43,524 nt of DNA from the NCBI GenBank assembly GCA_021733835.1, contig JAIPKD010000023.1:1-43524 (forward strand), in the 5' to 3' direction. Made by a program: the position numbers and the translations under genes. The DNA comes from Verrucomicrobiota bacterium. Its GTDB lineage: Bacteria; Verrucomicrobiota; Verrucomicrobiia; Limisphaerales; JAIPKD01. The notes under the pieces are model-generated. The model was not told where the DNA came from, searched no databases, and was given only the letters and a program-made list of their open reading frames with translations. Below, one piece after another: positions 1 to 43,524 of this stretch (positions are counted from its first letter, which is position 1; each line of letters starts with the position of its first letter).

Positions 1-139
1 CGCGCGGGATATTATTAAATTGATAAAGATAATTAGAGATAAAGTCAAGTATAAAAAGGGAATAGAATTGAAGCTCGAGGTACAGGTTGTGGATGCGGCC
101 GGCGAGATGGAAGGGGTTGATTTCGAATACGGAGGTTGA
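1..139 (+). CDS. murB: UDP-N-acetylenolpyruvoylglucosamine reductase MurB, C-terminal end (partial)
   Basis: The reading frame is open from the window edge (codons in phase with base 2) to a TGA at 137-139, giving about 45 residues and no start. The end of the peptide has the form I-R-D-K-V..K-G-I-E-L-K-L-E-V-Q-V-V-D, which resembles the last helix and strand of MurB, where a helix precedes a G-[VI]-x-L-E-x-E-V segment. MurB is the FAD-dependent reductase that makes UDP-MurNAc in the cytoplasm. The position directly before ddl, with only 3 nt between stop and next ATG, matches the murB-ddl-ftsQ-ftsA-ftsZ order of division clusters. No catalytic residue lies in this fragment, so the call rests on the C-terminal pattern and on context. 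Confidence 0.75.
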   Translation, partial: ARDIIKLIKIIRDKVKYKKGIELKLEVQVVDAAGEMEGVDFEYGG

Positions 140-142
140 GTA

Positions 143-1069
143 ATGAGTGCGGGATTGACAGTGACAATAATGCAGGGCGGTAATTCGTCTGAGCGTGAAG
201 TGTCGCTGGCCTCGGGCGCCGCCGTGGCGAAGGCGTTGCGTGAATGCGGTTGCCGCGTGCACCAGGTTGATCCCTGTTATGACGAGTGGAGTATTCCTGA
301 GGGGACTGATTGTGTCTTTTTGGCGTTGCATGGGACTTACGGCGAAGACGGCATCGTCCAGGCGCGGCTTAGGGAGTTGGGGTTGGCTTATACGGGTAGT
401 GATCCGGAATCGAGTAGCATGGCTTTTGACAAGGTTTTGTCTAAGAAGAGGTTTATCGAGTGTGGTGTTCCGACCCTTCCATTTTCAGTCATCGAATCGG
501 TTGACGCGCCGATACCGCCGGATATGGGATTACCGTTGGTGATCAAGCCGGCCAGGCAGGGGTCGAGTGTGGGTGTTCATTTAGTTGATTCGGAATACGA
601 GTGGCGCGAGGCATTAGCGGACACGCTGCGGTATGATTCGGTTGCGTTGATCGAGCCGAAAATCGTGGGCCGTGAAATGACCGTAGCGGTGATGGACGGA
701 CGCGCATTGCCCGTTGTCGAGATTCGACCTAAGACCGGATCATATGATTATACTAATAAGTATACCAAGGGCGCCACCGATTATCTGTGTCCGGCGCCGA
801 TTGATGATGATATGACGGAACGTTTACAATCGATCGGGCTCAAGGCGAATAATGTTCTGGGATGCAGGGATTATTCCCGGGTGGACTTGATGTTGGGAAA
901 CGACGGACAAGCGTGGGTTCTGGAAGTCAACACATTGCCGGGTATGACGGAGACGAGTCTGTTGCCGAAGGCGGCCGCGGCGGCCGGTATGGATTATTGC
1001 GGACTGTGTATGAAGATGGTTGAGCTTGCCGTGAGCCGGAATAGGGTTCGATCCGGAGTTGCAGGTTAG
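143..1069 (+). CDS. ddl: D-alanine--D-alanine ligase
   Basis: This 308-residue ATP-grasp enzyme joins two D-Ala molecules for the peptidoglycan stem peptide. Visible motifs are the N-terminal G-G-x-S-x-E-R-E-V-S loop (residues 12-21), A-L-H-G-x-x-G-E-D-G near residue 61, the ATP-grasp strand I-K-P-A-R-Q-G-S-S-V-G-V near 133, and the metal and substrate segment E-V-N-T-L-P-G-M-T near 262. Length is normal for Ddl. An excellent ribosome-binding site (GGAGG at 131-135) lies 7 nt before the ATG. The gene sits 3 nt after murB, and its end overlaps a possible alternative TTG start of ftsQ, so co-translation with the division genes is likely. Confidence in function is very high. Confidence 0.97.
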   Translation: MSAGLTVTIMQGGNSSEREVSLASGAAVAKALRECGCRVHQVDPCYDEWSIPEGTDCVFLALHGTYGEDGIVQARLRELGLAYTGSDPESSSMAFDKVLSKKRFIECGVPTLPFSVIESVDAPIPPDMGLPLVIKPARQGSSVGVHLVDSEYEWREALADTLRYDSVALIEPKIVGREMTVAVMDGRALPVVEIRPKTGSYDYTNKYTKGATDYLCPAPIDDDMTERLQSIGLKANNVLGCRDYSRVDLMLGNDGQAWVLEVNTLPGMTETSLLPKAAAAAGMDYCGLCMKMVELAVSRNRVRSGVAG

Positions 1070-1082
1070 TACGAAGAGAACG

Positions 1083-2003
1083 ATGTGGTTTAAGAAAAAG
1101 AAGAATCGTAAACGTCGGCGTGATTCGAAGCTCGTTGAGCTGAAAATTCACGCAAAGGGCGCGCGTAAATTCGGCGTTCGACTCATGCTCAAGGCGCTTC
1201 TGATATCGCTGATGGTGTTGGGCGGCGGCGTGGCGATTTGGCATGCTGGTAAGTGGGCGCTCGATGAATTCGTGTATGAGAACGAAGCGTTCAGCATCAA
1301 TGAAATTGAAGTAGTGACCAACGGTGTAATCCCGAAAAAGCAGCTCTGCAGATGGGCGGGCGTCGAAAAGGGGGATAATCTGCTTGCGCTGGATTTAGGG
1401 CGTGTGCGACGGAACCTGGAATTAGTGCCTTTCATAAACTCGGTGGCCGTCGAACGTGTGCTGCCGCAGAAACTGGTAATCCGCGTTGGTGAACGCATAC
1501 CGGTGTTGAAAGTGCACGCATTGTATCGGCAGCCGGAGACAGGTGATTTCGGTATTTCCGTTTATTACATCGATAAAGATGGATTTGTAATGATGCCCCT
1601 GGAGGTGGGCGGTGGACGCCGCATCGCGCCGTTCAACCGGGATAATTTGCCCGTGTTGTACGGTGTGGGCGGCGGTCAGTTGCGTCCGGGTTCGAGGATT
1701 GAGATGCCGCGCGTGTACGGCGCCGTTAGGCTCCTGGCGATGTTTAGGAGTTCTTCGATGTCGGAGGGTGACTCGATCGCCAGGATAGACGTTTCCGAGC
1801 ATGGAGTCATACATGTAATAACCGCCAAAGGAAGCGAAATCGTATTTGGGTTGGAAAATATGGAACGTCAACTTTTGCGATGGCGCGCCGTTTACGAGGA
1901 AGGTATGAAGCGGGGTGAGCGGATAGGGATGCTCGATCTGTCGGTCGGGAATAATGTCCCCGTTACTTGGGCGGGATCGGGGCGGCTTTCCATGAATCAA
2001 TAG
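1083..2003 (+). CDS. ftsQ: Cell division protein FtsQ (POTRA domain)
   Basis: This is a bitopic inner-membrane divisome protein of about 306 residues. A very basic cytoplasmic tail (K/R-rich, first 25 residues) precedes one membrane span (about residues 38-58). A periplasmic POTRA-like domain follows, starting at F-S-I-N-E-I-E-V and containing G-D-N-L-L-A-L-D-L and the P-F-I-N-S-V-A-V-E-R-x-L-P segment typical of FtsQ/DivIB. The remainder forms the beta domain. I chose the ATG at 1083. A TTG at 1059 in the same frame would add 8 residues and overlap ddl, but its GGAG touches the start codon with no spacing. Position between ddl and ftsA supports the call. Confidence 0.92.
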   Translation: MWFKKKKNRKRRRDSKLVELKIHAKGARKFGVRLMLKALLISLMVLGGGVAIWHAGKWALDEFVYENEAFSINEIEVVTNGVIPKKQLCRWAGVEKGDNLLALDLGRVRRNLELVPFINSVAVERVLPQKLVIRVGERIPVLKVHALYRQPETGDFGISVYYIDKDGFVMMPLEVGGGRRIAPFNRDNLPVLYGVGGGQLRPGSRIEMPRVYGAVRLLAMFRSSSMSEGDSIARIDVSEHGVIHVITAKGSEIVFGLENMERQLLRWRAVYEEGMKRGERIGMLDLSVGNNVPVTWAGSGRLSMNQ

Positions 2004-2029
2004 GTTTAGAATAAAATATTTGAATTGTT

Positions 2030-3274
2030 ATGTTCGAATCCAAACAGGATATTGTCGGATTAGAGATAGGCACGTCTAAGATTTGCGCTGTTGTAGGCCG
2101 GTTGAATGCGGAGGGCGCATTGAATATCGTGGGGATAGGTCAATCCACATCAAGCGGTGTCCGTAAGGGCGAGGTGGTAGACCTGGAGCTTGTGGAGAGG
2201 GATGTGCGTCTGGCTATTTCCGAAGCGGAACGGATGTCCGACACGGAAGTGCGCAGTGTCTACCTGGGTGTGTCGGGCAATCATATCAATGGATTCAACA
2301 ATCGCGGCGTCCACACAATTGTATCGGCGGACAGACAGATAACAGGTGAGGATATGGATGACGTTGTCAAGAACGCGAAGGCGATCAACCTATCGGCGGA
2401 TGATCACCTGATACACGCGATACGGCAGCACTACTCGGTGGACGGTCAGGAGGGCATACCGAATCCCGACGGAATGATGGGCACGCGGCTGGAGGTCGAC
2501 ATACACGTGGTTCACGGGCGGAAGAACCAATTGAGGAACGCGGTCAACGTAGTTCGCAACCTACAATTGGATGTGGAAAGTATCGCGTTCAACGGCTTGG
2601 CCTCGGCGCTTGCGTTATTGAGTTATGAGCAGAAGGAGTTGGGTACGGTTGTTCTTGATATAGGTGCGGGTACGGTGGATTACGTAGTTTACGCCAACGG
2701 TGCGGTGAAACACACGGGTGTCCTCGGCGTGGGGGGAGACCATGTTTCAAACGACCTGGCGATCGGATTAAAGATGCCTTTAGGCCAGGCGGAGAAATTG
2801 AAGGTTACCCACGGCAGTGCGTATCCCGGAGAAGGTGATAATGAACGCAAGACCACTCTGCCCGGCACGCCGGGATTGCCGCCGAGGACGGTCAATATCG
2901 GCAAGCTCAAACAGATCATGAATCTGCGTTTGGAGGAGACGTTTCAAATCATTGCGCAGCAGCTTAACGATGAAGGGGTTTTGGATTATCTGCGGGCGGG
3001 TGTGGTTATAAGCGGCGGTTCTTCACGCATACCCCGGATCAAGGATATGGTGGAGCGTATTTTTCAGATGCCGGTGATAAAGGCCGTGCCGCAGTCATTG
3101 GGCGGTGCGAGCTCGGTACTTATGCAACCGGAGTTTTCGACGGGGATAGGCCTGGTGCGGTTCGGCGCTCAGCAGAGGCGGCGGCGCGGATACGAGGGCG
3201 TTGCAATAGGGCGTTCATTGAAAAACAAGATTCTAGGCTTGTTACGAGGGGATTCCGGAAGATCTGTTGCTTGA
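2030..3274 (+). CDS. ftsA: Cell division protein FtsA
   Basis: FtsA is the actin-like ATPase that ties FtsZ filaments to the membrane and recruits later division proteins. The 414 residues show the actin-fold phosphate-1 motif G-L-E-I-G-T-S-K-I near the N-terminus, the SHS2/1C insertion around residues 85-165, phosphate-2 V-L-D-I-G-A-G-T-V-D-Y near 208, and the adenosine loop V-I-S-G-G-S-S-R-I near 327. The C-terminus carries a short amphipathic stretch, S-L-K-N-K-I-L-G-L-L-R-G, fitting the usual membrane-targeting helix, after an Arg-rich linker. The 26 nt before the ATG are AT-rich with no clear Shine-Dalgarno sequence. ftsZ follows directly. Confidence 0.96.
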   Translation: MFESKQDIVGLEIGTSKICAVVGRLNAEGALNIVGIGQSTSSGVRKGEVVDLELVERDVRLAISEAERMSDTEVRSVYLGVSGNHINGFNNRGVHTIVSADRQITGEDMDDVVKNAKAINLSADDHLIHAIRQHYSVDGQEGIPNPDGMMGTRLEVDIHVVHGRKNQLRNAVNVVRNLQLDVESIAFNGLASALALLSYEQKELGTVVLDIGAGTVDYVVYANGAVKHTGVLGVGGDHVSNDLAIGLKMPLGQAEKLKVTHGSAYPGEGDNERKTTLPGTPGLPPRTVNIGKLKQIMNLRLEETFQIIAQQLNDEGVLDYLRAGVVISGGSSRIPRIKDMVERIFQMPVIKAVPQSLGGASSVLMQPEFSTGIGLVRFGAQQRRRRGYEGVAIGRSLKNKILGLLRGDSGRSVA

Positions 3275-3311
3275 ACGCGCTTTACTGAAAATTTTAATAT
3301 TATTGACTAAT

Positions 3312-4646
3312 ATGAGCTTTGATAATCAAGAAAATTCTAAGGAAAAATTGGGCGCCGGCAGGGCTAAGATGCGTGTATTCGGTGTCGGCGGCGCCGGGTG
3401 CAATATTGTCGATTCCCTCGCTCGTATCGGACTGACGGGTGTAGAATTTTACGCTGTTAACACGGACGCATGTGCGCTGGAGGAATGTAATGTACCGAAC
3501 AAAGTACTCCTTGCCTCAAGGGTGCGCCGTGGATTGGGCGCCGGCGGCGAGCCTGAGCTGGGCTGGGCGGCCGCCGAAAAGGACTCCGCCGAACTTAAAA
3601 AGTTGTTTGAAGGAATCGATGTCGCCGTGATATCCGCCGGTCTCGGAGGAGGTACGGGTACCGGCGCCGCGCCGGTGTTGGCCAGGCTTGCGAAGGAATC
3701 CGGTGCGCTTGCGCTGTGTATCGCCGTGCTGCCTTTCGATTGTGAGGGGGCAAGACGTCAGCGTCAGGCGATTATGGGACTCCAACAGTTGAAGCTCGTT
3801 TCGGACGGCGTGATTTGTCTGAAAAACCAAAGGCTTGTATCGGTTGTAGACGAGAACACGACTCTAGCGGCGACATTCGATGTATCGAACAAATGGATCG
3901 CGGAGTGTGCGTACGGTGTGTGGAGACTCTTGACCAGGAACGGTTTGATGAATGTCGATTTCGGCGACCTATATACCGTGCTTCAAGGGCGTAACACCGA
4001 GAGTTTTTTCAGTTTTGCCGAGACGCACGGCCCGAATAGGGCTGAGGAAATCGGCGAACGCCTCCTGAAGAATCCGCTTGTCGAAAATGGAGGGCTTTTT
4101 AACGATGCAGAACACGCCTTGGTAAGTATAGCGGGTGGACAAGGTATGACGCTGCTCGAGGTCAGGCGGACGGTAGAGAGTATTCAGGCAGTTGCGCCGA
4201 ACGCTAATATTAAAGTGGGCGCCGCGATTGATAAGGATTTAAGTGACGGACTGGAAGTGACGGTTATCGCGTCTAGAAGATCGGCGGCGCCGGCAAATGA
4301 AAACGCGACGCCGCAGACGCAGGAGGAAATGGATAAGCCGGACGGCTTTTACTCCGCGCCCGAGTCGTTTGACCCGGAATTACTTTCCCGGCAGACAACG
4401 AACCGCCCCCGCCCGCGTGTGCTTCCGCCGCCGCCCGAACTCAGTGAAGATCGGCTTAATGAATTTGCGCAGCCTAAACAGCATTCCCGCCTTCTCGGGA
4501 GATCACAGAAGCAGCGTACGCATCAGGGACAATTACCCCTTGAGATAGTGTCGAAGGGTAGGTTCGAAAAAAGTGAACCGACGATATTCCGCGGTGAAGA
4601 CCTGGATTTGCCGACGTATATACGGAAGGGCGCTTTATTCAACTAG
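3312..4646 (+). CDS. ftsZ: Cell division protein FtsZ (divergent)
   Basis: This tubulin-like GTPase forms the Z ring. From ATG 3312 it has 444 residues: nucleotide loop G-V-G-G-A-G-C-N (25-31), R-G-L-G-A-G-G-E-P (73-81), the tubulin signature G-G-G-T-G-T-G-A-A-P (112-121), P-F-x-x-E-G (141-146), T7 loop N-V-D-F-G-D (214-219), and a Pro/Gln-rich linker from about 330. A C-terminal anchor peptide, D-L-D-L-P-T-Y-I-R-K, matches the FtsA-binding tail. Catalytic T7 aspartates are kept, but N-D of the T6 loop is N-Q (172-173) and the following helix has N-K in place of N-D. A TTG at 3267 would add 15 residues and overlap ftsA; the ATG gives the usual short N-terminus. Confidence 0.94.
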   Translation: MSFDNQENSKEKLGAGRAKMRVFGVGGAGCNIVDSLARIGLTGVEFYAVNTDACALEECNVPNKVLLASRVRRGLGAGGEPELGWAAAEKDSAELKKLFEGIDVAVISAGLGGGTGTGAAPVLARLAKESGALALCIAVLPFDCEGARRQRQAIMGLQQLKLVSDGVICLKNQRLVSVVDENTTLAATFDVSNKWIAECAYGVWRLLTRNGLMNVDFGDLYTVLQGRNTESFFSFAETHGPNRAEEIGERLLKNPLVENGGLFNDAEHALVSIAGGQGMTLLEVRRTVESIQAVAPNANIKVGAAIDKDLSDGLEVTVIASRRSAAPANENATPQTQEEMDKPDGFYSAPESFDPELLSRQTTNRPRPRVLPPPPELSEDRLNEFAQPKQHSRLLGRSQKQRTHQGQLPLEIVSKGRFEKSEPTIFRGEDLDLPTYIRKGALFN

Positions 4647-4740
4647 TCCAAGACGCACATTCTGCTTAAGAACGTTCATGAACCTGTCGATAATTTAACG
4701 GGTGGAATGTAGGTCGGGACTATTGAACGAAACTTAGAGA

Positions 4741-6342
4741 ATGGGTATGGATAAGTTGAATGCATCCCAAGCCGCGGGCGCGTTGAAGTATTTCTATTCA
4801 TTGCTTGAAACGAATCCGGAGAATCCGGAGGTGTTGAACGCGATCGGGCTTCTGATGTTCGAGACAGGCGAGAAGAAGGCGGCGCTTGGTTTTATTACAC
4901 GGGCGATTGAGTTGGATTCGGATGTTCCGGAGTTCTTCAATAACCGCGGGATCATATGCCGATCCATGCAAATGTATGGAGAAGCGATATGGAGTTATAA
5001 TGAGGCGTTGAGACGGCGTCCGGATTTTGCGGATGCCTTGTTTAATTTGGGAAATGTGATGAAGGACATCGGGCGGCCGCGATCGGCTGCGGTATGCTAC
5101 GAGAAGTCCATTGCAATTAAAGGTGAGAGTACCGATGCACTGTTCAATCTCGGCGTATGCCTTCATGAGCTGGGACGACTCGACGCAGCGGAGCGGGCGT
5201 ATGCGGCGGCGCTCAAGATCGAGCCGGGGTGGTCGGCATTGTTGAATAATTCTGCGATGGTATTGCTGGACACTGGGCGCTACGACGAGGCGCGTGTGCG
5301 TCTGGAGAAGGCATTACAAGCGGCGCCGTCCAATTCAAGGGCACGGTTTAATCTGGGCGTATTGAATCTGTTGTACGGTGATATGAAATCGGGATGGGCG
5401 GGCTATGAAGCGCGGCGGTACCTGCCGGAGTTCGCGCCGTGGAGGTATGCGTTTGATGAACCGCAATGGCGTGGTGAGGAGGATCGGAAGTCTGTCCTTC
5501 TCATACGCGGGGAGCAGGGATTTGGGGATATGCTCCAGTTTTTTCGGTTCGTCCATACGGCGGCGGAGCGCGTCGGCAAGGTGATAGTGGAGTGCAGGTC
5601 TGAGTTGGTTGAGCTATTTTCTGCGGCAAGGGCGGACTGTGATGTAGTGCCGATCGGCGCCGATCTACCGCCGTACGATTGTTCGCTACCGATGATGAGC
5701 CTGCCGCATGTGCTGGGGATTGATATGGACGCCGTTTCGGATAATGTGCCGTACCTCGGCGTATCATCGTCGCGTTGTGCGGGATTTTCGATTTCTGACA
5801 TTCCGGGGCGGTTGAAGGTGGGGCTTGCATGGAAAGGGAACCGCGGTCAGCGGCACAGGGATAACCGGTCGATACCGTTAGCCGAGCTTTCGGTGTTGTT
5901 CGATAACACGGAAGTCGAGTTTTACAGTCTTCAGCCGGGCGGATCGGCGGATGAGTGTGAGGAAGAGCTCCGGCGTTATTCGATATATGATGCGGGTACG
6001 GGCTTTCGGGATTTTGCAGATACAGCGGAGGCGATTCGGAAGATGGACTTGGTTATCTCGGTGGATACAGCTGTTGCGCATCTGGTCGGCGCAATGGGTA
6101 AGCCGGTTTGGGTCATGCTCCCGTTCCCGGCGGACTGGCGTTGGCTCCTCGATCGCGAAGATTCGCCGTGGTACCCCACCGCGCGGTTATTTAGACAGAG
6201 TCGTACGGGCGATTGGGCGCCTGTGGTTGCCGAGGTCAACGACGCTTTAAAGGGCAAATTGTCCGATATGAGAATGCATTCACGCCGTCTTCATCCGCCG
6301 GCGCGGATTATGGAAAAGCCTGTAATGTCGACACTCAATTAA
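4741..6342 (+). CDS. TPR-repeat protein with C-terminal GT9/heptosyltransferase-like domain
   Basis: The 533-residue protein has two parts. Residues 1 to about 220 hold roughly six tetratricopeptide repeats with the usual A-L-F-N-L-G / A-x-x-x-Y-x-x-A-L spacing. Residues from about 250 form a glycosyltransferase-B-like region with L-L-I-R-G-E-Q-G-F-G-D near 254, V-G-L-A-W-K-G-N near 360, and V-I-S-V-D-T-A-V-A-H-L-V-G-A-M-G-K-P-V-W-V near 443. The last is the nucleotide-sugar-site pattern of heptosyltransferases and related TPR transferases. A role in glycosylating a lipid or protein is likely, but the substrate cannot be told. The gmhA-like gene downstream would fit a heptose-related pathway. 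The start ATG 4741 has only a weak AG-rich leader. Confidence 0.75.
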   Translation: MGMDKLNASQAAGALKYFYSLLETNPENPEVLNAIGLLMFETGEKKAALGFITRAIELDSDVPEFFNNRGIICRSMQMYGEAIWSYNEALRRRPDFADALFNLGNVMKDIGRPRSAAVCYEKSIAIKGESTDALFNLGVCLHELGRLDAAERAYAAALKIEPGWSALLNNSAMVLLDTGRYDEARVRLEKALQAAPSNSRARFNLGVLNLLYGDMKSGWAGYEARRYLPEFAPWRYAFDEPQWRGEEDRKSVLLIRGEQGFGDMLQFFRFVHTAAERVGKVIVECRSELVELFSAARADCDVVPIGADLPPYDCSLPMMSLPHVLGIDMDAVSDNVPYLGVSSSRCAGFSISDIPGRLKVGLAWKGNRGQRHRDNRSIPLAELSVLFDNTEVEFYSLQPGGSADECEEELRRYSIYDAGTGFRDFADTAEAIRKMDLVISVDTAVAHLVGAMGKPVWVMLPFPADWRWLLDREDSPWYPTARLFRQSRTGDWAPVVAEVNDALKGKLSDMRMHSRRLHPPARIMEKPVMSTLN

Positions 6343-6588
6343 AGGTGGGAATCGCATGGGGGCGAGCGGTCGGCAGTATAGAAACGATGCTCGGTCTTCA
6401 GAAGGAATTGCAGCCGGAAGATGCGTTATGGTTGTCCGAGCACGACGCATCAACGCGGCGAGCTGTTTTTCCAATTTTCTCGATATGGCCTTATGTTTGA
6501 AGAAACCGGCCTTGGTTATAAATACGGCGCATGGCACCGGTGAAATTATCACTTTAAATTCCGCGTTTTTAAATTATCTTCAAAGCAA
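6343..6588. other. Intergenic stretch with unassigned short reading frames
   Basis: No gene can be called with confidence here. An AAGGTGGG stands six bases before an ATG at 6356 that opens a 78-codon frame ending at 6592 and overlapping the next gene by ATGA. That is good translation-start geometry, but the peptide resembles nothing I know. A second frame (through 6500) reads more like protein, with alternating hydrophobic segments ending in F-P-I-F-S-I-W-P-Y-V, and a third continues after 6493 with F-E-E-T-G-L-G-Y-K-Y-G. This could be a frameshifted gene remnant or simple non-coding DNA. The last 50 bases are AT-rich. Confidence 0.35.
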
Positions 6589-7158
6589 ATGAGGAACTGG
6601 ATTAATAATTACCTGGACGAACAGAAGGCGACTCTTGATCTGATACGCCCCGAGGATATGGAGGGATTAATAAGGGTATTCGCCGAGACCTTCAAGAACG
6701 ATAAACAAGTCTTTGTGCTCGGCAACGGGGGTAGCGCGGCGAACTCGTCGCATTTCGTAACGGATTTCGCCAAGGGCGCATCCGATGCCGTGGGCACGCG
6801 TAGTCGGTGTCTGACCCTGAACGATAATATCAGCTGGCTGACGGCGCTCGGCAATGATTATGCGTATGAAGACGTGTTCGTCCGACAACTGATGAACTAC
6901 GCGCGTCCAGGAGACGTGGCGATGGCGCTTAGCGTGAGCGGTAATTCGCCTAACGTGGTGAAGGCCATGCAATGGGCCGCCGATAACGGGCTGGTGACGA
7001 TAGGATTGGTAGGCGCCAAACGCGGGAAATTGGCCGATATCGCCGAGCACGTGATTGAAATCAAGTCCGATCATTACGGGCGGGTCGAGGACGCGCAGAT
7101 GACAGTCTGCCACATAATTTGCTATGCGTTCATGGAGAATCCGGCCTGGGCGAAATAG
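6589..7158 (+). CDS. gmhA: SIS-domain sugar-phosphate isomerase, GmhA-like
   Basis: This 189-residue SIS-domain protein is of the phosphoheptose isomerase type, which converts sedoheptulose 7-phosphate to D-glycero-D-manno-heptose 7-phosphate in the cytoplasm for LPS or glycoprotein heptose. It shows V-L-G-N-G-G-S-A-A-N-S-S-H-F (43-56), the second sugar-phosphate loop S-V-S-G-N-S-P-N-V near 120, and a C-terminal helix with Q-M-T-V-C-H-I-I-C-Y carrying the expected His. Where E. coli GmhA has Glu after the H-F pair, this protein has T-D, as many GmhA-like relatives do, so another ketose phosphate is possible. Position after a heptosyltransferase-like gene supports heptose metabolism. The ATG is part of an ATGA overlapping the end of a doubtful upstream frame. 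Confidence 0.82.
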   Translation: MRNWINNYLDEQKATLDLIRPEDMEGLIRVFAETFKNDKQVFVLGNGGSAANSSHFVTDFAKGASDAVGTRSRCLTLNDNISWLTALGNDYAYEDVFVRQLMNYARPGDVAMALSVSGNSPNVVKAMQWAADNGLVTIGLVGAKRGKLADIAEHVIEIKSDHYGRVEDAQMTVCHIICYAFMENPAWAK

Positions 7159-7185
7159 TGATCGGGAAACAAACACCTATACGGG

Positions 7186-8769
7186 ATGCCGAATACGGAT
7201 CGCATTCGTGAGAAGCTGCATGATGTACCGCATAAACCGGGTGTTTACATCATGCGCGACAGGTTCGGCAAGGTCATATACGTCGGCAAGGCGCGTGACC
7301 TGCGGCGGCGTGTGGGGCAGTACTTCCAGCCTTCACGGCGCCGGGGGTGGGACATAAAATTCAATGCCCTCGTCGATGCGATCCACGATTTCGATGTATA
7401 CACGGTTAAGAGCGAGCCGGAGGCGCTGCTGCTGGAGGGGCGTTTAATAAAGGATTACAAACCCCGGTACAATATCAGCTTTCGCGACGACAAGCGGTTC
7501 CTCCTGATCAAGGTGAATCTCAACGATAAGATTCCCAGGTTCGCGCTTACCCGGATTCGGCAAGACGACGGCGCGCGCTATTTCGGGCCGTTCCCGAGCT
7601 CCGTTGCCGTTAGGAGGACGATGACGATTCTGCGCAGCGAGTTTAAGGTGCGGAGTTGCCGCGCGCTGGTGCCGGGCGAGTCGGATTACAAGCATTGCCT
7701 TTATGCGCATCTCGAACATTGTACGGCGCCGTGCGTTGGGAAGGTGACAAGAGATGAATACCTGCGGCAGATTACCGACGCCTGCGAATTCTTATCGGGC
7801 AAGTGCAGCGAGATGGAGAACGAGTTCGAAGAAGAAATGAAAAAGGCGGCGGAGGAATTGAAGTTTGAAAAGGCGGCCAGGCTCCGCGACGCGCTCGATG
7901 CGCTCCGGCATACTACACGACGAACACAAAGATACTTCCGGATCCCCGGGGATCTGCCGGTCTCACTCGAACCGGAAAGGGGATTGACCGAATTGGCGGA
8001 GGCCTTGGGTTTGGCGTCCGTGCCTCGGAAAATCGAAGGCTTCGACATATCGAATATCAGCGGTACGTTTGTGGTGGCCTCCATGGTTAGTTTTAAGGAT
8101 GGAATACCGGATAAATCAAACTACCGGCGGTACAACATTAAATCCGTTGTGGGCCAGAACGACTTCGAGTGCATGGCGGAGGTGGTTAGACGAAGGTATA
8201 CTCGAGTGCTTGCCGAGATGGATGCTGCTGGATGCGATAATCCACCGGCCGGTTTACGTTCCGGACAGGTTCATGATAAGGCGGATAATGGTGCGCGGTC
8301 GTCGAGGCTCCCGGACTTGATCCTTATCGACGGCGGAATTCCACAGCTCAACGCCGCCTACTTAGAGCTCGAGAAGTTGGGGATAAGCCATATACCGGTG
8401 ATCAGTATCGCGAAGAAACTGGAGGAGGTTTTCATGCCCGGTTGCGAGCAGCCGTTGCGTCTGCCTCGCGACAACAAGGCGCTGTTGCTGCTCCAGCATG
8501 TACGCGATGAATCCCATAGGTTCGCTCACGCATACAATGCGAAGCTCCGGATGAAAAAGATTTCCGAGAGTATCTTGGATGAGTTCCCGGGTATCGGACA
8601 AAAACGTAAGCAGATGCTTCTGAACAGATTCGGATCGATCAGGAAACTGCGGAACGCGTCGGTGGAGGAAATAAGCCGGATTCCGGGTTTCGGCCGCAAA
8701 TTCGCGGAGGCCTTGGTTGGTTTTCTGTCGACCCGTGCCGCCGCGTCGAAACCTAGAGGGGGGGAGTAG
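7186..8769 (+). CDS. uvrC: Excinuclease ABC subunit C (UvrC)
   Basis: UvrC makes both incisions in nucleotide excision repair with UvrA/UvrB. The 527 residues contain the GIY-YIG nuclease (G-V-Y-I-M-R and V-I-Y-V-G-K-A-R-D-L, residues 18-40), a UVR motif for UvrB contact (L-K-F-E-K-A-A-R-L-R-D, about 224-235), the RNase H-like 3' nuclease core starting at G-F-D-I-S-N-I-S-G near 285, L-I-L-I-D-G-G near 383, R-D-E-S-H-R-F-A-H near 443, and tandem helix-hairpin-helix motifs (F-P-G-I-G-Q-K-R, I-P-G-F-G-R-K). It is shorter than the roughly 600 residues common in the family. Two usually conserved spots vary: F-D-I-S-H is F-D-I-S-N, and D-G-G-K-G-Q is D-G-G-I-P-Q. The GIY-YIG and HhH parts appear intact. 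Confidence 0.93.
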   Translation: MPNTDRIREKLHDVPHKPGVYIMRDRFGKVIYVGKARDLRRRVGQYFQPSRRRGWDIKFNALVDAIHDFDVYTVKSEPEALLLEGRLIKDYKPRYNISFRDDKRFLLIKVNLNDKIPRFALTRIRQDDGARYFGPFPSSVAVRRTMTILRSEFKVRSCRALVPGESDYKHCLYAHLEHCTAPCVGKVTRDEYLRQITDACEFLSGKCSEMENEFEEEMKKAAEELKFEKAARLRDALDALRHTTRRTQRYFRIPGDLPVSLEPERGLTELAEALGLASVPRKIEGFDISNISGTFVVASMVSFKDGIPDKSNYRRYNIKSVVGQNDFECMAEVVRRRYTRVLAEMDAAGCDNPPAGLRSGQVHDKADNGARSSRLPDLILIDGGIPQLNAAYLELEKLGISHIPVISIAKKLEEVFMPGCEQPLRLPRDNKALLLLQHVRDESHRFAHAYNAKLRMKKISESILDEFPGIGQKRKQMLLNRFGSIRKLRNASVEEISRIPGFGRKFAEALVGFLSTRAAASKPRGGE

Positions 8770-8770
8770 G

Positions 8771-8868
8771 TTTGAGGTTTGAGGTTTGAGATTTCAGATT
8801 TGAGATTTCAGATTTGAGATTTGAGGTTTGAGGTTTGAGATTTCAGATTTGAGATTTCAGATTTGAGA
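8771..8868. repeat. Hierarchical heptamer tandem repeat (14 x 7 bp = 2 x 49 bp)
   Basis: The stretch consists of fourteen back-to-back 7-bp units of the form TTT[G/C]AG[G/A]. In order they are TTTGAGG, TTTGAGG, TTTGAGA, TTTCAGA, TTTGAGA, TTTCAGA, TTTGAGA, and then the same seven again. The array is therefore two exact, adjacent copies of a 49-bp block that is itself seven variants of one heptamer. It begins two bases after the uvrC stop and ends 22 bp before the -35 box of the next promoter. There is no reading frame and no obvious hairpin. Slippage or unequal exchange is the likely origin. Confidence 0.95.
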
Positions 8869-8890
8869 TAAAAAAACCGCCGGTTCACGA

Positions 8891-8918
8891 TTGACACCGC
8901 TATAGATTTCAATATGAT
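8891..8918 (+). promoter_or_regulatory. Sigma70-type promoter for the SPFH/PH/RHH operon
   Basis: A perfect TTGACA -35 box (8891-8896) is followed after 16 bp by TATGAT (8913-8918), five of six bases of the -10 consensus. A second TATGAT sits 11 bp further on (8924-8929) within a direct repeat of TATGATAT, so the start point may be doubled. The first codon downstream is the ATG at 8989. Whether the PVC housekeeping sigma factor reads it is inferred from the consensus only. Confidence 0.7.
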
Positions 8919-8988
8919 ATCACTATGATATTAATAGTTTCTCCGGTATGCGAGACCGCGAGGATACTGAGATTGGAAAGGACCAAAG

Positions 8989-9384
8989 ATGAAAAACGAT
9001 GTTATTGGATCGTCGAAAGAGAAGACCATCACTGTGTTTAACGGATGGCCAATGCTTATTTTAATGATTGCGCTGATCTTGCTTGGTTTATACATGCTGA
9101 TCAGTTTTTTTATTGGTTTGGATCAAGGGAATCCGACCTGGGGATTGTTGTGGGCGAGCGTTATTGTTGAAACTGCCGGATGGCTGATTACTCCCGGTTT
9201 TTTTACGCTCCAGCCGAATGAGAGTAGGGGACTGATACTATTCGGTGCGTATGTAGGTATTGTCCGGAGGAGCGGTTTTCACTGGACGAATCCGTTGAAC
9301 AAGAAGATTCGTGTTTCTCTCAGGGCACGGAACCTGAACGGCCCCAAGCTGAAAGTGATTCAAGATCAGGAACATGAGCAATAA
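8989..9384 (+). CDS. Truncated SPFH/band-7-like membrane protein
   Basis: The protein has 131 residues and two hydrophobic segments (about 20-45 and 52-72). A stretch very like the beginning of an SPFH (stomatin/prohibitin/flotillin) domain follows: G-F-F-T-L-Q-P-N-E-S-R at about 76-86, then L-F-G-A-Y-V-G, S-G-F-H-W-T-N-P and S-L-R-A-R-N-L-N-G-P-K-L-K-V. In full members known to me this leads into the SPFH core; here the frame stops eleven codons later, after I-Q-D-Q-E-H-E-Q. The next gene is a different protein. So only the membrane anchor and first strands are present. It overlaps the next gene at ATGAGCAATAA, which suggests coupled translation. Either it is a natural short form or the remnant of an internal deletion. 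Confidence 0.75.
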   Translation: MKNDVIGSSKEKTITVFNGWPMLILMIALILLGLYMLISFFIGLDQGNPTWGLLWASVIVETAGWLITPGFFTLQPNESRGLILFGAYVGIVRRSGFHWTNPLNKKIRVSLRARNLNGPKLKVIQDQEHEQ

Positions 9385-9928
9385 AGATTATTTTGAAGCG
9401 GCGCCGATGTCTGGAATGGTTTACGGCGTTACAATCGTTTCGACGTTGCTGTTAATTGGCTCGGCAGTAATAATTTGGTTCTTGCCGGGTAACATACCGT
9501 TGGTTATCAGGATTACAACATCTATTGTGCCGTTGTTGATAATCATTGGAACCGCCATGTATTTGGTGAGGGGTTACTCTATTAAGCCGGATTATTTAGG
9601 GGTGCAACGGTTGTTTTGGGAGACGCAACTGCCGTTAACGCGTGTAAACAAGATTGTTGTAGATTCCGAGGCTATGCGAGGTTCCCTTCGAGTTTTCGGG
9701 AACGGCGGATTCCTCGGATTCTTCGGGTTATTCAAGAACAAGAAACTGGGGTATTTCAGGGCATACGCGACGAACCCGAAGCATTCGGTGGTCTTGATGG
9801 GTGATAAGAGGTCTTATCTGATCACGCCGGAGCATCCCCGGGAGCTGGTCGATGCGCTTTACGAGCGGCTCAGCCGGCGGCGGCAAGTAATCGTTGAGTA
9901 TCCGGACGATCGGAATTCAAATGAATGA
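9374..9928 (+). CDS. Membrane protein with bacterial PH-like domain
   Basis: The protein has 184 residues. Two membrane spans (about 15-36 and 42-64) are followed by a soluble domain with S-I-K-P-D-Y-L-G-V-Q-R, L-P-L-T-R-V-N-K-I-V, a Gly-Phe-rich turn (G-N-G-G-F-L-G-F-F-G), Y-F-R-A-Y-A-T-N-P and Y-L-I-T-P-E-H-P-R-E-L-V-D-A-L. This pattern fits the bacterial PH-like membrane proteins (bPH/DUF families), which are thought to act as membrane-associated scaffolds and are not enzymes. It overlaps the truncated SPFH gene by 11 bp and precedes the ribbon-helix-helix gene. The family name is from recall; a small-ligand or lipid-binding role is inference. Confidence 0.7.
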   Translation: MSNKDYFEAAPMSGMVYGVTIVSTLLLIGSAVIIWFLPGNIPLVIRITTSIVPLLIIIGTAMYLVRGYSIKPDYLGVQRLFWETQLPLTRVNKIVVDSEAMRGSLRVFGNGGFLGFFGLFKNKKLGYFRAYATNPKHSVVLMGDKRSYLITPEHPRELVDALYERLSRRRQVIVEYPDDRNSNE

Positions 9929-9973
9929 AGTTCGGCGTGACGGATATCTCAGCGAGAAGGTGGATTAATTCGA

Positions 9974-10180
9974 ATGTCTCGGAGAAAGCAGTTTTTATTG
10001 AGAATAGACCCGCGGCTATGGGAGGAAATTGAATCCTGGGCGCAGCAGGAGCTTAGGAGCGTGAACGGCCAAATAGAGTATCTGTTGCGCCAGGCGGTCA
10101 TACGCAGAAAGAAGAAATCCGCGGGTGAGGGCGGCGCGGACGAAGATCGAGGGAGTTCGGAACAGGATTTTGAAGTATAA
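9974..10180 (+). CDS. Arc-type ribbon-helix-helix DNA-binding protein
   Basis: The 68-residue protein begins with a basic strand, K-Q-F-L-L-R-I-D-P, and continues with helices L-W-E-E-I-E-S-W-A and V-N-G-Q-I-E-Y-L-L-R-Q-A, the usual Arc/MetJ-like order of beta strand, helix, turn, helix. The tail is Lys/Arg then Glu/Asp-rich. Such proteins dimerise and read DNA with the paired strands. S-V-N-G-Q-I-E-[YF]-L-L-R is a pattern I associate with small RHH genes next to SPFH-domain genes, so the trio is probably a conserved module and this protein may autoregulate it. The DNA site is unknown. It lies 45 bp after the PH gene on the same strand. Confidence 0.8.
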   Translation: MSRRKQFLLRIDPRLWEEIESWAQQELRSVNGQIEYLLRQAVIRRKKKSAGEGGADEDRGSSEQDFEV

Positions 10181-10203
10181 AGAATTTCTTTCTTTGGTTT
10201 GGA

Positions 10204-10220
10204 ATGTAAGTGTTTTACAT
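10204..10220. promoter_or_regulatory. Inverted repeat ATGTAA-N5-TTACAT, candidate operator
   Basis: A perfect 6-bp inverted repeat with a 5-bp spacer lies in the 278-bp gap before the exporter operon; GGA on the left and TCC on the right extend it with one bulged base. The rest of the gap (10181-10458) holds no convincing gene. Two short frames overlap there without protein character. Confidence 0.35.
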
Positions 10221-10458
10221 GTCCGTGCGCCTCTGCGGAAGAATCGAACACCCCGGCAGGCAGGCAAAGAACGCAAAGGTTTTGCTTTAACAGCGTTTCT
10301 TCTTTTGATTTGGGTCAAGGAATGAGCGGCTATTCATGGGCTGAAATTGACAGTCAAGGAGGCTGGATTAGAGTTAATCATAGTTGGGCGGTTGAATATG
10401 GAAATATCTTATCCGGCGCCGGTATATTGGCAAGGCCCTTGATTCTTTTGACGTGATT

Positions 10459-11634
10459 ATGAGTTTAGCAAAGTCTTCATTATTTAGTTTGGCGCGCAGC
10501 AAAACGTTGCGGTGGCTGATTGCTATCGGGTTGGTTGCACTTATCATATTTAAAATCAGGACAGCGCCGGTATCGGTCGACAGTTATGAGGTCGAGAGAG
10601 GGACTGTAGTAGCCGAAGTAATGGGGACAGGGACTCTTGAGGCCAAGGTTTCTGCGACGATTAGCTCGCGCATTCAGGAGAAGATAGATGAAATCCCGGT
10701 CGATCAGAACGATTACGTTGAAGAAGGCCGATTACTCGTGAGATTGGATGATGAGGAGTTGAAGCGCCGGGTGGCGGTTGCCGAGGCGACACTGGAGGCC
10801 GCCGAAGCCTCCGTGGAGCGTGTGAGGGCCGACGAAGCGCGTGCGAATGCGGTGGCTGAGGAGGCGAGGTCGAATTATGACCGTATATCCGAGCTTTACG
10901 AAAAAGACGCCGCTTCCAAGGCGGAATTGGATAAGGCGTTGGAACAGATGCGAGTGGCGGAGGCGGGATTACAGAGTGTTAAGGCGGCAACGGCTGAGGC
11001 GGAGCGCCGGGTTATAACCGCTGAGAAGAATCTGTTGCTTCAAAAGGAGCAATTATCGCGTACAAAGATAACGAGTCCGTTCGGTGGTCTGATTATCAGG
11101 CGCGATTTAGACCCCGGCGACACGGTAGTGCCGGGCGGTTCAATCCTCCAATTGATCTCGACAAACGTGATATGGGTGTCGGCGTGGGTTGACGAGACTG
11201 TTATGGATGAAGTGTCCCCAGGACAGACTGCCAGGATAGTGTTTAGGTCGCTGCCGGACATGGATTTCAAGGGCGAAGTATCGCGATTGGGGCGTGAGGT
11301 GGATCGGGAAACGCGCGAATTTCTGGTGGACGTGCAAGCAAGAGAATTGCCCGGGAACTGGGCCATTGGTCAAAGGGCGGAAGTCTTCATTCAGACCGGG
11401 CGGAGAGATTCGGTATTGTACTTGCCGTATGAATTCATTCACTGGCGTGATGGAACTCCGGGTGTGTTTATGAGTGTGGACGGTAAGGCGCGGTGGCGGG
11501 AAATAACACTTGGCGCGCACGGAGAGGAAGAGGTCGAGGTCAGAAGCGGTGTGGACGATGGGGCTTTGGTTATAAAGGTTTCAAGCGCCGACAATAAGGC
11601 GCTTGTGGACGGACAACGAGTCGATATACGATGA
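10459..11634 (+). CDS. HlyD/RND-type periplasmic adaptor (membrane fusion protein)
   Basis: This adaptor (391 residues from ATG 10459; a GTG at 10453 adds two) links an inner-membrane ABC transporter to the outer membrane or periplasm. It has an N-terminal membrane anchor (about 15-35), a lipoyl-like half starting at V-M-G-T-G-T-L-E-A, a long Ala/Glu-rich coiled coil (about 95-200), the second lipoyl half T-K-I-T-S-P-F-G-G-L-I-I-R-R-D-L-D-P-G and a beta-barrel domain after W-V-S-A-W-V-D-E. These are the marks of DevB/MacA-type adaptors. The end overlaps the permease start by ATGA. The exported substrate is unknown; lipid, peptide or drug export are all possible. Confidence 0.9.
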   Translation: MSLAKSSLFSLARSKTLRWLIAIGLVALIIFKIRTAPVSVDSYEVERGTVVAEVMGTGTLEAKVSATISSRIQEKIDEIPVDQNDYVEEGRLLVRLDDEELKRRVAVAEATLEAAEASVERVRADEARANAVAEEARSNYDRISELYEKDAASKAELDKALEQMRVAEAGLQSVKAATAEAERRVITAEKNLLLQKEQLSRTKITSPFGGLIIRRDLDPGDTVVPGGSILQLISTNVIWVSAWVDETVMDEVSPGQTARIVFRSLPDMDFKGEVSRLGREVDRETREFLVDVQARELPGNWAIGQRAEVFIQTGRRDSVLYLPYEFIHWRDGTPGVFMSVDGKARWREITLGAHGEEEVEVRSGVDDGALVIKVSSADNKALVDGQRVDIR

Positions 11635-12845
11635 ACCTTGCCGTAAAAGACATCAAACACAACGTAGGACGCTTCATGCTTACCACTGTCGGCATCGGAC
11701 TGTTGTTGATGATCGTGATGGGCATGAGCGGCATCTATCGCGGGTTGATCGTCGAAGCCACGTTACTTATCGATCATATAGGCGCCGACTTATGGGTGGT
11801 TCAGAGCGATACGCGTGGGCCGTTTGCAGAGATTTCCCGAATTCCAAGGAGTATGAAGGATCGTGTCCTGGCGGTGCCGGGAGTGAGCAGGACGCGTTCA
11901 TTTGTCTCGCATACGATTCAGCGCGAGCATCACGGACATCCGTTGCGCGTAGTGGTGCAGGGCCTGTCGTGGCCGGAAGACAAGGGAGAATGGATACCGC
12001 TGATCTCAGGGCGATACCTGAGTAAGGGGCATTACGAGATGATAGCCGACAAATCGCTCGGCCTCGAGTTGGGAGAAAAGCTTGCGCTCGGGAAAGATAC
12101 ATACGAAGTGGTGGGATTGACAAAGGGAATGGTCGGTTCCGGCGGCGACGGGCTCGGGTTTTTCACCGTCAGCGACGCGCTGTCTATACAATTCGATCAA
12201 CCGGGGGAGGCCTTGCGCCTCGAGAGAGCGGCGCGACGCGAACGGATCGCGTCCGCCGACCTCGGCAGATTACAGCCTAGTCTGGTGAAAAGGGCGGCGG
12301 GATTGTCATCGAGCATACCCGCGCTATCGCCACAAGCCGTTAATGCCGTACTTGTTTCGGTGGAACCTGGGTGTTGTCCTGAAAAGGTTATTTCAGTTCT
12401 GTCGAAATGGCCTGATATATCGGTCTACACGACCGGACAACAAAGGCAGTTGCTGCTTGCGGGCATGGTTGACAAGGCGCGGCGCCAGATCGGATTATTC
12501 AGGATTTTACTGGTCATAATTTCAATGATTATAATGGCTCTGGTTATATATACATTGACAATGGATAAAATACATGATATAGCGATGCTTAAACTAATCG
12601 GGGCGCGAAACAGGGTTATTGTCGGACTGATAATGCAGCAGTCCGTGCTGACGGGATTGCTTGGGTACTTGCTGGCGTACTGGTTGGGGAGTTATGCGTT
12701 TCCGAAATTTCCGAGGCAGGTGATAATCGAGAATCAGGATTTATTGGCGTTGGCGGTTGTTGTGTTGATGATCTCCGTAGGTGCGAGCCTGCTTGGGGTA
12801 TGGAAGGCAGTGAAGGTTGAACCGAACAAGGTGCTTGCGGCATGA
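11631..12845 (+). CDS. ABC transporter permease, FtsX/MacB-like (DevC type)
   Basis: The 404-residue permease has one membrane span at residues 14-38, a large periplasmic domain (about 40-280) and three spans near the C-terminus (about 285-310, 330-352 and 372-394). This is the FtsX/MacB topology, in which the periplasmic domain couples to an adaptor instead of forming a classical channel. Typical segments are L-W-V-V-Q in the first strand of the periplasmic domain and I-A-M-L-K-L-I-G-A-R-N on the coupling loop. It overlaps both neighbours by 4 bp (ATGA), so the three genes form a tight operon with the adaptor and ATPase. No outer-membrane channel gene is next to it. Confidence 0.9.
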   Translation: MNLAVKDIKHNVGRFMLTTVGIGLLLMIVMGMSGIYRGLIVEATLLIDHIGADLWVVQSDTRGPFAEISRIPRSMKDRVLAVPGVSRTRSFVSHTIQREHHGHPLRVVVQGLSWPEDKGEWIPLISGRYLSKGHYEMIADKSLGLELGEKLALGKDTYEVVGLTKGMVGSGGDGLGFFTVSDALSIQFDQPGEALRLERAARRERIASADLGRLQPSLVKRAAGLSSSIPALSPQAVNAVLVSVEPGCCPEKVISVLSKWPDISVYTTGQQRQLLLAGMVDKARRQIGLFRILLVIISMIIMALVIYTLTMDKIHDIAMLKLIGARNRVIVGLIMQQSVLTGLLGYLLAYWLGSYAFPKFPRQVIIENQDLLALAVVVLMISVGASLLGVWKAVKVEPNKVLAA

Positions 12846-13567
12846 GCGATGAAGTAATGAAAGCTCCGGCGATAGCGGCGATTAATTTGACCAAGGTTTA
12901 CGGGAGCGGCAACACCGAGGTTATAGCGTTGAACGATGTATCATTGACGGTGGGCAGGCGCGAGATAGTGGCGCTGCTCGGCCCGAGCGGTGCGGGGAAG
13001 TCGACGTTGCTGACGGCGGTTGGATTAATTAATCCGCCCACTTCAGGGAGGATAGAGATCGGCGGCCGTGCGGTTCTGGAAGGAGAGAGGGCGCTTGTTG
13101 ATTTGCGTAAGTTTAGGAGGGAGAACTTGGGGTTTGTTTTTCAAAAGGCGAATCTGATACCGTTTTTATCCGCCGTCGAGAATGTTCAAGTCGCCATGGA
13201 AATAAATGATGTGCGTCCGCGGCAGGCGCGGAAGCGCGCGATGGACTTATTGGAGTATCTTGGTGTGTCCGATCGCACGGGGAACCTGCCTGACGCGCTT
13301 TCCGGCGGACAACAGCAGCGGGTGGCGGTTGCGCGTGCGCTTGCGAATAATCCGATGCTCATACTTGCTGATGAGCCGACGGCGGCGCTGGATAGTTTTC
13401 GGGGGCGCCAGGTAATGGAGCTGTTTCGAAAGGTTGCGCATGAGCATGATGCCGGAGTGATAGTTGTCACTCATGATCAACGGTCGCTGGATGTATTCGA
13501 CAGGATAGTCGAGATGGAGGACGGCCGGCTGCGTCCGCATAAGGAAGCACAGGTGGCGGGGCATTAA
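12842..13567 (+). CDS. ABC transporter ATPase, MacB/LolD/DevA type
   Basis: This 241-residue cytoplasmic ATPase energises the preceding permease. It shows Walker A G-P-S-G-A-G-K-S-T near residue 47, Q-loop F-V-F-Q-K-A-N-L-I, signature L-S-G-G-Q-Q-Q-R-V-A near 152, Walker B L-I-L-A-D-E-P-T-A-A-L-D near 174 and the H-loop V-V-T-H-D near 209. The L-I-P-F-L-S-A sequence after the Q-loop is typical of the MacB/LolD group. The start overlaps the permease stop by ATGA. The gene is convergent with the methyltransferase gene, with 29 bp between stops and no clear terminator. Confidence 0.93.
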   Translation: MSDEVMKAPAIAAINLTKVYGSGNTEVIALNDVSLTVGRREIVALLGPSGAGKSTLLTAVGLINPPTSGRIEIGGRAVLEGERALVDLRKFRRENLGFVFQKANLIPFLSAVENVQVAMEINDVRPRQARKRAMDLLEYLGVSDRTGNLPDALSGGQQQRVAVARALANNPMLILADEPTAALDSFRGRQVMELFRKVAHEHDAGVIVVTHDQRSLDVFDRIVEMEDGRLRPHKEAQVAGH

Positions 13568-13596
13568 GTGCGGATTCCGCTGGGATCAGTGAAGTA

Positions 13597-14451
13597 CTAT
13601 CGACAACTTGTTTGCCGGTGCGTGGCCCCATACCGATTCAGCTGCTGGCGCCTGACTTCAAAGAGGAACACGGCGCAGGCGCTGCTGACATTCAGGGAGT
13701 CCACTCCGTAATACATCGGGAGCGCGACGCCGAAGTTGCATATTTCCAATGTTTCCGGGCGGATTCCATAACCTTCACTGCCGAGGAGGATGCAGCAATC
13801 GTATGATAAGTCCGTATTATACAGATTAGTGTTTTCGCTGTGTGGATGCGCTGCGATACAGGGGATATCTTTTTCGCGGATTTCGAGAAGGGTGGAATGC
13901 AGGTTGGCCGCTTTGATGATCGGTAGTCTAAAAACCGCGCCCATCGAACCGCGGACGGCCTTGCGCAGGAAGGGGCTTGCGCAAGTCTCATCGGTAATGA
14001 GCGCGCTTGCGCCGAAGGCGGCGCAATTGCGGACTATGCCGCCCATGTTCTCGGCGTTGGAGATACCCTCGACGGCTGCGATGAGCGTCGGTTTTTCGGA
14101 TTTTCGGATTACGTCGTCGATTGTTGTGGGTTCCGGGATTTTCGCTACCGCGAGGACACCCTGGTACATGGAGAATCCCGTCAATTCTTCGAGAACAGGT
14201 TTTTCGGCGGTAAATGCGTTTATTCTTTGTCCGCGTTGTTCGATTAACGGAGAGAGTACGTTTAGCCATTTTTCGGGCATCAGCATCGAGATGATTTCGA
14301 AGTCACTCTCGAGTAGGCGTCTTACAACCTTTTCGCCTTCGGCTATGAAGATACCTTGTTCTCTGTGTTCGGACTGACGGCGCATCGACAAAAACGGCGC
14401 AAACAATGGATGATCAAGTGAATCAACCGCCTTGAAGTGGATCGTCGTCAT
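13597..14451 (-). CDS. SpoU/TrmH-family RNA 2'-O-methyltransferase
   Basis: This 284-residue SPOUT methyltransferase probably methylates ribose 2'-OH in tRNA or rRNA using S-adenosylmethionine. All three SpoU motifs are visible: motif 1 N-A-E-N-M-G-G-I-V-R-N (about 139-149), motif 2 L-L-G-S-E-G-Y-G-I (about 220-228) and motif 3 L-P-M-Y-Y-G-V-D-S-L-N-V-S-S-A near 242. Motif 1 has N-M-G-G where N-[IP]-G-x is common. The N-terminal part contains I-A-E-G-E-K-V-V-R-R-L-L, like the RNA-binding substrate domain of RlmB/TrmH relatives. The target nucleotide cannot be inferred. A gap of over 300 bp separates it from the upstream gene, so it is probably its own unit. Confidence 0.87.
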   Translation of the reverse strand: MTTIHFKAVDSLDHPLFAPFLSMRRQSEHREQGIFIAEGEKVVRRLLESDFEIISMLMPEKWLNVLSPLIEQRGQRINAFTAEKPVLEELTGFSMYQGVLAVAKIPEPTTIDDVIRKSEKPTLIAAVEGISNAENMGGIVRNCAAFGASALITDETCASPFLRKAVRGSMGAVFRLPIIKAANLHSTLLEIREKDIPCIAAHPHSENTNLYNTDLSYDCCILLGSEGYGIRPETLEICNFGVALPMYYGVDSLNVSSACAVFLFEVRRQQLNRYGATHRQTSCR

Positions 14452-14775
14452 GATATGTAGGAAAACCTTAAAATCGATTTAATCGAGCGTGCGTCGGGAT
14501 CGAGCGATTCGGAGAACATTCCATATACTGTTTGTTTCCGTAAGCTTGAATAGCATCGGTCTAATCGGCGTTAATATTTTTTGGCCGGGTTCATGTCTGA
14601 TTTTACCGGCGATAGCGTGATCGCCGCTGCGGGTATAGGGGCAAGAACTCGGGCAACGCTGCAAATTCAGCCAACGCGGTTAGCGGTCGGCTGCATTTGC
14701 TTGTTAAGCCATTCCTTATCGACAGTAAACGTTTGTCCAGAAGGGTCAAAACCGGTGAGGTCTTGTCTTATTAAT
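14452..14775. other. Intergenic region, 324 bp, no convincing gene
   Basis: Short frames on both strands here lack protein character. A stem CAAAACC/GGTCTTG (14747-14765, loop of five, one wobble pair) lies just past the DUF6941-like stop on the minus strand but has no T-run, so it is at best a weak 3' hairpin. A second stem, GGCGA/TCGCC, is at 14608-14625. The left side should hold the promoter of the methyltransferase gene; I see no clear boxes. Confidence 0.4.
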
Positions 14776-15225
14776 TTATTCCTCGGGAGGTTCCGGCGGC
14801 GGCTGTTGCTGCTGTTCCGGTTTTTGTTTCGGCGGTTGGACAACGACGGATAGCGGGTAGCGGAGTTTCATGACATCATCGACAACCACTTCGATGAAAT
14901 ATGTCCCCGGCGTCTTAAACTCGATCTGACCGAATACGGTGACGTTAGTGGCGTGGAATACCGGGTCTTTGAGGGCGAACTTGACCTCGCTCTTGCGGAT
15001 TTCCGTTGTTTGGTCGGGTGCGATCAATTTGGCCGTCTCGACGAACTGTCCGACGCCGGCGGTCCAGCGATTAAACACGCAGAGTTTGAGCGCGGTTATC
15101 GGTACCTTGGGTACTCGGATGGCGCCGATTACGCCGATCAGGATAAAGTTACCTGTTACTTCCTGACGTACTTCTTCGCATACGATAGAGGATTGCAGGT
15201 CCGGTAGTATTCGTGTCGGATTCAT
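14776..15225 (-). CDS. DUF6941-like conserved hypothetical protein
   Basis: The 149-residue protein has no signal peptide. The opening resembles a family I recall from PVC and other bacteria (DUF6941): I-L-P-D-L-Q-S-S-I-V-C-E-E-V-R-Q-E, then G-N-F-I-L-I-G-V-I-G-A-I, and K-L-C-V-F-N-R-W. The body looks like a beta-sandwich (alternating strands such as V-T-V-F-G-Q-I-E-F, G-T-Y-F-I-E-V-V-V-D and Y-P-L-S-V-V-V), and the last 20 residues are Pro/Gln/Glu-rich. Function is unknown. It is 65 bp after folD on the same strand and may be the last gene of that unit. The family name is from memory and should be treated as tentative. Confidence 0.65.
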   Translation of the reverse strand: MNPTRILPDLQSSIVCEEVRQEVTGNFILIGVIGAIRVPKVPITALKLCVFNRWTAGVGQFVETAKLIAPDQTTEIRKSEVKFALKDPVFHATNVTVFGQIEFKTPGTYFIEVVVDDVMKLRYPLSVVVQPPKQKPEQQQQPPPEPPEE

Positions 15226-15290
15226 AAGATTATAATGGTGTTTCTTTTATGTGTTGAATTATGCAGTGGTGTCATCACGAAAGGTCGTTC

Positions 15291-16178
15291 TTATTTGGTG
15301 GACATTTCTGCCGCCGGAACAGTGTTGCGCATGAGCATGGCAATTGTCATGGGGCCGACGCCGCCCGGATTGGGGGTGATGCGCGCGGTCTTGGGTTTAA
15401 CGGCGTTGAAATCGACATCGCCGACGAGGCGGTATCCGCGTTTAGCCTGTGGGTCGTCGACGCGGTTGACGCCTACATCGATTACCGTTGCGCCGGGCTT
15501 GACCATGTCTTCTTTTACGAATTCCTTTACGCCGATGGCGGCGATTAGGATATCGGCCCTCTTGCAATGCTCGGCGATATCGCGTGTTCGTGAATGACAA
15601 AGAGTGACCGTTGCATTGGCGTGGCGGACCTTTTGCAAGAGAATGGCGGTCATCGGTTTACCGACTATATTGCCGCGTCCGAGGACGACGGCTTCTGCGC
15701 CTTCGATGTTGATCTCATAACGGATCAGCAACTCGTGTATGCCGGCCGGTGTGCAGGGGACGAATCCGGAGTCGTCGCCCAGCATTAATTTCCCTACGTT
15801 GACCGGATGGAAGCCGTCGACATCCTTGGCGGGTGCGACGGTTTCGAATACTTTTGCCGAATTAATGTGCGCGGGCAATGGTGCTTGAATAAGGATCCCG
15901 TGCACAGAATTATTTGCGTTCAAGCGTTGGATCAGTTCGAGGAGCTCTTGTTCGGTTGTGGTCTCCGGCAGCACATGCGTATTGGACTCGATACCGAGTT
16001 TTTCGCACATGCGCTCCTTCATGCCCACGTAAACACGGGACGCAGGGTCTTCGCCGACGCGTATAAATGTCAGGCCCGGCCTGCAGCCTTTTGCCTCTAG
16101 TGATTTGACGCGTTCGGTCGTCTCGCGGTGTAGTTGTTCTGCTATTGCTCGGCCGTCGATTATGTTGTTATCCGTCAT
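15291..16178 (-). CDS. folD: Methylenetetrahydrofolate dehydrogenase/cyclohydrolase FolD
   Basis: FolD interconverts 5,10-methylene-, methenyl- and 10-formyl-tetrahydrofolate with NADP in the cytoplasm. The 295 residues contain S-R-V-Y-V-G-M-K with the catalytic Lys (about 47-54), G-I-L-I-Q-A-P-L-P near 94, K-D-V-D-G-F-H-P-V-N near 117, the dinucleotide loop G-R-G-N-I-V-G-K-P-M (Ser of the usual GRSxxVGxP is Gly here) and the C-terminal signature P-G-G-V-G-P-M-T near 270. The start codon shares its A with the stop of the upstream SH3 gene (TAATG), so the two are translationally coupled. A folB-like gene at 20059 is the other folate gene in the window. Confidence 0.96.
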   Translation of the reverse strand: MTDNNIIDGRAIAEQLHRETTERVKSLEAKGCRPGLTFIRVGEDPASRVYVGMKERMCEKLGIESNTHVLPETTTEQELLELIQRLNANNSVHGILIQAPLPAHINSAKVFETVAPAKDVDGFHPVNVGKLMLGDDSGFVPCTPAGIHELLIRYEINIEGAEAVVLGRGNIVGKPMTAILLQKVRHANATVTLCHSRTRDIAEHCKRADILIAAIGVKEFVKEDMVKPGATVIDVGVNRVDDPQAKRGYRLVGDVDFNAVKPKTARITPNPGGVGPMTIAMLMRNTVPAAEMSTK

Positions 16179-17275
16179 TATTGAATCAGCATTATTGATT
16201 CGATTTCCAGCACGGGCGTGTTCGGCCAGTTTGGATCGATGTACTCTTGGCCGCGTACAAGTACACGCTTTCCGCTGTATTTTTTGAGTTCGAGTGATTT
16301 GGAAGTCGTGTGCAAGTAATTCAGAATTTCGCCGTTTCTGAACGATTCCAATTTGTATGACGTTGGCGATTGGATGTTGAACGAGTATTTGACTACGCCT
16401 TCGCGTGCGACGACGCGCGGTTCGACCGGTTCGGGAAGCTTTGTCTTTTCCGGTTCGGTTTTCTTTTCTTCTGTTACCTTTTCCGTATCGGGTGCAGGCG
16501 GCGCCTGTTTTTCTGTGGCCTTTGTCTCTTTGGGTTTAGGTTTTTCGGCTGCCTTTTCGGTTGACGGCACATCGATGATAGGCGCGGGCGGGGGAGTAGT
16601 TTCGACTGTTTCTTGTTCCGGTGCCTTCTGTTCAGGTTCTTGCGCTTGTTTTTCTTCAGCCGGTTCAGTTGCTTTTTGGGCTTCGGCGGGTTCGGCTTCT
16701 TTATCTGAGGTTCCTTGTTTGGCGGGCTTGGCTTTGTCCGGCTGCGTTTCGTCGGATTTCTGTTCGTCCGGTTTTTCTTCCTTAGGTTCCGTCACCGTCT
16801 TTGGTTTGGAGATCAGGTCGGCTGCAATAAACGCGTACGCGTTTGTCGGCGGCTTAATTCCCATCCAGAATCCCTGGTCACTTACTCTTTCGACCTTAGT
16901 GCCCTGCTCGAGTTGTCCGAGGACACTGTAATTCTGTCCCGGGCCGCCGCGGATGTTCAGGGGGTCTGCGGTGACGGTTGAATCATTCGCGTCGATAAAA
17001 TCTTTATGTACCCAAACTGTAACTTCCTCAGGCACACGAATCCTGGCCCATTCGGTCGGATCAGCGGGGTCTTCGTTTTCGATCGTCAGTTTTTCGATGA
17101 ATACGACTTCATCGCCTTGATCCAGCTGGGTGATGACCTCGCTGTTGATCGTGGGTTGGCCGCGGACATTTACGTAATTGCCCAGGACTTCTGCGATTTT
17201 TGTTTCGCCTAAAGTATTTTGCGCGGCCGTTAATGTGAAGGCTGCCAAAAGCACAAACGTGATTTGAGTTTTCAT
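16178..17275 (-). CDS. Secreted bacterial SH3-domain protein with Lys/Glu/Pro-rich linker
   Basis: The protein has 365 residues and a signal peptide (M-K-T-Q then a hydrophobic run to about residue 23). Two bacterial SH3 domains follow: the first holds Y-V-N-V-R-G-Q-P near 34, the second D-P-L-N-I-R-G-G-P-G-Q-N-Y near 105. Residues 158-295 or so are a low-complexity linker of K, E, P, T, Q and A, probably disordered and possibly cell-wall spanning. The last 70 residues fold again (Y-S-F-N-I-Q-S-P, K-K-Y-S-G-K-R-V-L-V-R-G-Q-E). Bacterial SH3 domains usually bind peptidoglycan or act as adaptors. It is 2 bp after the pseudouridine synthase gene and shares TAATG with folD. Confidence 0.82.
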   Translation of the reverse strand: MKTQITFVLLAAFTLTAAQNTLGETKIAEVLGNYVNVRGQPTINSEVITQLDQGDEVVFIEKLTIENEDPADPTEWARIRVPEEVTVWVHKDFIDANDSTVTADPLNIRGGPGQNYSVLGQLEQGTKVERVSDQGFWMGIKPPTNAYAFIAADLISKPKTVTEPKEEKPDEQKSDETQPDKAKPAKQGTSDKEAEPAEAQKATEPAEEKQAQEPEQKAPEQETVETTPPPAPIIDVPSTEKAAEKPKPKETKATEKQAPPAPDTEKVTEEKKTEPEKTKLPEPVEPRVVAREGVVKYSFNIQSPTSYKLESFRNGEILNYLHTTSKSLELKKYSGKRVLVRGQEYIDPNWPNTPVLEIESIMLIQ

Positions 17276-17277
17276 AA

Positions 17278-17991
17278 TTATTTTGGCAATAAAGACTTAA
17301 TTTCCGGTTTAGTCAACATCCTCCATTTACCCGGAGGCAATTCTCCTAGGCGGATACTACCGATCCGCACCCTGATCAAACGACTGACATGGAATCCCAA
17401 AGTATCGAACATGCGCCGAATTTCTCTGTTCTTACCTTCCATCAATTTCAGCTCGATCGTGCTCCGCTTTTTTGTTTGACGAATAAACACGGCGCTGTGC
17501 GCCTGTAGTAGTTCGTCTTCGTCTTTTACGCCCGTTACCAGGCGCTCCAAATCTTCTTGCGCCAACGCTCCCTCCACGATTGCATGATATGTCTTCAGCA
17601 CGCCGAATCGCGGATGAGCTATATTCATACAAAATCGGCCGTCATTAGTCAAAAAAATTAGGCCTTCACTATCGACATCCAACCGTCCTACCGGATACAG
17701 GTGATTCCATTCCTCCGGAATCAATTCCATTATCGTCCGTTGTTTCTCGATTTTCTTTTTCTTGGAACAGACGAATCCGCGTGGTTTATTTAGCGCCACG
17801 TAGCGTCTGCTCCTCGGCTTCAAGACCCGGCCGTCCAAACGTACTGTGTCTTTCTCCGGGTCTACTTTTATACCAAGGCTCTGTACCGGCCTTCCGTTTA
17901 CCTCGATCCTGCCGGTAGTTAATAATTGCTCCCCCGCACGACGGGAGGCGACGCCGGTTTCCGAAATGAACTTTTGGATTCGAATTTCCAA
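17278..17991 (-). CDS. Pseudouridine synthase, RsuA/RluB/RluE/RluF family
   Basis: The 237-residue protein isomerises a specific uridine of ribosomal RNA to pseudouridine. An N-terminal S4 RNA-binding domain (I-Q-K-F-I-S-E-T-G-V-A-S-R-R, G-R-I-E-V-N-G) is followed by the catalytic domain with L-N-K-P-R-G near 69 and the active-site motif V-G-R-L-D-V-D-S-E-G-L-I near 101, with the catalytic Asp in L-D. The E-G-K-N-R-E-I-R-R-M-F motif lies near 184. The start is TTG at 17991: GGAG stands 4 nt before it, and the nearby ATG at 18001 is out of frame. Which RNA site is used (16S or 23S) cannot be decided from the sequence alone. Confidence 0.93.
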   Translation of the reverse strand: MEIRIQKFISETGVASRRAGEQLLTTGRIEVNGRPVQSLGIKVDPEKDTVRLDGRVLKPRSRRYVALNKPRGFVCSKKKKIEKQRTIMELIPEEWNHLYPVGRLDVDSEGLIFLTNDGRFCMNIAHPRFGVLKTYHAIVEGALAQEDLERLVTGVKDEDELLQAHSAVFIRQTKKRSTIELKLMEGKNREIRRMFDTLGFHVSRLIRVRIGSIRLGELPPGKWRMLTKPEIKSLLPK

Positions 17992-18048
17992 GTTTCTCCA
18001 TCTACTTTGTAGAGCAGTGAGTCACCGGGGATGTGGTTTAAATCACGA

Positions 18049-18204
18049 TTATTCTTCCGGCTTCGTCTTACGCAGACCGATTACGCTTGTGCCTTCTTTC
18101 CACATACCGCGTTTCTTGAGCAACTCGACGCGCTCGAATCTTTTCAGGACATTGCGTTTACCGCCTTTGATCGATGAACTCTTTAGACTGTTATGTTGTG
18201 ACAT
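18049..18204 (-). CDS. Chlamydia/Verrucomicrobia-type small basic protein (51 aa)
   Basis: This short gene reads M-S-Q-H-N-S-L-K-S at the start, then G-K-R-N-V-L-K-R-F-E-R-V-E-L-L, and ends K-R-G-M-W-K-E-G-T-S-V-I-G-L-R-K-T-K. The pattern N-V-L-K-R-x-E-R-[IV]-x-x-L, then G-x-W-x-E-G-x-S-[VA]-x-G-L-x-K is what I recall of the small basic protein family first defined in Chlamydia and Verrucomicrobia (TIGR04137). Its role is not established; a ribosome or nucleic-acid link has been suggested by its charge. An AAGGA stands 12 nt upstream of the ATG. It lies 57 bp before the pseudouridine synthase gene on the same strand, so it probably leads that operon. It is a strong taxonomic marker. Confidence 0.88.
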   Translation of the reverse strand: MSQHNSLKSSSIKGGKRNVLKRFERVELLKKRGMWKEGTSVIGLRKTKPEE

Positions 18205-18589
18205 AAGACCGTGTTTTCCTTCTTTTCAAATTCAACAAATAAACCGATGTAATTACGCCCTTAAGCGCAAACAAAATTTGTACCACACATTGGGCGGAAT
18301 GCAAAGGGATATCGTTGGTCAAACTTACCTGTTTCGCGCCTTCCTTTAAAATCGAAATCCGTATCGCCTCGCGGAGGGCATAATAATTTACCACTAGTTC
18401 GTTAAGGATAGGCGCCTGGTGCTCGCGGATAAATGTCTTGATAGTTCAGGTTTGAAGGATTTTACTATCTGCGGGACCCATTGGTAGTATCAGAGGTTAT
18501 CAAGTCCGTTTGGATATAGTTGATGATCTGGGTCTTTTATTTAATGGAATGGAGCAGGTCAATTCCGAAAAATACGAGAAAGGATTTTC
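18205..18589. other. Intergenic region between divergent genes, 385 bp
   Basis: This separates the minus-strand small basic protein gene from the plus-strand oxidoreductase and must hold promoters for both. A 67-codon minus-strand frame (18191-18394) overlaps the small basic protein start and lacks coding character. AAAGGA stands a few bases before the ATG at 18590 and is a good ribosome-binding site. No terminator or RNA structure was recognised. Confidence 0.4.
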
Positions 18590-19831
18590 ATGAATACGAT
18601 AAAAAACAACGATGGCAAAGGAAAAGGAGTTAATAGGCGGCGGTTCCTTGCGGGTGCGGGGGCGTCGGCTATCTCTTTGGCTATTCTCGAACCGAAAACC
18701 GTGTTCGGTTCCGAAGCCAATTCCAAGATCAAGCTCGGTTTGATCGGTTGTGGCGGGCGCGGCACATGGATAGCGAAGCTGTTCAAGGATCATGGCGGAT
18801 ACCAGGTCACGGCGGCGGCGGATTATTTCAAGGATCGTGTAGACGCCGCGGGCGATGAGCTGGGTGTTCCGGCTGCGAACAGGTTTACCGGACTTTCGGG
18901 TTATAAAAAGTTGCTGGAAACGGATGTAGACGCCATAGCCGTTGAAAGCCCGCCGTACTTCCATCCCGAGCACGCGGCTGCGGGTGTGGCTGCAGGTAAG
19001 CATGTATATCTGGCAAAACCCATCGCCGTGGATGTACCGGGGTGTATGACGATCGAGGAGAGCGGCGCGAAGGCGACCAAGAAGAACCGATGTTTCTTGG
19101 TCGATTTTCAGACGCGCGCTCATAAGGCTTATCAGGAAGCGGTTAAACGAGTTAAAGAGGGGATGATAGGGAAAATGGCAATCGGCGAAGCCACGTATCA
19201 GTGCGGTCCTACATGGGCGCATATGAACGAAATCCTTAAAAAGAATCCGAATGATCCGGAATTGAAACTTCGCGCTTGGGGCATGGATCGAGTTTTGTCG
19301 GGGGATGTCATAACCGAGCAGAACATTCACGCAATAGACGTGGCGTCATGGTTCGTAGGAGAACAGCCGCTGAAGGCGTACGGTACAGGCGGCGAGATAC
19401 GCGGATTCGCCGGCAGTTGCTGGGATCATTTCGCGGTTATCTTCTTTTACCCCAACGACATAACGATCAGCTTCAACTCGAAGCAATACGGATTCGGCTA
19501 CGACGATATTCTATGCCGCATGTACGGAACCAAGGGCACGGTCGATACGCATTACTTCGGTACGGTGACAATTCGGAGTCGTGACGAGTCATACAACGGC
19601 GGGCGTTTGAACAATCTGTACACGAACGGCGTAGTGAACAATATTGCTACGTTCCATGACGATATCAAGAACGGTAATTATTCGAATCCAACCGTTAAAC
19701 CGAGTGTTCGCAGCAACCTTACCACCATCCTCGGGCGAACGGCGGCCTACAAGAATTCAGAGGTCACCTGGGATGAAATGATTAAGGCGAACCGGAAGCT
19801 CGAGTACGATATGAGTGGATTAAAGGTCTAA
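18590..19831 (+). CDS. Tat-exported Gfo/Idh/MocA-family oxidoreductase (1)
   Basis: The protein has 413 residues. The N-terminus carries a twin-arginine signal, N-R-R-R-F-L-A-G-A-G-A (15-25) followed by a hydrophobic stretch, so it is probably exported folded with its cofactor. A Rossmann fold starts at I-K-L-G-L-I-G-C-G-G-R-G (about 45-56), and the family's substrate-site Lys is in L-A-K-P-I-A-V (usually E-K-P). Gfo/Idh/MocA enzymes oxidise or reduce sugars, inositols and related carbons with NAD(P). The C-terminal half carries W-D-H-F-A-V-I-F and F-N-S-K-Q-Y-G-F-G-Y. Secreted members are common in Verrucomicrobia and Planctomycetes next to glycan-degrading genes. The substrate is unknown. 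Confidence 0.88.
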   Translation: MNTIKNNDGKGKGVNRRRFLAGAGASAISLAILEPKTVFGSEANSKIKLGLIGCGGRGTWIAKLFKDHGGYQVTAAADYFKDRVDAAGDELGVPAANRFTGLSGYKKLLETDVDAIAVESPPYFHPEHAAAGVAAGKHVYLAKPIAVDVPGCMTIEESGAKATKKNRCFLVDFQTRAHKAYQEAVKRVKEGMIGKMAIGEATYQCGPTWAHMNEILKKNPNDPELKLRAWGMDRVLSGDVITEQNIHAIDVASWFVGEQPLKAYGTGGEIRGFAGSCWDHFAVIFFYPNDITISFNSKQYGFGYDDILCRMYGTKGTVDTHYFGTVTIRSRDESYNGGRLNNLYTNGVVNNIATFHDDIKNGNYSNPTVKPSVRSNLTTILGRTAAYKNSEVTWDEMIKANRKLEYDMSGLKV

Positions 19832-19912
19832 TACAAGCGCCTCCGATGAATAGGTGTTGAGGCATAATCTCCTGCCGTGCCCACGATGATCACAAGAGGA
19901 GATGTGTCTAAA

Positions 19913-19938
19913 GACCGCTCACGCCGTGGGCGGTTTTT
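19913..19938 (+). terminator. Rho-independent terminator
   Basis: Stem CCGCTCAC (19915-19922), loop GCC, stem GTGGGCGG (19926-19933), followed by TTTTT (19934-19938). One pair in the eight is a wobble, and a further A/T pair can extend the base. It lies 80 bp after the oxidoreductase stop and 120 bp before folB, so it separates the two. Confidence 0.85.
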
Positions 19939-20058
19939 AAATGGACGCTCTTGCTCGGTGCCGGGAATATGGAGTTGAACAGCCCTGCAAAGAGAATTGT
20001 CGAGACGGCCGGTTCCGGATTCTGTAAAAACACAGGTCAGCGATGGAATTAGTTAAAG

Positions 20059-20406
20059 ATGGGTAAGATAATCATTAAAGATATCGAGGTTGACTGTAAT
20101 ATCGGTGTTACACGGGAAGAACGTTCGAGAAAACAGACCTTATGGTTGTCATTGGAGATGGATTGTGATGTGGGGAGGGCGGCTATGAGCGATGATATCG
20201 CTGACGCGATAGACTATGACAAGTTAACGCGAAGTATCAGGGAATGGGCCTCGGCCGGAGAGTGGTGCTTGGTTGAGCGATTTTGTGTGGAGGCGGCTGA
20301 ACTGGTGTTATCCGAGGGCGGCGTTTTCGCTGTAACGGCGGAAACGAAAAAGCGCGCTGTTCCAGGCACTGATTACATCGCTGTTCGTGTAAGGCGTGAA
20401 AGATGA
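20059..20406 (+). CDS. folB: Dihydroneopterin aldolase (FolB/FolX-like)
   Basis: The 115-residue protein has the FolB length and fold pattern: I-I-I-K-D-I-E-V-D-C-N-I-G-V with the active-site region G-V-T-R-E-E-R (16-22), strand Q-T-L-W-L-S-L-E-M, helix Y-D-K-L-T-R-S-I-R-E-W near 54, V-E-R-F-C-V-E-A-A-E-L-V near 73, and a C-terminal strand with K-K-R-A-V-P-G. FolB cleaves dihydroneopterin to 6-hydroxymethyl-dihydropterin for folate synthesis, as a cytoplasmic homo-octamer. The E-R-[LF]-[AC] helix and the Lys of the final K-[KP]-x-A region match, though the latter varies. It is an isolated gene with no folate neighbour, downstream of the terminator at 19913. Confidence 0.8.
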   Translation: MGKIIIKDIEVDCNIGVTREERSRKQTLWLSLEMDCDVGRAAMSDDIADAIDYDKLTRSIREWASAGEWCLVERFCVEAAELVLSEGGVFAVTAETKKRAVPGTDYIAVRVRRER

Positions 20407-20476
20407 ATTAACAGAAATAAGCATTGGAGAGCAACTCATTATCCGCCGCTTCCATGAAATGCAGGGGTGAGAGTTG

Positions 20477-21268
20477 TCACAATGCGTTTTGATAGAAATC
20501 GTATGTCTCGTTGATCAGTCTGGTCTTAAATTTAGTCAGACGCTTTATACTTTTATCAAGTTCATCATCGAGTGAATCGAGCGGGAATGATTGAAAATCG
20601 TTCCTGGTTTTTTGGATTGCCTTTGACAGTTTTGCCCGTTCTTCCTCGAACTTATCACTCAATCTCCTGCCGGCCTTGTGCAGGGCCTTGAGTCTGTAAT
20701 ATTCGTTGAGACGCTCGGCGCGTCCGTCGAGAATGTCATCAAGCTCTTGTTTCGCGCGGCTGATAATGGATGGATTAAACGAGTAAAAGCCGCAAAACCG
20801 TTTATTCTCCGGATCGCAGGCGTTGTTATTCTGTTTTGACATCAGGAGAACGCCGTTTCCCTCTGTATGAAACAGGACGATCCAGAACTGGATCAAGGAC
20901 GTGTCCGAAATCTTGATGAACCGTACCTTGTCCGGTTTACGCGGCTTTCGACCTCCGCCGAGGACGCGTACCTCGTCCAGTGTTTCGGCGAGTTGCCAGT
21001 ATTCTTCGCGGTGCGGTATGAAGTTATCAAAGTCCTGGAATATAACGGTAAGGCTGCCTTTAGCGGTATCAAGTGAGATATCTTCTATGACATGGCTCAT
21101 CGCCACCATGGCTTCGGTGTTCATGCAGTAGAACTCGCCGTCATGGATTTCTCCCGGCATGATTTTCCTTCCCGATTCTCCGGATGCGTTCGTGGCCCTG
21201 ATTGCGGCGTTTTCGGAGTAATAATCACCGAGCCTGAATAGAAAATCTCTATTATTAAACGGATTCAT
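20477..21268 (-). CDS. Unassigned protein, possibly DICT-like sensory domain
   Basis: The protein has about 263 residues from ATG 21268 (a GTG at 21277 adds three) and no signal peptide or membrane span. The first half reads A-A-I-R-A-T-N-A-S-G-E-S-G, then M-V-A-M-S-H-V-I-E-D, G-S-L-T-V-I-F-Q-D-F-D-N-F and E-Y-W-Q-L-A-E. Later come V-R-V-L-G-G-G, an F-W-I-V-L-F stretch and G-V-L-L-M-S-K-Q. This loosely resembles the DICT sensory domain seen with diguanylate cyclases and two-component proteins, but no enzyme domain follows. The second half (from about 180) is Lys/Arg/Glu-rich, helical and probably coiled-coil. The gene is convergent with folB. I do not recognise a firm family, and the DICT comparison is tentative. 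Confidence 0.5.
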   Translation of the reverse strand: MNPFNNRDFLFRLGDYYSENAAIRATNASGESGRKIMPGEIHDGEFYCMNTEAMVAMSHVIEDISLDTAKGSLTVIFQDFDNFIPHREEYWQLAETLDEVRVLGGGRKPRKPDKVRFIKISDTSLIQFWIVLFHTEGNGVLLMSKQNNNACDPENKRFCGFYSFNPSIISRAKQELDDILDGRAERLNEYYRLKALHKAGRRLSDKFEEERAKLSKAIQKTRNDFQSFPLDSLDDELDKSIKRLTKFKTRLINETYDFYQNAL

Positions 21269-21498
21269 CAACGTCACGCCGACAACCTAGTTTAATGCAT
21301 GTCGTTATACAAGTATAAATAGCGTGTTCTATGCGGTGGGTAGAGCAATAATGTCGGGATTGGGATAGAAATCGCTGTCGGAATCGAGCGGGATGAAATG
21401 AATATACATGGCAACGCAATTAAGCCTGCGATCAACTGTCTCAGGACGGCGGTGATTGGCGCTTGACTGTCGGGAATTTGAAAGCTGTAATACATTAT

Positions 21499-22815
21499 AT
21501 GAATCAAGAGCAAGAACATGTCTTCCAAATCTCGGTACGTCGCCGGGGTTTTATCAAGAGCGCATTGGCAATTACCGCAGGGATAGGCCTGCCCGAATGG
21601 TTTTTAGGGCAAGACACATACGGCGCGTCTGCGGAGGCGCCGAAGTCCGAGAACGACAAACCGGGGATAGCGCTGATAGGTTGCGGGGGGCAGGGGAGGA
21701 ACGATTGCAGATGGGCGAGTTATTTTGGAAACGTGGTGGCGGTATGTGATGTGGACGAAAATCATCTGAACGCCGCTGCGGAGCAATTCGAGGTTAAGGC
21801 CAAGTACAAGGATTTTCGTAAGCTTCTGGAAAACAAGGACGTGGATGTGGTGATCAACGGCACACCCGATCACTGGCATACGTTGGTCAATATAGCTTCG
21901 TTCAAGGCCGGTAAGGATGTTTACGGCGAGAAGCCGTTGACGTTGACCATTGACGAAGGCCGGCAATTGTTGAAGGTGTACAAAGAAACGAAGCGGATTT
22001 TTCAGACCGGAAGCCAGCAGCGGAGCGGCTCGCAATTCCGTTTGGCCTGCGAGCTGGTGCGGAACGGACGGATCGGCAAGCTGCAACATATTCGCGTTTC
22101 TCTGCCGGCGGGCAGGTATGGCGGCCCGTTTCAATCAAGGCCTGTTCCTTCGGAACTTGATTGGGATTTCTGGCAGGGCCAGACGCAGGTGGTGGACTAT
22201 GTGCCCGAGCGTTGTCATGGTTCGTTCAGGTATTGGCTGACGTATTCCGGTGGTACGATGACCGACTGGGGTGCGCACCACCTTGATATAGCGCAATGGG
22301 GGAACGGCACCGAACGCAGCGGTCCGGTCGAGGTCGAGGGGCGCTCGCTCGTGAATATGATACCCGGCGGATACAACACACCGTCTCAGTATCATCTGGA
22401 ATACACTTACGGTAACGGCGTGCGGATGACTTGCAAGAGTATGGCGCCGTATGGCCTCCCAAACGGCGTAAGGTTCGAGGGTAGCAACGGATGGATTTTC
22501 GTCAGCCGCGGTGGAATCAACGCAAGCGAACAAGAGCTGCTGGATGAACCGTTGCCGGCGGGCGCTATTCGGCTGTACAAGAGCGAGAATCATATGGGGA
22601 ATTTCTTTGATTGTATTCGCACGCGGAAGCAGCCTATTTGCGAGCCGGAGATTGGTCACAGGTCGGTATCGGTTGCTCACCTCGGTGTGCTTGCGATGCG
22701 ATTGGGACGTAAACTTCGATGGGACCCCTACAAGGAAGAATTCGTCGACGACAAGATTGCCAACGAATGGGTGTCTAGGGAGATGCGAGCGCCTTACGAT
22801 TATTCCATCGTTTAG
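21499..22815 (+). CDS. Tat-exported Gfo/Idh/MocA-family oxidoreductase (2)
   Basis: The protein has 438 residues from ATG 21499; a TTG at 21463 is possible, but the ATG keeps the signal near the start. The Tat motif is V-R-R-R-G-F-I-K-S-A-L (near residue 14) with a hydrophobic core and A-S-A cleavage region. The Rossmann loop is G-I-A-L-I-G-C-G-G-Q-G, and the catalytic Lys lies in G-E-K-P-L-T. G-T-P-D-H-W-H, Q-Q-R-S-G and D-W-G-A-H-H-L-D-I-A-Q are typical of the large secreted subgroup in Verrucomicrobia and Planctomycetes. It is followed 92 bp later by the sulfatase on the same strand. A role in oxidising a released sugar is inferred from context. Confidence 0.9.
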   Translation: MNQEQEHVFQISVRRRGFIKSALAITAGIGLPEWFLGQDTYGASAEAPKSENDKPGIALIGCGGQGRNDCRWASYFGNVVAVCDVDENHLNAAAEQFEVKAKYKDFRKLLENKDVDVVINGTPDHWHTLVNIASFKAGKDVYGEKPLTLTIDEGRQLLKVYKETKRIFQTGSQQRSGSQFRLACELVRNGRIGKLQHIRVSLPAGRYGGPFQSRPVPSELDWDFWQGQTQVVDYVPERCHGSFRYWLTYSGGTMTDWGAHHLDIAQWGNGTERSGPVEVEGRSLVNMIPGGYNTPSQYHLEYTYGNGVRMTCKSMAPYGLPNGVRFEGSNGWIFVSRGGINASEQELLDEPLPAGAIRLYKSENHMGNFFDCIRTRKQPICEPEIGHRSVSVAHLGVLAMRLGRKLRWDPYKEEFVDDKIANEWVSREMRAPYDYSIV

Positions 22816-22907
22816 TCGCCGGTGTGCCCGGAAGACTGGGAGGATTCGAAAGTGGAAAGGAGACCGGGTGCCGTTGGGTGTCCGGTTCCTATAAAACAAT
22901 GTGCATT

Positions 22908-24272
22908 ATGAAGAGTTTGATGAGTTTTAAGCCAAGTCCGGTATCGAGGGTATGGATGTATTTTGTTTCTGTTGCGTTGCTGTTCGCCGTCGGTGTTGAT
23001 AGCGACGCGGACGCCGGCGCGGTTGAACGTCCCAACATCGTTTTTATTTTGTGTGATGACTTGGGCTATGGCGATTTGGGATGCTACGGAAACGATATCA
23101 TAAAAACGCCGCGCCTGGATGAATTGGCATCGAAGGGGATGAGATTAACCGCGTGTTATGCCGCTGCTCCGGTTTGTTCGCCGTCCCGAGCGGGTATCAT
23201 GACGGGACGGAATCCGAATCGATCCGGAATCCGGGACTGGATACCGCATAACTCCGGAATATTCCTGCATACAAACGAGGTTACCGTCGCCGAGCTTGTC
23301 AAGTCCGCGGGATACCGCACTGCGTTGATAGGGAAATGGCATTTATCGAGCAAGATGGATGGTACGGAGCCGAGGCCGGATGATCATGGATTCGATTACT
23401 GGTTTGCCACTCAGAATAACGCGGCGCCGAGCCATCGGAATCCCGTAAACTTCTATCGAAACGGCGAGCCGGTGGGGGCTTTGAAAGGGAATTCTACAAC
23501 AATCATCGCCGAGGAATCGATACGGTTTATACAAGAAAACAAGGAGGCACCGTTCATGTTATTTGTCTGGTTTCACGCGCCGCACGAACCAATCGCCACG
23601 CCCGAAGAATTTAAGGCGATGTATCCGGAATTCGAGGATACAACCAAGCCCGTGTACTACGGGAGTGTGAGCCTCATAGACCATGAGGTTGGTCGTATCA
23701 TCGACGTATTGGATGGGCTTGGACTGAGCAATGACACACTGGTCGTTTTTACAAGCGACAACGGCCCTGAGACGTTGAACCGGTATGCCGGCGCTTCCAG
23801 ATCGCACGGTTCACCGGGACTGCTGCGCGGGATGAAGCTTCACATGTTCGAAGGCGGATACCGCGTGCCGGGAATATTATATTGGCCGGGTACGATCGAG
23901 GCGGGGGTTGAGTGCGACGAGCCTGTAAACGGCACTGATTTCCTGCCGACATTCTGCGAGCTGGCGGGTGTGTCCGTGCCTGATGATGTTGTAATCGACG
24001 GCGCCGATGTAACCCCGGTTTTTCGAGGCGAACCCGTGGATCGTGAGACCCCCCTCTTCTGGCAGTACGATCGCGCGATAAGTAAGCCGTGGGAAGTGTC
24101 TCTTCGAGAACGTAGATGGAAGCTGCTGAGTAATGAAGGCCTTGACGAATTCCTTTTGTTCAATCTGCGCGATGACATAAGTGAAACTCACGACCTTACC
24201 GATGAACATTCGGACGTGCTCGATAAGCTTGTAAATGACATGACCTCAATTTATCGCAGCGTAAACGAATAG
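22908..24272 (+). CDS. Type I sulfatase, secreted
   Basis: The protein has 454 residues with start ATG 22908 chosen (ATGs at 22899 and 22920 are alternatives), giving a signal peptide with hydrophobic core W-M-Y-F-V-S-V-A-L-L. The sulfatase family cleaves sulfate esters, here most likely from polysaccharides. The formylglycine site C-S-P-S-R is at 90-94, so Cys90 needs a formylglycine-generating enzyme. Metal-binding D-D-L-G-Y-G-D (50-56), G-K-W-H-L and T-S-D-N-G-P-E are all present, and length is normal. It follows a Tat-type oxidoreductase and precedes, on the other strand, a large secreted glycoside-hydrolase-like gene. The actual glycan substrate is not visible from sequence. Confidence 0.94.
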   Translation: MKSLMSFKPSPVSRVWMYFVSVALLFAVGVDSDADAGAVERPNIVFILCDDLGYGDLGCYGNDIIKTPRLDELASKGMRLTACYAAAPVCSPSRAGIMTGRNPNRSGIRDWIPHNSGIFLHTNEVTVAELVKSAGYRTALIGKWHLSSKMDGTEPRPDDHGFDYWFATQNNAAPSHRNPVNFYRNGEPVGALKGNSTTIIAEESIRFIQENKEAPFMLFVWFHAPHEPIATPEEFKAMYPEFEDTTKPVYYGSVSLIDHEVGRIIDVLDGLGLSNDTLVVFTSDNGPETLNRYAGASRSHGSPGLLRGMKLHMFEGGYRVPGILYWPGTIEAGVECDEPVNGTDFLPTFCELAGVSVPDDVVIDGADVTPVFRGEPVDRETPLFWQYDRAISKPWEVSLRERRWKLLSNEGLDEFLLFNLRDDISETHDLTDEHSDVLDKLVNDMTSIYRSVNE

Positions 24273-24339
24273 CGCGGGCTCAAACGTTTATCGAGTTGAG
24301 GGGACGTCTGCACTAAGTGTGCCAAGCGTTATCTAATAA

Positions 24340-27240
24340 TCACTTGTGCGGCATTACGACGATTGTATGATTCTGCCGTGGCGCGGTGACCGGGTACGAC
24401 TTGATCCGACTTCCGAATTTGGCTGTGATGTAGTATTCGAAGTCGTGTGCGCCGAATTGTTCGTGATTCAATCGTACCTCGTATACGCTGCGCGCGACGT
24501 GCCTGAATTCCTCCGTTGAATAGTCGCCGTTTCCGAGTGTGCGCCAGTTGAGTCTTACATGAGCGGATCGAGTTTCCGATAAAACGAGGACACGCAATAT
24601 CAGGTCTTCGCCGTACCTCAAGCTCGTTCGCTTGGTGGGAACGATGATCCTTGGCGCTCCCGAGTAATCCATTGGGATTCTTGCGCATTCAGGTAATTTT
24701 TCTCCGAGCACTTTCTCGAGTTTCCGCGCCGGCGCGTCTATGACTGATGGACGGATATGCTGTTCCCAATTTGCTATAGTGCCGAGTTCGCCCGGGTTTG
24801 ATACAGTTGCAAGGAGGTATCGGTACATATTACACCAGGTCTCGATCATATTGATTCGGAGCGGGAGCGCGTTCTTGCGGGCGATGTCGCGTTTTTTATC
24901 TGCGCATTCCGCCTTTTCAATCGCGTCGAATTGTGTGTTCAATTCCGCCCAGAAACAGCGGAGCCGGGCTATTTCGCTCATGTATCGAAACGAGTTCAGC
25001 CAATAATCGAATCTTTCCAAGTTGGCTTTTCCTTGTATTTGGCTGCGTAGTCCGGCCAATTCATTGATGAATGCGTATTGTTGTTTTACATCGTCCCAAC
25101 TGTTCTTATCCGGTTTGATCCCGCCGGGGCCGTTGACCCAATCCGACGGGCATGGGAGATGGCCGTCGATTTTCGAAAAGACCTCGGCTGCATTGCTTGC
25201 GATGTTGTGCCCGAAATTATGCGCCGCCCAGTCCATGTAAAAATCCTTCGATTTCAGGAACCTATCCTTTGCTTCATCGGGCGCCCAATCGTCCTGATCC
25301 CATGCCGCTTCGGCCAGCGCTGATACGGTTGGGCCTACTATTCGTGTGCGCCAGTGAATGCCCATTAATCCGTTGCATCCATAACGATATGCGTCGTATG
25401 CGTCACGTCGCATCCTGCCCGCCCAGAGCTGTGGTGATGTGAGCGCCGGATCGTCCTCGAGCCAGGGGATGGCCCATTTCTGCCTGGTCGCGACATCGGC
25501 GAAGCCGGGGTCGACAGGGTCCTTGCCGACCTGGCGGTTGATGCAACTGACCGGTATATCGCGTGGCAGAACATTATCGAAGAGAGCGCGATCGTATTCG
25601 GGGCCGAGCACCCAGCCGCATGTAGCGAGTTTAAACGGCGAGTTTACCAATTCCAGCGCCGAGTACGCTATTTTAATATCGGCTATCGTGTCCTCGACTT
25701 GCTCCCGTTCTGTGCCTTCCCATGTCCAGTTTTCCGGTGTCCAAAGCCAGTAATAATCGATTGGATACGCCGAGGCAATGCGTTTAAAGATACCCTCGTA
25801 CAGCTTTTGCTTGGTCATTGGATCGTCGTAGGCCAGCCCGGAATCCTCAAGGTGTGTCCTGACTTGTTCCGGTATGGTAAGCGGAGTCTCCGTTCCAACA
25901 CAGGTCTTTATTCCAAGGTCGTTTGCGAACGTGAACGCTTGTTCAAGCAACGAACCGGTGCGTTTGAATAACAGATTGCATTGTTCTTGTGTATCCGGAC
26001 GCGGGAATAGCTCGACCGGTAATGAATTGGCGGTGGACGTGGTTTCTGCGCCGGTTCTATGGAATTCGTATTCCATCGAGTATTCGGCGCGGTATCCGAT
26101 GCGCGAACCGAAGCCTTTGTTCAGTAATTCGGCGCCCTTGGATTGTCCCATTAATCCGAGCTTCATCCATTTTAAACGTTGTTCCTCCATCTTCTCGGTA
26201 TCTAATTCCTTTAGCTTGCCGGTGAGAAATTCGGGGCATTCGAGGCCTTGTCGCAATAACCGGTTTTCCGCTCTTGTTTTGCGGAGTTCCTTGATAAGGA
26301 ACGGCGCCGTGTTCTGAATCTGCGGATTAAACCGGTTGATTACTTGAATCTCTTTCTCGGGGCGCATGACGTCGGGGCCGAACTCGTCTATTTCAAAAAG
26401 TGCCGACGTGCCGAATGAGAAACCGGAGGTCTTCCTCGCGCTGTATCCCCAATTGCCGCGCATTGTGTTCTGGTAGCTCGACGGATAACTGAAGTCCACC
26501 GTTGTTCCGGGGGCGATGTCCTCGGGTAGTCCTATCCATACCGTCGGTTCCGCGTTGGGCCCGCCTTCGGGGTAGGTGTGAAGGCCGAAAAAATTCATTC
26601 TCAACTTCGGCAATTGTCCGAGAACCAACATGTAGTCGTCCAGGTTCCACCAGTCCGGACCTTCCGGGAAATCGTGGAACGGCAATATGCCGCGCAGCTC
26701 GAACAGCGGCGTGTTTGTTTCATCAAGAACCGGCCAACGCGCAAGCGTTGTCTCCGGCACAACGTCGCCATGCAGATAAAATCTGACGCCCATAAGCTCC
26801 GCTGTCCGGTAAGCGCCATAGAGGACGGCCGTGGGACTGCCGCCTGCGATAACATGCGCGACCTGATCGGACTCTCGTATGGTCTTCAAATAAAAATCAT
26901 CATTTGATAATTGCGCGATGACGTTGCGCTCCGTTTTTGTGAAGAGGGGATTATTGAATATCTCATTTCCCGTGGTTGATAGCAGGAAGCACACGCCTTT
27001 TTCCGGAATGGTATCGACCTGATGGATAGCCTTGAGGTTACCGGTACGTAGATAGATGTATCTGCGCAATTCCTTTGCGGCGAATCTTTCCAGGGACGAT
27101 GCGCCTTTGGTTATGAGGATATTGTGTGGTTCGCTCGCGGCGGTTTCAGTTGTCGCCGGAGGGGTTCCGGCGGTTATGGAGGGGATACCTGCGCAAAGGA
27201 AGCTTACAATCAGTACCGAGGTTAATATCGTTTTGTTCAT
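24340..27240 (-). CDS. Large secreted glycoside-hydrolase-like protein (alpha-glucuronidase-type N-domain)
   Basis: The protein has 966 residues from ATG 27240, with a clear signal peptide (M-N-K-T-I-L then a hydrophobic run ending near S-I-T-A-G). The first 150 residues resemble the beta/alpha domain before the catalytic barrel of alpha-glucuronidases, hexosaminidases and related families: I-L-I-T-K-G-A-S-S-L-E-R-F-A-A-K-E-L-R-R-Y, later P-T-A-V-L-Y-G-A-Y-R-T-A-E. A barrel-like region contains M-N-F-F-G-L-H-T-Y-P, Y-Y-W-L-W-T-P-E-N-W-T-W and G-L-M-G-I-H-W-R. The last 90 residues resemble a small beta domain (L-R-V-L-V-L-S-E, F-E-Y-Y-I-T-A). Acidic active-site residues cannot be assigned. Beside a sulfatase it probably acts on a complex glycan. 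Confidence 0.75.
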   Translation of the reverse strand: MNKTILTSVLIVSFLCAGIPSITAGTPPATTETAASEPHNILITKGASSLERFAAKELRRYIYLRTGNLKAIHQVDTIPEKGVCFLLSTTGNEIFNNPLFTKTERNVIAQLSNDDFYLKTIRESDQVAHVIAGGSPTAVLYGAYRTAELMGVRFYLHGDVVPETTLARWPVLDETNTPLFELRGILPFHDFPEGPDWWNLDDYMLVLGQLPKLRMNFFGLHTYPEGGPNAEPTVWIGLPEDIAPGTTVDFSYPSSYQNTMRGNWGYSARKTSGFSFGTSALFEIDEFGPDVMRPEKEIQVINRFNPQIQNTAPFLIKELRKTRAENRLLRQGLECPEFLTGKLKELDTEKMEEQRLKWMKLGLMGQSKGAELLNKGFGSRIGYRAEYSMEYEFHRTGAETTSTANSLPVELFPRPDTQEQCNLLFKRTGSLLEQAFTFANDLGIKTCVGTETPLTIPEQVRTHLEDSGLAYDDPMTKQKLYEGIFKRIASAYPIDYYWLWTPENWTWEGTEREQVEDTIADIKIAYSALELVNSPFKLATCGWVLGPEYDRALFDNVLPRDIPVSCINRQVGKDPVDPGFADVATRQKWAIPWLEDDPALTSPQLWAGRMRRDAYDAYRYGCNGLMGIHWRTRIVGPTVSALAEAAWDQDDWAPDEAKDRFLKSKDFYMDWAAHNFGHNIASNAAEVFSKIDGHLPCPSDWVNGPGGIKPDKNSWDDVKQQYAFINELAGLRSQIQGKANLERFDYWLNSFRYMSEIARLRCFWAELNTQFDAIEKAECADKKRDIARKNALPLRINMIETWCNMYRYLLATVSNPGELGTIANWEQHIRPSVIDAPARKLEKVLGEKLPECARIPMDYSGAPRIIVPTKRTSLRYGEDLILRVLVLSETRSAHVRLNWRTLGNGDYSTEEFRHVARSVYEVRLNHEQFGAHDFEYYITAKFGSRIKSYPVTAPRQNHTIVVMPHK

Positions 27241-27465
27241 ATACAACGGCTTTTGATACGGCGGGGAGGAGTACTCCCATGCCGTGGGTGAACACGTTTC
27301 TGATAAAATCGCTAAGTTCAAAGAAGTCTCCCCGAGTCCGTCCGGTTAGTCAACTCAAAACGTCCCGGCGTGAGAGCGAAGGCCCTTTACGTCTTCAAGA
27401 AATACAACGCATAGTATCGTATAAGTTACATTGAAAGAAAGGGTGTTGCACGATTGAAGATGGAT

Positions 27466-27490
27466 CGGCGCTCGTCGGTGACGAGCACCG
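27466..27490 (-). other. Strong stem-loop after the exopolysaccharide operon
   Basis: Perfect inverted repeat GCTCGTC/GACGAGC (27470-27476, 27480-27486) with a GGT loop, extended by CGG/CCG after one mismatch. It begins 37 bp past the stop of the tyrosine-kinase gene on the minus strand. There is no T-run in that direction, so it may stabilise the 3' end of the transcript instead of acting as an intrinsic terminator. Confidence 0.55.
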
Positions 27491-27527
27491 TATCTTTTCT
27501 GTAGCGTATTCTCAGTTGGATAATGTC

Positions 27528-29645
27528 TTATCCCCTGGAGGCCGGTTCGTTCTTATAAGCGGCGTAGTACCTGTTTTGGTAATAGTAGTAGGAATAATAG
27601 TATGAGTCTTTGCCTTCGAAATCGATGTCGTTGAGTATTAAACCGATTACGTAAATCCCGGCTTCGTGAATGCGCTGGATCGCGCGACGTGCATGGTCGC
27701 GCCGGATTTTGTTGAACTTGGTGGTGTAGATAACGCCGTCCGAGGCGGATGCGATCATGAGCGGATCACTGACCGCGGTAACAGGCGGGCAGTCGATGAA
27801 CACGCGGTCGTAGGTCTTGCGGACTTCATCCAGGAGTTGTTTCATGCGAACGGAGCTTACGAGTTCCGATGGCGTATCCGGTATAGCTCCGGCGCAAATG
27901 ACATCGAGATTCGAAACCTCTGTAGGGTGGATTAGGCCGTCGAGCGGTCTGTCGGTGTCGCTCAAGTAGGCCGTTATACCCTCGGGGCTATGTAATTGGA
28001 ATGCCTTGTGCACGGAAGGCCGCCTGAGATCGGCGTCGATCAAGAGCGTCTTCATGCCGGCGTGGGCGGAGACGATTGCCAGGTTCGAGCTGATCAAAGA
28101 TTTGCCTTCGCCCGGGATAGTGCCTGTGACCGCCATTACCTTCATTTTGCTGGAACTCGGCATGAGCGTTATGGCGGCGCGGATTGAACGGAAGGCCTCG
28201 GATGCGGCCGACTGCGGCTGCGCTTGTACCTGTAGATCGCGCTCGATCACGCTATTGCTTTTGATATTGGGGACGTATCCGAGGAACGGGAGTTTGAGAT
28301 AAACCTCGACGTCGTCCTGGCTCTTTATCGAATCGTCTAGGAAGTTTACGAAAAACGCCAGACCGATGCCTGCGGCTATCCCGCCGAAGACGCCGAGGAA
28401 GAGGATGATGAGCATACGCGGTTTCACGGGGTTAAGCGGGACTATGGCGTCGTCTACGAGTTGGATGTTATTGGTCTTACTCTTGGCGGTCAACTCGAGT
28501 TCCTGCCGGCGTTCGATGACTTTATTGTATAGATTCCGTTTCTGTGTCGCCTCACGCTGGAGGATTTCGTATTGGACGCGTAATTCGCTGAGGTTAAGTT
28601 GTTCTTTTTTTAATTGGTCTACAAGTTGTTGGATACTCTCGGTTTCGCCTTGTGCGATGGTGGCCTCGTTTTTCAGGCTTTCGAAGATGTTTTGGGATTG
28701 CTCTTGTATGCTTTCTTTTAGCGAATCGATTTTCTCGCGTGTTCGAATGACTTCGGGGTACTGTTCCTTGTAGCGCTTTAACAAGTCGGCGAGCTGAGAT
28801 TGTTGGATGATCAGTTCTGCTTTGAGTTCTTGGATAAGGGCATTCGATGCAATTTGCGGGATACTGTCGATATTGACATCCGCATCGAGGAGTTGCTTGA
28901 CCTCTTCGTACTGCCGTTGTGCGATTGCGGCTTTTGCTTGTGTGCTAGTCAACCGCTGTTGAGCGGTCTGGAGACCTTGTAAGATAATATTTTCTCGGTC
29001 TTCGAATGAGGTTATATTATTGGTTTGTTTGTATTTCTCGAGTTTCTGGAGCGCTTCCTCGACCTCTTGCTTCATGATCTTCTCTTCTTCTTTAAGAAAC
29101 TTGGACGCATTGAGCGAGGCCTGCATCTTCCGGTCGAGGTTGTCGGATATGAAGTTAGTGGCAAGAGTATTCGCGATCTTGGTGGCCATGACCGGGTCGG
29201 TATGTTCGACCTTGATATCCACAAGGCGGCTGAGCCGGATCGGATCGATCGTGATATCCTTGGAGAGCGCGCCGACCGGGTCTTGTGAGTTTTTATATTT
29301 TTCCGTACTTTGCAGGTTTAAGTCTTCTACAACGGATTTGAGGATACGCCGGCTCTTGAGTTTTTTGTATTGGGTTTGGAGGTAGTCTTGTTCGCGGCTA
29401 TTGACGGCGAAGGCGTCTTCGATATTGAGCACTTTTTCGGCTTCGCTGTCAATTTGGAGCTGCGCCTTTGCTTCGTATATTCTTGGCGCTTTGAAGAGAT
29501 AGATGCCGGAGAGGAATAGTATGGTTAGAAAAGCCGAGAGCACGATCCACCGGCGCTCCATTATGATGTGCCAATAGTGCCGGAGATTTATGCTTTGATC
29601 GGCGCTTTCCTCTGTCTCGATGAATTGTTGATTCTGGTCTTCCAT
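27528..29645 (-). CDS. Wzc-like polysaccharide co-polymerase / tyrosine autokinase
   Basis: The protein has 705 residues. The N-terminal Wzz-type part has a membrane span at about 33-51, a large periplasmic region rich in coiled coil (about 160-400) and a second span (M-L-I-I-L-F-L-G-V-F-G-G-I). The cytoplasmic C-terminal domain is a bacterial tyrosine kinase with Walker A G-T-I-P-G-E-G-K-S, Walker A' L-L-I-D-A-D-L-R-R-P and Walker B V-F-I-D-C-P-P-V. The tail holds a cluster of more than ten tyrosines (Y-Y-Y-S-Y-Y-Y-Y and nearby), the autophosphorylation site. Such proteins set chain length and drive export of capsule or exopolysaccharide. It is the last gene of the three-gene operon starting at 31534. 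Confidence 0.93.
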   Translation of the reverse strand: MEDQNQQFIETEESADQSINLRHYWHIIMERRWIVLSAFLTILFLSGIYLFKAPRIYEAKAQLQIDSEAEKVLNIEDAFAVNSREQDYLQTQYKKLKSRRILKSVVEDLNLQSTEKYKNSQDPVGALSKDITIDPIRLSRLVDIKVEHTDPVMATKIANTLATNFISDNLDRKMQASLNASKFLKEEEKIMKQEVEEALQKLEKYKQTNNITSFEDRENIILQGLQTAQQRLTSTQAKAAIAQRQYEEVKQLLDADVNIDSIPQIASNALIQELKAELIIQQSQLADLLKRYKEQYPEVIRTREKIDSLKESIQEQSQNIFESLKNEATIAQGETESIQQLVDQLKKEQLNLSELRVQYEILQREATQKRNLYNKVIERRQELELTAKSKTNNIQLVDDAIVPLNPVKPRMLIILFLGVFGGIAAGIGLAFFVNFLDDSIKSQDDVEVYLKLPFLGYVPNIKSNSVIERDLQVQAQPQSAASEAFRSIRAAITLMPSSSKMKVMAVTGTIPGEGKSLISSNLAIVSAHAGMKTLLIDADLRRPSVHKAFQLHSPEGITAYLSDTDRPLDGLIHPTEVSNLDVICAGAIPDTPSELVSSVRMKQLLDEVRKTYDRVFIDCPPVTAVSDPLMIASASDGVIYTTKFNKIRRDHARRAIQRIHEAGIYVIGLILNDIDFEGKDSYYYSYYYYQNRYYAAYKNEPASRG

Positions 29646-29666
29646 ACGGAGTAGATTTCTGAATGT

Positions 29667-30305
29667 TTAGAACATGGATTCAGGCACGGTGATTATATCG
29701 CCTGGCTGCACCCAGATAGTATTTTCCGGATCGGTTATCTGCTTTAATTCTTCAAAGCTGAATTTTTTTGTGACTCCGCCCCTGGTGAATTCAATTGTCT
29801 TACTCGCCTTGGGTGTCGGCCCGCCCGCTTGGCTGATTGCGTCGAGGATCGACCATCGTTGTTCGCCGGGCAGCTCGATTGCGCCGGCCTTATTGACTGC
29901 GCCGAAAACCGAGACGATACGCAGGCGATAGGCCTTTACCGTGACCGTTACCTGTGGGTTTACGAGGTAGCTCTCGCCGAGGCGCTGTTTGAGCATCTGT
30001 TCGACCTCCGAGCGTGTTTTTCCTGCCACCTTAACGTTGCCGAGGAGCGGGAAGGTGATCTCGCCGGAGTTGGATACCTTGAATTCGCGCAGACTAAGGT
30101 TCTCCTCGCCGAAGACGTCTACTACGATCGTATCCTGGGGTGCGATGCGGTATTCACGCGCGGCTGAACCTGCGAATGCCGCCGGATCATCCAGGTCTGT
30201 TTGGCCGGCGGACGCCGGATTTCCTTGCTGTGTAGTGGTGCAAGCGCTACATACAACCGCTAAGGCTGTGACGGCGGCTGATAGCTTAAGAATTAAAATT
30301 TTCAT
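29667..30305 (-). CDS. Polysaccharide export lipoprotein, Wza/GumB-like (SLBB)
   Basis: The 212-residue protein has an N-terminal signal with Cys-rich end V-C-S-A-C-T-T-T, probably a lipoprotein signal, though the lipobox is imperfect. The Poly_export domain begins at Y-R-I-A-P-Q-D-T-I-V-V-D-V-F-G-E-E-N-L and includes G-E-I-T-F-P-L-L-G-N-V-K-V-A-G. An SLBB-type domain follows with V-F-G-A-V-N-K-A-G and L-D-A-I-S-Q-A-G-G-P-T. It is shorter than Wza and may form a simpler outer-membrane collar. It lies 2 bp after the barrel gene and 21 bp before the kinase gene, consistent with one export complex. Confidence 0.92.
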   Translation of the reverse strand: MKILILKLSAAVTALAVVCSACTTTQQGNPASAGQTDLDDPAAFAGSAAREYRIAPQDTIVVDVFGEENLSLREFKVSNSGEITFPLLGNVKVAGKTRSEVEQMLKQRLGESYLVNPQVTVTVKAYRLRIVSVFGAVNKAGAIELPGEQRWSILDAISQAGGPTPKASKTIEFTRGGVTKKFSFEELKQITDPENTIWVQPGDIITVPESMF

Positions 30306-30307
30306 AC

Positions 30308-31534
30308 TCAGTAACCTAAAGCAATTTGAAGCGTAATTCTATTTGCGTCATAGTCAAGAATTCGTGAGTCGCTGCTCTCGAATTTTGCGAATTCATAACC
30401 GAGGCTTGAGTGCAACCATTCTTGCGCATCGTAATTCAGGCCGCATCCGATCCTATACCAATTGTCTTTTCGATCCGGGTAGGCTTGCGTCGGGTCGAAT
30501 TCATTATATCGATATGACCCGTGGGCGGAGACGGACCATTTTCCCGAGGAGCCGATCCCTTGTCTGACGTTTAGCGAGAGTTGGTTGGCGGTGTATGACC
30601 GGCCTGAGCCCTGACCTACGTATTGGACGGATACGATATCGCGTCTCGAGAAATTCAGGGAAACTTGTGTCTTATCGCCGATCTGTTGATCGAGCGTCAA
30701 TTGCGCCAGGAGCGCATTCGGTGGTGTCGACCCGTCACTGTACTCGCGCGTTTGATATCCGATCTTGGCGGTTCCGGTCAATTTCGATGTAAAATCGCCT
30801 TTTACGCCTACGTAACCACCGAAAAACCACGAATGCGGCCCCTTTTTGTCACCGGCCCGATTCGGATTAACCGCATCTTGACCATAGTGCAGTTCCCCGA
30901 ACAGGTCTATCTTGTGTGTCGCGGCGAACCTGAATCCCGATGTCGCCATCAGCGTGTTCCTATCGAACAGGTTAATCCCGCTTTCGTAGTCTCTTGAATC
31001 ATGGCGCCCCTGCAAATACACGCCGGTCTTTTCGGTCATGTCATAAGAGACCCTATAATTGTCATTGAAACTCGTCCAGTCGACGACCGCTTGATTGGCC
31101 CGTATATCGCCGCCGAGGATGCCCGAGAGCATTTGGATGCGGTCTGTGCCTTCAATAGTGGTTTTTGTGCCTTTATACCTGAAGCCGAAGCCTATCGAGT
31201 GATCCGAGGTGTTGAACTCGTCGTAGTCGAGGTAGAGGTATTGACCGTATGTGTAATCGAGCGTGATGAAATTGTCATCCTCGCGGCCGAAGAAGAAATT
31301 CAGACCGGGTTTTATCGTAGTGATCAGATCGCTTACACGGTCTTGTGCTCTTTGCCTATAAAGTACGTTGTCATTGTATATTTCACTTAAAGAGACGTGA
31401 GGACGCAGGTATACGGGGCCGATGTTGTATACGAGGAAATCGGGCGCGTTCAAGGCGTGGGCTTGACATGCTGCGGATAATCCCGCGGCGAAGGCTGCGT
31501 ATCCGACGTATTTGGCCTTGTTATTTTTGCGCAT
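30308..31534 (-). CDS. Outer-membrane beta-barrel protein of the exopolysaccharide operon
   Basis: This protein has 408 residues with a signal peptide ending near A-C-Q-A-H-A. The mature part is a run of alternating strands (L-D-Y-T-Y-G-Q-Y-L-Y-L-D-Y, V-Y-L-Q-G-R-H-D-S-R, V-S-L-N-F-S-R-R-D), and it ends with an aromatic residue in R-I-T-L-Q-I-A-L-G-Y, the usual signal for barrel insertion. The strand L-S-E-I-Y-N-D-N-V near the start is typical of the putative beta-barrel porin 2 proteins found with exosortase or polysaccharide loci. It probably lets polysaccharide pass the outer membrane beside the Wza-like lipoprotein. It is first in the operon. Confidence 0.85.
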   Translation of the reverse strand: MRKNNKAKYVGYAAFAAGLSAACQAHALNAPDFLVYNIGPVYLRPHVSLSEIYNDNVLYRQRAQDRVSDLITTIKPGLNFFFGREDDNFITLDYTYGQYLYLDYDEFNTSDHSIGFGFRYKGTKTTIEGTDRIQMLSGILGGDIRANQAVVDWTSFNDNYRVSYDMTEKTGVYLQGRHDSRDYESGINLFDRNTLMATSGFRFAATHKIDLFGELHYGQDAVNPNRAGDKKGPHSWFFGGYVGVKGDFTSKLTGTAKIGYQTREYSDGSTPPNALLAQLTLDQQIGDKTQVSLNFSRRDIVSVQYVGQGSGRSYTANQLSLNVRQGIGSSGKWSVSAHGSYRYNEFDPTQAYPDRKDNWYRIGCGLNYDAQEWLHSSLGYEFAKFESSDSRILDYDANRITLQIALGY

Positions 31535-31824
31535 TATTATTCCAAATAAAGTATCGTCTTTTGTATTGCCGTTGGTATCGCGAATTAAACGCAGTTTAAA
31601 GAACGTATTTTGATTCCATACTCATCGGCTTATGGGCATACACGCAATTTTCATTCAACCGCAAACACGGCGGAGAATAAAGTGTATTCTCTTAATAAAT
31701 TATTTAATCCAACGCAAGAATTCATTTAAGAAAATTCAGCACCGAAATGGATTAGTCCGAACACCGGCATTATTATCGCCGTAAAAAACAATATATAGCA
31801 GCTTTCAGGCCAAAATCAATTCAG
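31535..31824. other. Upstream region of the exopolysaccharide operon
   Basis: This 290-bp AT-rich gap should contain the promoter driving leftward transcription from 31534. No gene is seen. It contains a perfect inverted repeat at 31673-31691 listed separately. Convincing -35 and -10 boxes could not be fixed. Confidence 0.4.
31673..31691. promoter_or_regulatory. Inverted repeat GAGAATA-N5-TATTCTC, candidate operator
   Basis: A perfect 7-bp inverted repeat with a 5-bp spacer (AAGTG) lies about 140 bp upstream of the barrel gene start in an AT-rich stretch. Size and symmetry suit a dimeric regulator. There is no T-run directly after either arm, so termination is less likely than a protein-binding site. 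Confidence 0.45.
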
Positions 31825-33072
31825 TTAATCTTTCTTCCAGACGTACCGGAACATAATCACGCGCAGTGCCGCCGTCAGCGGTATGGCCAGCACACCGCCG
31901 AGAACGCCGCCGAGCAGGGTGGTGCCCACCATGACGGCGACGATAATCGTCATCGGATGCAATCCGACTCTGTCGCCCATGATCTTGGGAGAAATGACGA
32001 GGCCTTCGAGTGTTTGCACGACTGCAAAAACCACAAGAACGAGAACCGGGTGCACCCAGTCGCCGAACTGCGCGGCGGCGAGCGCCGTCGTGGGTATGAT
32101 GCTGAGCATTACGCCTAGGTATGGGACGATGCTAAGGAACCCTGCAACGACGCCGAGGAGCAGTGAATACTTGAGGCCGATAATCATGAATCCGATGGTC
32201 AGCAGTATGCCGTCGCATATTGCCACGAGCACTTGCCCCCTAAAAAACAGGATCAGATAATTATTAACCGCTGTCAGGATGAACACAATCTCCTCTTTGA
32301 AACTGGATTCCCTGACCGGAAGATATTGTGTCCAATGCTTAACGATGCCGCGTTTTTCCAGCAGGAAATAGAATGCATAAATGGGCACCAGCGCAAGCCC
32401 GACCAGCAGTCCGAGCCATGAAGCGATCATGCTCAGCTGGCTGACAAACCAATTCCCGATCCTGGGCAAGACGTTGCCCAACCAGGATAGGGCGGTTTCG
32501 CCTATGCGTATTTGCCAGGGTGACACCTGCTCGGTTTCGGGTGTATCGGATGCCGCGGTCGTGACCGGAGGTGTATTGGTCGGTTCCGTGTTTGTGACGG
32601 CGATTCCGTTTGTGTTGTCGTTTTGTATATTATTTTGCCGGCTGGTTTCTCCGAAGTCGATAGGCAGCGTTACGCCGAACGGCGGGTTCTCGCTCCATTG
32701 GAGGATACGCTTCTGTAGTTTTTGTGAATAATCCGGCAGCCTGTTTATCAGGTCGCCTGTCTGTACGATCAAGCGTGGCACGATTATCGAGAGAAACATC
32801 AGGAAAAGCGCCGCCCCGATGGCGAACACGAGGAGGATGGCGCGTTCCCGCGGGATTCGCCGCCTTTCGAGAAAGTCTATTACCGGATCAAGTAAGTAGG
32901 CGATGATGCCCGCAATCGCAAGCGGCAGGAGTACGGACGTGAGTTTGTTGATGACCAGCCCCGCGCCGATGATTGCGATAATGAACAGTGATATCAGCAC
33001 GCCGATCGCCAGCGCTGTGAGCGATGTCCATAGTATCTTCGCCTGTTTTTCCGTTGGTTTGGGCAGCGTCAT
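31825..33072 (-). CDS. AI-2E family transporter (PerM/YdiK-like membrane protein)
   Basis: The 415-residue polytopic membrane protein has about eight spans: paired helices near residues 15-60 and 76-100, then several from 215 to the end. Family marks are the G-L-V-I-N-K-L segment, A-I-A-G-I-I-A-Y-L-L-D-P-V-I-D in the second helix, F-L-S-I-V-P-Y-L-G and L-E-G-L-V-I-S-P-K-I-M-G-D-R-V-G-L-H-P. A Thr/Asn-rich insert (about 147-185) is unusually long and probably periplasmic or cytoplasmic loop. Members range from suggested AI-2 exporters to sodium/proton antiporters, so the substrate is not assigned. It lies 47 bp after proC on the same strand. Confidence 0.92.
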   Translation of the reverse strand: MTLPKPTEKQAKILWTSLTALAIGVLISLFIIAIIGAGLVINKLTSVLLPLAIAGIIAYLLDPVIDFLERRRIPRERAILLVFAIGAALFLMFLSIIVPRLIVQTGDLINRLPDYSQKLQKRILQWSENPPFGVTLPIDFGETSRQNNIQNDNTNGIAVTNTEPTNTPPVTTAASDTPETEQVSPWQIRIGETALSWLGNVLPRIGNWFVSQLSMIASWLGLLVGLALVPIYAFYFLLEKRGIVKHWTQYLPVRESSFKEEIVFILTAVNNYLILFFRGQVLVAICDGILLTIGFMIIGLKYSLLLGVVAGFLSIVPYLGVMLSIIPTTALAAAQFGDWVHPVLVLVVFAVVQTLEGLVISPKIMGDRVGLHPMTIIVAVMVGTTLLGGVLGGVLAIPLTAALRVIMFRYVWKKD

Positions 33073-33119
33073 TTTATTGGTTTTTATAACGTAAGCGACA
33101 GTGACGCGACGATAGGCGT

Positions 33120-33932
33120 TTATTTGCCCAGGCTTCGCGATTTTTCGGCGGCGCTGAGTACGGCGTCGATAAAGGCCGCGCGAATATTGCCTTGCTCCAG
33201 GACGCGCACGCCTTCGATGGTGGTGCCGCCGGGGCTTGTAACCATGTCTTTGAGTTCGCCCGGGTGTTTTCCTGTTTCGATGACCATTTTAGCGGCGCCT
33301 AAGAGTGTTTGCGCGGCGAGACTGGTCGAGACATTCCTAGGCAGACCTGCGGCTACACCGCCGTCGCTCAATGCATCAATTATCATGTATGCGAACGCCG
33401 GGCCGCTGCCGCTCAATCCGGTCACGGCGTCCAGGAGCGGTTCAGGGAGCTCGAATGCGCGGCCGACGGACGAGAGGAGTTTTCGTACAAGCTCTGTATC
33501 CGCGCTGTTTGCGTTGCGTCCGGGCGCGAAGCCCGCGGCGCATTCCCCCACCAATGCTGGGGTGTTGGGCATGACGCGAACCACGCGGGCTTCCGGCGGT
33601 AGCGCGTTCTCGATCTTTGCGGTTCCGACACCGGCGGCGATCGAAACGATGAGATGCTCGGCTGTAATTTTATCTTTGATCTCGGCGAGTGCCTTTTCAA
33701 CGATGCTCGGCTTGACGGCCAGGAATAAGACCGTCGCCTTCTCCGGCACGTCTGCATTTAATTCCGTGGCCGTAATGCCCGTACTCTGTTCGAATACTTG
33801 TCGCGCCGATTTATCCGGGTCGGAGGCGATAATGTTTTCACGTTCGACAAGCCTTGCCCCGACAAACCCTGAAGCCAGGGCGGCGGCCATTTTCCCCGCG
33901 CCGATGAAACCAACCTTCAGTTCTAAGTCCAT
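33120..33932 (-). CDS. proC: Pyrroline-5-carboxylate reductase
   Basis: The 270-residue enzyme reduces 1-pyrroline-5-carboxylate to proline with NAD(P)H, the last step of proline synthesis. The Rossmann start V-G-F-I-G-A-G-K-M-A (7-16) and A-V-K-P near 72 are present. V-V-R-V-M-P-N-T-P-A near 116, L-S-G-S-G-P-A-F-A-Y near 168 and the C-terminal signature M-V-T-S-P-G-G-T-T-I-E-G near 228 are family hallmarks. Length is normal. It is divergent from the MFS transporter gene across 171 bp and probably heads a two-gene unit with the AI-2E family gene. Confidence 0.97.
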   Translation of the reverse strand: MDLELKVGFIGAGKMAAALASGFVGARLVERENIIASDPDKSARQVFEQSTGITATELNADVPEKATVLFLAVKPSIVEKALAEIKDKITAEHLIVSIAAGVGTAKIENALPPEARVVRVMPNTPALVGECAAGFAPGRNANSADTELVRKLLSSVGRAFELPEPLLDAVTGLSGSGPAFAYMIIDALSDGGVAAGLPRNVSTSLAAQTLLGAAKMVIETGKHPGELKDMVTSPGGTTIEGVRVLEQGNIRAAFIDAVLSAAEKSRSLGK

Positions 33933-34103
33933 GTGTGAATTCGTACCAGAGTGAGTGAAATAATAAAGTCAAAATTGTAATTGTATAAGCATTCGTATAT
34001 TCTCTTGTGCGCCGGCTCAATGAGCACGGAGCGGCCGAAGCATTCGGGACGGGAATGGCTTGTTTTCGGGGCGCCGCTATATTTTCGACCTTTGCAAATT
34101 TGA

Positions 34104-35333
34104 ATGTTAAGTAATCCGACCACACGCATCACCTTCAACCTCGAACGCCGCCGAGCGGTTACGTCCGGAATCCTCGAGACCGCTGGTATGACGTTTTTGC
34201 TCCTGATAGCCGTGCGCGCGTTCGATGCGGGGCCCGTGGCGAAGGCGCTGATAGCCGCGGGGAACAGCCTCGGGCTGCTTGTCTCGCCCGCCGTTGTTTC
34301 GACCGTGGCGTCGGCCGGCTGGAGACCGGGCAGGGCGGCGGCGGGGCTTGCGTTGACGGCTTTTGCCGTTCTCACGCTGATGTCGGTTTTGGATAACATC
34401 CTGTTTTTTGCCGTGGGCAGTGCGCTGGCGATGACGTGTGTTTCGTCGGCGGTGCCGCTTATGACCCAGGTTTACCAGGAGAATTATCCGCCGCTGTTCA
34501 GGGGCAGACTTTTTTCGAGGGCGGTTATGATTAGGATCGCTGCCGCCGCCGTATTCAGTGAGCTTGCGGGCCGGGTGATGACGGGGAACATAGACAAATA
34601 CCCATACCTGCTTATCGTGTTCGCGCTGGCGTCCGCGTATGCGGCCTATTGTTATTTTTATTTACCCTCACGTCCGTTATCGGTGTCCAGGGGCACACAT
34701 CCGTTTCGAGCATTGCGCTACGTCAAGACGGATCGGCTTTTCCGGAGGACGCTTATTGCGTGGATGATCATGGGCTTTGCGAACCTGATGATGTTTCCGT
34801 TGATGGTCGAATACCTTGCAAACCCGGTTTACGAGATGAATCTCTCGGTGGCGATGATAGCGTGGATAGTAGGCGTGATCCCCAATGCCGCGCGGTTTTG
34901 TATGAGCCCGGTCTGGGGACGGCTTTTCGATCATATGAATTTCTTTGTACTGAGAATATCGTTGAACATCAGTTTCGGTATCGGTGTGCTTATGTTTTTC
35001 ACCAGCAGGAATGTCGCAAGCCTGATAATTGCGGCGGTGATTTTCGGTTGCGCCCGTGCGGGCGGCGATGTGGCATGGAGCCTCTGGGTGACCAAGTTCG
35101 CGCCGGCGCGGCGTGTGGCGGATTATATGTCGGTGCATACTTTCTTTACCGGAGTGCGCGGCGTCATTGCGCCGATGGTTTCATTTCAATTAGTGGCATT
35201 CCTCTCTATGCAGACGATGGGTTTGATCAATTTTTCAATGATTTGTGTCTCATCCGTGCTTTTAGTACCGTTGATTAAGTTCGGGCGGCCACGAAAGCAT
35301 GCCACGGCGCTGGTTGAAGAAATTTCTGAATGA
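34104..35333 (+). CDS. Major facilitator superfamily transporter
   Basis: This is a 409-residue inner-membrane protein with about twelve hydrophobic segments and basic inter-helix loops such as R-P-G-R-A-A, R-G-R-L-F-S-R and S-P-V-W-G-R-L-F-D, the last two resembling the MFS loop 2-3 and 8-9 motifs. It may belong to a PVC-specific MFS subgroup. The start ATG at 34104 has no strong ribosome-binding site. No substrate can be inferred, and there are no co-directional metabolic neighbours: a 225-bp gap precedes the ABC operon and proC is divergent. Confidence 0.75.
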   Translation: MLSNPTTRITFNLERRRAVTSGILETAGMTFLLLIAVRAFDAGPVAKALIAAGNSLGLLVSPAVVSTVASAGWRPGRAAAGLALTAFAVLTLMSVLDNILFFAVGSALAMTCVSSAVPLMTQVYQENYPPLFRGRLFSRAVMIRIAAAAVFSELAGRVMTGNIDKYPYLLIVFALASAYAAYCYFYLPSRPLSVSRGTHPFRALRYVKTDRLFRRTLIAWMIMGFANLMMFPLMVEYLANPVYEMNLSVAMIAWIVGVIPNAARFCMSPVWGRLFDHMNFFVLRISLNISFGIGVLMFFTSRNVASLIIAAVIFGCARAGGDVAWSLWVTKFAPARRVADYMSVHTFFTGVRGVIAPMVSFQLVAFLSMQTMGLINFSMICVSSVLLVPLIKFGRPRKHATALVEEISE

Positions 35334-35558
35334 TAGAGCGCGGATTGTTCTTGTCACCGACCGGATGGGCTTGCTAATTTTTTTGAACGAACATGCTACT
35401 TCTTGTCTAATTTACGAAGATTTGGGCTAAACCGGGAACTCAATTAATGATTTGCATACGAGGGGATCACGGGCTGGATTAATTCACCGGCAGCGTGAAG
35501 AGGGCGTTATTCTGAATATACCGGAGAGTATTTTTTAGCGTTAGGTGGAGAAAGCGGA

Positions 35559-36509
35559 ATGATCAATGTTGATAACTTAACAAAATCGTTCGGTTCGAAA
35601 GTGGCCGTTGATAATGTTTCCTTCAATGTGGAACGCGGAGAGGTATTGGGATTTCTCGGCCCGAACGGCGCGGGCAAATCGACCACCATGCGGATGGTAA
35701 CCGGTTATTTTCCGCCTAATGACGGCAGTGTCGTAATCGGCGGATTCAACATGGTCGAAAATGCGCTCGAGGCGCGGCGGTTGATGGGGTACCTGCCCGA
35801 GAACGGGCCGCTTTATGCGGATATGACCGTGTATAACTTCCTCGATTTCGCCGCCGAGCTGAGGGGTTTCAGCGGGATAGAAAAGCGTAAGGCTATTCAC
35901 CGCGTGGTGGAAATGTGCTTCCTCGAGTCGGTGCTGCATCAGAGTATCGATACGCTGTCCAAGGGGTATAGGCACAGGACATGTTTCGCGCAGGCGGTGA
36001 TTCACGATCCGGATATCTTGATCATGGACGAGCCGACTGATGGCTTGGACCCGAACCAGAAGCATGAGATTCGAATGCTGATCAAGCGCATGGGCGAGAA
36101 TAAGGCGATCATTTTTTCTACGCACATACTCGAAGAGGTCGAAGCGGCTTGCTCGAGGGTTATTATCATCGACCGCGGGAAGATAGTGGCCAATGGTACC
36201 CCGGCCGAGCTCAAGGGGCGTTCGCCTATCGCCGGTGCCGTAAGATTGCGCGTGGGATCGCATGCGCTCGAACAAATAAAGGAACAACTTTCGCCATTGC
36301 CGGGCGTCAGGAGGCTCGAGGCATTCAAGGATGAAGCCGGACGCGAATTGCTGCGGGTATTTCCGCAAAAGGAAACCGGCGACGGCGAACTCGCGTCTCT
36401 TATCTCTGAAACGGCAAAGAAGAGCGATTGGAGAATCGAAGAATTGCATACGGAAGAGGGGCGGCTGGACGAGGTCTTCCGAGATATCACGATTTCAGAT
36501 ACGGAGTAG
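35559..36509 (+). CDS. ABC transporter ATPase, GldA-like
   Basis: This 316-residue ATPase resembles those of the gliding-type ABC systems (GldA). Walker A is G-P-N-G-A-G-K-S-T (about 35-43), the Q-loop region is M-G-Y-L-P-E-N-G-P-L-Y, the signature reads L-S-K-G-Y-R-H-R where L-S-G-G-Q is usual, Walker B is L-I-M-D-E-P-T-D-G-L-D, and the H-loop is I-F-S-T-H-I-L. The S-K-G signature is common in this subgroup. The last 90 residues are an extra regulatory domain. AGGTGGAG stands 8 nt before the ATG. The permease gene follows after 22 bp, then the GldG-like and DUF4340 genes. Confidence 0.92.
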   Translation: MINVDNLTKSFGSKVAVDNVSFNVERGEVLGFLGPNGAGKSTTMRMVTGYFPPNDGSVVIGGFNMVENALEARRLMGYLPENGPLYADMTVYNFLDFAAELRGFSGIEKRKAIHRVVEMCFLESVLHQSIDTLSKGYRHRTCFAQAVIHDPDILIMDEPTDGLDPNQKHEIRMLIKRMGENKAIIFSTHILEEVEAACSRVIIIDRGKIVANGTPAELKGRSPIAGAVRLRVGSHALEQIKEQLSPLPGVRRLEAFKDEAGRELLRVFPQKETGDGELASLISETAKKSDWRIEELHTEEGRLDEVFRDITISDTE

Positions 36510-36531
36510 AACAGAATAAACCGGATTAACG

Positions 36532-37275
36532 ATGATGAATGAAGCAATAAGACATATTCGCACCATTTCCAAGCGGGAACTGATCAGTTATTTTTCCTCG
36601 CCCGTAGCGTATGTTTTTATAGTGATATTTTTGATTTTATGCGGCTTCTTCACATTGAACATAGGCCGTTTTTTTGAGAGTAACCAGGCTACATTGGCGG
36701 CGTTCTTCTTTTACCTGCCGTGGTTATACTTGTTCCTCGTTCCGGCCATAGGTATGCGTTTGTGGTCGGAGGAAAGGAGAATGGGCACCATGGAGCTGCT
36801 GTTGACTATGCCGGTGACGTCGTGGCGCGCTATTCTGGGTAAGTTCCTGGCGTCGTGGTTGTTCCTGGCGCTGGCGCTTGTGTTGACCTTTCCGTTGGTT
36901 ATCACGGTCAACTACCTCGGTGACCCGGACAACGGGATGATCGTAAGCGGTTATGTCGGCGGAATTCTGTTATCGGGCGGTTTCCTCGCCGTGGGATCAA
37001 TGACGTCGGCGTTGACCCGGAATCAGGTCGTCAGCTTCATCCTGTCGGTTATTATATGTTTGTTTCTCATACTTGCCGGATTCGCGCCGGTTACGGAGAT
37101 GCTCGAAGACAAGGTGCCGTGGCTGATTGATCTGGTGTCGTCGTTCAGCGTAATGACACATTACTATGGAATGCAGCGAGGTGTGATTAATTTGCGCGAC
37201 GTTATATTTTTCTTGTCGCTCATCGTCTTCGCCCTGTTCTGCACCGGTGTAATCATACGTAGTCACCGGGCGTAG
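36532..37275 (+). CDS. ABC-2 type permease, GldF-like
   Basis: This 247-residue permease has about six membrane spans (near residues 22-45, 60-85, 104-130, 145-165, 170-195 and 222-243). It opens with I-S-K-R-E-L-I-S-Y-F-S-S-P-V-A-Y-V-F, typical of GldF and related ABC-2 permeases, and has E-E-R-R-M-G-T-M-E-L-L-L-T-M-P-V on the coupling loop. Together with the preceding ATPase it makes the exporter core. GldF/GldG were named for gliding motility, but homologues are widespread in non-gliding bacteria, so motility should not be assumed. Confidence 0.92.
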   Translation: MMNEAIRHIRTISKRELISYFSSPVAYVFIVIFLILCGFFTLNIGRFFESNQATLAAFFFYLPWLYLFLVPAIGMRLWSEERRMGTMELLLTMPVTSWRAILGKFLASWLFLALALVLTFPLVITVNYLGDPDNGMIVSGYVGGILLSGGFLAVGSMTSALTRNQVVSFILSVIICLFLILAGFAPVTEMLEDKVPWLIDLVSSFSVMTHYYGMQRGVINLRDVIFFLSLIVFALFCTGVIIRSHRA

Positions 37276-37339
37276 CGCCTGAGTGCGCAGGCACGGTGAG
37301 TATTTATTTTGCGAATGAAGAATATCTATTAAGCGATCG

Positions 37340-39256
37340 ATGATGAAAAGTAGAAATCTGGAGACATTAATCTACTCGGCTGTTGGGATCGCAGCGGTGT
37401 TTGTAATACTTGTTGCGATAAACATACTCGCGGATTTCATGAACGGCCGCCTCGATATGACGGAGGGGAATATCTATACTCTCTCAGAAGGTACGCGTGA
37501 AATTCTGGAGGATATAGATGCGCCGTTGACGGTTCGTTTTTATTATTCGCACGGCGACGAGTTCGAGGCATCCAATCTCCAAACCTATGCCAAGCGTGTG
37601 GAAGACCTGCTGGCGGAGTATGAACAGGCCTGCGATTATATAAAGATTGAGAAGCTCAATCCATTGCCTGCCACCGACGCGGAAGATTCGGCGAACCTCG
37701 ATGGGATGCGTCCGGTCATGGAGAACGGTCAGAAGAGATATCTTGGATTGGCGGTTGTATTCCTCGACAGCAAAGAGACTATTCCAATGCTTTCACCCAG
37801 CCGCGATAGGCTTCTAGAGTACGATATCTCGAGCGCGATCAGTAGAGTGCTTAATCCCAAGAAACCAGTGATCGGTGTGATGAGCGCGCTACCCGTGTTC
37901 GGTACGCAAAGCCCGATGGCTATGCAGACGGGACAAGCTCAGCAACAACCCTGGATTTTTATCCGCGAATTTGAAAAGGATTTTGAAGTCCGCGACATCC
38001 CTATGTCCACGGAAGAGATAAGTGATGACATCAACGCGCTGCTTGTCGTGCATCCGCGGGATATTTCGGAACAGGGACAGTTTGCCATCGACCAATACCT
38101 TCTCAAGGGTGGAAAAGTGATTGCATTTCTTGATCCGGCGTCATTGATCGATCCTGGTTCACAGGGGATGAACAGGATGCAGCGGGCCATGTCTACCGGG
38201 TCCACTATGGACAAGTTACTCGATGCGTGGGGGATCGAATTCGATCCGGATAAGGTGGTGGCGGATATGAATTATAAGACAAAGGTATCAAGCGGCGGCG
38301 GGCCGAATCAGAGTAATCCCGCCGTGCTTTCCATCAATAAGGATGCCGTGAACACCACTGATCTGGTGACAAGCAAGCTGGATAACGTACTGATGCTGTT
38401 TGCCGGCGTATTTCGAGGTGAACCCAAGGAGGGGATAACAAAGACGACGTTGATCGAGACCTCCGAAAACTCGCAGCTCGTCCAGAAGATGATGGCGCAG
38501 TTTTCGGGTTCCCAGATAATGCAGGAGTTCGAAGCCTCGGGTGTTCGTTATCCCCTGGCAGTGCGGCTGAGTGGAAAATTCAAAACAGCATTCCCTGAGG
38601 GTAAACCGGAACCGGAAAATGCAAGCGAGCAAGCCGATGGCGGCGAAGCAGAGAACACCGGCGCACCGGCCGAGCCTGAGGATTATCTCAAAGAGGCGCA
38701 GAGTGGAGGCGTCGTGGTCTTGGTCGGCGATTCGGATATGATCTTCGACAGGTTCTGCATGGAAGAACAGCGGATACTGGGCATGAGCATGTATAGGCCG
38801 ATGAACCAGAACCTGGTTTTTGCGCAAAACGTTACAGAGCAGATGGCCGGCGACCCGCGGCTCATCGGACTTAAGAGCAGAGCTACGATGAATAGACCGT
38901 TTACGGTCATTAATGAAATCAAGGCCAAGGCCGAGATGAAATACCAGAGCAAGATCAGTCAGCTCCAAGAGGATTTACGTGAGACCCAGAATAAGTTGAA
39001 TCAGCTTCAGCAGGCTAAACAACCCGATCAACAACAATTCCTAACGCAAGAGCAGCAGCAGACGATTCAGCAGTTTAGAGAAAGGGAGGTAGAAATCAGC
39101 CGAGAATTGCGTGAGGTACAGAAGGAGCTGCGAAGTGAAATCGTCGCACTCGAGAACCGCCTTAAATGGATCAATATTGCCGGGATGCCGGCATTGATAA
39201 CGATCCTCGGAATCGTTCTGGCTTTGATTAAACGCAAAAGGACAGGAGCAAAATGA
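37340..39256 (+). CDS. GldG-family ABC auxiliary protein
   Basis: The 638-residue protein has one N-terminal span (about 9-33), the family opening R-L-D-M-T-E-G-N-I-Y-T-L-S-E-G-T-R near 43, a large extracytoplasmic region with V-T-D-type segments such as G-K-V-I-A-F-L-D-P-A-S near 255, a Glu/Ala/Pro-rich insert (about 420-450), and a Gln-rich coiled coil (about 535-610) before a C-terminal span (about 613-632). It belongs to the ABC_transp_aux/GldG group, which works with GldF. The coding end overlaps the next gene by 4 bp (ATGA). Mechanism in this operon is unknown. The long Gln-rich helix may reach across the periplasm or bundle the complex. Confidence 0.9.
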   Translation: MMKSRNLETLIYSAVGIAAVFVILVAINILADFMNGRLDMTEGNIYTLSEGTREILEDIDAPLTVRFYYSHGDEFEASNLQTYAKRVEDLLAEYEQACDYIKIEKLNPLPATDAEDSANLDGMRPVMENGQKRYLGLAVVFLDSKETIPMLSPSRDRLLEYDISSAISRVLNPKKPVIGVMSALPVFGTQSPMAMQTGQAQQQPWIFIREFEKDFEVRDIPMSTEEISDDINALLVVHPRDISEQGQFAIDQYLLKGGKVIAFLDPASLIDPGSQGMNRMQRAMSTGSTMDKLLDAWGIEFDPDKVVADMNYKTKVSSGGGPNQSNPAVLSINKDAVNTTDLVTSKLDNVLMLFAGVFRGEPKEGITKTTLIETSENSQLVQKMMAQFSGSQIMQEFEASGVRYPLAVRLSGKFKTAFPEGKPEPENASEQADGGEAENTGAPAEPEDYLKEAQSGGVVVLVGDSDMIFDRFCMEEQRILGMSMYRPMNQNLVFAQNVTEQMAGDPRLIGLKSRATMNRPFTVINEIKAKAEMKYQSKISQLQEDLRETQNKLNQLQQAKQPDQQQFLTQEQQQTIQQFREREVEISRELREVQKELRSEIVALENRLKWINIAGMPALITILGIVLALIKRKRTGAK

Positions 39257-40479
39257 ATCGAAAACAACTTTTTTCGCTTGTCATTGTCGGATTGATCGCG
39301 GGCGCTGTCGGCTTCTTTGTCTACAACCGCGGTACATCATCGTGGAAAACCGAAAGTGCCGGAGAGTCGAATAAACTTTTTCCGGAGCTGGATGTGAACG
39401 CAGTGGCGCAGATGGAGATAATCGATTCGAGTACGAATCTGACTCTCTTATCCACAGGTGGCGTCTGGCAAGTACAACAACGCTATGGATACCCCGCGGA
39501 TTACGCCAAGATAAGGAAGTTCCTTATTTCCGCGATGGAAATGAAGGGCGTGCAGAGCATACCCGCGTCCCAGTCCAGCCTGTACAGATTCAATCTATTG
39601 AGTCCGATAGCCGATACTAATTCAACTAATACAGGAACGCTGCTGGTGCTGAAGAACGACGACAGCGAAGAGTTATCTTCGTTGTTATTGGGGAAAGAGC
39701 ATATGCGCGAGGCCTCGGCAAATCAAGGCGCTGCCGGGCGGCAATGGCCCAATGGACGATATGTCTTGAAAACAGCGGATGGTGCTAACGCAAATCCCGT
39801 CGTATGGGTGATAAATGATCCATTAAGCCAAATCGAGTCTTCCCCGGCTGATTGGCTCAGTAAGGACTTTATTGAATTGGAAAAGATCGCATCAATATCC
39901 ATAACCCCCACCAACGCGGCGGAGGCCTGGACGCTTGTCAGGGATTCCGAGTCCGATCCATGGAAATTAGAGAATTCGGCCGAGGATGAGGAACTCGATT
40001 CCAACTCAACGCGCCGCTATGGAAACTTGCTCTCCTATTCCGACTTTGCGGACGTTGCGAATCCGGAGCTGAATCCGGAGGTTACAGGGCTCGACGAACC
40101 GGTCAAGGCCGTTATCAGTACTTTCGACGGATTCACTTACACGCTGAACATCGGAAACAAGACAAACGCAAACCGATATGTGGCTCTCGAAGTGGACGCG
40201 GATATACCTGAATCGCGTACGCCCGGCGCGGATGAGACCGAAGAGGAAAAGATCAAGCGCGAGAAGGAATTCAAGGAAAAGGTTGATAACCTGAAGCAAA
40301 AGCTTGCGAATGAAGAGAAGTGCGAGGACTGGGTATATCTCGTTTCCAATTATACACTCGAGCCGTTATTGAAGGCGCGCTCCGAACTCCTAAAGACGAA
40401 GGAGGAAGATGCGGCCGAGGCCGCCGGTACATCGCAGACGAATCGGACGGCGTTGGATATCCCGAATGCCGCCGAATAA
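39253..40479 (+). CDS. DUF4340-domain protein
   Basis: The 408-residue protein has an N-terminal span (about 5-24, L-F-S-L-V-I-V-G-L-I-A-G-A), then a repeated domain of the DUF4340 type: L-F-P-E-L-D-V-N-A-V-A-Q-M-E-I near 42 with strands like T-L-L-S-T-G-G-V-W-Q-V, W-L-S-K-D-F-I-E-L near 207 and W-T-L-V-R-D. The family occurs as the fourth member of GldA/F/G-type ABC operons. The last 80 residues are Lys/Glu-rich and helical (E-E-E-K-I-K-R-E-K-E-F-K) with a Glu/Asn-rich tail. The start overlaps the GldG-like stop by ATGA. Function is not established; a partner role is inferred from linkage. Confidence 0.87.
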   Translation: MNRKQLFSLVIVGLIAGAVGFFVYNRGTSSWKTESAGESNKLFPELDVNAVAQMEIIDSSTNLTLLSTGGVWQVQQRYGYPADYAKIRKFLISAMEMKGVQSIPASQSSLYRFNLLSPIADTNSTNTGTLLVLKNDDSEELSSLLLGKEHMREASANQGAAGRQWPNGRYVLKTADGANANPVVWVINDPLSQIESSPADWLSKDFIELEKIASISITPTNAAEAWTLVRDSESDPWKLENSAEDEELDSNSTRRYGNLLSYSDFADVANPELNPEVTGLDEPVKAVISTFDGFTYTLNIGNKTNANRYVALEVDADIPESRTPGADETEEEKIKREKEFKEKVDNLKQKLANEEKCEDWVYLVSNYTLEPLLKARSELLKTKEEDAAEAAGTSQTNRTALDIPNAAE

Positions 40480-40492
40480 GGTCTTTGAAAGT

Positions 40493-41734
40493 TTATTTTT
40501 CGGGGGTGGAAGTCCAATGTCCGCCGACCATGACGGCCGATGGTTTGCCCGTGAAATTCACTATTTCCTCGTATAGGCCGGCCATATTCGCCGTTATCGG
40601 CAGCGCTATCATGTCGGCATGCGCGCCGGGGGTCAATTCGCCTTTTACGCCGTTTAAGCCGAGGGCGCGCGCCGGGTTGAGTGTCGTCATCCTGATAATT
40701 TCTTCGGGCTCAATGCCGGGGTAGTTATCCGAGAATAAACGCATCTGAGTGAACAAACTTAGTGAGCTTTCAGGGGTGAGCGATGATGACGCGGGACTGT
40801 CGGTGCCGAGGCAGACGCTGATTCCGCGTTTATTTATTTCATCGTACAAGAACCGTTTGTGTCCGAAGAAAGCTTGTGAGCATGGGCAATGCACTATGAC
40901 AGACCTGATTTCGCCGAGCAGGTTTAGGTCATCGACTGTGAGATAATTGGCGTGGATTAATAGGCAGTTCGAACTGAGGATGCCGCATTTGAAGAGCGCG
41001 CGTATGGGGGTCGTGTCGCCGCAGTCGTCCATGGAACGTCTGTCTTGGAGCCATTCGAACAGGTCACCGCTACGGTTGTGATACATGAGGAACTCGTCCT
41101 TCGATTCGGCGGCGTGGATCGAAGTAACCCGATTTGCGGCGGCGGCATTCGCGGCGCAGAACCTGAGTATCTCCGGTGTAGTCGAGAACAGCGAGTGCGG
41201 CGCAAGCCCCGCCTGCAGGCCCAATGAGTATTCGACCTCATCCAGAACGCTGGTGTAGCGGTTGAAAAATTCCGCGGTCGTATCACTGGAAACCAGTCCG
41301 ATAAGTTCAGGGAATATTAAGGTTCGAAGGCTTACGGGACGGATGTGACGGATTAATTGAGTTTGTGAGAATGTATCCGCAATGGTCGTCGTGCCGTTCT
41401 CCAATGATATCTGTAAGCCGGTCTCACGGGACTCGATGAACTTGCTGTCTGTCCACGTCTTCTTCTCGTTAATGATCTGTTGAATCCATGCGGTGAAACT
41501 CGAAGTGCGCTTGAGTCTGCCGGACATGTATGTGTAGTCTGTATGACAATGCGCATCGACCAGGCCGGGGATAATTATCGATTCCCCCAAGTCGACGACG
41601 TCGTCTTCGTGCGCTTCTGTTCGAATATCTCGAAAGGGCGCTACGCGGTGTATTATTCCTCGATGTACCAGTACCCCGCCGTCTTCGATCGGCGGCAGAC
41701 AGACGGGCCAAACATATTTTGCGCGTATAATCAC
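40493..41734 (-). CDS. Amidohydrolase of the TRZ/ATZ/MtaD/SsnA group
   Basis: This 413-residue metal-dependent hydrolase has the cyclic-amidine deaminase layout. H62-C-H64 in D-A-H-C-H-T-D-Y binds the metal, followed by H-A-A-E-S-K-D-E near 208, H-A-N-Y-L near 256 and G-T-D-S-P-A-S-S near 312. V-H-C-P-C-S-Q precedes the last by about 25 residues. Substrates of relatives are adenosine derivatives (S-adenosylhomocysteine, methylthioadenosine), guanine or triazines; a choice cannot be made here. It is convergent with the DUF4340 gene and its start has no clear Shine-Dalgarno sequence. Confidence 0.9.
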   Translation of the reverse strand: MIIRAKYVWPVCLPPIEDGGVLVHRGIIHRVAPFRDIRTEAHEDDVVDLGESIIIPGLVDAHCHTDYTYMSGRLKRTSSFTAWIQQIINEKKTWTDSKFIESRETGLQISLENGTTTIADTFSQTQLIRHIRPVSLRTLIFPELIGLVSSDTTAEFFNRYTSVLDEVEYSLGLQAGLAPHSLFSTTPEILRFCAANAAAANRVTSIHAAESKDEFLMYHNRSGDLFEWLQDRRSMDDCGDTTPIRALFKCGILSSNCLLIHANYLTVDDLNLLGEIRSVIVHCPCSQAFFGHKRFLYDEINKRGISVCLGTDSPASSSLTPESSLSLFTQMRLFSDNYPGIEPEEIIRMTTLNPARALGLNGVKGELTPGAHADMIALPITANMAGLYEEIVNFTGKPSAVMVGGHWTSTPEK

Positions 41735-41897
41735 CTTGCTTGTATTAGACCTTGCGCGTCCCGATTATATATATTGCGTCCAAATTAACAGCGCTTTAAT
41801 GCCCGGTATTAATGGTTACTGTGCCACCCCGTTTGGGCGCAAATCACAGCTAAACATTCGAACTGCGAATTGTCGTGCTATAAAGGATTATTATATT

Positions 41898-42248
41898 CTA
41901 AACGTTGTCCCGTAAGTATTCCTTTGAGCGCGCAGGATCGTTTTGGTGTCTGGTCTTGAATTTACTATGTTTCTTGCGGATTTGTTGTTCTATCTTTTTC
42001 GTTACTAGATCGATGGCGGCGTATAGGTCGTTTTCGTAGTCTTCAGCAAAGAGATCCGGGCCCCTTAATACGAGTCTGATGGAACATTTAAATTTTTTCT
42101 CGGGGAGGCCGGTATGATCGTGTTCGAGATTAACCCGTGCTTCAATTGCGAAGTGATCCAGGTGCTCGAGTTTTTCGATGCGATTTCGAACATGATTCTG
42201 GATACCTTCGGTTAACGTAATCTTGTGGGTATTGAGGATTAATTTCAT
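41898..42248 (-). CDS. hpf: Ribosome hibernation promoting factor, short form (HPF/RaiA-like)
   Basis: The 116-residue protein has the short HPF fold: M-K-L-I-L-N-T-H-K-I-T-L-T-E-G-I-Q-N-H-V then E-K-L-E-H-L-D-H-F, a beta strand A-R-V-N-L-E-H-D, and C-S-I-R-L-V-L-R-G-P-D-L-F-A-E-D-Y-E-N-D-L-Y-A-A-I-D-L-V. It blocks the 30S decoding site and helps form inactive ribosomes. The ATG 42248 was chosen because GAGG stands 4 nt before it; the longer alternative starts at 42260. The C-terminus is basic (R-K-K-H-S-K-F-K) and lacks the long-form dimerisation domain. It is single-gene, divergent from the lamin-tail gene. Confidence 0.93.
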   Translation of the reverse strand: MKLILNTHKITLTEGIQNHVRNRIEKLEHLDHFAIEARVNLEHDHTGLPEKKFKCSIRLVLRGPDLFAEDYENDLYAAIDLVTKKIEQQIRKKHSKFKTRHQNDPARSKEYLRDNV

Positions 42249-42564
42249 ACGCCTCAACATGCATGATAATTCTCAAAAATTCCAGTCCCAGATTGATAAT
42301 TTTTTACCTCCGACTATTTCTTTTATCTTTCGATAGCGATTTCGATAGCTATGTAATTTGGTCTATTCACAAATTTACGCCGGCGGTTTTACTGTTTACT
42401 TATCCGGATAGCTTGGCCAGAATCCTGCTTCAAAAATAGTCTCCGGTCTTCATTTCTACCGGTGCTGTAAATCGAGTTGGAGTTGATCGGTTGGGTTTCA
42501 TGCGATTACAGTCCCTATTCTTACTGAAGAAGCGTGATTAAATAGATAACATCTTATTGAGGCA
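42249..42564. other. Divergent intergenic region, 316 bp
   Basis: This AT-rich stretch carries the promoters for HPF (leftward) and the lamin-tail gene (rightward). It holds a direct repeat TTTCGATAGC at 42328-42337 and 42340-42349 and a short stem CCGGT/ACCGG. A 61-codon minus-strand frame at 42498-42683 crosses the start of the lamin-tail gene and has no protein character. No clear promoter boxes were found. Confidence 0.35.
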
Positions 42565-43524
42565 ATGTTTGGAATGTTTAACAAATTTGTACCCGGTCGG
42601 TTGGGACGTGGTATAACCTTACTTACGTTTTTAGCGTATGTGACGGGGCTATGCGCCGAACAAGTCGTGTTCACCGAAGTCATGTATAATCCCGTCGGTA
42701 CTAAGCCGGAGTATATCGAGGTTTACAATCAGACGTCGACGCCGTTTGATATCGCCGGCTGGCGGTTTTCCAGCGGCGTAGAATTTGTTTTGCCGCCCTT
42801 TGACGAATCAGCCCCGGAACGCTCGTTTCTCAGCGCGTTTGAAAGAGTGGTGTTCTCCTCAGCCGCCGAGGACGAGACACGCGCGGCCTACGGCATACCG
42901 GAACAGGTTCGCGTGTTCGGCCCCTGGAGCGGGAGGCTTGATAACGCCGGCGAACGGATCGTACTCGAGGATAAGAACGGTGTCGTCGTATGTGCACTGG
43001 AGTACGACGACAGTGGTGATTGGCTGATAGCGGCGGATGGCAAGGGGCATTCGTTGGTTGTAAAGAATCCTAACAAACCAATCGATGACTGGAGGAACTG
43101 GGATTTCAGCCGGCGCAAGAACGGTTCGCCCGGATTCGAGCCGGTCGCTCAAGCCGAAACTCGAGTATCGAGCCCCGAGGTGAACTTAAACGAAGGCGTT
43201 GTTTTCGTGGACTACGATCAGGTGTGGAAATACAACGACCGCGCGGTCGACCTCGGTGAAGAATGGCATGAGCCGGATTATGATGCCGGTGATTGGGAAT
43301 CCGGGCCGGGGCTTCTCGGATTCGAGGATTCCGGATTGCCGTGGCCGGGGCTCCAAACCGTACTCGATAGGAACCAGGACGGCGCCAATGGCAGTACGAT
43401 TACCTTCTACTTTAGAACCGAGTTCGATTTTCATGGGGAACCTTCAGAAGCGGTTATTACAGTCGATCAGATATTGGACGATGGCGCGGTCTATTATTTG
43501 AACGGCGAAGAGTTGTTCCGTTCG
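42565..43524 (+). CDS. Secreted lamin-tail-domain protein (partial, runs off the window)
   Basis: The frame is open for 320 codons from ATG 42565 to the window end, so it has no stop and is incomplete. The first 30 residues are a signal peptide (basic start, then G-I-T-L-L-T-F-L-A-Y-V, cleavage near C-A-E). A lamin-tail domain follows: V-V-F-T-E-V-M-Y-N-P, P-E-Y-I-E-V-Y-N-Q-T, D-I-A-G-W-R-F-S-S-G-V, V-V-F-S-S-A and L-D-N-A-G-E-R-I-V-L-E-D. The later part holds W-H-E-P-D-Y-D-A-G-D-W-E-S-G-P-G-L-L-G, like the galactose-binding-type modules that follow it in secreted Verrucomicrobia proteins. GAGG lies 2 nt before this ATG and 11 before a second ATG at 42574, so the exact start is open. Confidence 0.88.
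   Translation, partial: MFGMFNKFVPGRLGRGITLLTFLAYVTGLCAEQVVFTEVMYNPVGTKPEYIEVYNQTSTPFDIAGWRFSSGVEFVLPPFDESAPERSFLSAFERVVFSSAAEDETRAAYGIPEQVRVFGPWSGRLDNAGERIVLEDKNGVVVCALEYDDSGDWLIAADGKGHSLVVKNPNKPIDDWRNWDFSRRKNGSPGFEPVAQAETRVSSPEVNLNEGVVFVDYDQVWKYNDRAVDLGEEWHEPDYDAGDWESGPGLLGFEDSGLPWPGLQTVLDRNQDGANGSTITFYFRTEFDFHGEPSEAVITVDQILDDGAVYYLNGEELFRS

Follow-up and report, generated by a model that had tools for sequence, protein, structure and literature searches.

Prokaryotic SPFH operons with NfeD partners have been described for subfamilies SPFH1, 2 and 5, whereas no NfeD partner was found for subfamilies 3, 4 and 6–12 (Hinderhofer et al., 2009, PMC2636767). The operon that we examined is like the NfeD type in that an SPFH gene stands at the head of a conserved operon and has a membrane protein as partner, but unlike it in the partners themselves, a bPH_5 (bacterial PH-like) protein, here PH, and a ribbon-helix-helix (RHH) protein. 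A text search of a collection of papers returned none naming or describing an SPFH-PH-RHH operon or an SPFH-RHH pairing (SPFH with a ribbon-helix-helix partner gave a single full-text match, which was unrelated, and SPFH with pleckstrin homology gave nothing relevant). Across genomes, the SPFH-RHH pair, often accompanied by bPH_5, is widespread in Verrucomicrobiota, Planctomycetota and some Proteobacteria, and the RHH gene follows the SPFH gene almost everywhere.

The window, that is, the whole stretch of 43,524 nucleotides analysed here, is contig C75 in a draft genome of 2.84 Mb, which comprises 114 contigs and is 91.9% complete. It carries this operon with an SPFH gene of only 131 codons, hereafter the stub (Table 1). 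The preliminary description of the locus had recognised in this frame two membrane segments and the start of an SPFH subfamily, and matches to full-length relatives bear it out. The stub aligned with the N-termini of full-length SPFH proteins (best match in another genome E 1.4e-33, 56% identity, residues 6–124); as a query it matched 11/38 sampled relatives (own genome counted), always within frames of ~295–370 codons, and 86/319 other genomes of the order at E ≤ 0.001. When the suggested comparison with SPFH families was made, the similarity to full-length SPFH N-termini was thus strong, while the Pfam Band_7 profile alone stayed below threshold (E 0.0039, 17.7 bits vs. a cut-off of 23.6; residues 83–123 on profile positions 12–52 of 176). 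Homology by descent is clear because the full-length relatives match, although the stub's own Band_7 score lies below the curated cut-off; one full-length homologue (L003) matches Band_7 at E 3.3e-28 over residues 81–252. The stub matches the N-terminal start of a ~300-residue SPFH family, a definable SPFH subfamily. Measured against SPFH / Band 7 (PF01145), it retains its N-terminal membrane portion and some 50 of the ~172 domain residues and lacks the SPFH2 domain and the coiled coil, whereas its full-length relatives resemble that family both in profile (Band_7 E 3e-28) and in predicted fold (near stomatin, prohibitin, HflK and QmcA).

Table 1. Features of the truncated SPFH operon, in positions of the window.
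Feature	Position	Strand	Remarks
Sigma-70-like promoter, TTGACA-16-TATGAT	8891..8918	+	11/12 consensus bases; 70 bp upstream of stub start
Truncated SPFH gene (stub), 131 aa, ATG start	8989..9384	+	two membrane helices and first ~53 SPFH residues
Predicted transmembrane hairpin of the stub	9042..9198	+	helices at residues 19–45 and 51–70 (AlphaFold2)
Retained start of the SPFH domain, residues 71–123	9199..9357	+	FFTLQPNE...GFHWTNP...SLRARNLNGPKLKV; Band_7 match, alignment
Non-homologous tail IQDQEHEQ	9358..9381	+	3' of the deletion junction; includes the AGGA preceding the PH start
bPH_5 (bacterial PH-like domain) membrane protein, 184 aa	9374..9928	+	PF10882, E 1.4e-15
Small ribbon-helix-helix (RHH_5/Arc-like) protein, 68 aa	9974..10180	+	RHH_5 E 2.4e-5, just under cut-off

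The expression signals had been described as intact, and so we found them: of the promoter-like matches to the stub-PH-RHH genes, the 11/12 site is the best (5 promoter-like sites found in the region vs. 2.2 expected in shuffles), and GGAAAGGA precedes the stub ATG as a ribosome site. The 11-bp overlap reported between the stub and the PH-like gene is likewise present (ORFs 8989-9384 and 9374-9928, sharing ATGAGCAATAA), and the AGGA is followed by the PH start after only 2 nt, which is an unusual spacing. The partner gene clearly belongs to bPH_5 (57.7 bits vs. a curated cut-off of 22.5 for PF10882); among bPH_5 membrane proteins it is an ordinary one, and its peculiarity is to be joined to a truncated SPFH gene. 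Upstream, between uvrC and the stub promoter, positions 8771–8869 hold two perfect 49-bp copies of 7-bp units (TTTGAGA/TTTCAGA/TTTGAGG), with no further copy of the 49-bp repeat within the window.

Gene order in relatives, which the preliminary description had proposed to compare, placed the stub in a conserved setting. Around dozens of homologous loci there is an operon of a full-length SPFH gene, often a bPH_5 gene, and then a small RHH gene, the third gene of the ancestral operon. This order on one strand with short gaps recurs in L006, L004, L062 and others, and the window conforms to it, with the stub standing where relatives have a full-length SPFH gene; the presence of such a gene at the same place in relatives had been named beforehand, together with read evidence of a misassembly, as counting against a natural short form. 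In the three loci just named, which have the closest layouts, the stop codon of the full-length SPFH gene lies 6–33 nt before PH; the SPFH-PH gap is short in most relatives and zero in L131. Twenty-seven loci with full-length SPFH, PH and RHH genes entered our tree set, and PH also occurs in many genomes with no SPFH gene within the roughly 1.5 kb inspected on either side. All comparison genomes came from outside the window's family and genus.

We aligned the stub with 104 distinct full-length relatives, 104/104 of them intact, and the similarity of the window ends at K122-V123, both invariant; the following residue, N124, is invariant in the 104 relatives and Ile in the stub. Only 16 nt (ATTCAAGATCAGGAAC) separate the V123 codon from the ATG of PH, and because these adjoin that ATG, the eight codons after V123 are a tail without homology that runs through the region of the PH ribosome site. 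The frame had been said to end eleven codons after ARNLNG; the truncation stands, and the count is 13 codons (PKLKVIQDQEHEQ), of which 5 are homologous (PKLKV) and 8 new. What is missing amounts to 178 residues, or about 540 bp. These C-terminal 178 residues gave no match in the rest of the 91.9% complete genome even at E 10 (the same query gave E 5e-81 to 2e-110 in three control genomes), and the C-terminal part was found on no other contig of the assembly; the genome does carry other SPFH proteins, none of the stub's family. The alignment thus indicates that an internal deletion of about 540 bp shortened the SPFH gene and removed its last three fifths. A frameshift, or a single-read or sequencing error, was rejected as an explanation, since the DNA for the remainder of the domain is absent and not merely out of frame.

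Structure prediction (AlphaFold2, 25 homologues in the alignment) gave the hairpin a block pLDDT of about 96–98 over most of its length, and the stub accordingly has the N-terminal membrane segments of an SPFH protein as two helices predicted with high confidence. Most of residues 81–131 were modelled at low confidence (block pLDDT of the SPFH remainder about 47–77), so that the model folds only as a hairpin and the retained SPFH portion is predicted to be unfolded. A complete folded SPFH1/SPFH2 domain is absent (nothing lies beyond residue 123, and the model is hairpin-only). The AlphaFold model of the full-length relative L003, by comparison, has an SPFH fold and matches stomatin (E 1e-13), HflK/C, prohibitin and QmcA; the segment corresponding to the unfolded part of the stub is there a series of strands that continues into the missing part, and residues 231–270 form a long helix. 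The C-terminal coiled coil is absent from the stub.

Of 32 positions conserved to 90% or more, the stub has kept 29 (column 124, which lies past the junction, left out), and two of its residues, V81G and T91I, occur in no full-length relative. The end branch of the stub is the longest of its tree (0.86 vs. a median of 0.22), as is that of PH (1.31 vs. 0.51), and that of RHH is the third longest (0.70 vs. 0.26); stub divergence is therefore proportionate to that of PH and RHH from the same genome, and the lineage is simply divergent. In conservation, the retained SPFH part ranks within about the lowest fifth of the family, with no significant relaxation (residual z −0.5 to −1.1). This lack of visible decay fits a fairly recent truncation and continued constraint alike.

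A second stub operon was found in another family of the same order. This genome, G307 (L139), has the same gene order: a 120-codon stub ending in ...GFHWVNPS, with PH and then RHH directly behind it, and the stub's stop codon overlaps the PH start as ATGA. The C-terminal SPFH part was not found in G307 either, and both stub genomes are incomplete multi-contig assemblies (114 and about 180 contigs). The breakpoints differ (residue 102 in G307 vs. residue 123 in the window), and in a tree of the SPFH N-terminal part, PH and RHH, G307 falls with G067, G026 and G012, whose SPFH genes are all full length. Forcing the two stubs into one clade was rejected (p-AU 0.006), with the caveat that no other single-row branch in the tree is as long as the window's, which opens the test to long-branch effects. 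Tree and breakpoints agree that the two truncations arose independently. Stubs thus make up 2/29 loci with all three genes; with PH as the query in the order and class, no stub-PH pair besides G307 was found, and a wider phylum sample added no stub operon. We rejected two further short-frame candidates of the order, namely G074 (L138, G074:C38:552600-555400, 503-1515), where a full SPFH gene of the stub's family is divided into two ORFs inside a variable insertion stretch, and G133 (L140, G133:C15:14000-16500, 574-762), where a lone fragment lies without PH or RHH. The G133 fragment comprises about 40 homologous residues and no membrane part, and is gene debris. Several full-length relatives, among them L012 (1459-2502), have several tens of residues inserted between GFHWxNPF and SLRARN, near the point at which the G307 stub breaks off. 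A programmed frameshift that would yield an SPFH-PH fusion was rejected by inspection, the PH frame being +1 of the stub in the window and −1 in G307.

We consider it the most probable explanation, though by no means an assured one, that the stub is a deletion remnant that still supplies PH and RHH with the operon's promoter and ribosome site and with translational coupling, its peptide having little or no function. The ancestor carried a full-length SPFH-bPH_5-RHH operon of the kind common in its order, and a deletion of about 540 bp then fused codon 123 of the SPFH gene to sequence 16 nt upstream of the ATG of PH. The SPFH1 domain beyond that codon was lost together with all of SPFH2 and the coiled coil, and the protein can therefore no longer build a ring-shaped SPFH scaffold; left over is the 5' end of the operon, with promoter, ribosome site, a 131-codon frame and a stop inside the PH start. 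Transcription and translation of the stub may now act chiefly as a leader for PH and RHH: a ribosome that terminates at 9384 can start again from the overlapping ATG at 9374, and such a restart is plausible, since the stub's stop codon lies among the opening codons of PH in both stub operons. Coupling would then be the reason that the frame has been retained, and the peptide itself, a membrane hairpin with an unfolded tail, would do little or nothing of its own. PH, for its part, can act without SPFH, as it occurs in many genomes with no SPFH gene nearby. The earlier view of a maintained gene, not debris, therefore holds in part: the intact signals, the lack of visible decay and the independent G307 operon speak for it, but the best reading of the stub is as the remnant of a deletion.

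A less likely reading is that the stub is a maintained membrane microprotein, whose hairpin would bind PH or another SPFH protein of the cell and either serve as an anchor or dominantly regulate SPFH assemblies, loss of the domain having been tolerated or favoured twice. That two independent stubs retain the same part (both helices and LQPNES...GFHW.NP) in the same operon argues for it, as do the absence of excess divergence, the intact start, ribosome site and promoter, and the contrast with the partnerless G133 fragment, which shows how real debris looks. Yet any deletion that spared the promoter would also leave this 5' part in place, prediction has the remaining SPFH portion unfolded, and there are only two cases in about 29 triple loci, with no close relative in which a stub persists. 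It is doubtful that repeated shortening of the SPFH proteins of this operon has left a two-helix membrane hairpin that is still a working partner of PH-like and RHH proteins, with a function separable from the SPFH ring. We think it improbable that the organism has a full-length gene from which a metagenome misjoin dropped about 540 bp: the assembly is indeed an incomplete draft in many contigs, but the junction lies 9 kb into its contig, no other contig carries the missing part, the join sits immediately upstream of the PH start and its stop overlaps PH, and in a separate assembly (G307) a join of this kind occurs at a different codon. A one-off misassembly is unlikely precisely because an independent stub-PH-RHH operon exists in another family. 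Hardest of all to credit is a functional split in which PH, in complex with the stub, took over the scaffold role, as the preliminary description had suggested. PH does lie directly behind both stubs with overlapping frames, and other bacterial PH-like (PF08000) domains can form rings (PMC2817789), a precedent in its favour; however, PH already stands beside full-length SPFH in 27 compared loci and elsewhere without SPFH nearby, and the window's PH shows no domain gain relative to its relatives. As an ancestral neighbour of full-length SPFH that also occurs free of it, PH would not have been recruited in place of the lost domain, and this part of the earlier proposal is not supported.

The SPFH-PH-RHH operon occurs widely in Verrucomicrobiota, the SPFH-RHH pair in Planctomycetota as well. 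Two natural and independent truncations that spared PH and RHH show that both genes can persist without an SPFH ring, and from them the membrane hairpin emerges either as a leader that can be dispensed with or as a functional module separable from the ring.
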